DNA of 64,000 nt from an uncultured Pelagibacteraceae bacterium (GTDB lineage Bacteria; Pseudomonadota; Alphaproteobacteria; Pelagibacterales; Pelagibacteraceae): positions 44,129 through 108,128 of the forward strand of contig CACJBQ010000001.1 in the NCBI GenBank assembly GCA_902591695.1, read 5' to 3'. Positions 1 to 64,000 of the stretch are shown here, piece after piece (position 1 is the stretch's first letter; the number at the start of each line of letters is the position of its first letter). The notes under the pieces are model-generated. The model saw nothing but the letters and a program-made list of their open reading frames with translations. It did not search any database and was not told the DNA's origin. The position numbers and the translations under genes were made by a program.

Positions 1-1
1 G

Positions 2-262
2 GAAACAATATCTAAAGGTGCAGCACAATCTTGGCAAATGGAAAATAGATACCGAACTATGACTGATGATAAGTTTGATTATGGTTTTGCTATTGATTGG
101 ATGAGAAAAGATCTAAAAATTGCAATCGAGGAAGCAAAAAAAAATGGTTCACCTGTGCCTATAACAGAAATTATTGATGGTTATTATGCTGAGGTTCAGG
201 AAATGGGTGGAAATCGTTGGGATAGTTCAGGTTTGATTGCTAGATTAAAAAAGAAAAAATAA
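2..262 (+). CDS. C-terminal part of a 3-hydroxyisobutyrate dehydrogenase / 6-phosphogluconate dehydrogenase-like NAD(P)-binding oxidoreductase (5' truncated by window edge)
   Basis: Frame is open from base 2 (ETISKGAAQSWQMENRYRTM...) upstream of the ORF-track ATG at 38; family-like KGAAQSW and RKDLKIAIEEA segments. Confidence 0.7.
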   Translation, partial: ETISKGAAQSWQMENRYRTMTDDKFDYGFAIDWMRKDLKIAIEEAKKNGSPVPITEIIDGYYAEVQEMGGNRWDSSGLIARLKKKK

Positions 263-267
263 TATTT

Positions 268-873
268 GTGACGGATACAGTTCCTTATTACGAGGACTTT
301 GCAGAGATCAAAAAGAAAATTTGGTCAATGCTGGATAATGCTGTGAAAGATAGAGGTTCTCCTTTTAGAATACCGGTATTCATTTGTGGTGATCAATCAG
401 ACTTTGATGGAAGAATTGTTGTTCTAAGAAAATCTGATCAATCAAATAATTTAGTACAATATCATAGCGATATTAGGTCAGATAAAATTGAAAAATTAAA
501 AGCAAATAAAAATGCAGCAATGTTATTTTACGATAAAGATGAAAAAATACAGGTTAGATTGAAAGTTGAATGTACGGTTAATCACAATAATGATGTAACA
601 AAAGAATCTTGGTCTAAAACCCAACATATTAGTAGAAAATGTTATTTGGTTGATAATGGTCCAGGAACTGAGTCAGATCTACCAACGTCTGGTCTAAAAC
701 CAGAATTAGATAATTTTGATTATACCAAAGAACAAAGCGAAGAGGGTTATAAAAACTTTACTGTTATTCAGTGCAAAATTAAATCTATAGAATGGCTTTA
801 TTTAGCAGCTAAAGGCCATCGAAGAGCAAAGTTTAATTTAGAAAATAAAAAAGATACCTGGTTAGTTCCATAG
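268..873 (+). CDS. pyridoxamine 5'-phosphate oxidase-like FMN-binding protein
   Basis: 201 aa, GTG start; LVQYHSDIRSDKIEKLKANKNAAMLFYDKDEKIQVRLK resembles the PNPOx split barrel; C-terminal WLYLAAKGHRRAKF. Confidence 0.75.
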   Translation: MTDTVPYYEDFAEIKKKIWSMLDNAVKDRGSPFRIPVFICGDQSDFDGRIVVLRKSDQSNNLVQYHSDIRSDKIEKLKANKNAAMLFYDKDEKIQVRLKVECTVNHNNDVTKESWSKTQHISRKCYLVDNGPGTESDLPTSGLKPELDNFDYTKEQSEEGYKNFTVIQCKIKSIEWLYLAAKGHRRAKFNLENKKDTWLVP

Positions 874-1077
874 ATGGTTACTGGATATATATTTACAGCA
901 TTTCTTATAATTTTAGGATTAGCTGTAATGAGATTTGGGAGTATTCATTTTAAAAAATTTAAAGAGGGTAAAACCAAAATCAAATCTAAGTTAAGTGGGC
1001 AATTATCTTTCTTAATTTTATTTATAGTAATAATTGGATTGATCATTTATTCGATTAACGATCTATTATTTAATTAA
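874..1077 (+). CDS. small two-TM membrane protein, hypothetical
   Basis: 67 aa with two hydrophobic segments; abuts the upstream stop codon. Confidence 0.5.
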   Translation: MVTGYIFTAFLIILGLAVMRFGSIHFKKFKEGKTKIKSKLSGQLSFLILFIVIIGLIIYSINDLLFN

Positions 1078-1090
1078 ACCAATTATTCTT

Positions 1091-1381
1091 TTAAATACCT
1101 TTAATAATTATATTTGTACCTTCAGAATTATCGAGTCTTATTTGTTTTATTGGTTTGTATTCTTCCGAATTGTACCATTTTAATGCTTTTTCATATGTAG
1201 GGAATTTAAGAATAATAATTCTAGGAAAATTTGTTTCACCATCAAAAATTTGAAATTCACCAGCTCTTACTAAAAACTCACCACCAAATTTTTTTACGAG
1301 TGGTGTAACCTTTTCAACATATTCTTTATAATTTTCAGGATTAGTTACTTTTAATTGAGCTATCACGTAACCTGCTGGCAT
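1091..1381 (-). CDS. DUF1330 family protein
   Basis: 96 aa; MPAGYVIAQLKVTNPENYKEYVEKV...GGEFLVRAGE pattern typical of DUF1330. Confidence 0.8.
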   Translation of the reverse strand: MPAGYVIAQLKVTNPENYKEYVEKVTPLVKKFGGEFLVRAGEFQIFDGETNFPRIIILKFPTYEKALKWYNSEEYKPIKQIRLDNSEGTNIIIKGI

Positions 1382-1390
1382 TTATCTCCT

Positions 1391-1903
1391 TTAAAAAATT
1401 GATTTCGAGTATTTTTTCCAATTATCTTGATAATGTTTTGTGTTTTCAAATACTGCTTTTTTTTCTTCCTCTGAAACTTCTCTAATAACTTTACCTGGTG
1501 AGCCAACAACCAAAGAGTTATCTGGTATAATTTTATTTTCTGTTATCAAAGCTTTAGCTCCAATAATACAATTCTTTCCAATATTAGCTTTATTTAAGAT
1601 AACAGCTCCAATCCCAATTAAACTATTATCTCCAATGGTACATCCATGAAGCATGACTAAATGTCCAACAGTAACATTTTTTCCTACTTTTAATGGGCAG
1701 CCTGGATCTGTGTGTAATACGCTTCCATCTTGTACATTAGATCCTTCACCAATATGAATATTTTCAATATCTCCTCTAAGCACTGCATTAAACCAAATAC
1801 TTGTATTTTTTTCTAAAGTAACGTCCCCTATTATTGTAGCATTTGGAGCTACCCAATTTTCGCCAGAGTTTTTTGGTTTTTTATCTTTTAAATCATAAAA
1901 CAT
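1391..1903 (-). CDS. gamma-carbonic anhydrase family hexapeptide-repeat protein
   Basis: Left-handed beta-helix hexapeptide repeats; VLRGDIENIHIGEGSNVQDGSVLH and GHLVMLHGCTIGDNSLIGIGAVIL. Confidence 0.85.
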   Translation of the reverse strand: MFYDLKDKKPKNSGENWVAPNATIIGDVTLEKNTSIWFNAVLRGDIENIHIGEGSNVQDGSVLHTDPGCPLKVGKNVTVGHLVMLHGCTIGDNSLIGIGAVILNKANIGKNCIIGAKALITENKIIPDNSLVVGSPGKVIREVSEEEKKAVFENTKHYQDNWKKYSKSIF

Positions 1904-1922
1904 AATCTATATATTTTACATT

Positions 1923-2477
1923 ATGCCTATACAAACTCCAATATGTGATTTTGGTCAAAAAGCTATTCCATTTGAATTAAAATCTACTGATAATAAAATT
2001 CTGTCTTTAAATGATATCAAGGGTGAAAATGGAACTTTGATAATGTTCATTTGTAATCATTGTCCATATGTTAAAGCTATTACAAAAGAATTAGTTGAAG
2101 ATTGTAGTGAATTGAAAAAAATTGATATCAACTCAGTTGCTATCTGCTCAAATGACTTTGTTTATTATCCAGACGACTCATTTGATAACATGATCAAGTT
2201 TTCAAATGAAAATCATTTCAATTTTCCTTACTTGCATGATGAAACTCAAGAAATTGCTAAAGCATATGATGCTGTATGTACTCCAGATTTCTTTGGCTAC
2301 AATAAAAATCTAGAACTTCAATACAGAGGACGATTAAGAGAACTTAAAAAGTTTATTCCAGTTAAAGACGGAGAGAGTGATCTGCTTACAGCTATGAGAC
2401 AAATAGCTGAAACCGGAAAAGGTCCTGAACATCAAATACCCAGTGCAGGCTGTAGTATTAAATGGAAGTATGATTGA
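1923..2477 (+). CDS. thioredoxin-like (AhpC/TSA-type) family protein
   Basis: GTLIMFICNHCPYVKAI motif (CNHCPYV family). Confidence 0.8.
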   Translation: MPIQTPICDFGQKAIPFELKSTDNKILSLNDIKGENGTLIMFICNHCPYVKAITKELVEDCSELKKIDINSVAICSNDFVYYPDDSFDNMIKFSNENHFNFPYLHDETQEIAKAYDAVCTPDFFGYNKNLELQYRGRLRELKKFIPVKDGESDLLTAMRQIAETGKGPEHQIPSAGCSIKWKYD

Positions 2478-3559
2478 TGTATCTAATTGTAACTAGATCA
2501 TTCCCACCTGAGCTTGGTGGCATGCAAAATCTATTGTGGGGCCTCTCGAGAGAACTATCTAAAAATTTTATGATAAAAGTTTTTGCAGATCATATGGAAG
2601 GTCATAAAGAATTTGATGAGCAAGCCTCTTTTTCTATCGAAAGAGTTGGTGGAATTAAACTACTTAGAAAGTACAGAAAGGCACAATTAATTAATGAATA
2701 TATCAAAGAAAATAAAATTGATGGCGTTATTGCTGATCATTGGAAAAGTTTAGAACTTATTAAAACTTCTAAAAAAAAATACTGTTTAATTCATAGTAAA
2801 GAAATCAACCATCCAAAAGGCTCTAGTCAAAATAAAAGAGTGGTTAGTGTTTTAAATAATGTTGAAAAAGTTATAGCAAATTCTCATTTTACAAAAAATT
2901 TAGCAATAGAAATTGGTGTTAATGCAAATAAAGTAATTGTAATAAATCCAGGTGTGGATCCAGCCGAAAAATTAAATAAAAAAACTTTAGATAAAGTTGA
3001 AAGTATACTTAAAGTTAAAAATCCAAGACTTATTACAGTTTCAAGATTTGATAAACGTAAAAACCATGAAAAAATAGTGATGGCTTTAAGAAATTTAAAA
3101 CAAATTTATCCTGATATTGTCTACATATGTGTTGGATATGGAGAGGAAGAAGAAAATATTAAAAAGCTAGTAAAAGAGCTAGATCTTGAGGCACAAGTTA
3201 TGTTTTTTAAAGATATTAGTAATGATTTAAAAAATGCTTTAGTTTCAAAATCAAATATCTTTGTAATGCCATCCATAATTCATAAAAAATCAGTTGAAGG
3301 TTTTGGTATTGCATATGTCGAAGCTGCACAATACGGTATACCATCCATTGGTGGAAAAGATGGTGGTGCATCTGATGCAATTGATCATGAAAAAACTGGT
3401 TTAATATGTGATGGTAACAATCTAGATGATATTTATTCTTCTATTAATACAATATTAGAAAACAAAAAATATATAGATTATGGAAAAAACGCTAAAGAAT
3501 TTGTTCATAAATTTCAATGGTCAAAAATTGTTGAAGAATATAAAAAAATCCTAAGCTAA
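2474..3559 (+). CDS. glycosyltransferase family 4
   Basis: TRSFPPELGGMQNLLWGLSRELSKN N-terminus; VSRFDKRKNHEKIVMAL; EGFGIAYVEAAQYGIPSIGG. Confidence 0.88.
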   Translation: MMYLIVTRSFPPELGGMQNLLWGLSRELSKNFMIKVFADHMEGHKEFDEQASFSIERVGGIKLLRKYRKAQLINEYIKENKIDGVIADHWKSLELIKTSKKKYCLIHSKEINHPKGSSQNKRVVSVLNNVEKVIANSHFTKNLAIEIGVNANKVIVINPGVDPAEKLNKKTLDKVESILKVKNPRLITVSRFDKRKNHEKIVMALRNLKQIYPDIVYICVGYGEEEENIKKLVKELDLEAQVMFFKDISNDLKNALVSKSNIFVMPSIIHKKSVEGFGIAYVEAAQYGIPSIGGKDGGASDAIDHEKTGLICDGNNLDDIYSSINTILENKKYIDYGKNAKEFVHKFQWSKIVEEYKKILS

Positions 3560-3562
3560 TTT

Positions 3563-4426
3563 ATGTTTATTCTAAAATCCAAAGAGTCTATTGGAATACT
3601 TTTTGGTATTTTTGCTTATTTATCTTTTTCTATTTTAGACACAATACAAAAAACTCTAATTATTAATCATACAGTTTTTCAATTACTTTTCGTGAAGTAT
3701 TTTTTTGTTTTTTTTTTAGCTTTTTTTGAGTCTAAGAGAAAAAAAAATAATTTATTTTATAAATCTAAAGATATTAAATTACAGATATTTAGAAGCTTAT
3801 TATCTGTGTTGGAATCTGGGTGTTTTGTTTTATCATTTAAATATTTATCTTTAGCAAATGCTCATAGTATTGGTTCCTTAGCGCCAGTAATAGTAGTTGC
3901 TTTATCTGCAATAATCTTGAAAGAAAAAGTATCTGTTAAAACGTGGATAGCAATTTTTATTGGATTTCTCGGAGTTTTGATAATTCTAAGACCAACCTCA
4001 TCAATTTTTGATCCTAAAGCTTTAATACCTCTATTCGCAGCATTTGTACTAGGACTTTATCAGGTGATCACTAAAAAAGTTTCAAAATATGACTCACACG
4101 AAACATCTTTGTTTTTTACCTCAATAATTGGTTTATTAGTTATGTCGTTATTAGCTTTTAATTTTTGGAGACCAATAGATAACTCTTTATACCCAATGTT
4201 TTTAGGCATAGGTATATTTTTTTCATTAGGTCTTTACCTTCAAATCATTGCTTTAAGTAAAGCTAGAGCAAGTATAATCCAACCATTTCATTACACTTTA
4301 ATTTTTTGGGCAATAATTTTTGGATATATATTTTATAATGATATTCCAGATATGTTCACAATTATTGGAGCAATAATAATTACTTGTTCTGGCATCTTTG
4401 TTTTAAAGCAATCATCAAAAAATTAA
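3563..4426 (+). CDS. DMT superfamily (EamA) transporter
   Basis: About 10 TM segments; SLANAHSIGSLAPVIVVALSAIILKEKVS EamA signature. Confidence 0.85.
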   Translation: MFILKSKESIGILFGIFAYLSFSILDTIQKTLIINHTVFQLLFVKYFFVFFLAFFESKRKKNNLFYKSKDIKLQIFRSLLSVLESGCFVLSFKYLSLANAHSIGSLAPVIVVALSAIILKEKVSVKTWIAIFIGFLGVLIILRPTSSIFDPKALIPLFAAFVLGLYQVITKKVSKYDSHETSLFFTSIIGLLVMSLLAFNFWRPIDNSLYPMFLGIGIFFSLGLYLQIIALSKARASIIQPFHYTLIFWAIIFGYIFYNDIPDMFTIIGAIIITCSGIFVLKQSSKN

Positions 4427-4428
4427 CT

Positions 4429-4452
4429 TAAACTATGATTGTTTATAGTTTA
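4429..4452 (+). terminator. hairpin between the two DMT transporter genes
   Basis: TAAACTAT-N8-ATAGTTTA followed by GTTTT. Confidence 0.45.
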
Positions 4453-4475
4453 GTTTTACATATAGTCATCTACTG

Positions 4476-5363
4476 ATGTCTAAGAATAAATTAGCAATTT
4501 TTTTAATTATAATCTCAGTTTTTTGTGGGACATTAATGTTAACCTTTTTAAAATTAGCACAAGAGGAAGTTAATGTTTATGTTGCAGGTTTTTTTAGATT
4601 TTTATTTGGTTTCCTAATTATTTTTCCCTATATGCTAAAATCTAATTTTACAGTTTTTAAAACCAATCATCACAAGAAACATTTTCTTAGAGCGGTTTTA
4701 AATTTACCTTCAATGCTGTTATATTTTTCAGCTTTAGTAATGATGCCAATTGAAAAAGCTACAGCAATATCTTTTGTTGTCCCTTTCTTAGTAACAATTC
4801 TTGCTGTTTTATTTCTTGGAGAAAAAATTTATATGTTCAGGAGTTTTGCTTTAGTTTTAGGATTTATCGGCATGTTGGTAATTTTAAGACCAGGAATAAT
4901 TGAAATCTCTATTGGTGTTTATATGGCGCTAGCCTCGTCTTTTATGTGGTCTGTGGTTATCATAATTACAAAAAGTGTTGCAAGAGACGATAGTCCAATA
5001 ACTATTTTATCTTATGGATATACATATATGACAATTTTTAGTTTTATTTTTGCATTGATTTATTGGCAAACACCTAGTTTTCAAACTTTCATTTATTTAT
5101 TTTTCGCAGGTTTTTTTGGTACATTATTGCATCTTTGTATAAATCATGCATATAAACTAGTGGATGTTAGCATGACACAACCATATTCTTTTCTAAGTTT
5201 AGTCTTCGCTTCTTTAATTGGTTATTATGTTTTTAGTGAAACACCTGATCTCTTCACTTGGATTGGTGCAAGTATTATATTTTTAGGTGTTTTTATCATG
5301 TCATATCGTGAAATGAAGCTTGATAAAGATATTATTAGAAAACGAATAGATATTAAATCTTAA
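4476..5363 (+). CDS. DMT superfamily (EamA) transporter
   Basis: About 10 TM; EKATAISFVVPFLVTILAVLFLGEKI. Confidence 0.85.
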   Translation: MSKNKLAIFLIIISVFCGTLMLTFLKLAQEEVNVYVAGFFRFLFGFLIIFPYMLKSNFTVFKTNHHKKHFLRAVLNLPSMLLYFSALVMMPIEKATAISFVVPFLVTILAVLFLGEKIYMFRSFALVLGFIGMLVILRPGIIEISIGVYMALASSFMWSVVIIITKSVARDDSPITILSYGYTYMTIFSFIFALIYWQTPSFQTFIYLFFAGFFGTLLHLCINHAYKLVDVSMTQPYSFLSLVFASLIGYYVFSETPDLFTWIGASIIFLGVFIMSYREMKLDKDIIRKRIDIKS

Positions 5364-6859
5364 TTTTTCTTCTTAAAAGTTTTGTAAATATGCCAAACTA
5401 CAATTAAAATTGTAGTTGCTAGGATGCATGCAGTTAATGTTCTGTCCCACAAAAATTCCCACGAACCATTACTTAATAATAATGATCGTCTCAAGTTTTC
5501 TTCCATCAATCCACCTAAAACAAAAGCTAATATTAAAGGTGGCATTGGAAAATCATATAATCTTAAAAAAGTTGCAACTATAGCAATTCCAATCATCAAA
5601 TAAATATCAAAGTTATTAAATGACATTACATAAATACCAGTGACAGAGAAAAATAAAATTAAAGGAATTAAATAATTTTTAGGAACTGCGAGAATTCTAG
5701 CAATATAGGGAATAAGTGGTAAGTTTAATATAAGCAAAATTACCATTCCAATGTACATAGACATAATTATTGACCAAAAAATTTCGGGGTTAGTCATATA
5801 AAGTCTAGGACCAGGCTGGACTCCAAAACCTAACAAAGCTCCTAGCATTACAGCTGTAGTTCCGCTTCCAGGAATTCCTAAAGTAAGCATTGGAACAAAA
5901 GAACCTGAGCAAGCAGCATTATTTGCAGTTTCTGGTGCAGATAAACCATTTACACTCCCTTTGCCAAATTTTTCTTTCTCTTCATCACTGACTACATTTC
6001 TTTCCATTCCATAAGCTAAAAAAGATGCAATTGTTGCACCTGCTCCTGGTAATACACCAATTAAAAAACCAATAATTGATGATCTTGGAATTGTTTTATA
6101 CATTTTTGTACGTTCTTCTTTATTAATTCTAATTGAACCTAGTTCTGTTAAAGAAACTTGTTTAGCAGCACTGGTTGGATCATTTCTTTTTAAAATAATT
6201 GTTAAAGCTTCACTCATTGCAAATGTTGCCATCACAACAAGTACAAAACTAATTCCATCAGTTAAGTTCATATTATCAAATGTAAATCTTGTGATATCAG
6301 ACAAACTATCTTGACCAACTGAAGCTAACATCAAGCCTAGGACCACCATCATCATTGCTTTTAAAAATTGACCTTTAGATGAAAAAGCAGCAATTGCGGT
6401 TAAACCTAAAATCATTAAAGCAAAATAATCTGGTGATCTAAAAGATAAGCTTACTTTTGATAAACTTGGTGCCATAAATAATAAATAAATTGCTGATAAT
6501 GTTCCACCAGCAAAAGAACTCCATGCAGCAATCGCTAAAGCCTTACCTGCTTTACCTTGTTGAGCCATTGGATAACCATCAAATGAAGTTGCGACAGTTC
6601 CTGGAACTCCTGGTGCATTTAATAATATAGAAGAAGTAGATCCGCCAAATACTGCTCCATAATAAACCCCGGCCATCAAAATCAATCCTGTTGCAGGATC
6701 AAAGCCATAAGTAATTGGTATCATTAGAGCAATTGCAGTCATTGGACCAAGTCCTGGAAGCATTCCAATGATTGTTCCGAAAAAACATCCAACCATTACC
6801 ATTAATATATTTTGAAGCGTAAGTGCTGTAGTTAATCCAATTAATATCCCTTCAATCAT
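5360..6859 (-). CDS. tctA: tripartite tricarboxylate transporter large permease TctA
   Basis: 499 aa; GTIIGMLPGLGPMTAIALMIP, GAVFGGSTSSILLNAPGVPGT, TLGIPGSGTTAVMLGALL. Confidence 0.93.
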   Translation of the reverse strand: MIEGILIGLTTALTLQNILMVMVGCFFGTIIGMLPGLGPMTAIALMIPITYGFDPATGLILMAGVYYGAVFGGSTSSILLNAPGVPGTVATSFDGYPMAQQGKAGKALAIAAWSSFAGGTLSAIYLLFMAPSLSKVSLSFRSPDYFALMILGLTAIAAFSSKGQFLKAMMMVVLGLMLASVGQDSLSDITRFTFDNMNLTDGISFVLVVMATFAMSEALTIILKRNDPTSAAKQVSLTELGSIRINKEERTKMYKTIPRSSIIGFLIGVLPGAGATIASFLAYGMERNVVSDEEKEKFGKGSVNGLSAPETANNAACSGSFVPMLTLGIPGSGTTAVMLGALLGFGVQPGPRLYMTNPEIFWSIIMSMYIGMVILLILNLPLIPYIARILAVPKNYLIPLILFFSVTGIYVMSFNNFDIYLMIGIAIVATFLRLYDFPMPPLILAFVLGGLMEENLRRSLLLSNGSWEFLWDRTLTACILATTILIVVWHIYKTFKKKN

Positions 6860-7326
6860 CCCATGACCCCAATTGATTTTAAGAATGGATCTCTTAAATA
6901 AATATCAAGAATACCATGAAGCAAATACATAAAGGCAGCAACAAATGGAAAAGATAATAAAAACATTAATATCCACCTTCGTTCTCCTAAAAAATAATAT
7001 GAAGCAAATAAAAATAAAGAAGTGGTCAAGAAATAACCTACTTTTAAAATTGTAGCTCCATAAATAATAGCAATCAGTATAAGAATACCTGTTTTTTTAT
7101 ACTCTAAGTTTTGATGATCAACTTTAATAGTATTTGGGTCTGGTAAAATAAGTTTTAATCCAGAAAAAAATAATCCTGCATAACCTAAATAAATTGGAAA
7201 TGTTCGTGCATTAAATGGTGCATTTTCATCAAATGCAAATACTTGAATTTGGTAAGCAGTATATAAATAAAATGCTGAAAAAATAAAAAAGAGCAGTGAT
7301 ATAATTTTTGTAGTATTTATATTCAC
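6856..7326 (-). CDS. tctB: tripartite tricarboxylate transporter small permease TctB
   Basis: 156 aa, 4 TM; position between tctA and tctC. Confidence 0.85.
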   Translation of the reverse strand: MNINTTKIISLLFFIFSAFYLYTAYQIQVFAFDENAPFNARTFPIYLGYAGLFFSGLKLILPDPNTIKVDHQNLEYKKTGILILIAIIYGATILKVGYFLTTSLFLFASYYFLGERRWILMFLLSFPFVAAFMYLLHGILDIYLRDPFLKSIGVMG

Positions 7327-7340
7327 TGCTCTAATTTCAA

Positions 7341-7357
7341 ATAATCCTAAGGATTAT
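7341..7357 (-). promoter_or_regulatory. inverted repeat overlapping the tctC stop codon
   Basis: ATAATCC-TAA-GGATTAT. Confidence 0.5.
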
Positions 7358-8334
7358 ATAACTCCTAGTTTTTTCATAAGAGCTGTCATTTCTTGTGTTT
7401 GTTTTTCTAAGAAAGAAACAAACTTTCCTTCTGGATTATAAATATTAACCCAAGCATTTCTTGCTCTGACAGTTTCCCATTCAGGAGTTTTTTGAACATC
7501 GCCAAGCATTTTTGCAATAGCAGATCTATCAGCATTGCTCATACCTGGAGGGCCAAAGAAACCTCTCCAGTTAACGAATTGTACATCATATCCTTGTTCT
7601 TTAAGAGTTGGTGCATCTGGTGCATCAGAAACTCTTGAAGGCGCAGTGATACCAATAATTCTTACTTGGTCTCTTGCACCCATCAATTCACCTAAACCAG
7701 TTGATATGATTTGAGTTTCTCCAGATAAAAGTCCAGCTAAAGCTTTTCCACCAGCATCATAAGGAATGTATTGAACTGCATTTGGATCTGCACCTGCAGC
7801 TTGGAAAGCTAAAGCACCAATTAAATGGTCCATACTTCCTCTCACTGATCCACCAGCCATTTTAACTGAATTTGGATCTTTTTTGTAAGCATTAACTACA
7901 TCTTTAAAATTTTTAAAAGATGAACTTTTTGCAACTGCGATAGCACCGTAGTCACCAATTACACCAGCTATTGGCACAACATCTTTATAAGATAAAGTTC
8001 CACTTCCTTTTACATAACCTTTGTGTCTAGTAATTGATCTTAATACTAATGGTGTTGATTGAACTAAAACTGTATTAGCAGGTTTAGTATTGATCATGTA
8101 AGCTAAAGCTTTACCACCACCACCACCTGACATATTTTCAAATGATGCACTACTTAACATTCCAGCTTTTGTTAAAGCTTCTCCAGTACCTCTAGCGGTT
8201 CCATCCCAACCACCACCAGCACCACCACCAATTACAAAGTGCAATTTGTCAATTGCAACTGAGCTTGTAGTTGTTGCTGATAATAATAGGATTGCTGAGA
8301 ATAATACTGAAACTATTTTTTTTAAGTTTTTCAT
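7354..8334 (-). CDS. tctC: tripartite tricarboxylate transporter substrate-binding protein TctC
   Basis: 326 aa with signal peptide; FVIGGGAGGGWDGTARGTGEAL Bug-family N-terminus. Confidence 0.92.
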   Translation of the reverse strand: MKNLKKIVSVLFSAILLLSATTTSSVAIDKLHFVIGGGAGGGWDGTARGTGEALTKAGMLSSASFENMSGGGGGKALAYMINTKPANTVLVQSTPLVLRSITRHKGYVKGSGTLSYKDVVPIAGVIGDYGAIAVAKSSSFKNFKDVVNAYKKDPNSVKMAGGSVRGSMDHLIGALAFQAAGADPNAVQYIPYDAGGKALAGLLSGETQIISTGLGELMGARDQVRIIGITAPSRVSDAPDAPTLKEQGYDVQFVNWRGFFGPPGMSNADRSAIAKMLGDVQKTPEWETVRARNAWVNIYNPEGKFVSFLEKQTQEMTALMKKLGVI

Positions 8335-8556
8335 TATTTATCCCTCTCTAATTTAAAAACGTTAGTTAATTATAGTCTTAATGTTTATTCAACCTGTAAT
8401 TAAGTAACACAACTTTTAATTGAAACTACTTTAGCAAAAAAAATATCAATCTAATATGATATTTTATTTTTTTTACAGATTAAAGTTTCACTTAATTCAC
8501 TAGTTTTAATTTCTTTTTTCTTATCTTTTAAAAAGTTGATGATAGAAGCTTAATAA

Positions 8557-9633
8557 ATGATTAAACATCAAATCAAATCTTATCTTGAAAATACTAAACA
8601 AGTATTTTCAATTAAATTTATTTCTGTTCTGATAATTTCTTTTCCTAGCGCAATTATTGCGGACTATTTTAATATTCCTCTTGCTTGGTTTTTGGGTCCA
8701 ATGATTATCACATCAATTGCTGCTTTATCAGGTCTTAAAATTACTATGCCAAAAATTGTATTAAGTTTTATCTTGATAATTTTGGGTTTGCATATTGGAA
8801 ATTACATTGATCAAAATCTATTTAATCAAATGCTTGATTGGATTTGGACTTCATTAATTATGTTAATCTACATAATAATTTGTATTTTAGTTGTAGCTAA
8901 ATATCTCCAAAAATTTGCAAGTTATGGAGAAAAAGCCTCAATATTTTCAGCAGCACCTGGTGCGCTGGGTCCTTTAATGATTTTAGCAGAAAATGAAAGA
9001 ACAGATTTATCTCAAGTTGCAACTTCTCACTTAATTAGATTAATAATCATAATAACTGTCATTCCATTTATTATAGTTAATAATACTGACAACAGTGTTT
9101 TGTTAAATGATGACTTCAATTATTTAGATCAAAATCATTTCAATTTAATTTTACTTATTTTTGCTGCTTTGTTTTTTATATTTGTTTTTGATAAAATTAG
9201 AATACCTGCAGCTTTACTATCTGGAACATTATTTGCGAGTGGTTTGTTACAAATTACAGATATAGCCTCATATAAATTACCAGATGAAACGGTAAATTTT
9301 TGTTTGCTAATTCTTGGTTCTTCGGTTGGTTGTAGATTTGCTGAAAAAACTGTTAAAGAGATAGCTAATAATTCTCTGCATAGTATTGTGGCTACTACTA
9401 TTTTGGTAGTATTAGGTTTGGTTGCAGCCTATGTTGCAACATTCTTTGTTGAGACAAATATTTTAACTCTAATATTATCTTATAGTCCTGGTGGAATTTA
9501 TGAGGTGGCAGTTATAGCAATTGCTTTTGATCTAGACCCAGATTTTGTTGCTTTTCACCATATAATAAGATTACTTTTTATACTTTTCACAGTTCCTGTA
9601 TTTTTAAGAGTATTAGAAAAAATTAAGAAATAA
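8557..9633 (+). CDS. AbrB family (ammonia monooxygenase-like) membrane protein
   Basis: Duplicated 4-5 TM halves; ADYFNIPLAWFLGPMIITS and LLILGSSVGCRF; SYSPGGIYEVAVIAIAFDLDPDFVAFHH. Confidence 0.82.
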   Translation: MIKHQIKSYLENTKQVFSIKFISVLIISFPSAIIADYFNIPLAWFLGPMIITSIAALSGLKITMPKIVLSFILIILGLHIGNYIDQNLFNQMLDWIWTSLIMLIYIIICILVVAKYLQKFASYGEKASIFSAAPGALGPLMILAENERTDLSQVATSHLIRLIIIITVIPFIIVNNTDNSVLLNDDFNYLDQNHFNLILLIFAALFFIFVFDKIRIPAALLSGTLFASGLLQITDIASYKLPDETVNFCLLILGSSVGCRFAEKTVKEIANNSLHSIVATTILVVLGLVAAYVATFFVETNILTLILSYSPGGIYEVAVIAIAFDLDPDFVAFHHIIRLLFILFTVPVFLRVLEKIKK

Positions 9634-10564
9634 TTTCAGAAAGTCTTTCAAAAACTTTTTCTGCTGAGAGTTTAGATAATTCAGGAGCTTGTATTGCTTT
9701 AAAATTTTCCCTTTCGATACTTACTTTAAAAGGAGTTGTATGAGATCCAAATAAAGCGATTCCTTTTGAACCTAAATGTGCTGTCATATGCGCTGGTCCA
9801 GTATCATTTGCAACAACAAATGAACTATCTTTAATCAATGTTGCTAACTGTGAAATATCTAAAGCTTTGCCATTATCCAAAACACAAAGTGCATTAATAT
9901 TTGATGCTTCTTTAATTTCATTTGGTCCAGGTGCAATTACTACTTTAAATTTGTTATCTGATTTTTCGTTAATCATTGCAATTAACTCATTATAATAAGG
10001 CCATTTCTTTGAAGTTAAATGAGGAGAGCAAAAAGGAAAAATAAGAATATATTTATCTAATTTATGGTGATTTTTTATTTGAGATATGTCTGTTGTGCTC
10101 CATGAAAAATCAGGTTTCAAAGTATGATTTGTATTTATGCCTGAACTTTTTAATTGATAATCAAATCTAGACAAAACAGAGTCTTTATCAAAATCTTGTT
10201 TTGTAGTTCCTTCAGGTAATGTTGTATCAGTAGATGACCAAGTATCTTTCGTTGCTTTTGGAAATAAAATTTTTTTATAAAAAGCTGTTCTACTTGAGTT
10301 CTGGAGATCATAAACTTTAGAGAAATTATATTTTTTTATATTTTTCATTAATGAATATAAATAAATCAGGTTTAGTCTTGATAATCGCTTATCCAAAATA
10401 ACATCAGAAATATGTGGATTTTTTTTAAATAAATCAAAGTATGGTTTAGTTGTGAGCAAATAAATTTCATCTCCTTCATGATTCTCAGAAATATCTTGAA
10501 TTGCACCACAAGCTTGAGCTATATCACCCAAAGATCCATGTTTAATGATTAAAATATTAGACAT
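9623..10564 (-). CDS. glycosyltransferase family 9 (heptosyltransferase-like)
   Basis: NILIIKHGSLGDIAQACGAI; FPFCSPHLTSKKWPYYNELI; VVANDTGPAHMTAHLGSKGIALFG. Confidence 0.88.
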   Translation of the reverse strand: MSNILIIKHGSLGDIAQACGAIQDISENHEGDEIYLLTTKPYFDLFKKNPHISDVILDKRLSRLNLIYLYSLMKNIKKYNFSKVYDLQNSSRTAFYKKILFPKATKDTWSSTDTTLPEGTTKQDFDKDSVLSRFDYQLKSSGINTNHTLKPDFSWSTTDISQIKNHHKLDKYILIFPFCSPHLTSKKWPYYNELIAMINEKSDNKFKVVIAPGPNEIKEASNINALCVLDNGKALDISQLATLIKDSSFVVANDTGPAHMTAHLGSKGIALFGSHTTPFKVSIERENFKAIQAPELSKLSAEKVFERLSEIIS

Positions 10565-10596
10565 ATTTTTAACAATTTAACATAGTATAAAATTTA

Positions 10597-10986
10597 ATGA
10601 ATAAAATTATAGTAGAAGTATCGGTAGGTGAGCTTTTAGACAAGATTTCAATCTTAGAAATTAAAAAAGAAAAAATTAAAGACCCTGAAAAACTAAAATT
10701 CATATCGAATGAACATTCGATTCTTAAAAATCAATTAGAAAAAAATGTTAAATCTGACGATAAACTAAATAAATTATTTCAAGATTTAAAAGAAATTAAT
10801 GCCAAGTTGTGGGTAATAGAAGACGATAAAAGAGATTGTGAAAAAAATAAGGACTTTGGTGATAAATTTATAAAATTATCTAGAGATGTTCATTTTTTAA
10901 ATGATGATCGAGCAAAAATTAAATTGGAAATGAATAATCACACTGGTTCAAGCATTAAAGAAATTAAAGAATATACTAGCTACTAA
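10597..10986 (+). CDS. DUF6165-like conserved protein
   Basis: VEVSVGELLDKISILEIKKEKI...LNDDRAKIKLEMN pattern. Confidence 0.65.
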   Translation: MNKIIVEVSVGELLDKISILEIKKEKIKDPEKLKFISNEHSILKNQLEKNVKSDDKLNKLFQDLKEINAKLWVIEDDKRDCEKNKDFGDKFIKLSRDVHFLNDDRAKIKLEMNNHTGSSIKEIKEYTSY

Positions 10987-11764
10987 AAACTTTAGGAAAC
11001 CAATCATCTCTCATCAAATCTCCTGTTTTTAAATTAATTCCATCAAATGGAGGTGAAGTTGGCCCTCCTCTATTAATATATTTTACATCATCTCCTATAA
11101 ATCTCATCGAAAATGCTCTTCGTGATTTAGAAGAATTGTTTCCTGTTGAACCATGTACAGTTTTAAAGTTAAACAAAACAGCATCACCCAAACTTAATTC
11201 TGGAATTAAAATATTTTCCTCAAATTCTTCTTCTGAAGGTAAATCCATAAATGAACTTTCATCTTTATACCAAGATTGGTTATTGGACCATTTTGTCGGT
11301 CTAATTAGCTTTGACCATTTGTGAGATCCTAAAATTAATTTCAGATTATTTTTTTGATCAACCTCATCTAATGGAATCCAAAAACTTCCGGTATCATTAC
11401 CATCAACGCAGTAATATGGCATATCTTGATGCCATGGTGTTTCTTTACTGGTACCTGGATCCTTTATAAAAATATGATCATGAAAAATTTGGGTAGATTT
11501 AGAATTAGTTGCTTCTGCAACTATTTGAGCTCCAGGTGAATTATATAAACAATCCTTAAATTCTTCTATTCTTTCCCAATTACAATAATCTTCAAAAAAT
11601 CTTCCATTTTCATCAGTTACATTTTCTCTCCCGTGCTTACTTGGATTATCTAAAACTTTTTGAAATCCTTTTCTAAGAGGCTCAATCCAATCTTTAAATA
11701 CATCCTTAATTATTATTACACCATCATTTTGATAATCATTAATTTGTTTCTCTGATAAAAACAT
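10976..11764 (-). CDS. phytanoyl-CoA dioxygenase (PhyH) family protein
   Basis: Fe/2OG facial triad context: TPWHQDMPYY (HxD) and distal HGSTGNNSSKSRRAFSMRF. Confidence 0.88.
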   Translation of the reverse strand: MFLSEKQINDYQNDGVIIIKDVFKDWIEPLRKGFQKVLDNPSKHGRENVTDENGRFFEDYCNWERIEEFKDCLYNSPGAQIVAEATNSKSTQIFHDHIFIKDPGTSKETPWHQDMPYYCVDGNDTGSFWIPLDEVDQKNNLKLILGSHKWSKLIRPTKWSNNQSWYKDESSFMDLPSEEEFEENILIPELSLGDAVLFNFKTVHGSTGNNSSKSRRAFSMRFIGDDVKYINRGGPTSPPFDGINLKTGDLMRDDWFPKVFSS

Positions 11765-11766
11765 AT

Positions 11767-12444
11767 TTATTGTTGAAAGCTGTACTTTTTCTCTAAATAT
11801 TTAATCACATTATGAATGATAAAAGTCATGAACAAATAAATTCCACCAGCAACAATAAACACTTCGATTGGTTTAAAAGTTGTTGAAATTATATATTTAG
11901 CAACACCTGTTAAATCCATCAAGGTTACTGTGCTTGCTAAAGAAGTTCCTTTCATCATCAATATTATTTCATTTCCGTAAGCAGGGAGTGATTGTCGAAT
12001 AGCAATTGGAATTTGAATTTTATAAAAGATTATTTTGTTTGAAATACCTAAGCTCTTTCCAGCTTCAATAATACCTGGTTTTATTGTTTGAAATGCTGAT
12101 CTTAAAATTTCTGAGGTATATGCGCCAGTATTTAAAGTAAATGCTATTATTGCGCACCAATAAGGTTCTTTTAAAATTACCCATAGAAATGTTGTTCTTA
12201 AATATTCGATTTGTCCTAATCCAAAATAAATTATGAAAATCTGGACCAATAATGGTGTGCCTCTAAATATGTATGAATAGCCATAAGCAAATTTACTAAT
12301 AAATATATTTTTATTTAATCTTAAAATTGCAAAGAAAAGACCTAGGAATAATCCAAAAAATAATGATGCAGATAATAATTTTAAAGTAACTATTGTTGCT
12401 CCAAGAAGTTTAGGGAAACTAGTTATCATTAAATCTAAATCCAT
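11767..12444 (-). CDS. polar amino-acid ABC transporter permease (HisM/ArtM type)
   Basis: IFRGTPLLVQIFIIYFGL; GAYTSEILRSAFQTIKPGIIEAGKSLG EAA loop. Confidence 0.9.
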   Translation of the reverse strand: MDLDLMITSFPKLLGATIVTLKLLSASLFFGLFLGLFFAILRLNKNIFISKFAYGYSYIFRGTPLLVQIFIIYFGLGQIEYLRTTFLWVILKEPYWCAIIAFTLNTGAYTSEILRSAFQTIKPGIIEAGKSLGISNKIIFYKIQIPIAIRQSLPAYGNEIILMMKGTSLASTVTLMDLTGVAKYIISTTFKPIEVFIVAGGIYLFMTFIIHNVIKYLEKKYSFQQ

Positions 12445-13136
12445 TAGTACCCCCTGCTATACTTAACTTCTAATTTGTTAATTAATTTCATACTTACGTA
12501 AGTAAGCAAAAGATATAAAACTGCTGCAAATGAATAGAAGAATAATGGATCTCTAGTAGATCCTGCAGCAATATAAGATTGTCTCATTATTTCAACTAAA
12601 CCTGTAACTGAGATAAGAGAGGTATCTTTTAAAGTTATTTGCCAAACATTACTTAAATTTGGAATAGCTAATCTTAACATCTGAGGTAATATTATTTTAT
12701 AAAATTGCCCAAACTTATTAATTCCAAGTACCTTTGCAGCTTCAAATTGACCTTTGTCTATTGATTGTATTGCTCCCCGAAATACTTCTGTTGAATAAGC
12801 TCCAGAAATAATACCAATAGCCATTGAACCAGTAATAAAGGCGTTAATCTCTATATATTCGTAATAACCAAAAATTGAAGCTACATACATGATTGCTCCA
12901 CTTCCACCAAAAAAGAAAAGATATATGACCAGTAGCTCAGGTACTCCACGGATTACTGTTGTATAAAAATTACCAACTAAATTTAAAGTTTTATATTTTG
13001 AAAGTTTTAAAGGTGTAAAAATTAATGCAAAAAAGAAACCGACCAACATTGCTGTGATCGACACAGCAATTGTCATTAAGGTTGCGTAAAATAATTCATC
13101 ACCCCAACCTGTTTTACCAAATGCGAGAAGTTCCAT
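12444..13136 (-). CDS. polar amino-acid ABC transporter permease (HisQ type)
   Basis: VIRGVPELLVIYLFFFGG; GAYSTEVFRGAIQSIDKGQFEAAKVLG. Confidence 0.9.
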   Translation of the reverse strand: MELLAFGKTGWGDELFYATLMTIAVSITAMLVGFFFALIFTPLKLSKYKTLNLVGNFYTTVIRGVPELLVIYLFFFGGSGAIMYVASIFGYYEYIEINAFITGSMAIGIISGAYSTEVFRGAIQSIDKGQFEAAKVLGINKFGQFYKIILPQMLRLAIPNLSNVWQITLKDTSLISVTGLVEIMRQSYIAAGSTRDPLFFYSFAAVLYLLLTYVSMKLINKLEVKYSRGY

Positions 13137-13143
13137 ATAGATT

Positions 13144-13166
13144 GGCGACTATATATTATAGTCGCC
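13144..13166 (-). promoter_or_regulatory. perfect hairpin between binding-protein and permease genes
   Basis: GGCGACTATA-TAT-TATAGTCGCC, 10-bp stem, no U-tract on the minus strand. Confidence 0.75.
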
Positions 13167-13180
13167 AGATCTGAAATGAA

Positions 13181-14032
13181 TTACATAGAAGCGTCGAAAC
13201 CAAAGTGCTTAATAGCAAGTTTGCTAATAATTCCTTGTTTTCTAGCTTTGTTAATTGCTTTATTAAAGTCTTTTAAGATTTTGGCATCTCTTTTTCCAAT
13301 AGCACTATCGCTAGCTTGTCTAATACCAACGCCTACACCATTACCAAATGCACCACCTGAAAAAGTTGGTCCAACTAATACTACTGGTTTACCAGATTTG
13401 TCTGCATAATCAGTAAATGCTACTGCTGCTGCCAAAGCAACATCACATCTTCCAGATGTTAAATCTAGATTAACTTCATCTTGAGTTTTATAAGTTCTTA
13501 CATTCACACTTCCTACATCACCTGACTCTAAAAAGTTTTGGTGAATTGTACCAGTTTGAGTACAAACAGTTTTGCCAGCAAGTGCTCCAGTTAATGTTTT
13601 AAGGGCTTTCTTAACATCAGATCCACCTAATGATAAATTAATACCTTCTGGTGTATCCATTCCTTCTAAACTTGAACCTTTCATTACTGCAAGAGAAGCT
13701 ACTTCGTCAGCATAACCTTGTGAAAAAGTAATTGTCTTTTGTCTTTCAGCAGTAATTGACATTCCAGCCATTATTGCATCAAACTTTCTCATTACTAGAG
13801 CTGGTATCATACCGTCCCAATCTTGTTCAACGATCGTACACTCATACTTCATAATTGCACAAAGTTCTTGAGCAAGCTCTACCTCAAAACCAATAAGATT
13901 TCCTGAAGCATCCTTTGAATTCCATGGAGGGTAAGCGCCTTCAGTTCCAATTTTTATTTTTTCAGCAGAAACATTTCCAATGATAAATAAAGAAGCAAGA
14001 ACTGTTAAAATAGTTTTTTTGAATATATTCAT
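13181..14032 (-). CDS. polar amino-acid ABC transporter substrate-binding protein
   Basis: Signal peptide; IKIGTEGAYPPWNSKDASGNLIGFEVELAQELC; WDGMIPALVMRKFDAIMAGMSIT. Confidence 0.92.
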   Translation of the reverse strand: MNIFKKTILTVLASLFIIGNVSAEKIKIGTEGAYPPWNSKDASGNLIGFEVELAQELCAIMKYECTIVEQDWDGMIPALVMRKFDAIMAGMSITAERQKTITFSQGYADEVASLAVMKGSSLEGMDTPEGINLSLGGSDVKKALKTLTGALAGKTVCTQTGTIHQNFLESGDVGSVNVRTYKTQDEVNLDLTSGRCDVALAAAVAFTDYADKSGKPVVLVGPTFSGGAFGNGVGVGIRQASDSAIGKRDAKILKDFNKAINKARKQGIISKLAIKHFGFDASM

Positions 14033-14091
14033 TATTTTCTCCTTTAATTAAGAAGAATTATTTCACAGTTTTAAATAAGAAAAAAGAAAAA

Positions 14092-15132
14092 TTAATGATT
14101 AATTGATGAAGAAAAATTCCAAGAGCAATCAAAACTAGGTATGTAAACTCTTGATAATTTTGCATTTCCAAAATTTTGATTAAAAACATTCTGCCAATTT
14201 TCAACCTGTTGTGGTTTTTTGTCTTGGCTTCCCACTTGCGCAGTAATAACTCCTTTAGGTTTCAATATTCTCACTAATGAATCCATATTTTTAGAAGCTA
14301 AGTCTATACAAAATTGATCATCGTTAAGATCAACAAAAATATGGTCATAAGTGTCATCATCTACTGATTTAATGCTTTCAAATGCATCGCCCCATACACA
14401 TTTAACAGAATTTTTTTCTGTTGCCTTCTTACTAATATCTCCGAGATGCTTATTACAAACATCAACTACTTCTGGATCCAGTTCGTACCAATCAATAAAA
14501 TTAAATTTTTTAGAAATACATTCTCTTGCTACACCACCGTCACCGCCTCCAATAATTGCAGCTCTTTCATTATCTTCATTTAAATCTAAACCAGAACCTA
14601 CAAAGGTTGAGCTATATAAATGCTCGTCAGTTGACGCGACTTGTATTTCACCATCTATAAATAAAGATTTTCCAAACTGTTCTAAATCTAAAATTTCTAT
14701 GTGTTGACCTACTTTAGATTTAAAATCTTCTAAAACATCATTTACTACGTAAGATTTTTGTAAACCTGGTGAGCTATAAATATCATGATAAAGAGATTTT
14801 GTGTCTCTATTAAATTCTTTTTTAACTATTCTTTTGTGTTCAAACTCCTTCTTAATAATGTCTATTGCAACAGAGGGATTTATTTTTCCACAAGTAAAGA
14901 AATCAAAACTAATAATTCCTTTTTCTGGAAAAGTATGAAAACTAATGTGGCTTTCAGCCAACAAAGCAAGAATGGTAAAACCTTGAGGTTCAAATTTATA
15001 TTTTGATATATTTAAGATTGTTACTTTTGCAGCTTTTGCAATATCGTGAATTACTTTTTCAAATACTGATGGATCATACTCTTTAGTAGTTCCAATTATG
15101 TCTAGGGTTATATGTTCACCAACTTTTGTCAT
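14092..15132 (-). CDS. bifunctional S-adenosylmethionine decarboxylase (class 1B) - spermidine synthase fusion
   Basis: N-terminal SpeD: LLAESHISFHTFPEKGIISFDFFTCG (ESH pyruvoyl-forming site); C-terminal SpeE: AAIIGGGDGGVARECISKKFN and DHIFVDLND. Confidence 0.9.
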   Translation of the reverse strand: MTKVGEHITLDIIGTTKEYDPSVFEKVIHDIAKAAKVTILNISKYKFEPQGFTILALLAESHISFHTFPEKGIISFDFFTCGKINPSVAIDIIKKEFEHKRIVKKEFNRDTKSLYHDIYSSPGLQKSYVVNDVLEDFKSKVGQHIEILDLEQFGKSLFIDGEIQVASTDEHLYSSTFVGSGLDLNEDNERAAIIGGGDGGVARECISKKFNFIDWYELDPEVVDVCNKHLGDISKKATEKNSVKCVWGDAFESIKSVDDDTYDHIFVDLNDDQFCIDLASKNMDSLVRILKPKGVITAQVGSQDKKPQQVENWQNVFNQNFGNAKLSRVYIPSFDCSWNFSSSINH

Positions 15133-15217
15133 AATATGCTTGATGAAACCTTAGTAATCAAATTTTTTGCTTCTTTCAAACAAAAAACTATTATAATACT
15201 TCGCTGAGGTTGTAACT

Positions 15218-17251
15218 GTGAAAAACAATTGGTCAAATTTAGAAGCAAAAAAATACATCAAAAAGTATACAAAACTTGGTCATTCAAAAGATATGGCTTT
15301 AAGAGTTTATACAACCAGATTATTAGGAAGAAATAGTGAGCTTGTTCTACATGGAGGTGGAAATACTTCTGTAAAAACATCAATTAAAGATATTGATGGC
15401 AAAAATTACGAGGTGCTCTGTGTTAAAGGTAGTGGTTGGGACATGGCTGAAATAGAGCCAGCTGGTTTACCTGCTGTAAAATTGAATCCACTTTTAGCTC
15501 TTAAAAATAAAAAATATTTAAGTGATGAAGATATGGTTGCATATCAAAAAAGAAACTTAATCGATATTAAGTCACCTAATCCATCTGTAGAAACTTTTTT
15601 ACATGCCTTTTTACCTTTCAAATTTGTTGATCACACCCATTCTGATGCAATTATGGATGTAACAAATAGGCCAAATGGTAAAGATCTTTGTAAAAGAATT
15701 TTTGGACCCAAAGTTAGTATAGTACCTTACGTAATGCCTGGATTTGGTTTGGCTCAAAAAATTAATGAAGTATATAAGAAAAATCCAAATATTAATTGCT
15801 TAATACTTTTAAACCATGGAATATTTACTTTTGATAATGATGCTAAAAGATCTTATGACTTAATGATCAAATATGTTTCAATTGCAGAAAAAACTTTAAG
15901 AAAATTAAAAAGAAAAAAAATAAAACAAATCAAAAATTTTAGTACTAAGTTTAAACCTCATGAAATTGCACCAATTTTAAGAGGTCTATTAACTGAAAAT
16001 AAAGATCAAAAATTTATACTAAATTTTAGGTCAAACAAAACTTTAGATTATTTTATAAATGGTGAAGAGGTTAAAAGATATTCTAGTATTGGAACTGCAA
16101 CTCCTGACCATGTTATTAGAGTCAAGCCTTTTCCATTATTAATTACACCAAAACAAAATTCAACTATTGAAGATTTCAAAAAAATAGCTGAGAAAAGTTT
16201 CAAAGATTATAGAAAAAAATATGTAAAATATTTCAACACAAACAAAAAAAAAGTTAAAGGTAAAAAAACAATGTTAGATACATCACCTAGGGTAATCCTG
16301 GTACAAAACGTAGGTTTATTTAGTGTAGGTGATAGTCTTAATGCTTCCAAAATAGCTGGAGATTTGACAGAAACTAATGCAAGAGTAATTTCATCAGTAG
16401 AGGAAACTACAAAGTATAAATTCATACCTGAAAAAGATTTGTTTGATGTTGAATATTGGTCTCTAGAACAAGCTAAAATAAAAAAAACTAAAAAAATTCT
16501 CCAAGGAAATGTTGTTGTAATAACTGGTGGATTTGGTGCGATTGGTTCAGCCACTTACAAGCTATTTAAAAGTTATGGTGCAGAAATTGTATTACTTGAT
16601 TACGATTCTAAAAAAGTTAAAGAAATGCAAAGTAAAATTAAAGATTTATGTTTGCACTGTGATGTAACAAACAAAAATAGTGTAAAAAATGCTTTTAAAA
16701 AGATTTGTGAACAATTTGGTGGTATAGATATTTTAATATCAAATGCTGGGACAGCAGTTGGTGGATCAATTGCTGAAGTGAATGATGATATCTTAAGACA
16801 AAGCTTTGAAGATAATTTTTTCTCTCATCAAAATTGTGCTTCAGAAACTATTAAAATAATGAAAAAACAAAATATTCAAGGATGCTTGTTGTTTAATATT
16901 TCGAAACAATCAGTTAATCCTGGAAAAAACTTTGGTCCTTATGGTCTCCCAAAAACAGCTTTATTAAGTTTATGTAAGCAATATGCCGTTGATTATGGAT
17001 CACTTGGCATTAGATCAAATGGAGTTAATGCTGATAGAATTAGGAGTGGTCTTTTAAATGATGGAATGATTAAATCTCGAGCTAAGGCCAGAGAAGTTTC
17101 AACTGATGAATATATGAGAGGAAACTTGCTTTTAAACGAAGTAAAAGCAGAAGATGTTGCAAAAGCTTTTTTTCATCTAGCTGTATCCAAAAAAACAACC
17201 GGAGCAGTATTAACTGTTGATGGTGGAAATATAGCTGCTTCCCTAAGATAA
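15218..17251 (+). CDS. bifunctional class II aldolase / short-chain dehydrogenase (RhaD-SDR fusion family)
   Basis: 677 aa, GTG start; N-terminal class II aldolase (LHGGGNTSVK, DHTHSDAIM); C-terminal SDR (VVITGGFGAIGSATYKLF, LISNAGTAVGG, YGLPKTALLSL). Confidence 0.88.
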   Translation: MKNNWSNLEAKKYIKKYTKLGHSKDMALRVYTTRLLGRNSELVLHGGGNTSVKTSIKDIDGKNYEVLCVKGSGWDMAEIEPAGLPAVKLNPLLALKNKKYLSDEDMVAYQKRNLIDIKSPNPSVETFLHAFLPFKFVDHTHSDAIMDVTNRPNGKDLCKRIFGPKVSIVPYVMPGFGLAQKINEVYKKNPNINCLILLNHGIFTFDNDAKRSYDLMIKYVSIAEKTLRKLKRKKIKQIKNFSTKFKPHEIAPILRGLLTENKDQKFILNFRSNKTLDYFINGEEVKRYSSIGTATPDHVIRVKPFPLLITPKQNSTIEDFKKIAEKSFKDYRKKYVKYFNTNKKKVKGKKTMLDTSPRVILVQNVGLFSVGDSLNASKIAGDLTETNARVISSVEETTKYKFIPEKDLFDVEYWSLEQAKIKKTKKILQGNVVVITGGFGAIGSATYKLFKSYGAEIVLLDYDSKKVKEMQSKIKDLCLHCDVTNKNSVKNAFKKICEQFGGIDILISNAGTAVGGSIAEVNDDILRQSFEDNFFSHQNCASETIKIMKKQNIQGCLLFNISKQSVNPGKNFGPYGLPKTALLSLCKQYAVDYGSLGIRSNGVNADRIRSGLLNDGMIKSRAKAREVSTDEYMRGNLLLNEVKAEDVAKAFFHLAVSKKTTGAVLTVDGGNIAASLR

Positions 17252-17252
17252 T

Positions 17253-18323
17253 TTAATTAAATAACTTTTTTAATCCTTCAGAAGAAGCCTTGGAAATCCC
17301 TTTTTCTGTAATTAAACCTGTAACATATTTTGCAGGTGTAACATCAAATGCTAAGTTCATTGCTTTACTTTTATTTGGATATATCAAAACTTTTTTAATT
17401 TTATTATTCTCATCAATTCCTTCTACATGAGATAATTCTTCAGAACTTCTTTCTTCAATAGGAATATCTTTTGCATCTTTGATGTCCCAATCAATTGTTG
17501 AACTTGGAAGAGCTACATAAAAAGGAACGTTGTTATCATGTGCAGCTAATGCTTTAAGATAAGTTCCAATTTTATTGCAAACGTCACCATTGGATAAAGT
17601 CCTATCAGTACCTACAATACACATATCAACTTCACCCCTCTGCATTAAAATACCCCCTGTATTATCAGCAATAATTGTGTTTGGAATTTCCTCTTCGTTT
17701 AATTCGTATGATGTTAAGTTTGCACCTTGATTTCTTGGTCTTGTTTCATCTACCCATACATGAACTGGTATTCCTTTTTTATGAGCATGGTAAATAGGTG
17801 ATGTTGCTGTGCCCCAATTAATAGTTGCTAACCAACCTGCATTACAATGTGTTAATATGTTTACTGTATCTTTCTTTTTATTATAAATTTCCTCAATTAT
17901 TTTTAATCCATTAATACCAATATTTTCACAAAACTTTTCATCTTCATCACATATTTCTTTTGCTTCATTTAAAGCAATATTTAATAGTTGATCACTATTA
18001 ATTCCTTTTAATTTTTTTATCATTCGGTCTACAGCCCACTTTAAATTAATAGCAGTAGGTCTTGATTGAATTAATTCTTTTGCGCTTTTTTTTATAAATT
18101 CTAGATCATTATTTTCTTGAACTGCCAAAGCTAGGCCATAAGCAGCTGTACCACCAATTAGAGGTGCGCCTCTTACCTCCATTATTTTAATTGCATTTAT
18201 TGCATCATTTACGGTTTTAAGTTCTTTAATTAAAAATTGGTGAGGAAGTTTTGTTTGATCAATAATCTTAACAACATTATTTTCAAACCAGATAGTTCGG
18301 TACTCTTTTCCCTCTATTCTCAT
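17253..18323 (-). CDS. mtnA: S-methyl-5-thioribose-1-phosphate isomerase
   Basis: 356 aa; IKIMEVRGAPLIGGTAAYG; ILTHCNAGWLATINWGTATSPIYHAHKKGIPVHVWVDETRPRNQGA; VGTDRTLSNGDVCNKIGTY. Confidence 0.95.
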   Translation of the reverse strand: MRIEGKEYRTIWFENNVVKIIDQTKLPHQFLIKELKTVNDAINAIKIMEVRGAPLIGGTAAYGLALAVQENNDLEFIKKSAKELIQSRPTAINLKWAVDRMIKKLKGINSDQLLNIALNEAKEICDEDEKFCENIGINGLKIIEEIYNKKKDTVNILTHCNAGWLATINWGTATSPIYHAHKKGIPVHVWVDETRPRNQGANLTSYELNEEEIPNTIIADNTGGILMQRGEVDMCIVGTDRTLSNGDVCNKIGTYLKALAAHDNNVPFYVALPSSTIDWDIKDAKDIPIEERSSEELSHVEGIDENNKIKKVLIYPNKSKAMNLAFDVTPAKYVTGLITEKGISKASSEGLKKLFN

Positions 18324-19192
18324 TTATTTAAAACTCTACCAGCTACAGTTTTTAATTTATCTATAGTCTTTTTTGTTCTTTTTTCTGGAGCAGTAATAAT
18401 TGCTACATCTAAACAATTATTTGTGGGATCATTTGGATCAATATGATTTTCAAAATTTTCAATCAAATTTTTAATCATAATTTTTGCTTTTTCAGCATTT
18501 CCTAATAATACTTTAATTACTTGCTGAACATCAACGTTTTCATGGTCAGGGTGCCAACAATCAAAATCCGTAACCATAGAAACAGATGCATATCGAATTT
18601 CAGCTTCTCTTGCGAGTTTTGCTTCTGGCATATTGGTCATTCCAATTACATCTGCTTTCCAAGATCTATATAAATTAGATTCTGCCAATGTAGAAAATTG
18701 TGGACCTTCCATAACAACATAGGTTCCATTTCTTTGATAGTCTATATCTGATGTTTTAATTGCCTCTTCGCATGCATTCATTAAACCATTTGAGGTTGGA
18801 TGAGCCATTGATACATGAGCAACAATCTCATCATCAAAAAAAGTTTTATTTCTTGCAAAAGTTCTATCTATAAATTGATCTACAATTACAAATTTTCCTG
18901 GAGGAAGATCTTCTTTTAAAGAACCAACAGCTGAAACTGAAACAATGTCACTTACACCTAATTGTTTGAGAGCATCTATATTCGCTCTAAAATTTATGTT
19001 TGAGGGAGAAACAAAATGTCCCCTTCCGTGTCTTGGTAAAAAATAAACTTCCTTGCCATTATATTTGGTTTTTAAAATCTGATCAGATGGTTTTCCCCAA
19101 GGAGTTTCTAGATCAAGTAATTCTCTATCTTTAAATTCCTCAACATCATAAAGGCCACTACCACCAATTATTCCTAATTTATTAGTTGTCAT
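18320..19192 (-). CDS. mtnP: S-methyl-5'-thioadenosine phosphorylase
   Basis: LGIIGGSGLYDVEEF; FLPRHGRGHFVSPSNINFRANI; VVMEGPQFSTLAESNLYRSW. Confidence 0.95.
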   Translation of the reverse strand: MTTNKLGIIGGSGLYDVEEFKDRELLDLETPWGKPSDQILKTKYNGKEVYFLPRHGRGHFVSPSNINFRANIDALKQLGVSDIVSVSAVGSLKEDLPPGKFVIVDQFIDRTFARNKTFFDDEIVAHVSMAHPTSNGLMNACEEAIKTSDIDYQRNGTYVVMEGPQFSTLAESNLYRSWKADVIGMTNMPEAKLAREAEIRYASVSMVTDFDCWHPDHENVDVQQVIKVLLGNAEKAKIMIKNLIENFENHIDPNDPTNNCLDVAIITAPEKRTKKTIDKLKTVAGRVLNK

Positions 19193-19233
19193 AATTAAAA
19201 ATTTATTTATTTATACTTCTATATTGAGTAATT

Positions 19234-19761
19234 ATGAATTTAAAAGATTATATTAGATCTATACCAGATTATCCTAAAAAAGGTATTTTATTCAGAGATA
19301 TTACTACGTTAATTAAAGACGAAAATGCATTTGCTGAAACAATTAATCAGATCGTTGAAAGATCAAAAAAATTTAATTTCACTAAAATTGCAGCTATAGA
19401 GTCCAGAGGGTTTGTATTTGCTTCTGCTGTTTCATATGTGCTTAAAAAACCTTTTATTATGTTAAGAAAAAAAAATAAATTACCAGCAGATGTTCACTCA
19501 ATAAATTTTGAGCTTGAATATGGAACTGCAACAATTGAAGTTCATAAGGATTCTATTAATAAAAAAGATGAAGTTTTAATTATAGATGATTTAATTGCAA
19601 CTGGAGGTACAGCTGAAGCAGCAGCAAAGTTGGTTGAGATTTCAAAAGGCAAGGTTGCAGGATTTGTATTTGTAATAAACTTATTTGACCTAGGTGGAAC
19701 TGATAATTTAGTAAAAAGTAATTATAAAGTCGAAAATTTAATTGAATTTCCAGGGCATTAG
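19234..19761 (+). CDS. apt: adenine phosphoribosyltransferase
   Basis: IRSIPDYPKKGILFRDITTLIKD; AAIESRGFVFASAVSYVLKKPFIMLRKKNKLP; VLIIDDLIATGGTAEAA. Confidence 0.96.
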   Translation: MNLKDYIRSIPDYPKKGILFRDITTLIKDENAFAETINQIVERSKKFNFTKIAAIESRGFVFASAVSYVLKKPFIMLRKKNKLPADVHSINFELEYGTATIEVHKDSINKKDEVLIIDDLIATGGTAEAAAKLVEISKGKVAGFVFVINLFDLGGTDNLVKSNYKVENLIEFPGH

Positions 19762-19832
19762 GATTTAAAAAAACTTATCCACAGGCTATATATTGTTTGA
19801 AATTAATATTTATGATTATAACTTAACCAGGA

Positions 19833-20867
19833 ATGAGAATTGAAGAAGAGTTAAAATTAGATTATTCAGATGTACTGTTTAGACCCAAGAGAAGTACATT
19901 AAAAAGCCGTAAAGACGTAAATCTTCTAAGAACATACAGATTTAAATACAGCAAAAATGAATGGTCAGGTATTCCAATAATGGCTGCAAATATGGATGGG
20001 GTTGGAGAACTGAGTGTTGCTGAAAAATTAAACGAATATGGAATGATAACATCTTTAACAAAACAACATGATGTTAAAAAAATTAAACAAAATAAAAATA
20101 TTAAAAAAATCTATCCTAATATCGCGCTTAGTGTTGGTATTAAAAAAGAAGATTTTCAGAATTTAGATAAAGTATTAAAAGAATTTAGTTTTTTTAAATT
20201 TATTTGTATTGATGTTGCAAACGGTTATACAGAGCATTTTACTAATTTCATAAAATCAGTAAGAGATAAATATCCTACCAAAACAATCATTGCTGGAAAT
20301 GTGGTAACAGCAGATATGACACAAGAATTAGTTTTAAGTGGAGCTGATATTGTTAAAGTTGGTATTGGACCTGGAAGTGTTTGTACGACAAGAATTCAAA
20401 CAGGAGTTGGTTACCCTCAATTAAGTGCAGTAATCGAATGTGCTGATGCAGCGCATGGACTTGGTGCGCATGTAATTGCAGATGGTGGATGCACTTGCCC
20501 TGGTGATGTTGCTAAAGGTTTTGGAGGCGGTGCAGATTTTGTAATGCTTGGTGGAATGTTGGCTGGACATGATGAAGGAAATGGTAAGATTGTTAAAGTT
20601 AAAGGAGAAAAATTTATAGAATTTTATGGATCTAGTTCTGAAGTTGCTAATAAAAAACACTATGGCGGACTATCAGATTATCGAAGTAGTGAAGGAAGAA
20701 AAGTAAGAGTAAAATATAGAGGTAAAATAAACGATACTATTTTAAATATTCTTGGTGGTGTAAGAAGTAGCTGTACCTATGTTGGTGCTCCTTCACTTAA
20801 ACAATTAAGTAAATGCACAACTTTTGTTAGAGTATCAAATCAGTTTAATGATAGTTTAATTAAATAA
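19833..20867 (+). CDS. guaC: GMP reductase
   Basis: LDYSDVLFRPKRSTLKSRKDVNL; VKVGIGPGSVCTTRIQTGVGYPQLSAVIECADAAHGLGAHVIADGGC. Confidence 0.92.
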   Translation: MRIEEELKLDYSDVLFRPKRSTLKSRKDVNLLRTYRFKYSKNEWSGIPIMAANMDGVGELSVAEKLNEYGMITSLTKQHDVKKIKQNKNIKKIYPNIALSVGIKKEDFQNLDKVLKEFSFFKFICIDVANGYTEHFTNFIKSVRDKYPTKTIIAGNVVTADMTQELVLSGADIVKVGIGPGSVCTTRIQTGVGYPQLSAVIECADAAHGLGAHVIADGGCTCPGDVAKGFGGGADFVMLGGMLAGHDEGNGKIVKVKGEKFIEFYGSSSEVANKKHYGGLSDYRSSEGRKVRVKYRGKINDTILNILGGVRSSCTYVGAPSLKQLSKCTTFVRVSNQFNDSLIK

Positions 20868-20868
20868 T

Positions 20869-21387
20869 TTATTTTTCAAACTTAAAATCTTTAATATTTG
20901 TGGTTTCATATTTCTCAAAAGGCATATGTATCCATGGAGACTCTTTTAAGTAATCTACAGAATAATCAGGTTTAAATTTTGAAGTTGACTTATGCCATAA
21001 AACTGCAGTTTTAATTTTTTCATCAAAATAAAAACCATAAAAATGTTCTAACCATTTAATACTTTTTATTAAAGTTTTTCCAGAATCAGCTAAATCATCA
21101 ACTAATAAAACATGTGACCCCAAATTTGGAGTAGTTTTTGCTAAATCTCTTGAAAAAGTAAACTGTCCTTGTTGATTTTTTATATCGTCACTATCACCAT
21201 GGTAAGACTCAACAGATAAAATAGCTAGGGGGACATTAAAAAGTCTACTAAAAATATCTCCAACTCTTAATCCACCTTTTGCAATGCAAATTATTTGATT
21301 AAACTTTAAATTATCATCATAGATTTTTTTAGCTAATTGCTCTATCTTTTTATGATAATCTTCCCAAGTTATATAAATATCTTTCAT
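20869..21387 (-). CDS. purine-type phosphoribosyltransferase (Gpt/xanthine-guanine PRTase-like)
   Basis: IICIAKGGLRVGDIFSRLFNVP; HVLLVDDLADSGKTL PRPP loop. Start reassigned to the ATG at 21387 (MKDIYITW); the ORF-track start at 21420 lies in antisense of a tRNA fragment. Confidence 0.85.
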   Translation of the reverse strand: MKDIYITWEDYHKKIEQLAKKIYDDNLKFNQIICIAKGGLRVGDIFSRLFNVPLAILSVESYHGDSDDIKNQQGQFTFSRDLAKTTPNLGSHVLLVDDLADSGKTLIKSIKWLEHFYGFYFDEKIKTAVLWHKSTSKFKPDYSVDYLKESPWIHMPFEKYETTNIKDFKFEK

Positions 21388-21393
21388 AGTTTT

Positions 21394-21440
21394 TGGTAGC
21401 GGGAAGTGGGATCGAACCACTGACCTCGGGCTTATGAGTC
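21394..21440 (-). pseudogene. 47-bp 3' fragment of a tRNA(CAT), displaced copy (att-like)
   Basis: Identical over 47 bp to 23403-23449, the 3' part (anticodon arm to CCA) of the intact tRNA; identity stops at 21441. Confidence 0.93.
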
Positions 21441-21550
21441 TATCGCCATGAACCCTACTCTACTTATCTAGAACAAATACTCCTGTAAATGCTCTCTCTC
21501 CTTTCTAGTGATATTGAATCAAATTAAAGAATCTTAGTCAAGAACCAATG

Positions 21551-21573
21551 TCATTGGAGCACTATTGGAGCAA
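21551..21573. repeat. 23-bp direct repeat, copy 1
   Basis: TCATTGGAGCACTATTGGAGCAA; contains tandem ATTGGAGCA units; identical at 23359-23381. Confidence 0.92.
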
Positions 21574-21649
21574 TAAAAATTCGAGTACTTTTGAAGTTTA
21601 TATCGTTTAAATCAATAAAGTTTAAAATTTATTTTAATAGGAGATAGAA

Positions 21650-21946
21650 ATGATTGATTTAAAAAAAAAAATTATAAAAGTTCTAATTACTTTGATTATA
21701 TCAACTACTTCATTTAGTGCATTAGCTCATGATGAGATTAATTTAAAAGGTAAATTTCAGAATATCGATGCTAATAATGATGAAACAATATCTTTAGAGG
21801 AGTTTAAAAATTTCGTACTAGAGAATAGAAGAATGAATAGATTAGAGAGAATATTTAATCGAATTGATAATAACTCTAATGGAGAAATAACAATCGAGGA
21901 ACTAGAATTATTTCAAAAAAAATTTAGAGAAAAGCAAAAATCTTAA
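21650..21946 (+). CDS. secreted/periplasmic EF-hand calcium-binding protein
   Basis: Signal peptide-like N-terminus; two EF loops DANNDETISLEE and DNNSNGEITIEE. Confidence 0.85.
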   Translation: MIDLKKKIIKVLITLIISTTSFSALAHDEINLKGKFQNIDANNDETISLEEFKNFVLENRRMNRLERIFNRIDNNSNGEITIEELELFQKKFREKQKS

Positions 21947-22022
21947 ATTTAATTAACAGATTTTGTTTAGATGTATTTATTAAATCTATTTAAATTATGG
22001 ATAATAATTTAAAAATATTATC

Positions 22023-22571
22023 ATGTCTTATGATTCAGAATCTGATTATATTTTGCTTAAAGAAATACAAAAAGGAAATCATTCTGCGTTTAGCAAACTT
22101 GTAAATATTTATACAACAAGATTTTATAGTATGGCTTATCGATATTTAAATAATCAACAGGATGCTGAAGACATAGTTCAAAAAGCATTTTTAAAATTGT
22201 GGAAAAACCCTTATTCTTGGTCACCAGGTAAAGCAAAATTTACTACATGGTTTTCACGTGTAATAATCAATTTATGCCTAGATCAGCTAAAAAAAAGAAA
22301 ACTAGTTAGCATATCTGAGAATTTTGAATTTATGGATCAATCAACACTTCAAATAGAAAAAATAATAAAGGAAGAAAGGAACATTTTAGTTCAAAAAGCT
22401 ATTCAACAACTTCCCACAAGACAAAAAACTGCTCTAATTCTTTGTTTCCTCGAAGGCTATTCAAACAAAGAAGTAGCAACTATTCTAGAAACAACTGAAA
22501 AAGCTGTACAATCATTATTGTTAAGGGCAAAAGATTTTTTAAAGAGACAAATAGATATTACAAAATTATGA
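22023..22571 (+). CDS. ECF-type RNA polymerase sigma factor
   Basis: Region 2 YRYLNNQQDAEDIVQKAFLKLWKNP and WFSRVIINLCLDQLKKRK; region 4 LPTRQKTALILCFLEGYSNKEVATILETTEKAVQSLLLRAKDFLK. Confidence 0.93.
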   Translation: MSYDSESDYILLKEIQKGNHSAFSKLVNIYTTRFYSMAYRYLNNQQDAEDIVQKAFLKLWKNPYSWSPGKAKFTTWFSRVIINLCLDQLKKRKLVSISENFEFMDQSTLQIEKIIKEERNILVQKAIQQLPTRQKTALILCFLEGYSNKEVATILETTEKAVQSLLLRAKDFLKRQIDITKL

Positions 22572-22584
22572 TAGAAAATTAAAT

Positions 22585-22917
22585 TTGATGCAAAACAAAA
22601 ATAATAAAAACATAGATGCAATACTTAACAAACTTCAAGTAAAGCCTCATAGTAAAGATCTGGAAAAAAACATTATATATAAAGCTAAACAAATGAAACA
22701 GGGCAAATCATTTGTTTTTAATATTAATTATTTAATTGAAAGTTTTTCAGACAATTTACTTTTGCCATCAGCACGTCTTAATGCAGCAATTATTCTTATA
22801 GTTGGTTTTTTTGGAGGCATTATTGTTTCTAATTTATCAATACAAAATGAACTGCAATTAATTTTCAATGATAATTTTATAACAGAATTATTTTTTGATG
22901 AGGATATATCTATATGA
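22585..22917 (+). CDS. putative single-TM anti-sigma-like protein
   Basis: 110 aa; cytoplasmic N-terminus then one TM (AAIILIVGFFGGIIVSN); follows the ECF gene. Confidence 0.55.
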   Translation: MMQNKNNKNIDAILNKLQVKPHSKDLEKNIIYKAKQMKQGKSFVFNINYLIESFSDNLLLPSARLNAAIILIVGFFGGIIVSNLSIQNELQLIFNDNFITELFFDEDISI

Positions 22918-23345
22918 ATTACACTAAATATTTCCTAACATTTTCTATAATTTTAAATTTAGTCTTAATTGGTTTTATTATTGGTAATAAATTTAATACT
23001 AATTTCTTAAAAAAAGATAAATTTACAAATAATAAAATTGTTAAATTAATTTCAAAAACAGAATTGACTGAAGATAAAAAAGAAGAATTTATAGAACGAA
23101 TTAAGAATTTAAAAATTTCAAAAAATCAAAAAAGAGAAGTTAGAAAATTGTGGCGAAATAAAATAAAGAAAATTATTGAGGCAGATGAATTCGATGAGGA
23201 CGCACTCAAGGTATTATTAGAGAAACGAGCTAGTATTTTTGCAGATAACCGAGGAGAAGCAATTGATATAATAATTGACTTGCTAAATACGCTTTCTAAA
23301 AAAGATCGTATAAGAATATCTAAATTAATTCTTAAAACAGATTGA
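22914..23345 (+). CDS. membrane-anchored periplasmic CnrX/Spy/CpxP-like sensor (heavy-metal-resistance family)
   Basis: N-terminal TM anchor, then an all-helical charged domain; overlaps the anti-sigma gene by 4 bp. Confidence 0.6.
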   Translation: MNYTKYFLTFSIILNLVLIGFIIGNKFNTNFLKKDKFTNNKIVKLISKTELTEDKKEEFIERIKNLKISKNQKREVRKLWRNKIKKIIEADEFDEDALKVLLEKRASIFADNRGEAIDIIIDLLNTLSKKDRIRISKLILKTD

Positions 23346-23358
23346 ACTTAACCAATTC

Positions 23359-23381
23359 TCATTGGAGCACTATTGGAGCAA
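23359..23381. repeat. 23-bp direct repeat, copy 2
   Basis: TCATTGGAGCACTATTGGAGCAA, identical to 21551-21573. Confidence 0.92.
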
Positions 23382-23402
23382 AATGATATCGATCGTCTAG
23401 AA

Positions 23403-23479
23403 TGGTAGCGGGAAGTGGGATCGAACCACTGACCTCGGGCTTATGAGTCCCGCGCTCTAACCAACTGAGCTACCCCGCC
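23403..23479 (-). tRNA. tRNA with CAT anticodon (probably elongator Met; Ile2 not excluded)
   Basis: GGCGGGGTAGCTCAGTTGGTTAGAGCGCGGGACTCATAAGCCCGAGGTCAGTGGTTCGATCCCACTTCCCGCTACCA folds as a cloverleaf with encoded CCA. Confidence 0.95.
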
Positions 23480-23547
23480 TTAACTGATAAATGAGTTATA
23501 ATATAAATCTTTATTGTTTCAATAAACTTTTTAAATTGAATTCTAAA

Positions 23548-23757
23548 CTAAACAGTAAAATAAAAGGCTAAAGAACTAACCAAACCCACTAAAATAAATG
23601 AAAAAACAATTCTTTTTTTTAAAGTTCTTTTTTGATCTAACCTTACTCTATTCAGTAAAATATTTACATTTGTAGTTTTTATTTTATTTATTTCTAAATC
23701 TTTTTTTGAAGCAATTTCAGAATTAAATATTGACGTAGCTTGATCGTTTTTTTTCAC
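23548..23757 (-). CDS. tail-anchored microprotein (69 aa), hypothetical
   Basis: Polar N-terminus, NVNILLNRVRLDQKRTLKKR, then a C-terminal TM; resembles the 36283-36480 product. Confidence 0.6.
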   Translation of the reverse strand: MKKNDQATSIFNSEIASKKDLEINKIKTTNVNILLNRVRLDQKRTLKKRIVFSFILVGLVSSLAFYFTV

Positions 23758-23806
23758 AATTAATCTAATCAGTTAATTAACTAAAATACAACAAATTTAA
23801 AAGAAA

Positions 23807-26251
23807 CTAAGTTCCTCTAAAATCTTTAGTATTTAATGGTTTTGAGAGAATCTCCACAGGATATTTAATTTTTTCAACTTCTATAAACAAATTGTTATCT
23901 TTTAGTTTTTCTATTGTGTTTCCTGAATTAACATAACCAAATGATAAATTTTTATCAAAGCAAAATGAATAATTTCCTGAAGTTGTTCTTCCAATAATTT
24001 TATCATCTAAATAAATAGGCTCTTCATGTAGCAACAAAGGTTCACCAGGTTTACTATCTTTTAAAGTAAACATCATCATTGTTTTATCTAATGGCTTATC
24101 TTTAATTTTTAGCAAAGCATCCTTACCAATAAAATTAATATTTTTTTTATAGCTAATTGTAAACTTTAAACCTGCTTGATACTGATTTTCCTCTGGAGAA
24201 ATATCATGGCCCCAATGCAGAAAACCACTTTCCATTCTCATTATGTCCATCGCATGCATTCCACAATGAGATAAATCAAAATTTTTACCCTCTTCAATTA
24301 AAATTTTATAAAATTTTAAAGCGTTTTCTTTATCGACATATAATTCAAATCCAAGTTCACCGACATAAGATATTCTTTGTGCCCAAACTTTAATATCATT
24401 TACATTTATATTTTTACCTGTACCAAATTTAAAATTTTCAGAACTAAAATCATCACCACTTATCTTTTGAATCATATTTCTACTTTTAGGACCAAACAAA
24501 CCGAGACAACAAATGCTTTCGGTGACATCTGAAAATTCAACTTCTTTAGATAAATATTTAAGGATATGATATTTATCTCTTTCCCTTGTTGCTGCTGAAC
24601 TTACAATTCTAAAATGATTTTTGTCGATACAAACGACCGTTAGGTCAGTTTCAATTCCGCCATACTCATTTAACATATGAGTATAAGTAGATTTACCAAT
24701 TTCATTTTTAATATTAGCTGTGCAAATTCTTTGTAAATCACTATGAACTTTTTCGCTTTTCAAATCAAATTTAGAAAAAGTTGAAAAATCAAAAAGTCCA
24801 ACATTTTTTCTGGCATTTATTGTTTCATATTTTGCTGATGGGTACCAATTTTGATAATTAAAACTATAATTATATTTTGGTTTTTCTCCGTTTAAAGAGT
24901 ACCACATGGGTCTTTCAAACCCTCCTGCTACCCCAAAACATGCACCAGCTTTTTTTAATTCATCGTGATAAGGTAATAATTTTTCATTTCTTGAAGTTGA
25001 ATGTTGTTTAAACGGCCAATGCATACCATAAAGATCTCCTAAAGTTTCCGTAACCCTATCCATGATAAATTTTGAAGAAGAATGAAACTTTTGAAATCTC
25101 TTTATATCTAAAGAAAATAAGTCTTCATTTATATGACCGTTAATCATCCATTCCGCAGTTACTCTTCCTGCTCCTCCAGAGCTTGCTATTCCAATACTAT
25201 TGAAGCCACAACACGTATAAAGGTTTTTTACTTCTGGTGTTTCCCCAAGTAAATACTGTGTATCAGGTGTAAATGATTCAGGACCTGAAAAAAATTTTCT
25301 TATACCTGCATTTTCTAACATGGGCAGTCTATGAAAAGATTTTTCAAGGTAAGGTTCAAAATGATCAAAATCATCAGGAAATTCTCCAAATGAAAAATCA
25401 TCAGGAACTCTACCTCTATCTTTAAAAGCAGGTTTTGCATTAGGCTCAAAAATTCCAACTAACATTTTTCCAGCATCTTCTTTTAAATATAGACAAGCAT
25501 TGTAGTCTCTTAAAACAGGTAAATCTTTTGGAAGATCTTTCATCGGTTCAGTAATTACATAGAAATGCTCATTAGGATACAATGGAATACTAACACCAAT
25601 ATCCTCTCCAATTTGTCGAGACCACATTCCTGTAGCTAAAACTACATATTCACAATCGATTTTTCCTTGGGCAGTTTCAACACCACATATTTTTTTATTT
25701 TTTACTGAAATTTTTTTTACTGGTGACTTCTCAAATATTTGTACACCTAGCATTTTAGCTGCTTTTGCTAATACATTAGTAACTCCCACTGGATCTGCCT
25801 GACCATCTTTTGGCATGTAAATACCACCAACAAGATCCTCATGATTAACTACTGGATATAATTCTTTTATTCTGTCTTTATTTAAAACTTCTACCTCAAC
25901 ATCAGATAGTTGTGCAGTTGTGGCTTGCCTTAATAACTCTTGCATCCTTTCTTTAGATGTAGCAACTGTTATTGCACCATTTTGCTTAAGACCAGTGGAT
26001 AAATCCGTTGTTTTTTCTAATTCTTTATAAAGATCTAAAGAGTATTTTCTTAATTTTGTAATAGTTGAACTGGCTCCTAATTGCCCTATTAGTCCAGCAG
26101 CGTGCCAAGTTGTTCCGGAAGTTAATTGATCTCTTTCTAATAAAACTACATCCTTCCAACCAAATTTAGCCAAGTGATAAGCACAAGATGTCCCTGCTAC
26201 ACCACCACCAATAATTACAACTTTAGTACTTTTTGGTATTTCTTTACTCAT
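23807..26251 (-). CDS. FAD-dependent oxidoreductase with GcvT domain (dimethylglycine/sarcosine dehydrogenase-like)
   Basis: 814 aa; VVIIGGGVAGTSCAYHLAKFGWKDVVLLERDQLTSGTTWHAAGL; C-terminal GcvT fold (SYVGELGFELYVDKENAL). Confidence 0.9.
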   Translation of the reverse strand: MSKEIPKSTKVVIIGGGVAGTSCAYHLAKFGWKDVVLLERDQLTSGTTWHAAGLIGQLGASSTITKLRKYSLDLYKELEKTTDLSTGLKQNGAITVATSKERMQELLRQATTAQLSDVEVEVLNKDRIKELYPVVNHEDLVGGIYMPKDGQADPVGVTNVLAKAAKMLGVQIFEKSPVKKISVKNKKICGVETAQGKIDCEYVVLATGMWSRQIGEDIGVSIPLYPNEHFYVITEPMKDLPKDLPVLRDYNACLYLKEDAGKMLVGIFEPNAKPAFKDRGRVPDDFSFGEFPDDFDHFEPYLEKSFHRLPMLENAGIRKFFSGPESFTPDTQYLLGETPEVKNLYTCCGFNSIGIASSGGAGRVTAEWMINGHINEDLFSLDIKRFQKFHSSSKFIMDRVTETLGDLYGMHWPFKQHSTSRNEKLLPYHDELKKAGACFGVAGGFERPMWYSLNGEKPKYNYSFNYQNWYPSAKYETINARKNVGLFDFSTFSKFDLKSEKVHSDLQRICTANIKNEIGKSTYTHMLNEYGGIETDLTVVCIDKNHFRIVSSAATRERDKYHILKYLSKEVEFSDVTESICCLGLFGPKSRNMIQKISGDDFSSENFKFGTGKNINVNDIKVWAQRISYVGELGFELYVDKENALKFYKILIEEGKNFDLSHCGMHAMDIMRMESGFLHWGHDISPEENQYQAGLKFTISYKKNINFIGKDALLKIKDKPLDKTMMMFTLKDSKPGEPLLLHEEPIYLDDKIIGRTTSGNYSFCFDKNLSFGYVNSGNTIEKLKDNNLFIEVEKIKYPVEILSKPLNTKDFRGT

Positions 26252-26994
26252 TTTTTAATTTCTATTTTGTTTAAAAAAACCATTGGTATCAATTTAAGTG
26301 CATAGATGTATCTTTTTATAAAAATTAATGGATTATAAATTAATCTTACTAACCATCCTAAATAAAACTTATCGATAAAATTATTTATGGGAGCTTGATC
26401 TCCTGTAAAAAAAGAGATTGCACCCCCGGTGCACAGAATAATTGGTTTTTTTTTTAAATTTTTTTTTAGGTATAATCCAAGAATTTCTTGAATACCTCCA
26501 CCTATATTGGTTAGTATGAAATCAGGTTTCACTTTATTGATTTTGGCTAGAAGTTTTTTATCCTTTAAATGTTTAGTTCCATAATGTGGTGCAATATAGT
26601 TATATATTTTTTTTAGTCCCTTTTTTCTAAAAAAATTTTCATTAGATTTTGAAAATTGGATATTAGGATCAATACAAAAAATTGATTTATTTTTATTTTT
26701 TTTCAAATAAATTAAAAAATAATATAAAAATTTATAACCTGAAAACCTCACTACCTTTATATTTTTAAACAATCTTAAGAGTAAAACAAAAAAACCACTA
26801 TCAAAAAATACATAATCAGCATTTTTAAGTGAATTATAATATTCTTTACTGGAGTTAATAGATGCAATTCCTGGGGCACTTGGGAAAGTATAATAACCTT
26901 TTTTTATAATTATTTTTTCAAATTCTCTAAAATTGAAATTATTAAATATAATATTTTTAAATTGTATTTTTTTAATCATTTTTAAATACTTCAA
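26248..26994 (-). CDS. WecG/TagA/CpsF family glycosyltransferase
   Basis: ILCTGGAISFFTGDQAPINNFIDKFYLGWLVRLIYNP motif. Confidence 0.82.
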   Translation of the reverse strand: MKYLKMIKKIQFKNIIFNNFNFREFEKIIIKKGYYTFPSAPGIASINSSKEYYNSLKNADYVFFDSGFFVLLLRLFKNIKVVRFSGYKFLYYFLIYLKKNKNKSIFCIDPNIQFSKSNENFFRKKGLKKIYNYIAPHYGTKHLKDKKLLAKINKVKPDFILTNIGGGIQEILGLYLKKNLKKKPIILCTGGAISFFTGDQAPINNFIDKFYLGWLVRLIYNPLIFIKRYIYALKLIPMVFLNKIEIKK

Positions 26995-27115
26995 TAATAA
27001 ACATTATTGACATAATTTATTGAGAGTTTTTTTCAAAAATATAAGCTTTTATTATATATAATTAATTAAAATTGAATATATAACAGTTTTATTATAGTGA
27101 ATTATCAAACTCAAA

Positions 27116-28861
27116 ATGAAAATAATTGGAATTAATGCTTTTCACGCAGATTCTTCTGCATGCATATTGGTAGACGGTAAATTAATTGCTGCAGTAGAGG
27201 AAGAGCGTTTCAATAGAATAAAACATTGGGCAGGTTTTCCTATAGAATCTATAAAATACTGTTTGGAAGAAACAAATTTAACAATATCTGATATAGATCA
27301 AATAAGTATAAATATTGACCCAAAAGCAAATTATTTAAAAAAAATTTTTTTTTTATTTAAACACCGTCCAAGTTTAAATTTAATTTTAAAAAAATTAAAA
27401 AAGAAAAAAAAATATAAATCTATTGGAGAAATAATAAATCTTGAATTTAACAAAGAAAAATTTAAAGGAAAAATTAATAATATTGAGCATCATTATGCTC
27501 ATTTATCATCTTCATTTCATGTATCGCCATACGATGAGGCATGTATATTGTCAGTAGATGGATTTGGTGACTTTGCCAGCACTGCTTGGGGATATGGCGC
27601 TAATACTGATATAAAAATTGAAAATAAAATTTATTTTCCCCACTCTTTAGGAATTTTTTATCAAGCGTTAACTCAATTTTTAGGTTTTAAAAATTATGGT
27701 GATGAATACAAAATAATGGGATTAGCTCCTTATGGCAAACCTAAATATGTTGAAAAATTAAGAGATATGATTTTGATTAAAAACAAAGGTAATTTTGAAT
27801 TAAATCTAGATTATTTTAAGTTTCACAAGGAAGATTTTAATTACAGATGGGAGGATGGTAAAATTGAAATTGAGGATTTGTATACAAAAAAAATTTTAGA
27901 CTTGCTGGGTCCAGAACGTGAGAAGGATGAACCTTTAAACGATTTCCATAAAGATATAGCTCACTCAACCCAAAGAATATATGAAGAGGTTTTTTTAAAT
28001 ATTTTAAATAATCTTTATGAAAAATATCAAAATAAAAATTTGTGTATTGCAGGTGGATGCGGAATGAATTCTGTAGCTAATGGAAAAATAAAAAATAATA
28101 CAAAGTTTGAAAATGTATATATTCAAGCAGCTGCTGGAGATGCTGGTGGTGCTATTGGTGCAGCATATGCAACATATTATCAAAATAAAAAAAAGGAAAG
28201 AAAATTTCAAATGAGGCATGCATATTTAGGAACATCTTTTAATGAAATTCAAATATTAGATTGTTTAAAAAATAATCAAGAAAAAATTGAAAATCAAAAA
28301 TGTAATTATAATAAAATATCTAATAATAATGAATTAAGCAAAATAGTTGCTAAAGATATATCTGAAGGAAAAGTAATTGGATGGTTTCAGGGAAAAATGG
28401 AATGGGGACCTAGAGCTTTAGGTAATAGATCTATATTAGGTGATCCACGTAGATCAGATATGAAAGATATACTTAATCTAAAAATTAAAAGAAGAGAAAG
28501 TTTTAGGCCATTTGCTCCTTCTATTTTAAGGGAGCATGTTTCTGAATGGTTTGAGAATGATGACGAGGTACCTTTTATGATGAAGGTTTATCAAATTAAA
28601 GAAAATAAACGTGAAGAGATACCTGCTGTAACACACGTCGATGGTTCAGGAAGGTTGCAGACTGTTTATAAAGAAACAAACGAAAAATATCACGATCTAA
28701 TAAATGAATTTTATAAGTTAACAAATATTCCTATTTTACTAAACACATCATTTAATGAAAATGAACCAATTGTAAGTAAACCGGAAGAGGCCCTGGATTG
28801 TTTCTTGAGAACAAAAATGGACACTCTAGTGATGGGAAATTATATTATTAAAAGGTCTTAA
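27116..28861 (+). CDS. carbamoyltransferase (NodU/CmcH family)
   Basis: INAFHADSSACILVDGKLIAAVEEERFNRIKHW; HHYAHLSSSFHVSPYDEACILSVDGFGD; GWFQGKMEWGPRALGNRSILGDPR. Confidence 0.95.
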   Translation: MKIIGINAFHADSSACILVDGKLIAAVEEERFNRIKHWAGFPIESIKYCLEETNLTISDIDQISINIDPKANYLKKIFFLFKHRPSLNLILKKLKKKKKYKSIGEIINLEFNKEKFKGKINNIEHHYAHLSSSFHVSPYDEACILSVDGFGDFASTAWGYGANTDIKIENKIYFPHSLGIFYQALTQFLGFKNYGDEYKIMGLAPYGKPKYVEKLRDMILIKNKGNFELNLDYFKFHKEDFNYRWEDGKIEIEDLYTKKILDLLGPEREKDEPLNDFHKDIAHSTQRIYEEVFLNILNNLYEKYQNKNLCIAGGCGMNSVANGKIKNNTKFENVYIQAAAGDAGGAIGAAYATYYQNKKKERKFQMRHAYLGTSFNEIQILDCLKNNQEKIENQKCNYNKISNNNELSKIVAKDISEGKVIGWFQGKMEWGPRALGNRSILGDPRRSDMKDILNLKIKRRESFRPFAPSILREHVSEWFENDDEVPFMMKVYQIKENKREEIPAVTHVDGSGRLQTVYKETNEKYHDLINEFYKLTNIPILLNTSFNENEPIVSKPEEALDCFLRTKMDTLVMGNYIIKRS

Positions 28862-28870
28862 AATACTGAG

Positions 28871-29983
28871 CTATAAAACACTTGAAGCTTCTACATAGTC
28901 ATGTCCAAAAGCATCTGCAACAGCTTTATACGTTACATTGCCTTTGCAAACATTTAAACCTGCTAGAAAATTTTTATCCTCACTAAGTGCTTTTTCATAG
29001 CCTTTGTTCGCAAGCTTAACTAAAAAAGGTAAGGTTGCATTATTTAATGCCAATGTTGAAGTTCTAGGAACACCACCTGGCATATTTGCTACACAATAAT
29101 GTACTACATCATCAACTATATAAGTTGGATCTCCATGTGTTGTGGGTTTACTTGTTTCAACACATCCTCCCTGATCAATTGCTACATCAACAATAACCGA
29201 ACCTCTTTTCATTCTTTTGATCATTTCTTTAGTAATCAATTTTGGTGCTTCCGCCCCTGGAATTAATACACCACCAACTAATAAATCAGCCTCAGCAACT
29301 AATTTATCTAAATCTGTTTTGTCACTTTGTTCTGGAATAATTTTATCTCCAAACATTTCAACAAGTTGTTTTAATCTAGCCTCTGATTTATCTACAATAT
29401 GAACTTTTGCTTGCATACCAGTTGCAATTACAGCGGCATTTTCTCCAACAACTCCTCCACCTAATATAACGACAGTCCCACCTGTTACACCTGGTGCTCC
29501 TCCTAAAAGCAGGCCTCTGCCACTTTGGTTTTTCTCTAAACAATGTGCACCCGCTTGTACAGACATTCTTCCTGCAACTGCACTCATAGGTGCAAGTAAA
29601 GGTAGTCTTCCATTATCATCTGTAACTGTTTCGTAAGCGATATTAATACTTTTAGATTTTATTAATCCCTCAGTTAATTCCTTTGCAGCAGCTAAATGGA
29701 GATAAGTATATACGATTTGATTTTGTCTAATCATATCAACTTCTACTTTTTGAGGTTCTTTAACTTTAACAATTATTTCTGCATCATTAAAAATATCAGA
29801 AGCTGTATCAGCAATTTTAGCCCCAGCTTTTATATATTGATCATTCTCAAAACCAGCTTCAAATCCACCATTGTTTTCAACTAAAACTTCATGACCTTCA
29901 GAAACTAAAGTTTTAACACTATCAGGTGTTAAACCAATTCTATTTTCTTGTGGTTTTATTTCTTTAGGAACTCCAATTTTCAT
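28871..29983 (-). CDS. ald: alanine dehydrogenase
   Basis: MKIGVPKEIKPQENRIGLTPDSV; GVTGGTVVILGGGVVGENAA; VDVAIDQGGCVETSKPTTH. Confidence 0.96.
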   Translation of the reverse strand: MKIGVPKEIKPQENRIGLTPDSVKTLVSEGHEVLVENNGGFEAGFENDQYIKAGAKIADTASDIFNDAEIIVKVKEPQKVEVDMIRQNQIVYTYLHLAAAKELTEGLIKSKSINIAYETVTDDNGRLPLLAPMSAVAGRMSVQAGAHCLEKNQSGRGLLLGGAPGVTGGTVVILGGGVVGENAAVIATGMQAKVHIVDKSEARLKQLVEMFGDKIIPEQSDKTDLDKLVAEADLLVGGVLIPGAEAPKLITKEMIKRMKRGSVIVDVAIDQGGCVETSKPTTHGDPTYIVDDVVHYCVANMPGGVPRTSTLALNNATLPFLVKLANKGYEKALSEDKNFLAGLNVCKGNVTYKAVADAFGHDYVEASSVL

Positions 29984-29992
29984 AAACGAAAA

Positions 29993-31339
29993 TTAATTTT
30001 TTTTACTTTTTGCGTAATTTGTTATTCCAGTTCGAAGTTTTTCTATTATTTCATCAATATGTTTTTTTTCACAAATAAACATTGGTGCAATTATTAAACA
30101 ATCACCAGTAGCTTTGAAATTTACCCCAGCTTCATAACAGTGTTTAAAACAAGTAAACCCTGCAGCACCTGGTTTTTTATCCATTACTATATCAATTCCA
30201 CCCATCATTCCGTATCCTCTGATGTTATCAACAACATCGATATCTTTTAAAGACATTAAACCCTCTTGAAAATAAGGAGCTAAATTTTTTGCTCTATTAA
30301 AAATATCATCCTTTTCAATAATATCCTGTACAGCTAATCCAGCAGCCACAGAAATTGGAATTCCTGAATAAGTGTATCCATGAAATAATTCGATTGTTCC
30401 TTTAGGAGCATTTTCTGCAATAGCATCATAAATATCTTCTTTACATGCAACTACACCCATTGGACTAATTCCGTTTGTGGTAGCTTTTGCCATTGTCATC
30501 ATGTCTGGAGTTACTCCATACTCTTGTGATGCAAATGGAGATCCGGTTCTTCCCCATCCAGTGATTACTTCGTCAAAGATTAAAAGTATTCCATGTTTAT
30601 CACAAATCTCTCTTAATCTTTGCAAATATCCTTTTGGAGGAACTAATGTGCCTGTTGATCCTGCGATAGGTTCAACAATACAAGCTGCAATATTTTCAGC
30701 TCCAAAGTTAATGCAAATTCTTTCTAAATCTTCTGCTAACTCAACACCTGTTTCTGGTTGACCACTTACAAACTTATGTTCTGGCAAATGTGTATGTCTC
30801 ATATGTACAACACCTGGCATTAAAACACTTGCAAAAGTTTTTACGTTATTAACCATACCTCCAACAGAAGTCGCACCAATATTCATTCCGTGGTAACCTC
30901 TTTCTCTACCAACAAATCTAAATCTTTGGCTATCACCTCTTGCTCTGTGATAAGCGATTGCAATCTTAATTGCTGTTTCAACAGCTGTTGAACCACAAAT
31001 GGTATAAAACATTCTATTTAAATTTCCTGGAGTATGTTTTGAAATTCTTGTAGCTAGCTCAAAAGATCCACCAAAACCTTGTTGGAAGGGTTGACAATAA
31101 TCTAAGGTTTTTAATTGATTTGTTATTGCTTCTATAATTTCCTCTCTACCGTGTCCTAAAGGATTGCAAAATAATCCTGAGCTTGCATCAATTTGGGTTT
31201 GACCTTGATGGTTTTTTAAATACACACCTTTAGCTTCAACAATTAATCTTGGATTTTCTTTAAAGTCTTTGTTAGATGTAAATGGCATCCAATGCTCATT
31301 TAAAGAATTTGGAATTGCTGTTTTGTTTTGTGTGCTCAT
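29993..31339 (-). CDS. class III aminotransferase (taurine/omega-amino acid:pyruvate type)
   Basis: LLIFDEVITGWGRTGSPFASQEYGVTPDMMTMAKATTNG PLP-lysine region; next to ald and tauABC. Confidence 0.87.
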   Translation of the reverse strand: MSTQNKTAIPNSLNEHWMPFTSNKDFKENPRLIVEAKGVYLKNHQGQTQIDASSGLFCNPLGHGREEIIEAITNQLKTLDYCQPFQQGFGGSFELATRISKHTPGNLNRMFYTICGSTAVETAIKIAIAYHRARGDSQRFRFVGRERGYHGMNIGATSVGGMVNNVKTFASVLMPGVVHMRHTHLPEHKFVSGQPETGVELAEDLERICINFGAENIAACIVEPIAGSTGTLVPPKGYLQRLREICDKHGILLIFDEVITGWGRTGSPFASQEYGVTPDMMTMAKATTNGISPMGVVACKEDIYDAIAENAPKGTIELFHGYTYSGIPISVAAGLAVQDIIEKDDIFNRAKNLAPYFQEGLMSLKDIDVVDNIRGYGMMGGIDIVMDKKPGAAGFTCFKHCYEAGVNFKATGDCLIIAPMFICEKKHIDEIIEKLRTGITNYAKSKKN

Positions 31340-31522
31340 AAAAATTTCTTTCTAAAAAATATTTTAAAATTAATCTTAAAGCCTCTTTAGACTAAAATAA
31401 ACGGATTAACTACCACATTATTGACACAACCAAAGATTGTATTAACTTTCTTTTTTGTTTTACTTCGGAGACAATTTGAATTTAAATATCCAGAATTTAA
31501 TTAATTAAACATAGGGGAATAA

Positions 31523-32464
31523 ATGAAAAAAATACTAAGTTTTATTCTAGGATCTATTTTTGCACTTAACCTATCAATTTCAGTTGCTAATTCAGCTGCA
31601 AATGAAGTTAGAGTTGCATACTTTCTAGAATGGCCAAGCCCAAATTTAGAAGACATGCAGAAAAAGAATTTTGCTAAAGCTCTTGGTGTTCCAGTAAAAT
31701 GGACAAATTTCACTAATGGTGGAGCAATGACTGATGCTATGTTAGCAGGAGATATCGATATATCTTACTCACAAGGATTAGTACCTTTTATCAATGCTGT
31801 AAAATCTAATGCACCTATCAAATTAGTTGATATTGCTATGGAATACGGAATGGGTGGAACTACTTGTGTTACATCTAACGCTTCTGGAATTACAAAAGCA
31901 AATGCTACTGAATTAGAGGGTAAAAAGGTTGCTGTTCCATTAGGAACAATGGCTGAATACGTTTTTGATGAAAGTATGAAAGTTGTTGGTGCTGACAGAG
32001 GTAAAATGGATATTATTCAAATGGACCCAGAAGAAGGTGCTGCTGCATTAGTAAGTGGCGATGTTGTGATGGCATGTTTATTTGGTGGTAATTCTATCAA
32101 AGCAGCAACTGCAGTTGGATCAAGACTTTTAACTGTAGATGAAGCTAGAGCAGCTGGTATCTTAGGTATAGATATTACTTCTGTTACAGATAAATTCATG
32201 AAAGAAAACCCAGGTATGTTAAGAACTTTCATCGAAGTTACTCATGAAGCTAATGCTAGATACAAAGCTGGTAAAGCTGACATGAATTCGATGGCTAAAG
32301 CTTCTGAAATGACAGTTGCAGATATGAAAGACACTTTAAGTGGTTTCAAATTCTTAACTCCAGAAGAAACAAAAGCATCTATGGAAAGTGGTAATCTTGA
32401 TGGTTTCCTAAAAGGTATGGGAACTCCAGGAGGAGCTGTAGATACAAGTTTCTTACCTTTATAA
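31523..32464 (+). CDS. tauA: taurine-type ABC transporter substrate-binding protein
   Basis: Signal peptide; EVRVAYFLEWPSPNLEDMQKKNFAKALGVPVKWTNFTNGGAM; followed by tauBC. Confidence 0.9.
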   Translation: MKKILSFILGSIFALNLSISVANSAANEVRVAYFLEWPSPNLEDMQKKNFAKALGVPVKWTNFTNGGAMTDAMLAGDIDISYSQGLVPFINAVKSNAPIKLVDIAMEYGMGGTTCVTSNASGITKANATELEGKKVAVPLGTMAEYVFDESMKVVGADRGKMDIIQMDPEEGAAALVSGDVVMACLFGGNSIKAATAVGSRLLTVDEARAAGILGIDITSVTDKFMKENPGMLRTFIEVTHEANARYKAGKADMNSMAKASEMTVADMKDTLSGFKFLTPEETKASMESGNLDGFLKGMGTPGGAVDTSFLPL

Positions 32465-32486
32465 TTTTAAGGGTTTAAAACTTTTT

Positions 32487-32520
32487 AAATAGGCACTGAT
32501 TTTATAATTGGTGCCTATTT
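32487..32520 (+). terminator. hairpin with T-tract between tauA and tauB
   Basis: AAATAGGCAC-N14-GTGCCTATTT; the T-run continues past the stem to 32525. Confidence 0.85.
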
Positions 32521-32550
32521 TTTTTATCAAATTTCTAATATAAGACTGTA

Positions 32551-33348
32551 ATGAGTGATCTGATTTCTCAAAATCTTAATATGATTTTCAAAACTCCTAA
32601 AGGGGAAACAGTTCATGCTTTAAAGGATGTAAGTTTTACTTTGAAAAAAGGAGAATTGCTTACAGTACTTGGACCTTCTGGTTGTGGAAAAACAACTTTA
32701 TTAAATATTACCGCAGGATTTTTAAGACCCACCTCAGGAAAAATAACACTTAATAATAATGAAATTGATGGACCTGGTGTTGAAAGGGGAATGGTATTTC
32801 AACAAGGTGCTTTATTTGAATGGTTAACAGTAGCTGAAAATGTAAATTTCGGACTTAGGATGAAAAAAGAAGACCCTGAAGTTACAGCAAAAAAAGTTGA
32901 TGAGTGGTTAGATATAGTTGGACTTAAAGGTTTTGGAAACACACCTACCTATCAGTTATCAGGTGGTATGCAGCAAAGGGTTGCTCTTGCAAGATGTTTA
33001 ATAAATGACCCTGATTTAATTTTAATGGATGAACCATTAGGTGCATTAGACGCATTAACAAGAGAAAAGATGCAGTCTCTAGTTTTAAAGATTTGGAAAG
33101 AAACTGGAAAAACTATTATCTTAATTACTCACTCTGTTGAAGAAGCATTGTTGCTTGGAGAAAGATTATATGTAATGGCACCAAGACCGGGGCGTATACA
33201 CAAAGAGTATAATCTTCCCTTTGCTGAAATGGGTCTTACACAAGATTTAAGAGAAATTAAAAAAAATAAAGAATTCTCATCTACAAGAGAAGAAATTTTA
33301 TCCATGATTTGGAATATGGAAGAGGAAATAATGGGGAAAGATAATTAA
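32551..33348 (+). CDS. tauB: taurine-type ABC transporter ATP-binding protein
   Basis: Walker A GPSGCGKTT, signature LSGGMQQRV, Walker B LILMDEP. Confidence 0.93.
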   Translation: MSDLISQNLNMIFKTPKGETVHALKDVSFTLKKGELLTVLGPSGCGKTTLLNITAGFLRPTSGKITLNNNEIDGPGVERGMVFQQGALFEWLTVAENVNFGLRMKKEDPEVTAKKVDEWLDIVGLKGFGNTPTYQLSGGMQQRVALARCLINDPDLILMDEPLGALDALTREKMQSLVLKIWKETGKTIILITHSVEEALLLGERLYVMAPRPGRIHKEYNLPFAEMGLTQDLREIKKNKEFSSTREEILSMIWNMEEEIMGKDN

Positions 33349-35273
33349 TGTTAACCCAATTTGTAACAATATTAATTATCGTATCTGTAATCGGCTGTAT
33401 TCTTTATGGAAGAAGATTAATTAGGACTGAAAAAGTTGATGCCGTATTTGGTAATCCAGAAAGAGCAAAAGGTGGAACACACTGGGTGATAGTTGGAACT
33501 AGCGCAATTCTCATGTTATGGCTTTATTATTCATGGGATATCGCTAAAGGCTTCTATCCAAAATCAGCTAATGAATTATGTCAAGTTGCTAAAATTAACG
33601 AGTCATTATTAGGTTTAAAATATCAATTTCCTATTGAAGAAAGAGAATTCAAAAGCACATCAATTATAAAAATTGAAAACAAAAACCTTGAAAAAATTGC
33701 TAATGAAATTAATGGATCTACAGATTTAAATGATCAACAAAAAACAATTCTAGTAAGCTATATAGATAGAACTTCAAAATTAATTCCTTTCTTAACTAGT
33801 GAAGAGCTAATGGAAATGGAAACTAAAATTAAAATCAAAGAAATGACAGAGGAAATCAGACTTCTTAGTTCAAATTTCCAAAAGACAGATTATCCATTTG
33901 AGACAGATGATGAAAAAAATGAAAGACAAAAACTTATTAATGAACAAGGTGGTTGGGGAATAACAACAATAGATTCTGGAAGTGGTTCTATAGAAAATAC
34001 AATAGAAATACCAACTGCACCCCAAACTAATAGAGGTTTAAAATTTGCTGCAGCTGCGGCTGAACTAAAAATTATTGATGATAAATTTTTTAAACTAAGA
34101 AATCATAATCCTCAGTTTAAAAATGCAATTAAACAACTTAAAGATGACATTAAAGCTTACAGAAAAGGTTTAAATGATAATGAAGAAATTGCATCTGATT
34201 ATGCAAAGAACATTGTTAAAATTGCAAGAAGAATAGAGTTTGCAAGTATCTATCCTCCTAATGCATTAAATGAAATGCAGGCTGCAATAATTGAATTTGA
34301 CGAATTGCAAAATAAAGAACAAGGTGGATTAAGATTAATTGATATTCTTCTATTTCCAGCAGGAACAATTGTAGCAAGTGGACCAACATGCTCTGAACAA
34401 GGATCAGGAAGATGGTTACCAAAGCCATCTGATACTTTTAATAAATTTATACTGATGTCAAAACCAAGCGTTGGCTACAAAAATATTCCTCTTTTGTGGA
34501 TTGAAATGGTTGATGTGAGTAAAATGATAGGTTTTATCTTGCCAGATTGGATAGCAGATATATTGCCTGGTGAATATCCAGTACATACTAAAGATGGAAT
34601 TGTAAAAGAAAACTTTAAGAGCAATGTATTAAAATTTGTTACAGGTGACTTTAAATTATTTAAAGTACCTGTTCCATACGGACATATTTGGGATTCTTTT
34701 TTAAGAGTATTTTTAGGATTAATCTTCGGTATTATAATTGGTGTACCTTTAGGATTATTTATGGGCCTAAACAGATTTGCAAAAGGTTTTTTCGATCCAT
34801 TAATTGAACTTTACAGACCTGTTCCTCCTCTTGCATGGGCACCTTTGATTATTTCAGTTCTTGGAATTGATAACTCAGGAAAAGTATTCTTGTTATTTAT
34901 GGTCTCTTTATCGATAATGATTATTTCTGCAAGAGCTGGTGCTTCAGGAACACAACTATCAAAAATCCATGCAGCCCATTCATTGGGAGCTACTAAAAAA
35001 CAAATTTTAAGACATGTAATTTTCCCAAATTCACTTCCTGAAATTCTTACAGGAATTAGAGTGGCTGTTGGTATGTGCTGGGGAACACTTGTTGCTGCAG
35101 AGTTTTTAGCAGGTACAACAGGTATCGGTTTTGTTGAAAACGTTGCTAAAAAGTATTTCCAATACGAAGTAATTTGGATAACGATATTTATTATGGGTCT
35201 ACTAGGTCTTTTATTTGATATTACTTTAAGAAAAATAATAGACAAAACTATTCCTTGGCGTGGAAAAGGATAA
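33348..35273 (+). CDS. tauC: taurine-type ABC permease with ~400-aa N-terminal extracytoplasmic extension
   Basis: C-terminal ~220 aa is TauC/SsuC-like (FLRVFLGLIFGIIIGVPLGLFMGLNRF; AAHSLGATKKQILRHVIFPNSLPEILTG); the N-terminal region is extra. Confidence 0.9.
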   Translation: MLTQFVTILIIVSVIGCILYGRRLIRTEKVDAVFGNPERAKGGTHWVIVGTSAILMLWLYYSWDIAKGFYPKSANELCQVAKINESLLGLKYQFPIEEREFKSTSIIKIENKNLEKIANEINGSTDLNDQQKTILVSYIDRTSKLIPFLTSEELMEMETKIKIKEMTEEIRLLSSNFQKTDYPFETDDEKNERQKLINEQGGWGITTIDSGSGSIENTIEIPTAPQTNRGLKFAAAAAELKIIDDKFFKLRNHNPQFKNAIKQLKDDIKAYRKGLNDNEEIASDYAKNIVKIARRIEFASIYPPNALNEMQAAIIEFDELQNKEQGGLRLIDILLFPAGTIVASGPTCSEQGSGRWLPKPSDTFNKFILMSKPSVGYKNIPLLWIEMVDVSKMIGFILPDWIADILPGEYPVHTKDGIVKENFKSNVLKFVTGDFKLFKVPVPYGHIWDSFLRVFLGLIFGIIIGVPLGLFMGLNRFAKGFFDPLIELYRPVPPLAWAPLIISVLGIDNSGKVFLLFMVSLSIMIISARAGASGTQLSKIHAAHSLGATKKQILRHVIFPNSLPEILTGIRVAVGMCWGTLVAAEFLAGTTGIGFVENVAKKYFQYEVIWITIFIMGLLGLLFDITLRKIIDKTIPWRGKG

Positions 35274-35289
35274 ATGTTAAGGGGGTGAT

Positions 35290-36294
35290 ATGAAGACCCT
35301 AGTTTTAAAAAAACAAATCGTTAAAATATTCCAAAAATTTGGTCTAAGTAAAGATCATGCTTTAATTTCTACCAATGCATTAATTAATGCAGAATTAGTT
35401 GGTGCTTATGGACATGGTTTATCTAGACTAAAGATGTACTGTGATCGAATTTCTAAAAAAGTAATTAATCCAAAACCAAAAATTAAAATTAAAAAAATTT
35501 CTACTTCAATTTCTCACATTGATGCAAATAATAGTATCGGTTTTGTTGCAGCTGATTTAGGAATTAAAACTGCAATTAAACATGCACAAAAAACTGGAAT
35601 AGGAATGGTAGCAGTTAAAAATAGTGGTCACTATGGTTTATCTGGTTATTACGCTGAACAAGCAATAAAGAAAAATTTAATTACAATGATCTATACAAAT
35701 GCTCCACCTGCAGTTGCTCCACATGGTGCATTAAAAACATTATTTGGAACAAATCCAATTTGTTTTGGGTCCCCTACTGGTTCTAAAATTCCATTTATTC
35801 TAGATACATCAATCTCAATGATTAATAGAGGAAAAATTAGAGTTGCAGCAAGAAACAATCAATCAATTCCTGCGGGAGTTGCTTTAGATAAGTTTGGTAA
35901 ACCAACTACAGATGCTAAAAAAGCTTTAGCGGGAGTTCAATTACCAATTGCAGGTTTTAGAGGCTCAGGACTTGCTTGGATGGTAGATATATTAAGTGGA
36001 GTTTTAACAGGAGGAAATCACGCAGGAAGAGTTAAAGATCCATTTGATGATTTTTCAGGTCCACAAAATATTGGGCATTTATTTATTACTTTTAAAGCAA
36101 ATTTATTTCAAAAAAATTATAACCAACGAATTAAAGATAATATTAAAACAATTAAAAAACTTCCTAAGATAAAAGGTGTTAAGGAAATAATGTATCCAGG
36201 ACAAAATAAATATGCCCGGTATAAAAATAACTCAAAAAAAGAAATTTCTATACCGGATATAATAAAGAAAGATTTGGAAACTTTAATAAGTTAA
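35290..36294 (+). CDS. Ldh family oxidoreductase (malate/L-lactate/sulfolactate dehydrogenase type)
   Basis: AELVGAYGHGLSRLKMYCDRI; VKNSGHYGLSGYYAEQAI; NAPPAVAPHGALKTLFGTNPICFG. Confidence 0.9.
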   Translation: MKTLVLKKQIVKIFQKFGLSKDHALISTNALINAELVGAYGHGLSRLKMYCDRISKKVINPKPKIKIKKISTSISHIDANNSIGFVAADLGIKTAIKHAQKTGIGMVAVKNSGHYGLSGYYAEQAIKKNLITMIYTNAPPAVAPHGALKTLFGTNPICFGSPTGSKIPFILDTSISMINRGKIRVAARNNQSIPAGVALDKFGKPTTDAKKALAGVQLPIAGFRGSGLAWMVDILSGVLTGGNHAGRVKDPFDDFSGPQNIGHLFITFKANLFQKNYNQRIKDNIKTIKKLPKIKGVKEIMYPGQNKYARYKNNSKKEISIPDIIKKDLETLIS

Positions 36295-36480
36295 CATCGT
36301 TAGAGCACCCAAAGAAACGATAACAGATGATAAAATTATTGTTCGTTTAACTTTTTCCTTCTTCTTTTCTTCCAGAAGTCTTTGCTTTAGAACATCCACG
36401 TTAACCCTTTTCGGAGTTTCGACATATTGAGAGGGGGTCTCTACAATCTCGGATGTTCTATTTAAGCTTTCTGTACTCAT
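36283..36480 (-). CDS. tail-anchored microprotein (65 aa), hypothetical
   Basis: NVDVLKQRLLEEKKKEKVKRTIILSSVIVSLGALTMLTY; similar architecture to the 23548-23757 product. Confidence 0.6.
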   Translation of the reverse strand: MSTESLNRTSEIVETPSQYVETPKRVNVDVLKQRLLEEKKKEKVKRTIILSSVIVSLGALTMLTY

Positions 36481-36596
36481 ATTTCGTTTATAAGTCTAAT
36501 TTTAATCATTATTAGTTTAATTTTTACATACTAGGGTTGTCCAAAATGGGTTGACTTTAATATTGCTTTTGTTCATATTGGGTTTTTTTTTAATGT

Positions 36597-37559
36597 ATGA
36601 CAACAATACCAAGTATTTCTGAACATATTGATGAGAAGGTAATCAACAAAGTAATTCAAGATAATTTTGCCGCACTGGCACCCGCTTATTTTACTTTAAC
36701 AAGTAACTGGTTTGTAAGAGCCTATGATCATTATAAAGACATAGATAAGTTTGTCCTCATTATATATTTGATACATCAAGACCTTATATATTTCAGACAA
36801 AATGGTGTAAAAATTGACTACGACTCCTTTTATAAAGATAAATCAATCGAAATTAATAAAATTAATATTTCAGACATCTCGAAAGATCTAGGAATTCCGA
36901 AAGAAAGTATTAGAAGAAAAGTTTTAGAACTAGAAAAATTAAAAGTGATCAAAAGAACTGGTAAGAAAATTTTTGTTGTTCGAGATACGCTTTATTCAGC
37001 TAAAGCGGTCGACACTCTTACAGAGGTTTCAAATATCTTGTATGAATTTAATAAAATTTTAAAAAAAGAAAAATTAGTAAATGAAGTTTATTCTCATAAA
37101 GAAATAATATTAGCAATAAAAGAAAATTTTTCTTACTGCTTGTATCAGTTTAATAAATTTTGGTTTATTTTTATAAAAAGATGGAGAGAAGAATTAAAAG
37201 ATTTAGAGGTTTTTGCAATCGGCATGGTTGTGCTAATAAATACAATTAAAAATCCAAAATTTACTCCAAAAAAACCACATTTAGATTCATATAGAAAAGA
37301 GATTCAGGGGTCAGATAAAAGAGGAGTTAATGCTATGTCAATTTCTGAGATAACTGGTATTCCTAGACCTACAGTTGTTAGAAAAATAAAATATTTAGTT
37401 GATAAAAAATTTCTTCATATAAATGATAAAAAATTAATTACATACAATGCTAAAGATAGTGCTTTTGTAACAACAAAGGGAATGGTGAATAAAAATATGC
37501 TTAGCTTAAGCCATTTTATTTATAAAGTTTTTAATCAAATAAGAATAATCAATAATTAA
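36597..37559 (+). CDS. putative transcriptional regulator with two winged-helix motifs
   Basis: Two HTH-like segments: ISDISKDLGIPKESIRRKVLELEKLKVIKRTGKK and SISEITGIPRPTVVRKIKYLVDKKFLHIND. Confidence 0.7.
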   Translation: MTTIPSISEHIDEKVINKVIQDNFAALAPAYFTLTSNWFVRAYDHYKDIDKFVLIIYLIHQDLIYFRQNGVKIDYDSFYKDKSIEINKINISDISKDLGIPKESIRRKVLELEKLKVIKRTGKKIFVVRDTLYSAKAVDTLTEVSNILYEFNKILKKEKLVNEVYSHKEIILAIKENFSYCLYQFNKFWFIFIKRWREELKDLEVFAIGMVVLINTIKNPKFTPKKPHLDSYRKEIQGSDKRGVNAMSISEITGIPRPTVVRKIKYLVDKKFLHINDKKLITYNAKDSAFVTTKGMVNKNMLSLSHFIYKVFNQIRIINN

Positions 37560-38407
37560 TTAGACTTTCTTAATAAATAAATGAAAATAAATCCTGTTAT
37601 ATACATGATTAGTGCATAGGCAGCTGTTGGTATTGCGTATGATATATCAGTACCAAATATTTGTGTAGAAACGAATATAGCTAAAGTACCATTTTGTAAT
37701 CCGCATTCTAAGGCAATACACCTCATTTGTTTAATTCCTGAAGTAAAAGCTTTCGCAATGTAGTATGCAATAACCATCATCGATACATTTAATATTAAAG
37801 TAATTAAACCAGCTTGCATTATAAAGTTAACTAAATTGTCTTTTTCTTCGTAAAACGCTGCGAAGAAGAAAATTGCAAATAAAACAATATTAAGTTTGTT
37901 AAATATTCCAACTCTAGAAGCTATAAAATTTTCAGCAAATTTTCTAATAATCATTCCTAAAATTACAGGTACAGTTACAACTAAAAACATTTTTAGTGCT
38001 ATTCCTGTCATTGAAATATTTTGAGAAATCTCTGTTATTCCAAGGAAATCTGCAGATGTAAAAATTATTAATGGAACCGTTATTATACTTAATAAACTAA
38101 TTACAGCTGTTAAAGATATTGATAATGCAACATCTCCATCAGCAAATTTTGTCATTACATTAGATGTAACTCCACCTGGAGCTGCAGCTATGATCATAAC
38201 CCCTATTGCAATTTCTGGTGGTGTTTTAAAAATTAAAATTAATATGTATGCTACGATAGGAAGAATTATTAATTGAGAAACAAAACCAACTATAAAATCT
38301 TTTGGTGTTTTTAATATTCTGCCGAAATCTTCTAGTTTTAATCCTAGGCCTAAGCCTAACATTATTAATGCCAAAATAATTGGCGCAATTTTAGTTACAA
38401 CCTCCAA
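37556..38407 (-). CDS. bile acid:sodium symporter (BASS/SLC10-like) family transporter
   Basis: GVMIIAAAPGGVTSNVMTKFADGDVALSISLTAV; ALECGLQNGTLAIFVS. Confidence 0.9.
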   Translation of the reverse strand: MEVVTKIAPIILALIMLGLGLGLKLEDFGRILKTPKDFIVGFVSQLIILPIVAYILILIFKTPPEIAIGVMIIAAAPGGVTSNVMTKFADGDVALSISLTAVISLLSIITVPLIIFTSADFLGITEISQNISMTGIALKMFLVVTVPVILGMIIRKFAENFIASRVGIFNKLNIVLFAIFFFAAFYEEKDNLVNFIMQAGLITLILNVSMMVIAYYIAKAFTSGIKQMRCIALECGLQNGTLAIFVSTQIFGTDISYAIPTAAYALIMYITGFIFIYLLRKSN

Positions 38408-38507
38408 AGTCTCCCCCGCTCAATACCGATTATATAAAGTTGTTAAATTTATATAAAGATTTTTTTTTTATATACATGTTAAGTTTTTTCACTTATTTGT
38501 AGAAAAA

Positions 38508-39419
38508 ATGCTTTCAAACAAAGAAATTGTGTGTCCAAACAACCTATTGGATTTAGCTCATAAAAAAAAAGGAGTTAAAGTTGCAGTTGTAAATGCTGGC
38601 AAACCTTTGCCTATGTTATCCGTTCAAGACGCGGTTAATGAAAATTTAATTGAGCCCATATTTATTGGTCATGAAGTAGAAATTCAAAAATGTGCCGAAG
38701 ATATTAAATGGGATATTGCAAAATACGAGCTTATTCATGAGCCTGTGGAAAATGATACTGCTAAAATTGCAGCTAAATTAGCAAGTGAAGGCAAGGTACA
38801 AATAATAGTCAAAGGCCATATTCATACTGATGTGCTAATGAAAGAAGTGCTTAAACGTGAATATAATTTGTTGGGAAAAACAAGATTAAGTCATATCTGG
38901 CATATGACTATCGGTAAAGATGATAAGCCATTAATTATTACTGATGGAGCATTAAATGTTTTGCCAAATGTTAAAACAAAAATGCATATTCTTAAGAATG
39001 TGGTTAATTTTTCAAATAGAATAGGAATAGAAAAACCAAAAGTATCCGTATTATCTGCAACAGAGGAAGTTTTGGAAAGTGTCCCAAGTTCTATCGAGGC
39101 TGCAGAAATAACAAAATTAGCCAAAGAGGAAAATTTAAGTGCAGACGTTTTTGGTCCTTTAGCGTTCGATAACAGTATTTCAAAAAAATCTGCTGCAATT
39201 AAAGGAATTAAAAATTTGGTTGCTGGAGAAGCTGATGTTTTATTAGTACCTGGTGTAGAAACTGGAAATGCTTTAGTAAAAATGCTTATCTATTTTAGTG
39301 GAGCATGCGCCGCAGGAGTTGTTGTTGGTGGAAAAGTACCAGTTGTTATAACAAGTAGATCTGATGAAGCTCAAGCGCGATTAGCTTCGATTGCAGCTGC
39401 AGTAGTCGCTTTAGACTAA
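38508..39419 (+). CDS. phosphate acetyl/butyryltransferase-like enzyme
   Basis: IIVKGHIHTDVLMKEVL; LVAGEADVLLVPGVETGNALVKMLIYFSGACAAGVVVGGKVPVVITSRSD. Confidence 0.88.
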   Translation: MLSNKEIVCPNNLLDLAHKKKGVKVAVVNAGKPLPMLSVQDAVNENLIEPIFIGHEVEIQKCAEDIKWDIAKYELIHEPVENDTAKIAAKLASEGKVQIIVKGHIHTDVLMKEVLKREYNLLGKTRLSHIWHMTIGKDDKPLIITDGALNVLPNVKTKMHILKNVVNFSNRIGIEKPKVSVLSATEEVLESVPSSIEAAEITKLAKEENLSADVFGPLAFDNSISKKSAAIKGIKNLVAGEADVLLVPGVETGNALVKMLIYFSGACAAGVVVGGKVPVVITSRSDEAQARLASIAAAVVALD

Positions 39420-39428
39420 ATGATACAT

Positions 39429-39448
39429 TGAATTTCAAAAGAAATTCA
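39429..39448. promoter_or_regulatory. inverted repeat between the pta-like and hisD/hpsN-like genes
   Basis: TGAATTTC-AAAA-GAAATTCA. Confidence 0.4.
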
Positions 39449-39478
39449 TTTAAATAAACTGAAATTTAAAGGAGAGAA

Positions 39479-40765
39479 ATGGCAATTACATACTTAAAAA
39501 AATCACCAAAAACATCATCAACTGACGACACAAAAACAAGAGAAATAGTAGAAAATATTCTAAAAGATATTGAGACTAGTAAAGAAGAAGGTTGTAAGGA
39601 GCTTTCGAAAAAGTTTGATAAATATGAAGGTGATGTAATTGTTTCAAAAGAAAAAATTGAAGAAATAAAAAAAAATTTAGATCAAAAAACTAAAGATGAT
39701 ATTCAGTTCTCTCATGAAAGAGTGAGAAAATTTGCTGAAGCACAATTAAAAAATTATGGCCAAGACTTTGAAGTTGAATTATCTGATGGTTTATTTGCAG
39801 GACAAAAACTTATTCCAGTAAATACAGCTGGTTGCTACGTACCAGCAGGAAGATATGCTCATATAGCCTCAGCTGTAATGAGTGTAACTACAGCAAAAGT
39901 GGCTGGTGTTAAAAATATTTTAGTTTGTAGCTCACCTAAACCTGGTGTTGGAGTTCATCCTTCAATTGTTTATACAGCCGACTTATGTGGTGCTGACGTA
40001 ATAATGAATTTAGGTGGCGTGCAAGCTATTGCAGCAATGACAAACGGTTTATTTGGAAATGCACCTGCGGATATTTTGGTTGGACCTGGAAACCAATTTG
40101 TTGCTGAAGCAAAAAGAATTTTGTTTGGAAAAGTTGGTATAGATTTGTTTGCAGGACCTACAGAAATTGCAGTAATTGCAGATGAGACAGCTGATCCTGA
40201 AATGGTTGCATATGATTTAGTTGGACAAGCAGAACACGGTTATAATTCTCCAGCTTGGTTGTTTACTAAAAGTAAAAAAGTTGCAGATTATGTAATGGAA
40301 AGAGTTCCAGAATTAATTGCAGATTTACCAGATCTTCCAAGAGAAAATTCAGGTGCTGCATGGAGAGATTATGGTGAAGTAATTCTTTGTGACACTGATG
40401 AAGAAATCGCTAAAGTTAGTGATGAATACGCTCCAGAACATTTAGAAGTCCAGACTAAAAATTTACAATGGTACCACGACAGATTAAAAAATTATGGATC
40501 TTTATTCATTGGTGAGGAAACAACTGTTGCGTATGGAGATAAATGCTCAGGTACAAATCACATTTTGCCAACAAAAGGAGCTGGTAGATACACAGGCGGT
40601 TTGTTTGTTGGTAAATTTATTAAAACATTAAGTTTCCAAAGAATGAGTAAGGCTGCAACAAAAGAAGTTGGTGCTGCTTGTGCAAGAATTTCTAGATACG
40701 AAGGAATGGAAGCACATGCCAGAACAGGTGATGTAAGATTAAGAAAATATGGTTTTTCTAATTAG
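39479..40765 (+). CDS. histidinol dehydrogenase family protein, candidate sulfopropanediol dehydrogenase (HpsN-like)
   Basis: HisD-fold motifs (VGPGNQFVAEAKRILFGKVGIDLFAGPTEIAVIADE; GQAEHGYNSPAWLFT; EYAPEHLEV); no his genes nearby, sulfonate-type neighbourhood. Confidence 0.8.
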   Translation: MAITYLKKSPKTSSTDDTKTREIVENILKDIETSKEEGCKELSKKFDKYEGDVIVSKEKIEEIKKNLDQKTKDDIQFSHERVRKFAEAQLKNYGQDFEVELSDGLFAGQKLIPVNTAGCYVPAGRYAHIASAVMSVTTAKVAGVKNILVCSSPKPGVGVHPSIVYTADLCGADVIMNLGGVQAIAAMTNGLFGNAPADILVGPGNQFVAEAKRILFGKVGIDLFAGPTEIAVIADETADPEMVAYDLVGQAEHGYNSPAWLFTKSKKVADYVMERVPELIADLPDLPRENSGAAWRDYGEVILCDTDEEIAKVSDEYAPEHLEVQTKNLQWYHDRLKNYGSLFIGEETTVAYGDKCSGTNHILPTKGAGRYTGGLFVGKFIKTLSFQRMSKAATKEVGAACARISRYEGMEAHARTGDVRLRKYGFSN

Positions 40766-42024
40766 TAATTACTTAATTTTAAATCTAAATAAAGAGCTGC
40801 TGACCATGAAAAGTTTTTTGCTCCCATAGGTTGACCACTCTTGCAACTGAAATATTCAAAAAAACCTTTTTTTTCTAGTATTTGTATGGTTTTTTTTTTT
40901 ATTTTATCAGAAAAGAACTTATCTTTGTTTTTTAGCCCTTTATAAATAAACCAATTACAATTAATCCACACAGGACCTCTCCAGTATCTTTTCTCTTCAA
41001 AACTTTTATGATTTGGTTTAATTGATGAAAAAAAATATTTTTCTTTTAAATTATGTTTTTTTAGATTTTGAATTAGTTTTTTATTAATTTTATCGTTATT
41101 TAAATCAGCAAATAATACAAAATAATTAGTTATTGATGGAATGTAAATTTTTTTATTATTTTTTAAATCTTTTGAAAAAAAAATTTTTCTTTTTTTATCA
41201 TATAATTTAAGAAAATTTTTTTCTGTTATTTTTATGTAATTATCTATTTTAGTTTTGTTAAAACCAAAAGTATCTAATAAAGAAACAAGATCTTTATTAG
41301 CTTTTAGAAATATAGAATTAAAACCCACATCTACTACATTAAAGAAAGAGGATTTATAAACTTTTTTTGGATTATATTTTATTTTTCTTAAATTATTTTT
41401 TATTGTGACATACCTATCGTAATCTATATTAAGTGGCCTAAAATCTGGATTTACAACCTTGTTATCAGCTCTTTTGTATTTTATATTTTTCTCAATTTTT
41501 ACTTTATTCATAGGTTCGTCCCATATAGGAGAATTATCATAACCACTTTCCCAAGGATGTAAAATAGACACTAAACCGGTTTTTTTTGGATCTCTAAATT
41601 GAATAAACCATTCATGAAATTTTTTAATTTTTTTAATTATTTTTTTTATATTTAACAATTGGGTTTTATTGATTTTATTTTTATTTAAAATTTCTTTTAA
41701 AATTGTTGCTAATATTGGAGGTTGAGTTATTCCAGATGAGTGGATTTTATTACCACAATTCCACGCTGTGTAATTTGGGTAATAATTTGTTTTAGTGTTA
41801 TGAAATAAAATATGAGGAACCATTCCATCCTTCCATTGTCCATCTAACAATGTATTTATTTCTTTTAATGCAAAATTTAAATTAAAATAAGAATACCCTA
41901 AAGCTATAAAGCCAGAGTCCCAATTCCACTGAGCAGGATAAAGTTTATTGTTAGTTGGTAAAGTGTAACCCCTTCTTCTATTATCAAGTAAAGTTTTTTT
42001 TGCTCTATTAATTGAAACTTTCAT
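40762..42024 (-). CDS. MGH1/GH63-like glycoside hydrolase
   Basis: YPAQWNWDSGFIALGYS; YWRGPVWINCNWFIYKGL; FEYFSCKSGQPMGAKNFSWSAAL. Confidence 0.8.
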   Translation of the reverse strand: MKVSINRAKKTLLDNRRRGYTLPTNNKLYPAQWNWDSGFIALGYSYFNLNFALKEINTLLDGQWKDGMVPHILFHNTKTNYYPNYTAWNCGNKIHSSGITQPPILATILKEILNKNKINKTQLLNIKKIIKKIKKFHEWFIQFRDPKKTGLVSILHPWESGYDNSPIWDEPMNKVKIEKNIKYKRADNKVVNPDFRPLNIDYDRYVTIKNNLRKIKYNPKKVYKSSFFNVVDVGFNSIFLKANKDLVSLLDTFGFNKTKIDNYIKITEKNFLKLYDKKRKIFFSKDLKNNKKIYIPSITNYFVLFADLNNDKINKKLIQNLKKHNLKEKYFFSSIKPNHKSFEEKRYWRGPVWINCNWFIYKGLKNKDKFFSDKIKKKTIQILEKKGFFEYFSCKSGQPMGAKNFSWSAALYLDLKLSNY

Positions 42025-43217
42025 TAACCTTTTACGCTCCCTGCTGTTAAACCACTAACTAAATATTTTTCAAAATAAACAAATATAAACAATACGGGCA
42101 ATGTTACTACAACTGATCCTGCCATTAAATATTGTCTTGGTGTTTCAGCATCACCACTTAGATATTGAATTGCTCTTGATAATGTAAATGAATTAGGATT
42201 ATCCAAAAACATTAAAGAAAACAAAAACTCATTCCAGGCAATCATAAATACATATAATGCAACAGAAGAAATAGCTGGAATACTTAAAGGTATTATAATT
42301 TTTGTTATGATTCCAAACCAACTTAATTTATCTAAAATTGCAGCTTCTTCTAATTCTTTTGGTATACTTTTAAAATATCCTTGCAGCATATAAATTGCTA
42401 CTGGAAGTGTTGTTGCTGTGTACACAATTAACAAACCCTCTATTGAATTACGTAAACCTAATTGACTAAATATTGTATACAACGGAATAACAAGAACGAT
42501 TGCTGGAAACATATATATTATAAGTATAGATGTAGATAAAAATGTTTTTCCAAAGAAATTTAATCTTGCAACTGCATAAGCAGCAGGTATTGCAAAAAGA
42601 AGAGTGATAATAACAGTACCGACAGAAACAATCGTACTAATTACAATGTATTTTCCAAATTTATAAGATTTAAAAATTACAAAATAAGATTTGAATAAAT
42701 CTTTTATATCTTGGCCAAAATTTATACTAAAATCTAAAGGATTCACTAACAATGCTATTTGTGTTTTAAAACTTGTTACTAACATCATGTAAAATGGAAA
42801 AAGTATTACAAATGAAAAAAATAAAATTCCAAATAAAGTTAAAAAATCAAATAAAATCACTTGAGTAGAGTGCTCTTCATTTAAACCTATAAAAGTATAT
42901 TTGCTAATTTTATTGGTAAAAAAATATAATATTAAAAATACGCCCACATTATACCAAATTGGAAATTTTTGTATTAAGTAACCATCACAAAAAACGAATA
43001 TGAAAGAAAAAATTATTGATTTATAAATTGATTTAATTCTATCACCTATTCCTAAGTGAGCTAATGATATTAAAAGACCAAATATAAAAATTATTTCAAT
43101 ATTAAAACTATTAATACTTAAACCTTGCAATGTTGCTAATATCTTCCAAATCGAAATTAAAAAAATTAAGAAAAATGCAGATATCATCGAAAATAGTATT
43201 GTGTTTTTAGTTCTCAT
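42024..43217 (-). CDS. carbohydrate ABC permease (MalG type) with N-terminal multi-TM extension
   Basis: C-terminal MalG-like EAA loop (LEEAAILDKLSWFGIITKIIIPLSIP; AWNEFLFSLMFL); ~120 aa hydrophobic N-terminal extension. Confidence 0.87.
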   Translation of the reverse strand: MRTKNTILFSMISAFFLIFLISIWKILATLQGLSINSFNIEIIFIFGLLISLAHLGIGDRIKSIYKSIIFSFIFVFCDGYLIQKFPIWYNVGVFLILYFFTNKISKYTFIGLNEEHSTQVILFDFLTLFGILFFSFVILFPFYMMLVTSFKTQIALLVNPLDFSINFGQDIKDLFKSYFVIFKSYKFGKYIVISTIVSVGTVIITLLFAIPAAYAVARLNFFGKTFLSTSILIIYMFPAIVLVIPLYTIFSQLGLRNSIEGLLIVYTATTLPVAIYMLQGYFKSIPKELEEAAILDKLSWFGIITKIIIPLSIPAISSVALYVFMIAWNEFLFSLMFLDNPNSFTLSRAIQYLSGDAETPRQYLMAGSVVVTLPVLFIFVYFEKYLVSGLTAGSVKG

Positions 43218-44466
43218 CTACTCTTTTTCCTAAAAGTTTAAAATAAAAAAACATAAACATTAAAAGCAATACAACGATTACTATTGAAACGGCTGAGCCC
43301 ATTCCAATATCTGATATTGCAAAACCTTGTTGATAAACATTTATTGGTAAAGTTCTTGTTCCTGATGCACCTCCAGTTAATAAAAAGACGTCCTCAAATT
43401 TATTAAAATTCCATATAAATCTAATCATGAATAAAATCGAAATTACTGCAGTAATTTGGGGAAGTGTAATATTAAAAAATTTTTGAAAGGGACTGGCCCC
43501 ATCGACATCAGCTGCCTCATATAATTCTTTTGGAATAGCTTGAAGTCTTGCAAGAATAAACAAAAAGGCTAAAGGGAAATACCTCCAAATTTCAAACATT
43601 ATAACTGTTGTAAGTGCTAACCTTAATTTAAAATCAAAACCTAAAATACTAATTTCAATATATTTTTGTCCAAGAAGGTTTATTGGAGTTTCAATAATTT
43701 GATAATTTAATAATAAACTGTTTAAGGTGCCACTATTAGGGTCTAGTAAAAGTTCCCAAGTATAAGCTAAAGCAACAACTGGAGCAACATAAGGGAAAAG
43801 GAGAACACTCCTCATAAATGTTCTTCCATAAAATTTTTGATTAACCATTTGAGCAGTTAAAATTCCAAATACTATTGAGCCAACAGTTCCAAAAAATGTA
43901 TAATAAAACGTTGTTAGTAGTAAATCTATAAATTCATTTTCAAATAAAACCTTTTTAAAATTTTTAAGAGTAAAGTTAGTATTAAGTAATATATTATCAG
44001 ATTTCCCATCCAATTTTGGCTTAATTGATTTAAGATTTTTTTTGTCTATTTTTAATCCATCATTTGTTGCAAATATTACATGAAAATTTTCCCTATATTT
44101 AGCTGGCCAATTTCCAAATTCACATTTTAATTTATACTTTTCGTAAGAACATCTAGGATCTAAATTTTCAATTTCAAAATTTTTTGGAAAATTATCTTGA
44201 AACGAAACATCTCTAATTTCTTGAATTAATGAACTATTTCTTAACTTATATAATATTTTTATTTTAGTAGGTTCATCAGAAATAGATTTTACAATTTTTT
44301 TTGCTCTTGGTTCTGGAATTCGAATATCTTTTAATTCAACTTCTTTAAAACTAATCCAAATATTTGCAAAAATTGGAAATAAAATTATTGAAAAAACTAA
44401 GAGAACTGCAGGTAAAGTTAGTATGTATGCAGTTTTTTTTTCTGTATTTGCTAGAGTATCATTCAT
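43207..44466 (-). CDS. carbohydrate ABC permease (MalF type) with periplasmic insert
   Basis: LYEAADVDGASPFQKFFNITLPQ EAA loop; ~130-aa insert after TM1. Confidence 0.87.
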   Translation of the reverse strand: MNDTLANTEKKTAYILTLPAVLLVFSIILFPIFANIWISFKEVELKDIRIPEPRAKKIVKSISDEPTKIKILYKLRNSSLIQEIRDVSFQDNFPKNFEIENLDPRCSYEKYKLKCEFGNWPAKYRENFHVIFATNDGLKIDKKNLKSIKPKLDGKSDNILLNTNFTLKNFKKVLFENEFIDLLLTTFYYTFFGTVGSIVFGILTAQMVNQKFYGRTFMRSVLLFPYVAPVVALAYTWELLLDPNSGTLNSLLLNYQIIETPINLLGQKYIEISILGFDFKLRLALTTVIMFEIWRYFPLAFLFILARLQAIPKELYEAADVDGASPFQKFFNITLPQITAVISILFMIRFIWNFNKFEDVFLLTGGASGTRTLPINVYQQGFAISDIGMGSAVSIVIVVLLLMFMFFYFKLLGKRVDEN

Positions 44467-44467
44467 A

Positions 44468-44501
44468 AAAAAAGCGGATAATTTATATTATCCGCTTTTT
44501 T
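44468..44501 (-). terminator. strong hairpin with U-tract between binding-protein and permease genes
   Basis: AAAAAAGCGGATAAT-TTAT-ATTATCCGCTTTTTT, 15-bp stem; on the minus strand the U-tract ends about one base before the permease ATG. Confidence 0.88.
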
Positions 44502-44513
44502 ATAAAATTAAAA

Positions 44514-45845
44514 TTATTTGAATTTAGCTAATGATTTGTTAATCATATCAACAGCTTCATCGACATCAATTTGATCATCAATATAAAGTCTAGTAATTCT
44601 ATTTATAAATTGAGAATTTATGACTTTTGACGCTCTTGATAGTTCACCTTCTTTAACACCCCATCTATTTGCAGTATCTAAACCAGCTACGATGTTATTA
44701 ATAACATCTGGATCATATAGATCTGACAAAGGAGCTTTTCTATCAACTCCAACAGGTAGTTTACTCCAAGCTTTTGTGAAAGCCTCAGGGTCACTTGAAT
44801 TTCCTCTTCTTACTGGAAATTTACCTTCTGGAGCTATCGATAATGTGCTTGTGTAACCTTCATCCATTGAGTACATGATAAATTGTTTAGCTTCATCTGT
44901 ATCAGCATCAGCTGTTATACCAAAATATCTAACATCTGCCCATGCAGCACCTTTCTTATTACTAGGTCCACTAAAATTAGTAATGAAACCAGTTTTAGAA
45001 GCTAGCTCAGGTGATGTTGGATCACTGTTAATTGTTGGTGGAGCTGAGTCTCTTAAACCTGCAAGTTCATCCATAATAAATGGAGACCAAATAATCATTG
45101 GAGTTTTTCCTGCAAAGTAAAGTGCTCTAGATTGTTTCCAGTACAATTCACCTGGAGGACTTGCTTTAGCAATTACTTTATAAAACTCTAATGCTTCTTT
45201 TAGTTTTTTACCTTGTTTCTTGATACCACCCTTTTTAACAATATTAACCCCATTTGCTAAAAGAACGTGTTCTAGAACCTGACTCATAAAATTTTCATCA
45301 GTTTTAGTTGCAGCAACAAAACCAAACATTCCATTTTGTTTTGATAGCTTCTCAACAGCAGCTACAATGTTTGCATAGCTTGTTGGTGGTGCTAAATCTG
45401 CATTTTCAAAAAGGTCTTTTCTATAAACAACCATCTGTGTCCATCCATCTACAGGAACAGCTGCAATCTTCGAACCTTTTTTTGCCATATTAAGTGCACC
45501 TGGTGCAAATGTATCTTTACCAAGTTCTTTCACAACATCATTATTGGCATCTACATCTAAAATTCCTGCTTCAGCCCATGGTAATACATATTGTAAAGTG
45601 TGATAGATGACGTCTGGTAAGTCACCTGCTGCCGCTGCAGCTGTAGCTCTAGTTCCCAAATCTTTTTCTTCTACTGGAATCACATCTACTTTAATACCTG
45701 TTTTAGCTTCAAAAGCTTTAGCCATTTCCTCTTGCTTAGCCATTCGGGCAGGCTGAACTTCTGTAGTCCAAAACTTTATGTCTGCGTAAACAATATTCGA
45801 AATAAAAAACGAAATTACGCAAAACAACTTTATTATATTTTTCAT
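44514..45845 (-). CDS. carbohydrate ABC transporter substrate-binding protein (family 1)
   Basis: Signal peptide; IKFWTTEVQPARMAKQEEMAKAFEAKTGIKVDVIPV; AAAGDLPDVIYH. Confidence 0.9.
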   Translation of the reverse strand: MKNIIKLFCVISFFISNIVYADIKFWTTEVQPARMAKQEEMAKAFEAKTGIKVDVIPVEEKDLGTRATAAAAAGDLPDVIYHTLQYVLPWAEAGILDVDANNDVVKELGKDTFAPGALNMAKKGSKIAAVPVDGWTQMVVYRKDLFENADLAPPTSYANIVAAVEKLSKQNGMFGFVAATKTDENFMSQVLEHVLLANGVNIVKKGGIKKQGKKLKEALEFYKVIAKASPPGELYWKQSRALYFAGKTPMIIWSPFIMDELAGLRDSAPPTINSDPTSPELASKTGFITNFSGPSNKKGAAWADVRYFGITADADTDEAKQFIMYSMDEGYTSTLSIAPEGKFPVRRGNSSDPEAFTKAWSKLPVGVDRKAPLSDLYDPDVINNIVAGLDTANRWGVKEGELSRASKVINSQFINRITRLYIDDQIDVDEAVDMINKSLAKFK

Positions 45846-45988
45846 TTCCCCTCCTATTTATGTTTAAAACTATATTAAAATGATTCTATTTAGCAAAGAC
45901 AAGACTGACACATATCAGGTATGTGATTGATTCATGGCAATTACTCAAAAAATAGGAAAAATTTGCAATTAGTCAATTATAGGTTGTG

Positions 45989-47044
45989 TTATGATTTTAA
46001 TCTTTTCCCATTTTCATCAAAAATAAAAATGTCATTTAGATCAAAACCTATGGAACTTCCTATTTCAACATTGCTTGGAATTTTTGCACTTAATTGGTGT
46101 TCATCTTTTTTCATATATACAATTTTTTCATTACCAAGGTTTTCAATTAATTCAATTTCAGGATTAAAACTAAATTTTGTATTCTGAATTGCTTTTAAAT
46201 GTTCGGGCCTAATACCCACAAAATGTTTTGATTTTTTTAATTTTAAATTATTAAATTGAATGTCGTTACCTAACAATTGAATTGTATTTTCTGAAACAAC
46301 ATATTCCTCGTTTACTTCTAAAATATTCATTTTGGGTGTGCCTATAAATTGTGCAACAAAAATATTTGCTGGATCGTTATAAATTTCCTCAGGAGTACCA
46401 ACCTGTTCAATATTTCCCTGATTTAAAATAACTATTCGGTCTGCTAAAGTCATAGCTTCAACTTGATCATGAGTCACATAAATCATATTTGTTTTGATCT
46501 GGTTGTGTAATTTAGATATTTCAACCCTCATTTCAGCTCTTAATGCTGCATCTAAGTTAGATAAAGGTTCATCAAATAAAAATATCTTTGGATTTCTTGT
46601 AATAGCTCTTCCTATCGCCACTCTTTGTCTTTGACCTCCAGATAATTGTTTTGGTTTTCGCTCTAATAGCTCTTCAATTTTTAAAATTTTTGCAGCTTGC
46701 ATTACTTTTGTGTTGATTTCTTCCTTTGGCCTTTTTTCAATTTTTAAACCAAAAGACATATTTTCATAAACATTCATATGAGGATAAAGAGCATAAGATT
46801 GAAAAACCATTGCAGTTTGACGTTTAGAAGGATGCAGTTCATTAATTTTTTGATCATTAATAAAGATTTCACCTTCATCTATTTTTTCTAATCCAGCAAT
46901 CATTCTTAGAAGAGTTGATTTTCCACATCCAGATGGTCCAACTAATACAAGAAACTCATCTTCTTTACCTAAAAGATTAAAATCTGTGATTATTTTATTG
47001 GATCCAAATGATTTGTGTACTCCAGTAAATTTTATGTTAGCCAT
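45989..47044 (-). CDS. carbohydrate ABC transporter ATP-binding protein (UgpC/MsmK/MalK type)
   Basis: Walker A GPSGCGKST; LSGGQRQRVAIGRAI; C-terminal TOBE-like VGIRPEHLKAI. Confidence 0.94.
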   Translation of the reverse strand: MANIKFTGVHKSFGSNKIITDFNLLGKEDEFLVLVGPSGCGKSTLLRMIAGLEKIDEGEIFINDQKINELHPSKRQTAMVFQSYALYPHMNVYENMSFGLKIEKRPKEEINTKVMQAAKILKIEELLERKPKQLSGGQRQRVAIGRAITRNPKIFLFDEPLSNLDAALRAEMRVEISKLHNQIKTNMIYVTHDQVEAMTLADRIVILNQGNIEQVGTPEEIYNDPANIFVAQFIGTPKMNILEVNEEYVVSENTIQLLGNDIQFNNLKLKKSKHFVGIRPEHLKAIQNTKFSFNPEIELIENLGNEKIVYMKKDEHQLSAKIPSNVEIGSSIGFDLNDIFIFDENGKRLKS

Positions 47045-47045
47045 T

Positions 47046-48161
47046 TTATTTTTTTATACTTTCTAAAACATCAACTCCAATTTGTTTTAATATGTGGATT
47101 ATATCAATTGGAACCCAATTTTCACGAATTTTTCCTTCATCATGATGATAAAAATCCATAACTCTCATAGTAACATTTTGATTTTCAGATTTATATCCTA
47201 ACCAGTCCTCAGTTCCATATATTGCCTGAATACTATTCCATCCTGCTGTTAAAGAAAATTTTCCATCCCCTAACTCACAATAATGGCCAAGTTTCCAATA
47301 ATTTCTTTCCTTAAAAGTTTTTCTAAAAGGTAATTGGTGATTATCTACAAATCCCTCTAAAGATCTGGCAGTTCCAATACCACTTGGTCCATACCAAATC
47401 ATTTTTTCATGCCAAAAATCTTTTTGTGGATGGTTTATTAATTTTTCCTTAAGATCTTTATCAGAAGAAACCTCTAATTCAGGTTTTATATTTAAACTTC
47501 TCTGCATGATAAGTGATTGCTCTAAACTAGCTTTAGAAATTTCCATGTCTTTTTCAAAAAAATTTACACCGTCTGTGTTAATTGGATTCAACCAATTTCC
47601 TTCAGATCCTCTTGAAAGATTAATTCGATTTGATCCAGTTTGTATTAATAGATCTATTAAATCGATTAAAATATAACTTTCAATAATTTTTCCATCTTTA
47701 AGTTGATGAATTTCACAACACTTTAGATTTACCATTTTATTATTAGGTTGAATGCCCAACCAAGAATTTTTAAACACGCCTGATAATGAAGAAATAGAAC
47801 CTACTTGAATTTTATCTCTAAAAGCACCACTAATTACTATTTGCTCTCTTCTTTCAAGATCAGGAAATGAGTTAAAAAGAGGTTTCCAAAATTTTTCCTT
47901 AAAATCTCCTATTCCTACAAATTCATTTAATGGATAAAAACAATTAACATTAATATTGTGAGAGAACGCATTTTTAAGATTTTGATCAAGTTTAGAGATG
48001 CCATCATTTACTATAGAATTTAAATATTTTCTGACAACTTGTTTGTAATTATAATTTTCTTCAGGTGAGATGACTATTTTTTCCACTTTCTCTTGACCCT
48101 TAAGACCTGTATCAAATTGTTCTATTTGCATATATTTTTTGTTAGATAATTTTACTATCAC
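47046..48161 (-). CDS. double SnoaL/NTF2-like (ester-cyclase type) protein
   Basis: Two NTF2-like halves: FPLNEFVGIGDFKEKFWKPLFNSFPDLERR...GKIIESYILIDLIDLLIQTG and MIWYGPSGIGTARSLEGFVDNHQLPFRKTF...GKIRENWVPIDIIHILKQIGVD. Confidence 0.8.
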   Translation of the reverse strand: MIVKLSNKKYMQIEQFDTGLKGQEKVEKIVISPEENYNYKQVVRKYLNSIVNDGISKLDQNLKNAFSHNINVNCFYPLNEFVGIGDFKEKFWKPLFNSFPDLERREQIVISGAFRDKIQVGSISSLSGVFKNSWLGIQPNNKMVNLKCCEIHQLKDGKIIESYILIDLIDLLIQTGSNRINLSRGSEGNWLNPINTDGVNFFEKDMEISKASLEQSLIMQRSLNIKPELEVSSDKDLKEKLINHPQKDFWHEKMIWYGPSGIGTARSLEGFVDNHQLPFRKTFKERNYWKLGHYCELGDGKFSLTAGWNSIQAIYGTEDWLGYKSENQNVTMRVMDFYHHDEGKIRENWVPIDIIHILKQIGVDVLESIKK

Positions 48162-48181
48162 AAAATATAGTTTAAAAAAAT

Positions 48182-49126
48182 ATGAATAATCGATTAGCTA
48201 AATTTGAAGATCTTGTTCCAAGTACATTGCCATTTGTTGAAGGCAAACTTGAAGGTCATAAAGAAAGAAAAAATTATTCTATTGTAGGCCCAGGTGTCGC
48301 AGAGGATAGTAAACAATTTGTTAAAATAGCAATGCCACATAGTTTTAATCTAGGTGCTGTATCTGCTATGCCTAAAAATGGTTCTGGTTTACATAGCCAT
48401 ACAACTGCAGAAGTTTTTATTATTTATTCCGGTAAATGGAAATTTTATTGGGGAGCAGAAGGTAAAGATGAAACAATATTAAGTGCTGGAGATGTTATAT
48501 CTATGCCCACAAATATGTTTAGGGCATTTGAAAATGCAGGCGATGAAGAAGGTTTAATTTTTGTAGTTTTAGGTGGAGATGATCCTGGAATAATAACTTG
48601 GGTTCCAAGAGTCTTGGAAAAAGCAAAAAAAACAGGTATGGCACTTTTAAATGATAATTCATTAATTGATTTATCTATAAATGAAATTCCAAAAGGAAAA
48701 AGTATTCTTGAACCAATTTCTGAAGAAGAAATAAAAAAATTTGATAATTACAAACTAGATCAATTAGAAAAATTCATACATAAAAGTAATGAAAATTCTA
48801 AACAAATTAACAAAATAAACAACAATGTTAATTTAATTCAAATTCTTGGAAATAAATTTGAAAATAAAAATTATTCTCCACTAATAAGTCAAGATACCGG
48901 ATTTAACCTTTCAATTTTAAAATCTAGCAAGGGGCAAATCAATAATTTAAAATTTGAAAAACCTACAATATTGTTTTCAAGAACTGGGAAGTGGGAAATT
49001 ATGATTGATGATTTTCAATGTATTTTAAATCCTAAAGATACAATCTCTATTCCAATTAATTCAAATGTTAATATAAAGATAAATGAAAATGAGGATTGTT
49101 ACTTAAATTGTGTAACACAAATCTAA
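48182..49126 (+). CDS. bicupin protein (N-terminal cupin with metal ligands, C-terminal degenerate cupin)
   Basis: GSGLHSHTTAEVFIIYSGKWKFYWG...SAGDVISMPTNMFRAFEN; second half ILFSRTGKWEIMIDDFQCILNPKDTISIPINSN lacks His ligands. Confidence 0.82.
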   Translation: MNNRLAKFEDLVPSTLPFVEGKLEGHKERKNYSIVGPGVAEDSKQFVKIAMPHSFNLGAVSAMPKNGSGLHSHTTAEVFIIYSGKWKFYWGAEGKDETILSAGDVISMPTNMFRAFENAGDEEGLIFVVLGGDDPGIITWVPRVLEKAKKTGMALLNDNSLIDLSINEIPKGKSILEPISEEEIKKFDNYKLDQLEKFIHKSNENSKQINKINNNVNLIQILGNKFENKNYSPLISQDTGFNLSILKSSKGQINNLKFEKPTILFSRTGKWEIMIDDFQCILNPKDTISIPINSNVNIKINENEDCYLNCVTQI

Positions 49127-50088
49127 TGAACGGGTTTGATCCAAAATATAAAAATTTTCCTGATTACATACTTAAAATAACTAAACAAATTTGGGAAAAC
49201 AAAGATGTTAATTCTATCGCTCAATTTTACACTGATAATATTCCTGTCAGATCTCCATTTGGAGTTACTTATGGAAATAAACCTGTGATTGATGCAACTT
49301 ATGCAACATTAAAAGAATTTCCTAACAGACAGTTGCTTGGTGAAGATGTGATCTGGAATGGAAATGATGATGTGGGCTATCATTCATCTCATAGAATTTT
49401 AAGTAAAGGAACACATCTTGGTGATGGTTCGTATGGTAAACCAACGGGTAAAGACATCTACTATAGAGTAATTGCTGATTGTGCTTGCAAAAATAATCAA
49501 GTCTATGATGAATGGATTGTCCGTGATCAAGGTGCAATGGTAAGACAAATAGGATTTACACCAAAAGAATTTGCACAAATAATTATTGACAAAGAAGGTG
49601 GTGCTGACAAAGCACAAAAATTATTCAATTCAAGCTTTGAGATGAAATCAGATTATAAACAAGGTGTTGTGCCTAAAGAGTCTGCTGGAGGAAATTACTC
49701 AAAAATATTGAAAAATATCTTTAAAAATAACTATGATTTTTCTGATTATGCAAGAGCTGCAACTGTCTATTGGCCTGGAAATAAAATTGGACATGGAAGA
49801 GAGGATATTGTCAAATTTTGGAATAATTTAAAAAATACTTTTAGTGATATAAAGTTTTCAATAGAGCATGTTGGTTATTTAGAAGAACAAGATAAAAATC
49901 CAAAAGCATCTATAAGATGGTTTTTAAAAGGTAGTCATTCTAAAGATACTTTAGATTTTGGAGAAAAAACAAATAAAAATATTTTTATAATGGGGATAAA
50001 CCATGCAGAAATAATTGATGGAAATGTTATAAGAGAATGGGTTTTGTTTGATGAGGTTGCAATTTGGAAACAAATTTTAATGAAATAA
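49126..50088 (+). CDS. double SnoaL/NTF2-like protein
   Basis: Two NTF2-like halves; start placed at the ATG at 49126 overlapping the cupin stop (TAATG). Confidence 0.75.
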   Translation: MNGFDPKYKNFPDYILKITKQIWENKDVNSIAQFYTDNIPVRSPFGVTYGNKPVIDATYATLKEFPNRQLLGEDVIWNGNDDVGYHSSHRILSKGTHLGDGSYGKPTGKDIYYRVIADCACKNNQVYDEWIVRDQGAMVRQIGFTPKEFAQIIIDKEGGADKAQKLFNSSFEMKSDYKQGVVPKESAGGNYSKILKNIFKNNYDFSDYARAATVYWPGNKIGHGREDIVKFWNNLKNTFSDIKFSIEHVGYLEEQDKNPKASIRWFLKGSHSKDTLDFGEKTNKNIFIMGINHAEIIDGNVIREWVLFDEVAIWKQILMK

Positions 50089-50091
50089 ATT

Positions 50092-51219
50092 ATGAGTAAA
50101 ATTAAAACAACACATGTGGGAAGTTTACCAAGATCAAATGAATTATCTGAACTCTTGTTTAAAAAAGATCAAAAGGAAAAAATAGATTTTAATCAATTTG
50201 ATAAGGTCGTTCAAAAAGATGTAAACAAAATCGTTAAAAAACAAATTGAGGTTGGAATTGATTACATTAGCGATGGTGAAATGTCTAAGATTAGTTATGC
50301 TACTTATGTTAAGGATAGAATTGATGGATTTTCTGGAGAGAGTGAGAGAAAAGCACCAAAAGATTTAGATGACTTTCCTTCTTTCAAAGAAAGAATTGCA
50401 AGAACAGGTGGTACACCTACTTACACAAGACCATGTTGTACAAGTGAATTAAAAATTAAAGATAAAACTTCCCTAACAAAAGATATTAATAATTTTAAAC
50501 AAGCGTTAGAAAAAAATAATCATAAAGATGGTTTCATGAACGCTGCCTCTCCTGGAGTTATTTCTGCTTTCTTGCCAAATAAATATTATAAAAATGATGA
50601 CGAATATTTAGAAAATTTATCCAATCTTATGAAAGATGAGTATGAAGAAATCACCTCGAATGGATTAAAACTTCAGTTAGATTGTCCAGATTTGGCTCTT
50701 GCTAGACATATGACTTTTAAAGATTTATCAGAAGCTGAATTTCTAATTAGAGCTGAAAAACAAATAGAATGTCTAAATAATGCTATCAATAAAATCGACA
50801 GCTCTAGAATAAGACTACATATTTGTTGGGGAAATTATGAAGGGCCTCATCTACATGATATTCCGTTAGAAAAGATAATGCCAATTGCATTGAAAGCTAA
50901 TGTTCAGACTTATCTAATTGAGTCATCTAATCCAAGACATTCTCATGAATGGCAAATTTTTGAAAATTTAAAAATTCCAAGTGACAAAATAATTGCCCCA
51001 GGAGTAATAGATTCTACAACCAATTTTGTAGAACATCCCGAAGTTGTAAAAAATAGAATTTTAACCTTTTCTAAAGTCATTAATGCTGAACAATTATTAG
51101 CAGGAACTGACTGTGGGTTTAGTACCTTTGCTGGCTTTGGCAATGTAGATGAAAATATAGTTTATAAAAAACTTGAGTCTCTCGTAAGAGGTGCGGAACT
51201 TGCGTCAAAAGTGATTTAA
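50092..51219 (+). CDS. cobalamin-independent methionine synthase (MetE C-domain)-like / thiol alkyltransferase-type protein
   Basis: TTHVGSLPRS N-terminus; Zn-ligand-like LHICWGNYEG and LLAGTDCGFSTF; 375 aa, lacks the MetE N-domain. Confidence 0.85.
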   Translation: MSKIKTTHVGSLPRSNELSELLFKKDQKEKIDFNQFDKVVQKDVNKIVKKQIEVGIDYISDGEMSKISYATYVKDRIDGFSGESERKAPKDLDDFPSFKERIARTGGTPTYTRPCCTSELKIKDKTSLTKDINNFKQALEKNNHKDGFMNAASPGVISAFLPNKYYKNDDEYLENLSNLMKDEYEEITSNGLKLQLDCPDLALARHMTFKDLSEAEFLIRAEKQIECLNNAINKIDSSRIRLHICWGNYEGPHLHDIPLEKIMPIALKANVQTYLIESSNPRHSHEWQIFENLKIPSDKIIAPGVIDSTTNFVEHPEVVKNRILTFSKVINAEQLLAGTDCGFSTFAGFGNVDENIVYKKLESLVRGAELASKVI

Positions 51220-51230
51220 TTATCACTTTT
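51207..51230 (+). terminator. hairpin at the end of the MetE-like gene
   Basis: AAAAGTGAT-TTAATT-ATCACTTTT. Confidence 0.65.
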
Positions 51231-51302
51231 ATTCTATTTCAGGAGTAGATATAGTTTTCTAACTTAAATTATAATTTAACTAACAAAATAGAGAGAAAAC
51301 AT

Positions 51303-52523
51303 ATGAGAAAAATACTAGTTACTTTATTGTTTCTGCTTTTTGGGACTTCTGCATTTGCAGATTGTAACATTAAAAGTGGTTCAATAAATATTTTGGCTAA
51401 TGATTTTCCTGCATTAAGGACTTTCGTTGAGACTTCTAAAAAATGTAAAGGAAGTGCTGATTTTAAAGTGACTCACTCATCTGAGCATAATAAAATCGCA
51501 GTGCCAGCTTTAACTGCAAATCCATCTGAGTTTTCAGCAAGAATTGCAGCAAATAGTTCAATTGTTCCTTTGATGAACCAGGATTTAATTAGACCTTTAG
51601 ATGATCTTGTTAAAAAATATGGAAAAGGAATTCAAGACTCTCAATTAATTACAATTGATGGAAAAGTAATGGCTGTAGCATTCATGGCTAACACTCAGCA
51701 TTTGTATTACAGAGAAGATGTTTTGAAAGACCTTGGTATAGCTATTCCAAAAACTTATGAGGAAGTAGTTGCTGCATCTGAAAAAATTAGAGCTTCAGGT
51801 AAAATGCAATATCCTTACGCAGCTGCATATAAAGCTGGTTGGAATTTAGCAGAAGAATTTGTGAACATGTTTATCGGTCACGGTGGTGAATTCTTTAAAT
51901 CTGGAAGTGCACAACCAAATATAAATAATGCTAAAGGTGTTGCTACTTTAAATATGTTAAAAAAATTATCTGAATTGAGTAACCCTGATTACTTAACTCA
52001 TGATAGTGAAGCAATTAAGGTAGAATGGGAATCTGGAAATGTTGCATTGATGACATTATGGGCATCTAGATCAGGAACTCTTCTAGATGATGAAGGTGAT
52101 CCTAACATTACAAAAGCAACAAAACTAACTGGACCTGCTACTGTAGGTGGAGGAAATATTCCAGCTGCAACATTGTGGTGGGATGGTTTCACACTTGCAA
52201 AAAATAGATCTGATGCAGATGCTGAAGCAACATTTAGAGCATTAGCGCACGCGGCATCAAATAAAAAGATGGTTGCTGACGCTGCTGATCAAGCTGTTTG
52301 GTTAGTAGAAGGTTTTGTACCAGGACCAAAATCTATTGGTGTTATCGAAGCTGTAAAAATGGGAGCAAAACCATATCCAATGCTACCGCAAATGGGTTTA
52401 ATGCATGGTGCATTAGGAAGTGAGATTGTTGAATTTTTACAAGGTAAAGAGTCAGCTGAACAAGCATTGAAAGATGTTGAAGCTGCTTACATTAGTAAAG
52501 CTAAAGAACAAGGCTTTCTATAA
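51303..52523 (+). CDS. sugar-type ABC transporter substrate-binding protein (family 1)
   Basis: Signal peptide; NTQHLYYREDVLKDLGIAIPKTYEEVVAASEKI. Confidence 0.88.
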   Translation: MRKILVTLLFLLFGTSAFADCNIKSGSINILANDFPALRTFVETSKKCKGSADFKVTHSSEHNKIAVPALTANPSEFSARIAANSSIVPLMNQDLIRPLDDLVKKYGKGIQDSQLITIDGKVMAVAFMANTQHLYYREDVLKDLGIAIPKTYEEVVAASEKIRASGKMQYPYAAAYKAGWNLAEEFVNMFIGHGGEFFKSGSAQPNINNAKGVATLNMLKKLSELSNPDYLTHDSEAIKVEWESGNVALMTLWASRSGTLLDDEGDPNITKATKLTGPATVGGGNIPAATLWWDGFTLAKNRSDADAEATFRALAHAASNKKMVADAADQAVWLVEGFVPGPKSIGVIEAVKMGAKPYPMLPQMGLMHGALGSEIVEFLQGKESAEQALKDVEAAYISKAKEQGFL

Positions 52524-52535
52524 ATCTAAAACTTA

Positions 52536-52560
52536 TAAGTGGGGATTTACTCCCCACTTA
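52536..52560 (+). promoter_or_regulatory. perfect hairpin between binding-protein and permease genes
   Basis: TAAGTGGGGA-TTTAC-TCCCCACTTA, 10-bp stem. Confidence 0.8.
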
Positions 52561-52572
52561 ATCATTATTTAA

Positions 52573-53601
52573 ATGCCTAATAAAACTTTTTTCTGGTTTT
52601 TTTTACCTACAGGCTTAGCAATGATTCTATTTATTGGGTTACCAATTATATCTACCGGCATTCAATCCTTTTACGCACAACATGATCAAGTAGTAAAAGA
52701 AGTTAAAAAATGTGACCCTTTTGGATGTACCGTTTCAATTGTCGTCGATAACGAAGAAACATCGAAAATTAGAGAGGCAAAGCCTCTTGGAAAATTTAAT
52801 GGCTTTGGCACTTATACCGATCGAAATCATTTAGCAGTTGATGAAATAAAAAAATTTTGGAATGAAACTGAAAGTTTTGGCGCGTTTGTAGACCAGGTAA
52901 CTAATCTACCTTTTTATAAAGCTCTGATATTTACTTTAACTTATTGTTTGTTTGTTACACCAAATGTACTTCTCTTAGGATTTATTATTGCATTAAGTTT
53001 AAATGCAGTTGCTAGAAAAATTAGAGGACCTTTAATCTTTGGTACAATTTTACCGATGATTGTTACACCGTTGGTTGGATCATTAGTATTATTTTGGATG
53101 ATAGATTCACAAGGTATAATTGGAGCAAATATTCAAAATTTGATGAATGACCCATATTTATCACTCAAATCCTCAAAAACATTAACTTGGATAACAATTA
53201 TTATTTATGGTATTTGGCATCACTCCCCGTTTGCCTTTGTAGTTTTTTATGCAGCGCTTCAAACAGTTCCTCAAGAACCAATTGAAGCAGCAATTATAGA
53301 TGGTGCCTCAAGATTTCAAAGAATTAAACATATAGTTTTACCGCATATTTATCCTGTAGTTACATTTGTAGCTTTGATCTCTTTAATGGACAACTTTAGA
53401 GTATTTGAACCCATTATAGGGTTTAGTGCTGAGGGAAGTGCACAATCTTTATCTTGGTTAATCTATGACAATTTAGTTAATGAGGAAGTGATATTATTTG
53501 GATCTGCTGCAGCTACTTCAATGATGACTATTATTGGTATAGCTATTCTACTGGCACCAGTATTAATTAGAACTTGGAAAGAATTTAAAACAGCGAGATA
53601 A
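52573..53601 (+). CDS. carbohydrate ABC permease (MalF/UgpA type) with periplasmic Cys-containing insert
   Basis: EPIEAAIIDGASRFQRIKHIVLPHIYP EAA loop; KKCDPFGCTVS insert after TM1. Confidence 0.88.
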   Translation: MPNKTFFWFFLPTGLAMILFIGLPIISTGIQSFYAQHDQVVKEVKKCDPFGCTVSIVVDNEETSKIREAKPLGKFNGFGTYTDRNHLAVDEIKKFWNETESFGAFVDQVTNLPFYKALIFTLTYCLFVTPNVLLLGFIIALSLNAVARKIRGPLIFGTILPMIVTPLVGSLVLFWMIDSQGIIGANIQNLMNDPYLSLKSSKTLTWITIIIYGIWHHSPFAFVVFYAALQTVPQEPIEAAIIDGASRFQRIKHIVLPHIYPVVTFVALISLMDNFRVFEPIIGFSAEGSAQSLSWLIYDNLVNEEVILFGSAAATSMMTIIGIAILLAPVLIRTWKEFKTAR

Positions 53602-53603
53602 TT

Positions 53604-54485
53604 ATGGATTATGGACTAGATACAAAATCAACTCGTTTAAAAACTTTTAATACTATTTTTATTATCACTTGGTTGTTAATTGCTTGTTTCCCTTTTATTT
53701 GGACTTTTTGGGGATCATTTAAAGTAAGAGCTGATTTCTTTTCAAGATCTGATTGGTGGTATGCAATATCAGCATTTAATACCTTAATTGAAACAGGAGG
53801 AAAATTTACAACTAATGCTTATACACAAGCTTGGACTGAGGGCGAATTTTGGAAAGCATCGAAAAATACAATTATAGTTACAGTATTTGTTGTAAGTATT
53901 TCTTTGTTTTTAGGAACTTTAGGAGCATATGCTCTTTCAAGATCAACTGAGAAATATGCTTTTTGGATTTTAATGGCAGCTTTAATTTTTAGAGCTATGC
54001 CACATATAACTTTAGTATCAGGATACCTTTTTCCTTTCTTTGAATTACAGATTTGGGGAATTCTTCCAACTACAATTGTTGTTTTGGTTGCTATAAATCA
54101 ACCTTTTACACTGTGGTTACTCTATTCCTTTTTTAAAACAGTTCCTAAAGAGCTTGACGAAAGTGCTTTAATAGATGGTTGTTCGTATTTTCAAGCATTT
54201 AGGCATATTATTATGCCTGTGATGTGGCCTGGAGTAATTACAGCAGGATTGTTTAGTTTAATGTTAGCTTATAATGATTTTACCGTAACAGCATTACTTC
54301 TAAATCAAGAAAATCATACCATGGTTCCAAAAATACAAAGTTATTTAGGTACTAATCAACATGAAGGAAATTTAATGTGGGCAGTTTCTGCAGTTGTATC
54401 TGCTACTGCACCTTTATTTATGCTTGTTATGTTTTTCCAAAGACAAGTTATTAGTGGTTTAACTGCTGGAGCTGTTAAAGGTTGA
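53604..54485 (+). CDS. carbohydrate ABC permease (MalG/UgpE type)
   Basis: LDESALIDGCSYFQAFRHIIMPVMWP EAA loop. Confidence 0.9.
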   Translation: MDYGLDTKSTRLKTFNTIFIITWLLIACFPFIWTFWGSFKVRADFFSRSDWWYAISAFNTLIETGGKFTTNAYTQAWTEGEFWKASKNTIIVTVFVVSISLFLGTLGAYALSRSTEKYAFWILMAALIFRAMPHITLVSGYLFPFFELQIWGILPTTIVVLVAINQPFTLWLLYSFFKTVPKELDESALIDGCSYFQAFRHIIMPVMWPGVITAGLFSLMLAYNDFTVTALLLNQENHTMVPKIQSYLGTNQHEGNLMWAVSAVVSATAPLFMLVMFFQRQVISGLTAGAVKG

Positions 54486-55144
54486 AATATTATAAAGCAT
54501 TACTTTTTGGATCTATTGGATCTATTGTTGAAACCTCAGAAATTCAGAGAAAGTCATTCAATAAAGCATTCAAGCAATATGGTCTCGATTGGAATTGGAC
54601 CAAACGTGAGTATCTAAATTTATTAAGTAAATCAGGTGGCAAAGATAGAATATTAAGATATGCTAAAAAGAAAAAAATTGAAGTTAATTCGGTATTTTTA
54701 AGAAATTTAAAGACTAAAATCTTTAATAATTATCTTAAAAAAAATCATCTTAAATTAAGGCCAGGTGTTAAAAATTTAATTTCTTTATGTAAAAAAGAAA
54801 ATATTAAAATTGCATTTGTTTCATCTACTTCTACAAACAATATAAATGCAATCTTATATTGTTTAAGAAATTCAATTAATAAAAGAGATTTTAACTTTAT
54901 AGGGAATGCAAAATTAGTAAAAAAATTCAAACCCAACCCAGATATATACTTATTAGCACTTAAAAAACTTAAGCTTAAAGCTAATGACTGTGTAGCAATT
55001 GAGGACTCTCAAGAAAGTTTAAATTCAGCTAGGCGAGCTAAAATAAAATGTATAATTTTTCCTGGAAAATTTCATTCTTCAAAAAAATTTATTGGAGCTT
55101 ATAAAAAAGTTTATCAGCTGAATAAAAATATTATTTTGAGATAA
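54482..55144 (+). CDS. HAD-superfamily hydrolase (beta-phosphoglucomutase/CbbY-like)
   Basis: TTG start; LRPGVKNLISLCKKENIKIAFVSSTS; KPNPDIYLLALKKLKLKANDCVAIEDSQESLNSARRA. Canonical first Asp is replaced (YYKALLFGSIGSI). Confidence 0.78.
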   Translation: MKYYKALLFGSIGSIVETSEIQRKSFNKAFKQYGLDWNWTKREYLNLLSKSGGKDRILRYAKKKKIEVNSVFLRNLKTKIFNNYLKKNHLKLRPGVKNLISLCKKENIKIAFVSSTSTNNINAILYCLRNSINKRDFNFIGNAKLVKKFKPNPDIYLLALKKLKLKANDCVAIEDSQESLNSARRAKIKCIIFPGKFHSSKKFIGAYKKVYQLNKNIILR

Positions 55145-55886
55145 ATTCTTTTACCAATTTATTAAATTGATCAGGCTGTTCTAAGTGAACATTATGAGCA
55201 CAACCTTTAAATATTTCTAAACGGCTATTTTTAATATTTTTATTTAGTGTATCAACTTGATCAAAATTATATGAGGTATCTTTATCACCCCATATTATAA
55301 GAGTGTCATTTTTTATATTTTTTAAATTTTCTTTACCTCTCCAATTTTTCATAGCTAGTAATGCATTATCGGCAGTTTCTAATGAAACATTTTTAACAGC
55401 ATTTTCACAAAGAAAATAATTTTTGTCCTTATCACCTTTTACAAACCACTTAGGAGGTACTCTAGAAAAAGAAAGTTGAGTACCTTCATTTTTAAGTTTT
55501 TCCCTTGTTTCATCCATAGTCTCAAATCTTCCCGGGATATCTCCAATAGATCCTGTTGCAAAACAAATTAATTTATTAACTCTATCCCCAATCAATTTTG
55601 TAATTTCTTGAACAATCATTCCTCCCATTGAATGGCCAATTAAATTGAATTTATCTATCTTTTTTTGATCTAATACATTTATAATTTCTTTTGCCATTTT
55701 ATTAATAGAATCTAAGGATTTTACATTATGACTCTCTCCAAATCCTGGGAGAGCTGGGGTGATCACACGATAATCTTTTGAAAAAAATTCTTTTTGAAAA
55801 GTCCACATTTCAGATGAGCCTAGATAACCATGAACTAAAACAAAAGGATATCCTTCACCTAAATCATCTACATAAATATCGCTCAT
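55131..55886 (-). CDS. alpha/beta hydrolase
   Basis: PFVLVHGYLGSSEMW; FNLIGHSMGGMIVQE; CAHNVHLEQPDQF. Confidence 0.9.
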   Translation of the reverse strand: MSDIYVDDLGEGYPFVLVHGYLGSSEMWTFQKEFFSKDYRVITPALPGFGESHNVKSLDSINKMAKEIINVLDQKKIDKFNLIGHSMGGMIVQEITKLIGDRVNKLICFATGSIGDIPGRFETMDETREKLKNEGTQLSFSRVPPKWFVKGDKDKNYFLCENAVKNVSLETADNALLAMKNWRGKENLKNIKNDTLIIWGDKDTSYNFDQVDTLNKNIKNSRLEIFKGCAHNVHLEQPDQFNKLVKEFISK

Positions 55887-56488
55887 ATTATTTCCTTAAT
55901 AATAAATAAAATTAAAATAGACATAAAACATATAATAAAAATATTAATTACTTTCCAAATTTTTTTATTATTAGCATACTTTGATAAATAATTTGATAAA
56001 TACCCTAAAGTAAAAAAAAATAAAAATGAAGCAATAGCTGCACCAATACCAAAGGAAATTTTTTGATTTAATAGATAATTTTTAGAAAAATTTCCTAGAA
56101 AAAAAACAGTATCTGAATAAACATGAGGATTAAGATAAGTAAATCCAAGTGTTTTAATAATTATATTTATTTTTGAAATACTCGTTAATTCATTCTGAAA
56201 ATTTATATCTAAATAGTGTGTTTTAATTTTTGTATAAATAAAGTGTAGTAAAAATATTATAAGAAGGAGATTAAAAATTAATTCTATTGTTTCGTTGAAG
56301 TATTGATTAAAATAATGAAAGAGAAAAATACCTAAAAATATTAAGATTAAATCAGATAACGAACAGATTAAACAAATGAGTAATACATATTGTTTTTTTA
56401 ATCCTTGCTCAATTACAAAAATATTTTGTGCACCTAAAGCTAAAATCAAGCTTAATCCTGTAAAAAAACCTAATAACGCATACTCCAT
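55883..56488 (-). CDS. LysE/ArgO family amino-acid exporter
   Basis: LLGFFTGLSLILALGAQNIFVIEQGLKK; TYLNPHVYSDTVFFLG. Confidence 0.88.
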   Translation of the reverse strand: MEYALLGFFTGLSLILALGAQNIFVIEQGLKKQYVLLICLICSLSDLILIFLGIFLFHYFNQYFNETIELIFNLLLIIFLLHFIYTKIKTHYLDINFQNELTSISKINIIIKTLGFTYLNPHVYSDTVFFLGNFSKNYLLNQKISFGIGAAIASFLFFFTLGYLSNYLSKYANNKKIWKVINIFIICFMSILILFIIKEII

Positions 56489-56497
56489 TAATATTAA

Positions 56498-58009
56498 TTA
56501 AACTCTTTTTTTACCTTGAACAACTCTATCAAGAATAAGAGCTACAAATAATATAGCTACACCTGCTAAAATTCCTTGTCCAACATTAGCATACTGAAGA
56601 GCTTCTAGAACATCTTGTCCAAGACCTTTTGCACCAATTAGAGATGCAACTACTACCATTGCTAAACTTAACATTACTGTTTGGTTGACACCTGCCAAGA
56701 TAGATGGTGTTGCTAATGGCAAATCGACTTTTCTTAATAAATACCATTTTGATGCTCCATAGGCGATTGCGGCTTCTCTAATTGTTTCTGGCACACCTCT
56801 TAATCCAAGAACTGTTAATCTAACCACAGGGGTTCCTCCAAAAATCATGGTAATAATTACTGCAGCAACTTTTCCTGTTCCAAAGAATGCGATAACTGGA
56901 ATCATAAATACAAAGGCTGGCATAGTTTGCATGAAATCCATTATTGGTCGTATCATTGAATAAAACCTTTGACGTCTTGCACAGAAAATTCCAAGTGGAA
57001 TTCCAATTACAATACTTAGTACAGCAGCTGTTCCTAGAAGAGCTAAGGTAGTCATTGCTTTTACCCAAAAGCCTAAAAACCCCATGTAACATAAAAATCC
57101 TGCTGAATAAATTGCAGCTCTTGGGCCTGCAGCTAAACCTGTTAAAGTTACTATGGTTGTAATGATCACTATCCACGGAGTTTTTACAAACAGTAATTCT
57201 AGGAAATCTAATACTGATCTAATACCAATAGTGATTGCTGTAAATAAAGCATCTCCTTTCAAAACAGCATAGTCAAAAATAGTTTCTACCCATTTTATTG
57301 ATGTAAGTCTTATGTCTGGATGAGTTGGAAAGTCATCCATTATAGTAATAACACCTGGAAAACTGTAATGCACAACTGAGAAAAACATAATCACTGCAGC
57401 AAAAATTGTACTAGAGATAAAGTTTTTGGTTTGCATTCCTGGTCTTATTGTTTTGTCAGATAACCATTCGGAATATCTTTTTTCTAATACAGAATTAGCA
57501 AGAATACCTTGAACTATTTTAATTGAAATTAATAAAGCAATACCAAAAATTGTAATCCAAATTGCAGATGCTTCAATTCTTGCAACTTCATCTATATATC
57601 CCTGCATTGCATTTTCTAAGGATTTAATATTACGTTTATAAACATCAACTTTATCTGGATTGTTGGTAATGGCTGCTTCTAACTGTTTATTTCTGAATGC
57701 AATTGTAGATTCAACTTGTTTAATTTTTTCAACAGCATCTTTAGTAATATTTCCAAATAAACCTCTAATAATTTGAACAACTGAAAAAGTTTCAATTATT
57801 AAAAATGCTAATGCCCAATTCCATATATTTCTCATACCAAACCAAATTGGACCTAGAATTCCTGCATATAAGTTTAATGAAAAAGAGAATGAAGGTTTGC
57901 TACCAATTTTTTGAAACTCTTTAATGTAATATTCTGGATTTGATTTAACAAAGTCAGTTATTAACTCAGATCTAGTAGGGTTATTAATTTGTTTATTCTC
58001 CATCACCAC
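56498..58009 (-). CDS. proW: glycine betaine/proline ABC transporter permease
   Basis: C-terminal ProW-like GVPETIREAAIAYGASKWYLLRKVDLPLATPSILAGVNQTVMLSLAMVVVASLIGAKGLG; long N-terminal region with coiled coil. Confidence 0.9.
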   Translation of the reverse strand: MVMENKQINNPTRSELITDFVKSNPEYYIKEFQKIGSKPSFSFSLNLYAGILGPIWFGMRNIWNWALAFLIIETFSVVQIIRGLFGNITKDAVEKIKQVESTIAFRNKQLEAAITNNPDKVDVYKRNIKSLENAMQGYIDEVARIEASAIWITIFGIALLISIKIVQGILANSVLEKRYSEWLSDKTIRPGMQTKNFISSTIFAAVIMFFSVVHYSFPGVITIMDDFPTHPDIRLTSIKWVETIFDYAVLKGDALFTAITIGIRSVLDFLELLFVKTPWIVIITTIVTLTGLAAGPRAAIYSAGFLCYMGFLGFWVKAMTTLALLGTAAVLSIVIGIPLGIFCARRQRFYSMIRPIMDFMQTMPAFVFMIPVIAFFGTGKVAAVIITMIFGGTPVVRLTVLGLRGVPETIREAAIAYGASKWYLLRKVDLPLATPSILAGVNQTVMLSLAMVVVASLIGAKGLGQDVLEALQYANVGQGILAGVAILFVALILDRVVQGKKRV

Positions 58010-59054
58010 CCTCTATTACTGCTTTTAAAAGATCTGATTGTGTAATAACTCCAATATTTTTTTGCTCATTATTTTTGACAACTAATGGCTTATCTTTTGA
58101 TTTTGAAACTTCAATTAATTTACTTAATAATTCATGCTCATCTACACTTTGTAAATTTTCTTCTAATTTACCGTTTAAATTTTCATAAGTTTCAACTGTT
58201 TGCATAATTGTTTTTGCCTGAACAACTTTAAGTCTAGAAATTCCTTTAACAAAGTCTGCAACATATTCGTCAGCTGGATTTACCACAATTTCTTCAGGGG
58301 TACCAATTTGAATTACTTTTCCGTCTCTCATAATAGCAATTCTATGCCCTACTCTTACTGCCTCATCTAAATCGTGAGTTATAAAAACTGTTGTCTTTTT
58401 CATCTGTTTTGAAAGTTTGATAAATTCTGATTGAAGCTGTCTTCTAATTAGTGGATCTAATGCACTAAAAGGTTCGTCCATTAAAAGAAACTCTGGATCT
58501 GCAGCTAATGCTCTTGCAAGTCCTACTCTTTGCTGCATACCTCCTGATAATTCATGAGCAAATTTGTTACCCCAACCTTGTAATTCAACTATTTCTAAAA
58601 TTTTATTTGCTGCATCTAGACGATCATTTTTACTTACACCTCTAATTTCAAGGGGCATTGCAATATTATCTACTACTGATCTATGAGGCATAAGCGCAAA
58701 GTTTTGAAAAACCATGCCTATCTTTTTATTTCTTAGTTCTTGTAAATGATCACGATCAAGCTGCATTACATCTTGACCGTTTATCAAAATCTTTCCCGAT
58801 GTAGGTTCTAAAAGTCTATTTATATGTCTAACTAATGTAGATTTTCCACTGCCAGATAAACCCATCACACAAAATATTTCTCCTTGATTAACATCAAACG
58901 AAACATCTGATACACCAATAACTGAATTGTATTCTTCTAAAGCTTCTGTTTTTGAAATTCCTTTATTTTGGATTGCATCTAATGCTTCGGGCGAAGTATT
59001 GCCAAATACTTTCCAAACATTTTCAATTTTTATAGCTGAACTCAATGAATCCAT
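57993..59054 (-). CDS. proV: glycine betaine/proline ABC transporter ATP-binding protein
   Basis: Walker A GLSGSGKST; MPHRSVVDNIAMPLEIRGVSK; LSGGMQQRVGLARALA; C-terminal CBS-like region. Confidence 0.94.
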   Translation of the reverse strand: MDSLSSAIKIENVWKVFGNTSPEALDAIQNKGISKTEALEEYNSVIGVSDVSFDVNQGEIFCVMGLSGSGKSTLVRHINRLLEPTSGKILINGQDVMQLDRDHLQELRNKKIGMVFQNFALMPHRSVVDNIAMPLEIRGVSKNDRLDAANKILEIVELQGWGNKFAHELSGGMQQRVGLARALAADPEFLLMDEPFSALDPLIRRQLQSEFIKLSKQMKKTTVFITHDLDEAVRVGHRIAIMRDGKVIQIGTPEEIVVNPADEYVADFVKGISRLKVVQAKTIMQTVETYENLNGKLEENLQSVDEHELLSKLIEVSKSKDKPLVVKNNEQKNIGVITQSDLLKAVIEGGDGE

Positions 59055-59076
59055 TTTGTTTTTTATTATAGGAAAA

Positions 59077-59107
59077 TATACTCGGCAATTTTAAATTGCC
59101 GAGTATA
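59077..59107 (-). promoter_or_regulatory. perfect hairpin between proX and proV
   Basis: TATACTCGGCAAT-TTTAA-ATTGCCGAGTATA, 13-bp stem. Confidence 0.85.
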
Positions 59108-59121
59108 AAATTTAATTTAGA

Positions 59122-60084
59122 TTATAATCCTAACCAACCGTCTACAGTTGATTTATTTGCTTCCATCCAAGCTCTAGCAACAGCAGCCGGATCTTTCTTC
59201 TCAACTGAAACTGCATAAGCCATTGCAGAAACATCATCAGCTGTTAATTGAAAATTCTTGAAGAATTCTACAATTGCTGGTGATTGACTCTCTAAAGAAG
59301 TAGCCCAACCGATTTGGATTTGCTTAAGAGCATCTTTTGATGCAACATAAGATTTCTTATACCAGTCAGCATCTGCTTTAGGTTGAATCATTTTATATTT
59401 TGCAGGATCATATTTTGGTTCTGTTAACATCACTACATCAGCCATTCCCCAAATTGCATGAGGTTTGTAACAATAGAATGCATAACCTTCACCTTTTTTG
59501 ATTGAGTCTAGTACTCTTGCATTTTTAACTGCTTCAGCAGCTCTAACTGCTTCAATACCAGCATCATATAAACCATAGTCTCTTAATTTAACTTGGTTTA
59601 CATTTGCAGAAGCCCAACCATCAGCACCAATCCAAAACTCACCTTTTCCATTGCCGTCGCTATCCATAGCTTTAACAACTTCAGGTCTTGCTAAGTCTTC
59701 AATTGCTGTAATATTCATTTTTTTAGCAAACTGTTGTGAAACACAATAACCTTGGTTTCCTTCATAAGGTTTACTACTTAATTTTAAAGTTCCTTTTGGA
59801 ACTAAATCATTTGTATAAGCTTCTTGGTTTGGTAACCAAATATCAGGATGAACATCGATTTCACCCTTGCCTCTATCAATTGCTGCGTAAATTGCTGTGT
59901 TGTTTCCTGGAACAAGCTCAGCCTCTCCGCCCATTTTATCTGTAACAACTGCTGCTAATAAATTTGCAATAGCTGTAGCACCTGTCCAACCTGGATCTCC
60001 AATTTTAACTTTTTCTGCTTGTGCAGAGAATATTGCTAAAATTGAGATTAATCCTGCTACAAATGTAGTCTTAATTATTTTCAT
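59122..60084 (-). CDS. proX: glycine betaine/proline ABC transporter substrate-binding protein
   Basis: Signal peptide; KIGDPGWTGATAIANLLAAVV; DVHPDIWLPNQ; adjacent to proVW. Confidence 0.9.
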   Translation of the reverse strand: MKIIKTTFVAGLISILAIFSAQAEKVKIGDPGWTGATAIANLLAAVVTDKMGGEAELVPGNNTAIYAAIDRGKGEIDVHPDIWLPNQEAYTNDLVPKGTLKLSSKPYEGNQGYCVSQQFAKKMNITAIEDLARPEVVKAMDSDGNGKGEFWIGADGWASANVNQVKLRDYGLYDAGIEAVRAAEAVKNARVLDSIKKGEGYAFYCYKPHAIWGMADVVMLTEPKYDPAKYKMIQPKADADWYKKSYVASKDALKQIQIGWATSLESQSPAIVEFFKNFQLTADDVSAMAYAVSVEKKDPAAVARAWMEANKSTVDGWLGL

Positions 60085-60192
60085 ATTATCTCCTTTTAAA
60101 TTTATAAATTAAGCTTAACGCGAATAGAGTTAGCGAGTCAAAGAAAATTGATGTTTAATTATTACAGTGTATATTAGAATTATTATAAAGAA

Positions 60193-60603
60193 CTAATCTG
60201 GGTTTGAAGTAAGAGTTTTTATTTCTAAAATATTTTCATTAGGGTCTTTTACAAAAAAAGTCTCCTGCTCATACTTGGTTCCTTTAAATCTTAGATAAGG
60301 CTCATCGTAATATTTAGTTCCACTTTCTTTTAATCTTTGTTTAAGTGCGTCAAAATCTTTTCTAGATAAATGAACTCCAAAATGAGGAACTGATACATTG
60401 CCCATATCAACATCGTGTCTTTCACTATCAAGTTTGTGTTCACTTTTATGAAGAGTTAATTCATTTCCCCAAAAATCAACGTCAGCCCACTCTTGCGCTG
60501 AGTTATCTAATCTGCATCCTAAAGTTTCACTGTAAAATTTTTTTGCTATTTCCAGGTCTCCACAAGGGATAGCTAGATGAAAACAATTGGTATTTTTATA
60601 CAT
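60193..60603 (-). CDS. VOC family (glyoxalase/dioxygenase fold) protein
   Basis: CFHLAIPCGDLEIAKKFYSETLGCRL; FFVKDPNENILEIK. Confidence 0.88.
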   Translation of the reverse strand: MYKNTNCFHLAIPCGDLEIAKKFYSETLGCRLDNSAQEWADVDFWGNELTLHKSEHKLDSERHDVDMGNVSVPHFGVHLSRKDFDALKQRLKESGTKYYDEPYLRFKGTKYEQETFFVKDPNENILEIKTLTSNPD

Positions 60604-60682
60604 ATAAACCTCTTTAAATTGAGCAATTAAGTAATATATAAGGCATATAATTTTTTAATCAACAGCAACAAAACTAAAAAAT

Positions 60683-61267
60683 ATGAGTAATTTTTTACAA
60701 TCCATAATTGATAGAGATCCTGCTGCAAAATCTAAGCTAAGTTTAATATTAACTTATCCTGGAGTTAAAGCAGTTTTTTTTCATAGAATAGCAAATTTTT
60801 TTAGTACTGCAAAATTTCATTTGATTGCAAGAATCATTTCTCAATTTTCAAGATTCTTTACTGGTATCGAAATACATCCAAACGCAAAAATTGGAAAAAA
60901 TTTATTTATCGATCATGGAATGGGAGTTGTGATTGGAGAAACGTCTGAGATTGGTGATAATGTAACTATTTACCATATGGTTACATTAGGTGGAATTGCA
61001 CCTAGTATAAATTCAAATGATCAACGTAATATGAAAAGACATCCTACAATAAAAGAAGATGTCGTAATTGGTTCAGGTGCACAAGTATTAGGTCCAGTAG
61101 TAGTTGGTAAAGGTGCAAGGATTGGAGCTAATGCAGTTATAACTAAAGACGTTCCAGAAAATGCTGTAATGGTTGGTATTCCAGCAAGAAGTGTTGGAAT
61201 AGCTGATAGTGAATTTAAACCTTATGGAATTACACCTGACAGTGATAAAAAATCAGATAATGAATAA
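60683..61267 (+). CDS. cysE: serine O-acetyltransferase
   Basis: [44 protein letters not shown]. Confidence 0.95.
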
Positions 61268-62261
61268 CACACAAAACGATTTTATTTCAGGAATAGGAAA
61301 TACCCCACTAATCAAATTAAGAGCCGCTTCAGAAATTACTGGATGTAACATTTATGGAAAAGCGGAATTTTTAAATCCAGGAGGATCTGTTAAAGATAGA
61401 GCGGCACTTGCATTAATAAAAGATGCTCAAGAAAAAAAATTAATTACTAAAGGTGGAACTGTTGTTGAAGGAACAGCAGGTAACACTGGAATTGGTTTAG
61501 GCCTTTTAGGAAATTCTTTAGGTTATAAAACAATAATTGTAATGAATGATAATCAAACCCAAGAGAAAAAAGATCTACTTAGAAATCTTGGAGCTGAATT
61601 AAGATTAGTGCAGCCTAAACCTTACAAAGATGATAACAATTTTGTTAAAGTGGCAGCTAGACTTGCAGATGAATTAAGACCAACAAACAATAACGGTGTG
61701 ATTTGGGCTAACCAGTTTGACAATACAGCAAATGCTAAAGGTCATTACGAAGGTACTGGACAAGAAATTTGGGAACAAACTGAAGGCAAGGTTGATGGCT
61801 TTGTATGTTCTTCTGGAACTGGAGGAACTATTTCAGGTGTAAGCAATGCTCTTAAAGAAAAGAATAAAGATATAAAAATTTTTTTATCTGACCCAAAAGG
61901 TTCAGCTCTTTTTAATTATATAAAGAATGGTGAACTAAAATCTGAGGGTGGTTCAATTACCGAAGGTATTGGCTCAAGTAGAGTGACTGCTAACTTTGGT
62001 GAAGCCAAAATTGATGACGCATACTCCATTGATGACCATGAGGCTCTGCCTATTCTATATGATTTAATTCAAAACGAAGGTTTAAGCTTAGGTACAAGCT
62101 GTGGGATAAATATTGCAGGAGCAATTAGAATGGGAAAAGAGTTAGGGCCAGGAAAAACTATTGTAACTATTCTTTGTGATAGAAGTGACAAATACGCGAC
62201 TAAAATGTTTAACAAAAAATTTTTAGAAGAAAAAGGTTTGCCGATACCTAATTGGTTTTAA
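61260..62261 (+). CDS. cysK: cysteine synthase family PLP enzyme
   Basis: [38 protein letters not shown]; start at MNNTQND (61260) overlaps the cysE stop. Confidence 0.92.
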
Positions 62262-62674
62262 ATATAAATTTTATCAGCTAATCCGTAAGTAAGAATAGCA
62301 CTTAAAATTGTAAGTACTCCAGCAGCTATTACACCTTCACTGTTAGTCTTTTCAGTATGTCCAAGTTTATTTATGTAAATGGTATAAATACCAAATATTA
62401 AGTACATCAAATTTTGAACAAATACTAAATTAAAGAACGCCCAAGTTCCATTTACTCCTCCATCTCTAACGAACATAATATAAAGAGCCATTAAGAAAGA
62501 CCCAACAAAAGGAGCTCCAAAAAATCTTGTAATCACAGCTGCCGAATGATCGATGTTATATTGATCCATAAAACTCTTTGTTCCAACTATAGCTCTAAAA
62601 GCATAAACAGCGTAAACAAGGAAATGAACAATAAAAATTATTAGGTAAACAATTCCGTTGAATTTTTCGATCAT
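62258..62674 (-). CDS. small multi-TM membrane protein, hypothetical
   Basis: 138 aa, about 4 TM segments. Confidence 0.6.
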   Translation of the reverse strand: MIEKFNGIVYLIIFIVHFLVYAVYAFRAIVGTKSFMDQYNIDHSAAVITRFFGAPFVGSFLMALYIMFVRDGGVNGTWAFFNLVFVQNLMYLIFGIYTIYINKLGHTEKTNSEGVIAAGVLTILSAILTYGLADKIYI

Positions 62675-62826
62675 AAATAATTATTATCAAATATTTAAAT
62701 TAAATAAAACAGCATAATCAACATTTTTATGCTCTGAAATTGCATAACTGTCGCGCGCTATAAACACGAGTGACTCCTTAACAATTATGTAACAGTGTTA
62801 AGTTAAATAACTTAAAGGAAGTAAAA

Positions 62827-63303
62827 ATGAAAAAAATTTTATTTTTAACAATTTTTTTAACGATCTCAAATTACTCATTAGCAGAATCAGGAAAATTTAA
62901 TGCTGCTGGAGCAGGATCATGGTCATTAAATGCGATGGATGCAGGAAACGGAAACATGAGCATTACTTATGATGGTAATGCTGGACTAATGGATAAAGAA
63001 CCTGGAAGTATTTTTGATAAATCTACTATGCATTGCATTGGTGGGTTAACATTGGTAGCTGGAAAGTTTGATGATGAAACGGGTATGTGTACTTTTTATC
63101 TAATGGATGGAGAAAAGGTTTACATAAATTACAAAGGTAAAGGAACTGGCGGCCAAGGTGGAACTGGTACTTTTGTTATTGTTGGTGGAACTGGAAAATA
63201 TGAAAATATTTCTGGAAGTGGTAATTCAAGTCGACAGAATATTAGAGGTAAATCTGGTATGGCACACTCAATGAATCAAATGAGTGGTGAATATACTTAT
63301 TAG
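62827..63303 (+). CDS. secreted beta-barrel-like protein, hypothetical
   Basis: Signal peptide (LTISNYSLAES); GTGTFVIVGGTGKYENISGSG repeat-like segment of AOC/dirigent-type barrels. Confidence 0.6.
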   Translation: MKKILFLTIFLTISNYSLAESGKFNAAGAGSWSLNAMDAGNGNMSITYDGNAGLMDKEPGSIFDKSTMHCIGGLTLVAGKFDDETGMCTFYLMDGEKVYINYKGKGTGGQGGTGTFVIVGGTGKYENISGSGNSSRQNIRGKSGMAHSMNQMSGEYTY

Positions 63304-63314
63304 AAAGGCAATAT

Positions 63315-63716
63315 ATGAAAAAATTAATAGTCACTTTACTTGCAGTATTTTTTGTAAACAATTCAGTTTTAGCTGATGGACATGTGAAGAGAATTATATC
63401 TACCAGTGAGACTGGCATGGGTAAGGAAATAGTTTACCCCTCAGGTAAAGCGATGATAACAGCTTTTGAATTTACTGTACCTGTTGGAAGTCCAGTTGTT
63501 GCTCATACTCACTCCTTTCCAGTTTTAATAATGATCCAACAAGGAGAGATTGAACTTAATCAAGATGGTAAAAGCTATATCTATAAAGCTGGAGATGCAT
63601 TTGTAGAAGATGTAGGCGTAGTTCATGAATCAAAAAATATTGGAAATGTCCCAGTTAAAGCAATTGTTGTTGCAATTGGAGTTGAAGGTCAAAAAATTAT
63701 GACACCAGTAAAATAG
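63315..63716 (+). CDS. secreted cupin-domain protein
   Basis: Signal peptide; PVGSPVVAHTHSFPVLIMIQQGEIELNQDGKSYIYKAGDAFVED. Confidence 0.82.
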   Translation: MKKLIVTLLAVFFVNNSVLADGHVKRIISTSETGMGKEIVYPSGKAMITAFEFTVPVGSPVVAHTHSFPVLIMIQQGEIELNQDGKSYIYKAGDAFVEDVGVVHESKNIGNVPVKAIVVAIGVEGQKIMTPVK

Positions 63717-63727
63717 AAAGAATAAAT

Positions 63728-64000
63728 ATGAAAAAGTTACTTTTTAATTTAGTAATATTTTTAAGTCCAATTGTTTGTTTTGCAGATGGCCATTTAACAG
63801 AAGATCAAAAAAAGAAAACAATTGAGTGTGCAGGAATTTATTATGCAAATAGCATGATTCCTCAGGCTGAACTTGAGTTAGATAAAATTGTGCATTCTTT
63901 TGCTGCTAAGAAATTTCTAAGCTCTTATTTAGTTAAAGAAGGTGTAAAAGAAGACAACCTTAATAAGGAACTAATAAAAATTGTTGATGCACGATACGGA
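63728..64000 (+). CDS. secreted protein, hypothetical (3' truncated by window edge)
   Basis: MKKLLFNLVIFLSPIVCFADGHLTEDQKKKTIECAGIYYANSM... open to window end; signal peptide. Confidence 0.6.
   Translation, partial: MKKLLFNLVIFLSPIVCFADGHLTEDQKKKTIECAGIYYANSMIPQAELELDKIVHSFAAKKFLSSYLVKEGVKEDNLNKELIKIVDARYG

Follow-up and report, generated by a model that had tools for sequence, protein, structure and literature searches.

A 2-kb cassette without an integrase at a SAR11 tRNA-Met gene, probably mobilised in trans, and its relatives in Pelagibacteraceae

SAR11, with their very small genomes, rank among the most abundant ocean bacteria and are believed to contain few mobile elements. In a 64-kb stretch of an uncultured Pelagibacteraceae genome (the window; source genome G000), a 2-kb segment with only four small genes lies between two copies of the 3′ part of a tRNA-Met gene, which raises the question of how such a segment came to be there, and whether it is a mobile unit or the remnant of one. 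A sequence-only reading of the window had left both possibilities standing. We conclude, with a probability of roughly three in four, that positions 21394-23449 form a non-autonomous integrative cassette, with a complete attachment site but no integrase, and that a helper integrase acting in trans inserts and excises it.

The duplication, described by the sequence-only reading as 47 bp from the 3′ part of a tRNA(CAT), proved exact in sequence comparison: the direct repeats (21394-21440 and 23403-23449, 2009 bp from start to start) run from the anticodon loop of tRNA-Met to the encoded CCA. The intact gene is the sole tRNA gene in the window according to both ARAGORN and Rfam (Table 1), and the displaced copy lacks the 5′ 30 nt of the tRNA. 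A further terminal repeat, overlooked in that reading, lies inside the cassette ends and consists of 23 identical bases, TCATTGGAGCACTATTGGAGCAA, at 21551-21573 and 23359-23381, each block being built of two ATTGGAGCA units with an 11-bp period. In direct orientation, 32 different 20-mers occur more than once in the window, 28 from the 47-bp pair and 4 from the 23-bp repeat; as these two pairs explain all of them, chance is excluded. The paired ATTGGAGCA pattern occurs without mismatch in the source genome at the two ends of the cassette only. These pairs stand at fixed distances from the core, within conserved ends of ~40 bp on the tRNA side and ~130 bp on the far side, and helically phased repeats flanking a core on both sides are the arm-type site layout of lambda-type integrases. 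The G+C content of the cassette is 25.0%, against 30.1% for the window.

Table 1 Positions of the cassette features in the window and of related features at other loci.
Feature	Position	Strand	Remarks
Displaced tRNA-Met 3′ part (attR core)	21394..21440	-	Exact copy of 23403-23449; equals the tRNA end of the empty site in L054/L055
Conserved distal end (attP arm side), ~130 bp	21441..21573		Matches the L040.1 distal end at 120/135 bases; common to Type I cassettes
Distal paired arm repeats ATTGGAGCA	21553-21561 + 21564-21572		Within the distal end
Secreted EF-hand protein, 98 aa	21650..21946	+	PF13499 E=1.6e-12
ECF sigma factor, 182 aa	22023..22571	+	PF04542 E=2.9e-19, PF08281 E=1.2e-15; TIGR02937 over cut-off
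109-aa protein, one apparent membrane segment	22588..22917	+	Directly behind the sigma gene; without family match
143-aa protein, N-terminal hydrophobic segment	22914..23345	+	4-bp overlap with the preceding gene; no family above cut-off
Conserved tRNA-proximal end	23359..23402		Common to cassettes with unrelated cargo
Proximal paired arm repeats ATTGGAGCA	23361-23369 + 23372-23380		Place and spacing as in the repeats before integrase genes
TCTAGAAT	in 23359..23402, adjoining core		Part of the tRNA-proximal end
attL core within the intact tRNA	23403..23449	-	47-bp repeat
Intact tRNA-Met (CAT), 3′ part from cassette	23403..23479	-	ARAGORN, Rfam
G124 prophage	L044:3324-19001 + L163:1-16859		
Candidate helper integrase, 326 aa	L040:16653-17633	-	PF00589
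First genes with a shared leader	L079:5123, L091:6581, L092:2578, L095:3116, L096:2348, L100:7302		
tRNA-Leu(UAA) insertions	L177:6202-9510, L178:6343-7830, L179:5364-6565		

Gene and family searches agree with the earlier description of the enclosed ~2 kb (21441-23402) as four small genes without a recombinase. The four plus-strand genes encode an EF-hand protein, an ECF sigma factor and two proteins without a family; open-reading frame and family profile searches of this interval found no recombinase, nor was any integrase remnant found in the cassette. The 109-aa protein is a probable anti-sigma factor, judging by its position behind the sigma gene and its hydrophobic segment, whilst the 143-aa protein, apparently membrane-anchored, is probably the periplasmic sensor of the sigma operon. 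Predicted from sequence, the cargo is thus probably a sigma-factor switch composed of the ECF sigma factor, the putative membrane anti-sigma factor and sensor, and the EF-hand protein. Matches of the latter to other NCBIfam families scored far under cut-off and reflected the EF-hand motif only, these were rejected. Within a sample of 197 Pelagibacteraceae genomes, this ECF sigma factor was found in the window's own genome and in none of the other 196. A phage satellite of the PICI type would be expected to have phage-hijacking genes and its own integrase, and family profiles found neither in the cargo.

The layout is that of tyrosine-recombinase integration into a tRNA gene, as had been proposed, with a core repeat at the far end, an intact tRNA at the near end and empty sites in relatives. 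The empty allele that the sequence-only reading had suggested looking for is present in two close relatives, G169 (L054) and G193 (L055), where tRNA-Met is directly followed by the PRTase gene and the gene order is IMPDH, PRTase, tRNA-Met, a 69-aa gene and a DAO/GcvT fusion, with no insert. Removal of the cassette in silico between the core copies yields the L054/L055 sequence across the tRNA with 0 mismatches. Beside the same neighbours the site is occupied by the ECF cassette in L062, and by insertions of 576 bp in L152, 833 bp in L078 and 1757 bp in L079. L062 comes from an independent single-cell genome (AG-422-B22), and carries the same cassette in the same layout at 99.0% identity.

Across the Pelagibacteraceae, 33 closed insertions were found at the same tRNA-Met core (the window's, that of L062 and 31 more, counted after removal of two insertions seen twice), ranging from 576 bp to 10.8 kb; a few have the same cargo but most carry unrelated genes, so the other cargo anticipated at this attachment site is indeed there. 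A scan of GTDB genome contigs for arms plus core gave 19 Pelagibacteraceae records with such insertions, and a search with the core added more; the 27 of 46 scan matches that fell outside the family were taken as chance. Only one of the 33 insertions holds a full integrase, and the PHROG integrase family matched one protein among 89 cargo open-reading frames of distinct elements. The remaining cargo includes LysE exporters, an ArsR/ArsP-type permease pair, a tautomerase, hydrolases, prepilins, trypsin-like proteases, and ABC and TRAP transporters. PADLOC matches look mostly generic (proteases, regulators, ATPases), and we claim no defence systems among them. The window holds a single cassette, whilst tandem arrays occupy tRNA-Met in L088, L093, L095, L100 and G017.

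Despite the unrelated cargo, the cassette ends fall into a few types. Cassettes with Type I ends, the type found in the window, have ~40 bp in common next to the tRNA and ~130 bp on the distal side. Of 26 ends on each side, 21 proximal ones (within 80 bp) and 24 distal ones (within 200 bp) contain the paired arm motif, which occurs by comparison in 0.5% of random 200-bp windows. Among 399 genomes sampled evenly from the genus, at least 11 have the Type I distal end and at least 18 the arm pair, in some cases at tRNA-Leu; both counts are lower bounds because most genomes are incomplete and the patterns miss diverged copies. In several Type II cassettes, the first genes start with a near-identical signal peptide (MRKLIIFLVTGMLWCNVS) which gives way to divergent sequence (Table 1), so the conserved Type II end seems to provide varied proteins with a secretion leader; MKKLLGIVVLG leaders recur in further cassettes. 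A 3.4-kb element in G026 (L041:1744-5097) has three arm pairs and two prepilin-like, a globin-like and a phosphatase-like gene, and is perhaps two fused cassettes. In G051 (L043:2000-4105) two complete tRNA-Met copies are separated by 2 kb that include a glycosyltransferase-like gene; this is a duplication of the whole tRNA and not of a part. A second docking site is tRNA-Leu(UAA), where exact 42-45 bp duplications of the 5′ half end in the anticodon loop, and the insertions, on the 5′ side of the tRNA, have paired arms ACTGGAGCAAGACTGGAGCA and integrase-less cargo.

Integrase-less cassettes share 94-99% identity across species in genomes whose alignable flanks share 77-94%, which implies that they moved recently. 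The window and L062 cassettes are 99.0% identical, against 87.2% and 94.4% (PRTase side) for their flanks; the cassettes of L148 and L153 (G441 and G330) share 97.1% and their 7.4-kb flank 77.3%; those of L153 and L044 (G330 and G124) share 98.4% and the flank 79.9%; those of L106 and L152 share 94.5% and the flanks 78-79%. L082.1 and L088.2 share 98.8% over 855 bp between different neighbour genes, with no alignable flank. The DAO gene of L062 resembles that of the empty-site genomes (94.6-94.9%) more than the window's (88.2%), yet it is with the window that L062 shares the cassette. Recombination is frequent in SAR11, and cassettes already integrated could have been spread by homologous recombination together with their flanks, the 47-bp core and the conserved ends providing homology; the fairly similar PRTase side of the window and L062 is in keeping with this. 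As the sole means of spread it is unlikely, since the same cassettes stand beside flanks of merely 77-80% identity and, in L082.1 and L088.2, beside different genes, and since an exactly duplicated core, arms in pairs and stacking in tandem are typical marks of site-specific integration.

The integrase-bearing insertion is a 5.1-kb element in G017 (L040.1), with a 326-aa tyrosine integrase (PF00589 E=5e-23) directly behind the tRNA-Met; a 10.8-kb element that lacks an integrase comes next in tandem. The distal end of the window cassette matches that of L040.1 at 89% of positions, and other Type I distal ends match it at 115-129 of 135 bases, except L070.1 (95/135). The tRNA-proximal arm of L040.1, TGCGTCTCTGAGGCGTCAAT, is found unchanged in the G441 and G330 ArsR/permease cassettes and with a single mismatch in the G124 one. 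In several relatives of the G017 integrase, at tRNA-Met and at other tRNAs, the stretch that separates the start codon from the tRNA part contains paired repeats, mostly with an 11-bp period (GGTCGCACTATGGTCGCA is an example). The shared ends and these repeats make the cassettes look like elements that have cargo in the place of the integrase. Two integrases of the G017 type show a weak match to Arm-DNA-bind_4 (PF14657) over the N terminus. Integrases of this type are present in 20 of the 399 genomes; none was found in the source genome (68% complete), which together with the integrase-less cassette suggests that the enzyme would act in trans or come from a tandem neighbour. No integrase gene was found behind arms exactly like the window's (TGCTCCAAT twice); the G017 helper arms are TGCGTC-type on the tRNA side and mixed TGCTCC/CGCGTC at the far end. 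In AG-410-O14 (L171, 7824-8000), only the first 58 aa of an integrase, the N-terminal arm-binding part, adjoin the core, and this fragment may be either a product of decay or a small arm-binding protein.

That the window cassette is itself a decayed autonomous element, which lost its integrase and became a fixed resident kept for its sigma operon, is quite unlikely. The L171 fragment indicates that decay occurs, and a helper missing from G000 would be compatible with it. However, both ends with their paired arms are kept, the distal one close to that of the helper, the window cassette has no trace of an integrase, 32 of the 33 insertions lack a full one whilst carrying unrelated cargo, and the 99% identity is found in a genome with flanks of 87-94%. 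Of the two possibilities left by the sequence-only reading, a non-autonomous cassette fits better than a decayed one, in view of the conservation of both ends and of the 94-99% identity between the same cassettes in different species.

The sequence-only reading had also suggested an integrative pelagiphage as the source in trans. In G124 this tRNA-Met harbours a tandem of a 33.5-kb HTVC010P-type prophage and a 1.6-kb ArsR/permease cassette, so phages do use the site; the prophage terminase is 71% identical to that of pelagiphage HTVC028P and 59% to that of HTVC010P. The prophage integrase, however, is a distant one, and the 326-aa integrase of the G017 element is the better helper candidate. 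A search of IMG/VR for loci related to this integrase found none, and comparison with named phages gave distant integrases only, with 35% identity in the best places. Exact searches of IMG/VR with the 34-base Type I distal end, the Type I/II proximal arms and the core-plus-end junction gave no match; one match to a looser pattern (L060) was unrelated GC-rich DNA without a core.

Most cassette-bearing genomes, G000 included, have a single Xer-like protein as their only integrase-family gene, and SAR11 seems to hold this one recombinase and no XerC/XerD pair; the protein (L110:1453-2370) is present in 27 of 30 near-complete SAR11 genomes. This host recombinase might move the cassettes as XerCD moves IMEX elements at dif, which its wide occurrence would allow. 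We regard this as highly improbable, as no arm-binding domain was found in the Xer-like protein whereas paired arms and a tRNA core characterise the cassettes, and as their distal end is common to an element with its own integrase. An assembly error or a second functional tRNA, for which nothing speaks except the repeat itself, is ruled out by the same layout in the independent genome L062, by the single tRNA called and by the truncated displaced copy.

For the favoured reading, a helper in trans, we propose the following course of events. A tyrosine integrase of lambda type would bind the arms and recombine the core of the cassette with that part of the host tRNA-Met gene which runs from the anticodon to CCA. 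The crossover would probably fall in the anticodon loop, since this is where the tRNA-Met identity block begins and the mirrored tRNA-Leu block finishes. This would rebuild the tRNA gene with the 3′ part brought by the cassette and push the original 3′ part to the distal end. The helpers are likely to be autonomous elements that share these ends, such as the 5.1-kb G017 element, and the same enzyme would excise cassettes as small circles (here 2009 bp) and stack them in tandem.

Several known systems share parts of this design. Amongst Dehalococcoides ssrA islands, 15 lack an integration module and have been proposed as cis-mobilizable elements (CIMEs), which have attL and attR flanks, no recombinase, and stand in tandem with recombinase-bearing elements (PMC3146451). 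The window cassette likewise has attL and attR without recombinase or transfer genes. A related element might mobilise it through shared att sites: its distal end is common to the integrase-bearing L040.1, and in G017 the two kinds of element are in tandem. In Dehalococcoides, however, the integrase belongs to the serine recombinases and the proposed mode of mobilisation is accretion in cis (PMC3146451). In the SAR11 family, the many cassettes that occupy the site alone, the arm sites at both ends and the same cassettes in different species point to action in trans. Additive flexible genomic islands, in tandem and with tRNA-fragment repeats, are described in Ca. Actinomarinales (PMC7771536), and Ca. 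Methylopumilus has fGI-2 islands of 330 bp to 42 kb with tRNA-fragment repeats (PMC10872708). Tandem cassettes at one tRNA with such repeats also characterise the SAR11 family, the window holding one cassette; those islands belong to a different lineage, and the passages that describe them name no attachment arms and no helper link. Tycheposons (Hackl et al. 2023, Cell), as described in PMC10872708 and PMC12416821, are similarly cargo elements of streamlined ocean bacteria at tRNA genes including tRNA-Met, with tyrosine recombinases. They span 4-200 kb and carry the recombinase in the Methylophilaceae case (PMC10872708), so by the definition given there the 2-kb window cassette without one is not a tycheposon. 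Nor does it carry the integrase of its own that belongs to tRNA-targeted tyrosine-integrase elements. Integron cassettes are also minimal and non-autonomous, moved by a tyrosine recombinase in trans and stacked at one site, but they have a folded attC, whereas SAR11 cassettes have double-stranded tRNA cores with arms and often several genes; integron integrase models gave no match over cut-off to the G017 helper integrase, and the cassette borders are tRNA cores. Tandem islands anchored at tRNA or tmRNA genes are thus already known in other lineages (Actinomarinales, Methylopumilus, Dehalococcoides); what is new is the SAR11 cassette family, with arms and ends common to a helper, and the travel of its integrase-less members between species.

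More tentatively, the cassettes may form an integron-like, population-wide SAR11 system without an integrase of its own, in which units of 0.6-3 kb with a tRNA core and paired arms circulate between species, dock at the anticodon loop of tRNA-Met (mirrored at tRNA-Leu), depend on rare helper integrases for their movement and are under selection as units in themselves, in contrast to decayed islands. The locus provides a concrete vehicle for the gain of niche genes, in the form of cassettes that have defined ends, one or a few genes and a candidate helper, and offers empty and filled alleles in close relatives together with clear recent transfer between species. The window cassette would import a whole ECF sigma-factor switch, with a sigma factor otherwise missing from the sampled genomes. 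The recent movement of integrase-less cassettes between species suggests that even the very streamlined SAR11 trade small cassettes using borrowed machinery.

Follow-up and report, generated by a model that had tools for sequence, protein, structure and literature searches.

In the CnrYXH system, the anti-sigma factor CnrY folds two helices around sigma2 and sigma4, and the binding of Co or Ni by CnrX is thought to switch CnrY (PMC4598750; PMC7406223). In Caulobacter, the cabp promoter was mapped by 5'-RACE, and its activity requires the adjacent ECF SigV; EGTA and acid induce cabp (PMC13171946). CaBP raises sigV expression, and in the presence of EGTA the cabp promoter hardly responds to deletion of CaBP (PMC13171946). 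The same study reports separate promoters and draws the membrane component of the CaBP-SigV model as a '?'. Integrative elements at tRNA-Met, termed tycheposons, have been described in Methylophilaceae (PMC10872708). For SAR11, a passage of PMC13198564 that cites Giovannoni 2005 gives sigma-70 and sigma-32 as the only sigma factors.

The window analyzed here, a stretch of 64,000 nucleotides from an uncultured Pelagibacteraceae bacterium, contains a cassette of four adjacent genes. We consider it probable that this cassette, whose sigma factor belongs to an alphaproteobacterial ECF subfamily, is a self-contained envelope-signaling module that reached SAR11 on a small element integrating at tRNA-Met. 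The best reading is that an ECF sigma factor would be paired with a class-II-like anti-sigma factor and a sensor of the CpxP/Spy-like type (PF13801), and that the EF-hand protein would serve both as target and as feedback partner, by analogy with Caulobacter CaBP-SigV. What is unusual is the host and the vehicle: a complete, recently acquired ECF circuit in a two-sigma lineage, carried by a 2-kb element without an integrase of its own.

The four genes and their relatives

All four genes lie on the plus strand. The first (21650..21946) encodes a secreted EF-hand protein of 98 aa, with a signal peptide ending ALA and EF loops at residues 40-51 and 73-84, and is matched by Pfam as an EF-hand pair (1.6e-12). 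It is followed by a gene for an ECF sigma factor of 182 aa (22023..22571), which contains regions 2 and 4 (Sigma70_r2, 2.9e-19; Sigma70_r4_2, 1.2e-15). The best NCBIfam model for this sigma factor is PRK05602, at 176 bits versus a cut-off of 208, and the closest solved structures are general ECFs, CnrH among them at 5e-26. The third gene (22588..22917) encodes a putative anti-sigma factor with a single transmembrane (TM) segment; its ORF runs from a TTG at 22585, the ATG at 22588 being the likelier start. The fourth (22914..23345) encodes a membrane-anchored periplasmic sensor of 143 aa, which has a predicted CpxP/Spy fold and is related to PF13801, and its ORF shares 4 nt with that of the TM protein. 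These coordinates confirm the initial annotation, which had described four same-strand genes in this order at 21650-23345, with the last two overlapping.

Searched as single window sequences, neither the TM protein nor the sensor matched any Pfam model. Profiles were also built from proteins of distant genomes whose genes occupy the equivalent places in the operon, with the window sequences left out. When run against the 121 ORFs of the window, these profiles gave significant matches to the four cassette ORFs only (ECF, 4.6e-64; sensor, 4.8e-17; EF-hand protein, 3e-9; TM protein, 1.3e-5). Because these are the sole significant matches, the four-gene set is not a product of chance, and the earlier description of a complete sigma, anti-sigma-like, and sensor-like set accompanied by an EF-hand gene stands.

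Neighboring genes were taken from 34 sigma relatives in named genomes and from 30 loci of a class-level survey, and same-position neighbors in the relatives align with the window proteins. Because the loci were picked by sigma similarity, the resulting neighborhood counts are conditional on this sigma subfamily: across 46 further loci, mostly alphaproteobacterial, the ECF gene has a gene for the TM protein beside it in 42 and one for the sensor in 40, and the EF-hand gene lies immediately upstream in 22, with sigma factor, TM protein, and sensor found together in 37/46 and the complete four-gene set in 15/46. Each partner was found in 0/18 control loci that contain other ECFs (from other phyla and two SAR11 genomes). 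The co-occurrence of the four genes across genomes, which had been put forward as a check on the cassette, is thus observed. A plasmid of Phaeobacter sp. G2 has the same four genes in the same order, and three-gene forms occur in Azospirillum and Agrobacterium. The module is already known in kind, annotated and hardly studied, and its type is common in larger-genomed relatives of SAR11.

The sigma tree places the SAR11 pair inside a well-supported clade of ten (99/99), which includes Micavibrio, other alphaproteobacterial, and three gammaproteobacterial loci. The EF-hand gene is present throughout this clade. It has thus long belonged to the module over much of the module's range and was not added in SAR11, contrary to the initial view of a calcium-binding protein added to a Cnr-type set. 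The sensor gene is missing from the gammaproteobacterial relatives, suggesting that it is not always required. The nearest relatives outside SAR11 are only 44-48% identical. EF-hand residues D40, N42, D44, E51, D73, G78, E83, and E84 are invariant among 6 aligned sequences, and the ECF alignment, with the SAR11 sequence included, contains 29 invariant columns.

In the putative anti-sigma factor, the TM segment spans residues about 62-93, with its hydrophobic stretch at about 67-85. The charge is +6 ahead of it and -6 after it, which, by the positive-inside rule, corresponds to an N-in/C-out orientation. The AF2 model, of low confidence (pLDDT 71), consists of two short N-terminal helices followed by the membrane helix. 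The family matched no Pfam model, and neither a profile search of the PDB nor a fold comparison of the AF2 model gave a match, including to any known anti-sigma factor. From its topology and operon position, we infer that this product is a class-II-like anti-sigma factor. The periplasmic tail of the family is short and acidic, with the consensus DxDxSxxLF and one invariant Asp; this tail, in the C-terminal columns of the alignment, is a possible docking peptide for the sensor. In orthologs from Kordiimonadaceae and their kin (L011, L013-L015, L017, L019-L022), the cytoplasmic part is preceded by a long N-terminal extension in which a YGxDxxxWP-like motif is conserved; the SAR11 and Micavibrio forms do not have this extension.

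The AF2 model of the sensor (pLDDT 84) shows a TM helix followed by a helical hairpin. Among the aligned members of its family, 14/15 match PF13801 (Metal_resist; best 3e-23), and a search of the PDB with the family profile returns Spy as the best match (5.6e-4). Foldseek ranks CpxP, STV (VirG-like), Spy, ZraP, NccX, and CnrX as the matches to the model; that to CpxP has a probability of 1.00 and a TM score of 0.57 by target length, with weak E-values (best 0.04). The initial annotation had called this product CnrX/Spy-like and had looked to structure prediction for both membrane proteins; prediction bore out the sensor fold and gave no fold match for the TM protein. The window sensor contains 0 His, 0 Cys, and no Met after the start, so a CnrX-like His/Met site for Ni or Co is impossible in it. 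The 15 aligned sensors have no conserved Cys column, and the best His column is occupied in 8/15.

A small element at tRNA-Met

On the left, the element is bounded by a stretch of 47 bp that duplicates the tRNA-Met 3' half exactly (21394..21440, plus strand), a direct repeat that is 100% identical over 47 nt and represents a displaced att core. On the right stands the intact tRNA-Met (CAT), located with ARAGORN at 23403..23479 on the minus strand, whose 3' half (23403-23449) is the att core. The two core copies are spaced 2009 bp apart with the four genes between them, in agreement with the tRNA-island location first assigned to the cassette, and no integrase gene is present among the ORFs between them. 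Next to the displaced core lies a conserved left end (21441..21572, plus strand), which genome matches of 21441-21580 show to be common to elements with other cargo. An arm-type repeat, TCATTGGAGCACTATTGGAGCAA, occurs on the left at 21551..21573, where it comprises two TTGGAGC half-sites, and again as a direct repeat on the right at 23359..23381, about 20 bp from the tRNA end (both on the plus strand). The arm motif has 2 matches in the window versus 0.04 expected.

The empty site is seen in two complete SAR11 genomes (G013 and G015), in which apt is followed directly by tRNA-Met with a single core. In the window, by contrast, guaC and a gene for a phosphoribosyltransferase (19762-21420) separate apt from the displaced copy of the tRNA half. 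This stretch is probably an earlier insertion layer at the same hotspot.

The left end (21441-21580) was found in 12/397 Pelagibacterales genomes at 82-100% identity, with the matches lying in the neighborhood of tRNA-Met except in G190. Alternative cargo around the left end or the arm motif includes a LysE exporter (L050), a small membrane protein (L049), an arylsulfotransferase-like gene with pirin, azoreductase, and HxlR genes (L048; pirin and azoreductase are named from reading the sequences), and a TRAP transporter, likewise named from its sequence, with other genes (L068). The repeats in the integrase-less cases are 622, 993, 2009, and 3479 bp apart. Small integrase-less inserts beside tRNA-Met that share their ends and arm repeats with the ECF element and differ from it in cargo are found in L048, L049, L050, and L068-L075 (G458, G474, G232, G005, and others), and L048 and L068 contain internal arm copies, as though cargo blocks had been strung together. 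In G327, a 327-aa tyrosine integrase (L070:10037-11020, minus strand; PF00589, 2.6e-21) adjoins tRNA-Met and lies between two core repeats 6.4 kb apart, accompanied by a related arm variant, TTGGAGCATGAGTGGAGC. The G327 element is a candidate autonomous partner. We tentatively propose, in a reading that we rate just short of evenly balanced, that SAR11 harbors a family of tiny integrase-less apt/tRNA-Met elements that share the ~130 bp left end and the arm repeats, carry interchangeable cargo of one to few genes, are mobilized in trans by a G327-type integrase, and swap cargo between the arm repeats. Such a family would amount to a gene-cassette system for streamlined genomes, able to deliver a whole ECF regulatory circuit. 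A phage origin of the element ends was also considered and rejected: matches to phage records do not reach past the tRNA, viral contigs do not contain the extended left junction, and L039, the sole viral contig in which the arm motif occurs, lacks a tRNA and seems unrelated.

Because many assemblies are incomplete, the SAR11 carrier counts are lower bounds: this sigma factor occurs in 2/397 Pelagibacterales genomes, and any PF08281-type sigma factor in 5/387. The initial statement that SAR11 genomes have few sigma factors, among which an ECF would be rare, agrees with these counts. The two cassette carriers are the window genome, whose incomplete assembly (907,710 bases, 68% complete) contains one PF08281-type sigma factor, and G278 (AG-422-B22), an uncultured Pelagibacteraceae bacterium of the same genus. 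Two further PF08281 carriers, G116 and G367, have a different ECF, and the fifth belongs to another genus and has a locus that looks foreign or contaminating. In G116 (L121:851-1971), the ECF gene overlaps that for a 202-aa putative anti-sigma factor, and the membrane protein encoded downstream of the sigma factor is unlike that of the cassette; the ECF of G367 is in L122. The ECF of G116 and G367 is another rare ECF gain in SAR11.

The window and G278 differ at 6 positions in 21527-23483, and the two copies are 99.7% identical, whereas the flanking genes of the two carriers are 85-97% identical. Differences of 3-23% are seen in the left end from 21457 to 21526, in the intergenic DNA on the right, and in the neighboring genes; they number 15/522 nt in the phosphoribosyltransferase gene, 59/1035 in guaC, and 145/1000 at the start of the downstream dehydrogenase gene. 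Cargo that is near-identical within diverged flanks indicates a recent transfer in which exchange took place close to the left arm and close to the tRNA. Some SAR11 cells acquire a third, probably envelope-responsive sigma factor through mobile DNA, the unit of gain being the entire sigma/anti-sigma/sensor/EF-hand set.

Proposed signaling and competing explanations

Among the relatives of the module, GGAA-N14-CGT[AT] occurs ahead of the first gene in 8/47 leaders (L013, L014, L015, L009, L018, L080, L081, and L098) versus 0.26 in shuffles, and other spacings from 8 to 23 yield 0-1 each in the same 47 leaders. In its -35 and -10 elements and in the distance between them, the motif equals the Caulobacter cabp promoter, GGAAA-N13-CGTTCA. 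The window leader contains no GGAA-N14-CGT promoter; its best site matches 6/8 positions, a score equalled by 41% of shuffles. Nor does the window's genome contain an excess of motif sites: there are 2, whereas the reversed control gives 14. The initial annotation had suggested looking for an ECF promoter ahead of 21650 and elsewhere in the genome; no convincing one was found in either place, and autoregulation and a regulon in SAR11 are accordingly unproven.

The mechanism that we favor is built by analogy with class II anti-sigma factors and with Caulobacter. At rest, the 22588 product would clamp the ECF with its N-terminal helices in the cytoplasm, as CnrY and NepR do, and its short acidic periplasmic tail would be held by the CpxP/Spy-fold protein (22914). 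A periplasmic cue would alter the sensor, upon which the anti-sigma factor would release the ECF and the regulon would be transcribed. A transition metal is a less likely cue than envelope components that are misfolded or out of balance, or than a shift in Ca2+ or pH. In relatives, that regulon probably includes the module itself, given the motif before the first gene and the control of the EF-hand gene by SigV in Caulobacter. The exported EF-hand protein may then buffer or report periplasmic Ca2+ and feed back on the circuit. The analysis shows the gene set, its homologies and conserved order, the fold of the sensor, the promoter in relatives, the mobile setting, and the recent transfer; the protein contacts, the signal, the direction of control, and the activity in SAR11 are what we infer.

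The EF-hand protein might instead be the input itself: once loaded with Ca2+, it would dock on the sensor or on the tail of the anti-sigma factor and so report periplasmic Ca2+ directly. The position of its gene immediately upstream of the ECF in nearly half of the loci and its conserved loop ligands are consistent with such a role, as are the induction of cabp by EGTA and acid and the effect of CaBP on sigV expression (PMC13171946). However, an adjacent EF-hand gene is lacking in 24/46 loci of the same ECF subfamily, and the majority of those 24 retain the TM protein and the sensor, which argues against the EF-hand protein as the core input; the slight effect of CaBP deletion on its own promoter under EGTA points the same way (PMC13171946). 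We regard this explanation as unlikely, although of the competing ones it survives best.

Less likely still is that the cassette does nothing in SAR11 and is cargo of recent arrival, with a sigma factor that recognizes no useful promoters there. The lack of a recognizable cognate promoter ahead of the operon, the flat genome-wide count of motif sites, and the small number of carriers would all fit. Against it stand the four intact frames in both carriers, the movement of the cassette between lineages as an intact unit, and the invariance of the EF-hand ligands and of 29 ECF columns despite the low identity to the nearest outside relatives. A CnrYXH-type transition-metal sensor, in which Ni, Co, or Zn bound through His/Met would free the sigma factor and turn on metal efflux, is very improbable: the cassette encodes the same three functional kinds of protein as CnrYXH, neighborhood sensors are annotated 'periplasmic heavy metal sensor' or PF13801, and the fold matches include NccX and CnrX, but the SAR11 sensor is without the ligand residues noted above, its family conserves no Cys column and fills the best His column only in part, similarity is absent for CnrY and only marginal for CnrX, the gene order is unlike that of pMOL28 cnrYXH, and the cassette has no efflux gene.

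Comparison with described systems

The vehicle resembles tycheposons, as well as integrase-less hitcher or cis-mobilizable elements, in its tRNA-Met site, its duplication of a tRNA half, its diverse cargo, and its streamlined marine hosts. The integrase-less SAR11 cases differ in size: they span 0.6-3.5 kb between the repeats and carry one to a few cargo genes, so that most fall short of the 4-200 kb range given for tycheposons. The model of the 22914 product finds its best fold matches in the CpxP/Spy/ZraP family, but this protein is membrane-anchored and encoded with an ECF pair, rather than being soluble and part of a two-component system.

The cassette shares with CnrYXH of Cupriavidus metallidurans (pMOL28) an ECF, a single-TM anti-sigma factor (here putative) with a short cytoplasmic part that the low-confidence model of the window protein likewise shows as two helices, and a membrane-anchored helical sensor of the CpxP/Spy/CnrX fold. 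Membership was examined directly against pMOL28 CnrY, CnrX, and CnrH and rejected on sequence, gene order, and metal ligands. The TM-protein profile scores an E-value of about 100 at Z=1000 against CnrY, with an hhalign probability of 0.1%, a comparison between two families that are both short and diverged; the sensor profile reaches 0.41 at Z=1000 against CnrX, at the edge of noise; and the sigma profile matches CnrH, as it would for any ECF. The order in Cupriavidus is Y-X-H followed by efflux genes, with no EF-hand gene, in contrast to EF-hand, sigma, anti-sigma, sensor in the window. The window sensor is without metal ligands, and the TM protein shows no sequence similarity to CnrY, to which it may at most be distantly related. 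The cassette works like CnrYXH in logic and is no member of the Cnr family; of the resemblance proposed in the initial annotation, the logic is retained and the kinship is not.

Closer in arrangement is the RpoE8 operon of Azospirillum (PMC12826043), which encodes a sigma factor, a small 'hypothetical' protein, and a periplasmic heavy metal sensor in the same order. Annotated plasmid copies in Phaeobacter, Azospirillum, and Agrobacterium share this order as well, with the EF-hand gene placed first in Phaeobacter. These copies reside in large alphaproteobacterial genomes with many ECFs, unlike the SAR11 cassette, and their ECF identity to it is only about 32-39%.

The CaBP-SigV locus of Caulobacter vibrioides (CCNA_02838-02837; PMC13171946) likewise has a gene for a periplasmic EF-hand protein just ahead of an ECF gene on one strand, and its mapped cabp promoter is the motif enriched before relatives of the module. 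It differs in encoding three EF-hands, compared with two in the window, and the SAR11 copy is mobile and without the promoter motif. The TM protein and the PF13801 sensor are encoded directly downstream of the sigma factor in most relatives, which makes them candidates for the missing membrane component in Caulobacter, whose genome contains PF13801. By analogy, and with the Caulobacter locus taken as described in PMC13171946, these two proteins may form the membrane link of CaBP-SigV, and the question of that link becomes testable in Caulobacter itself.
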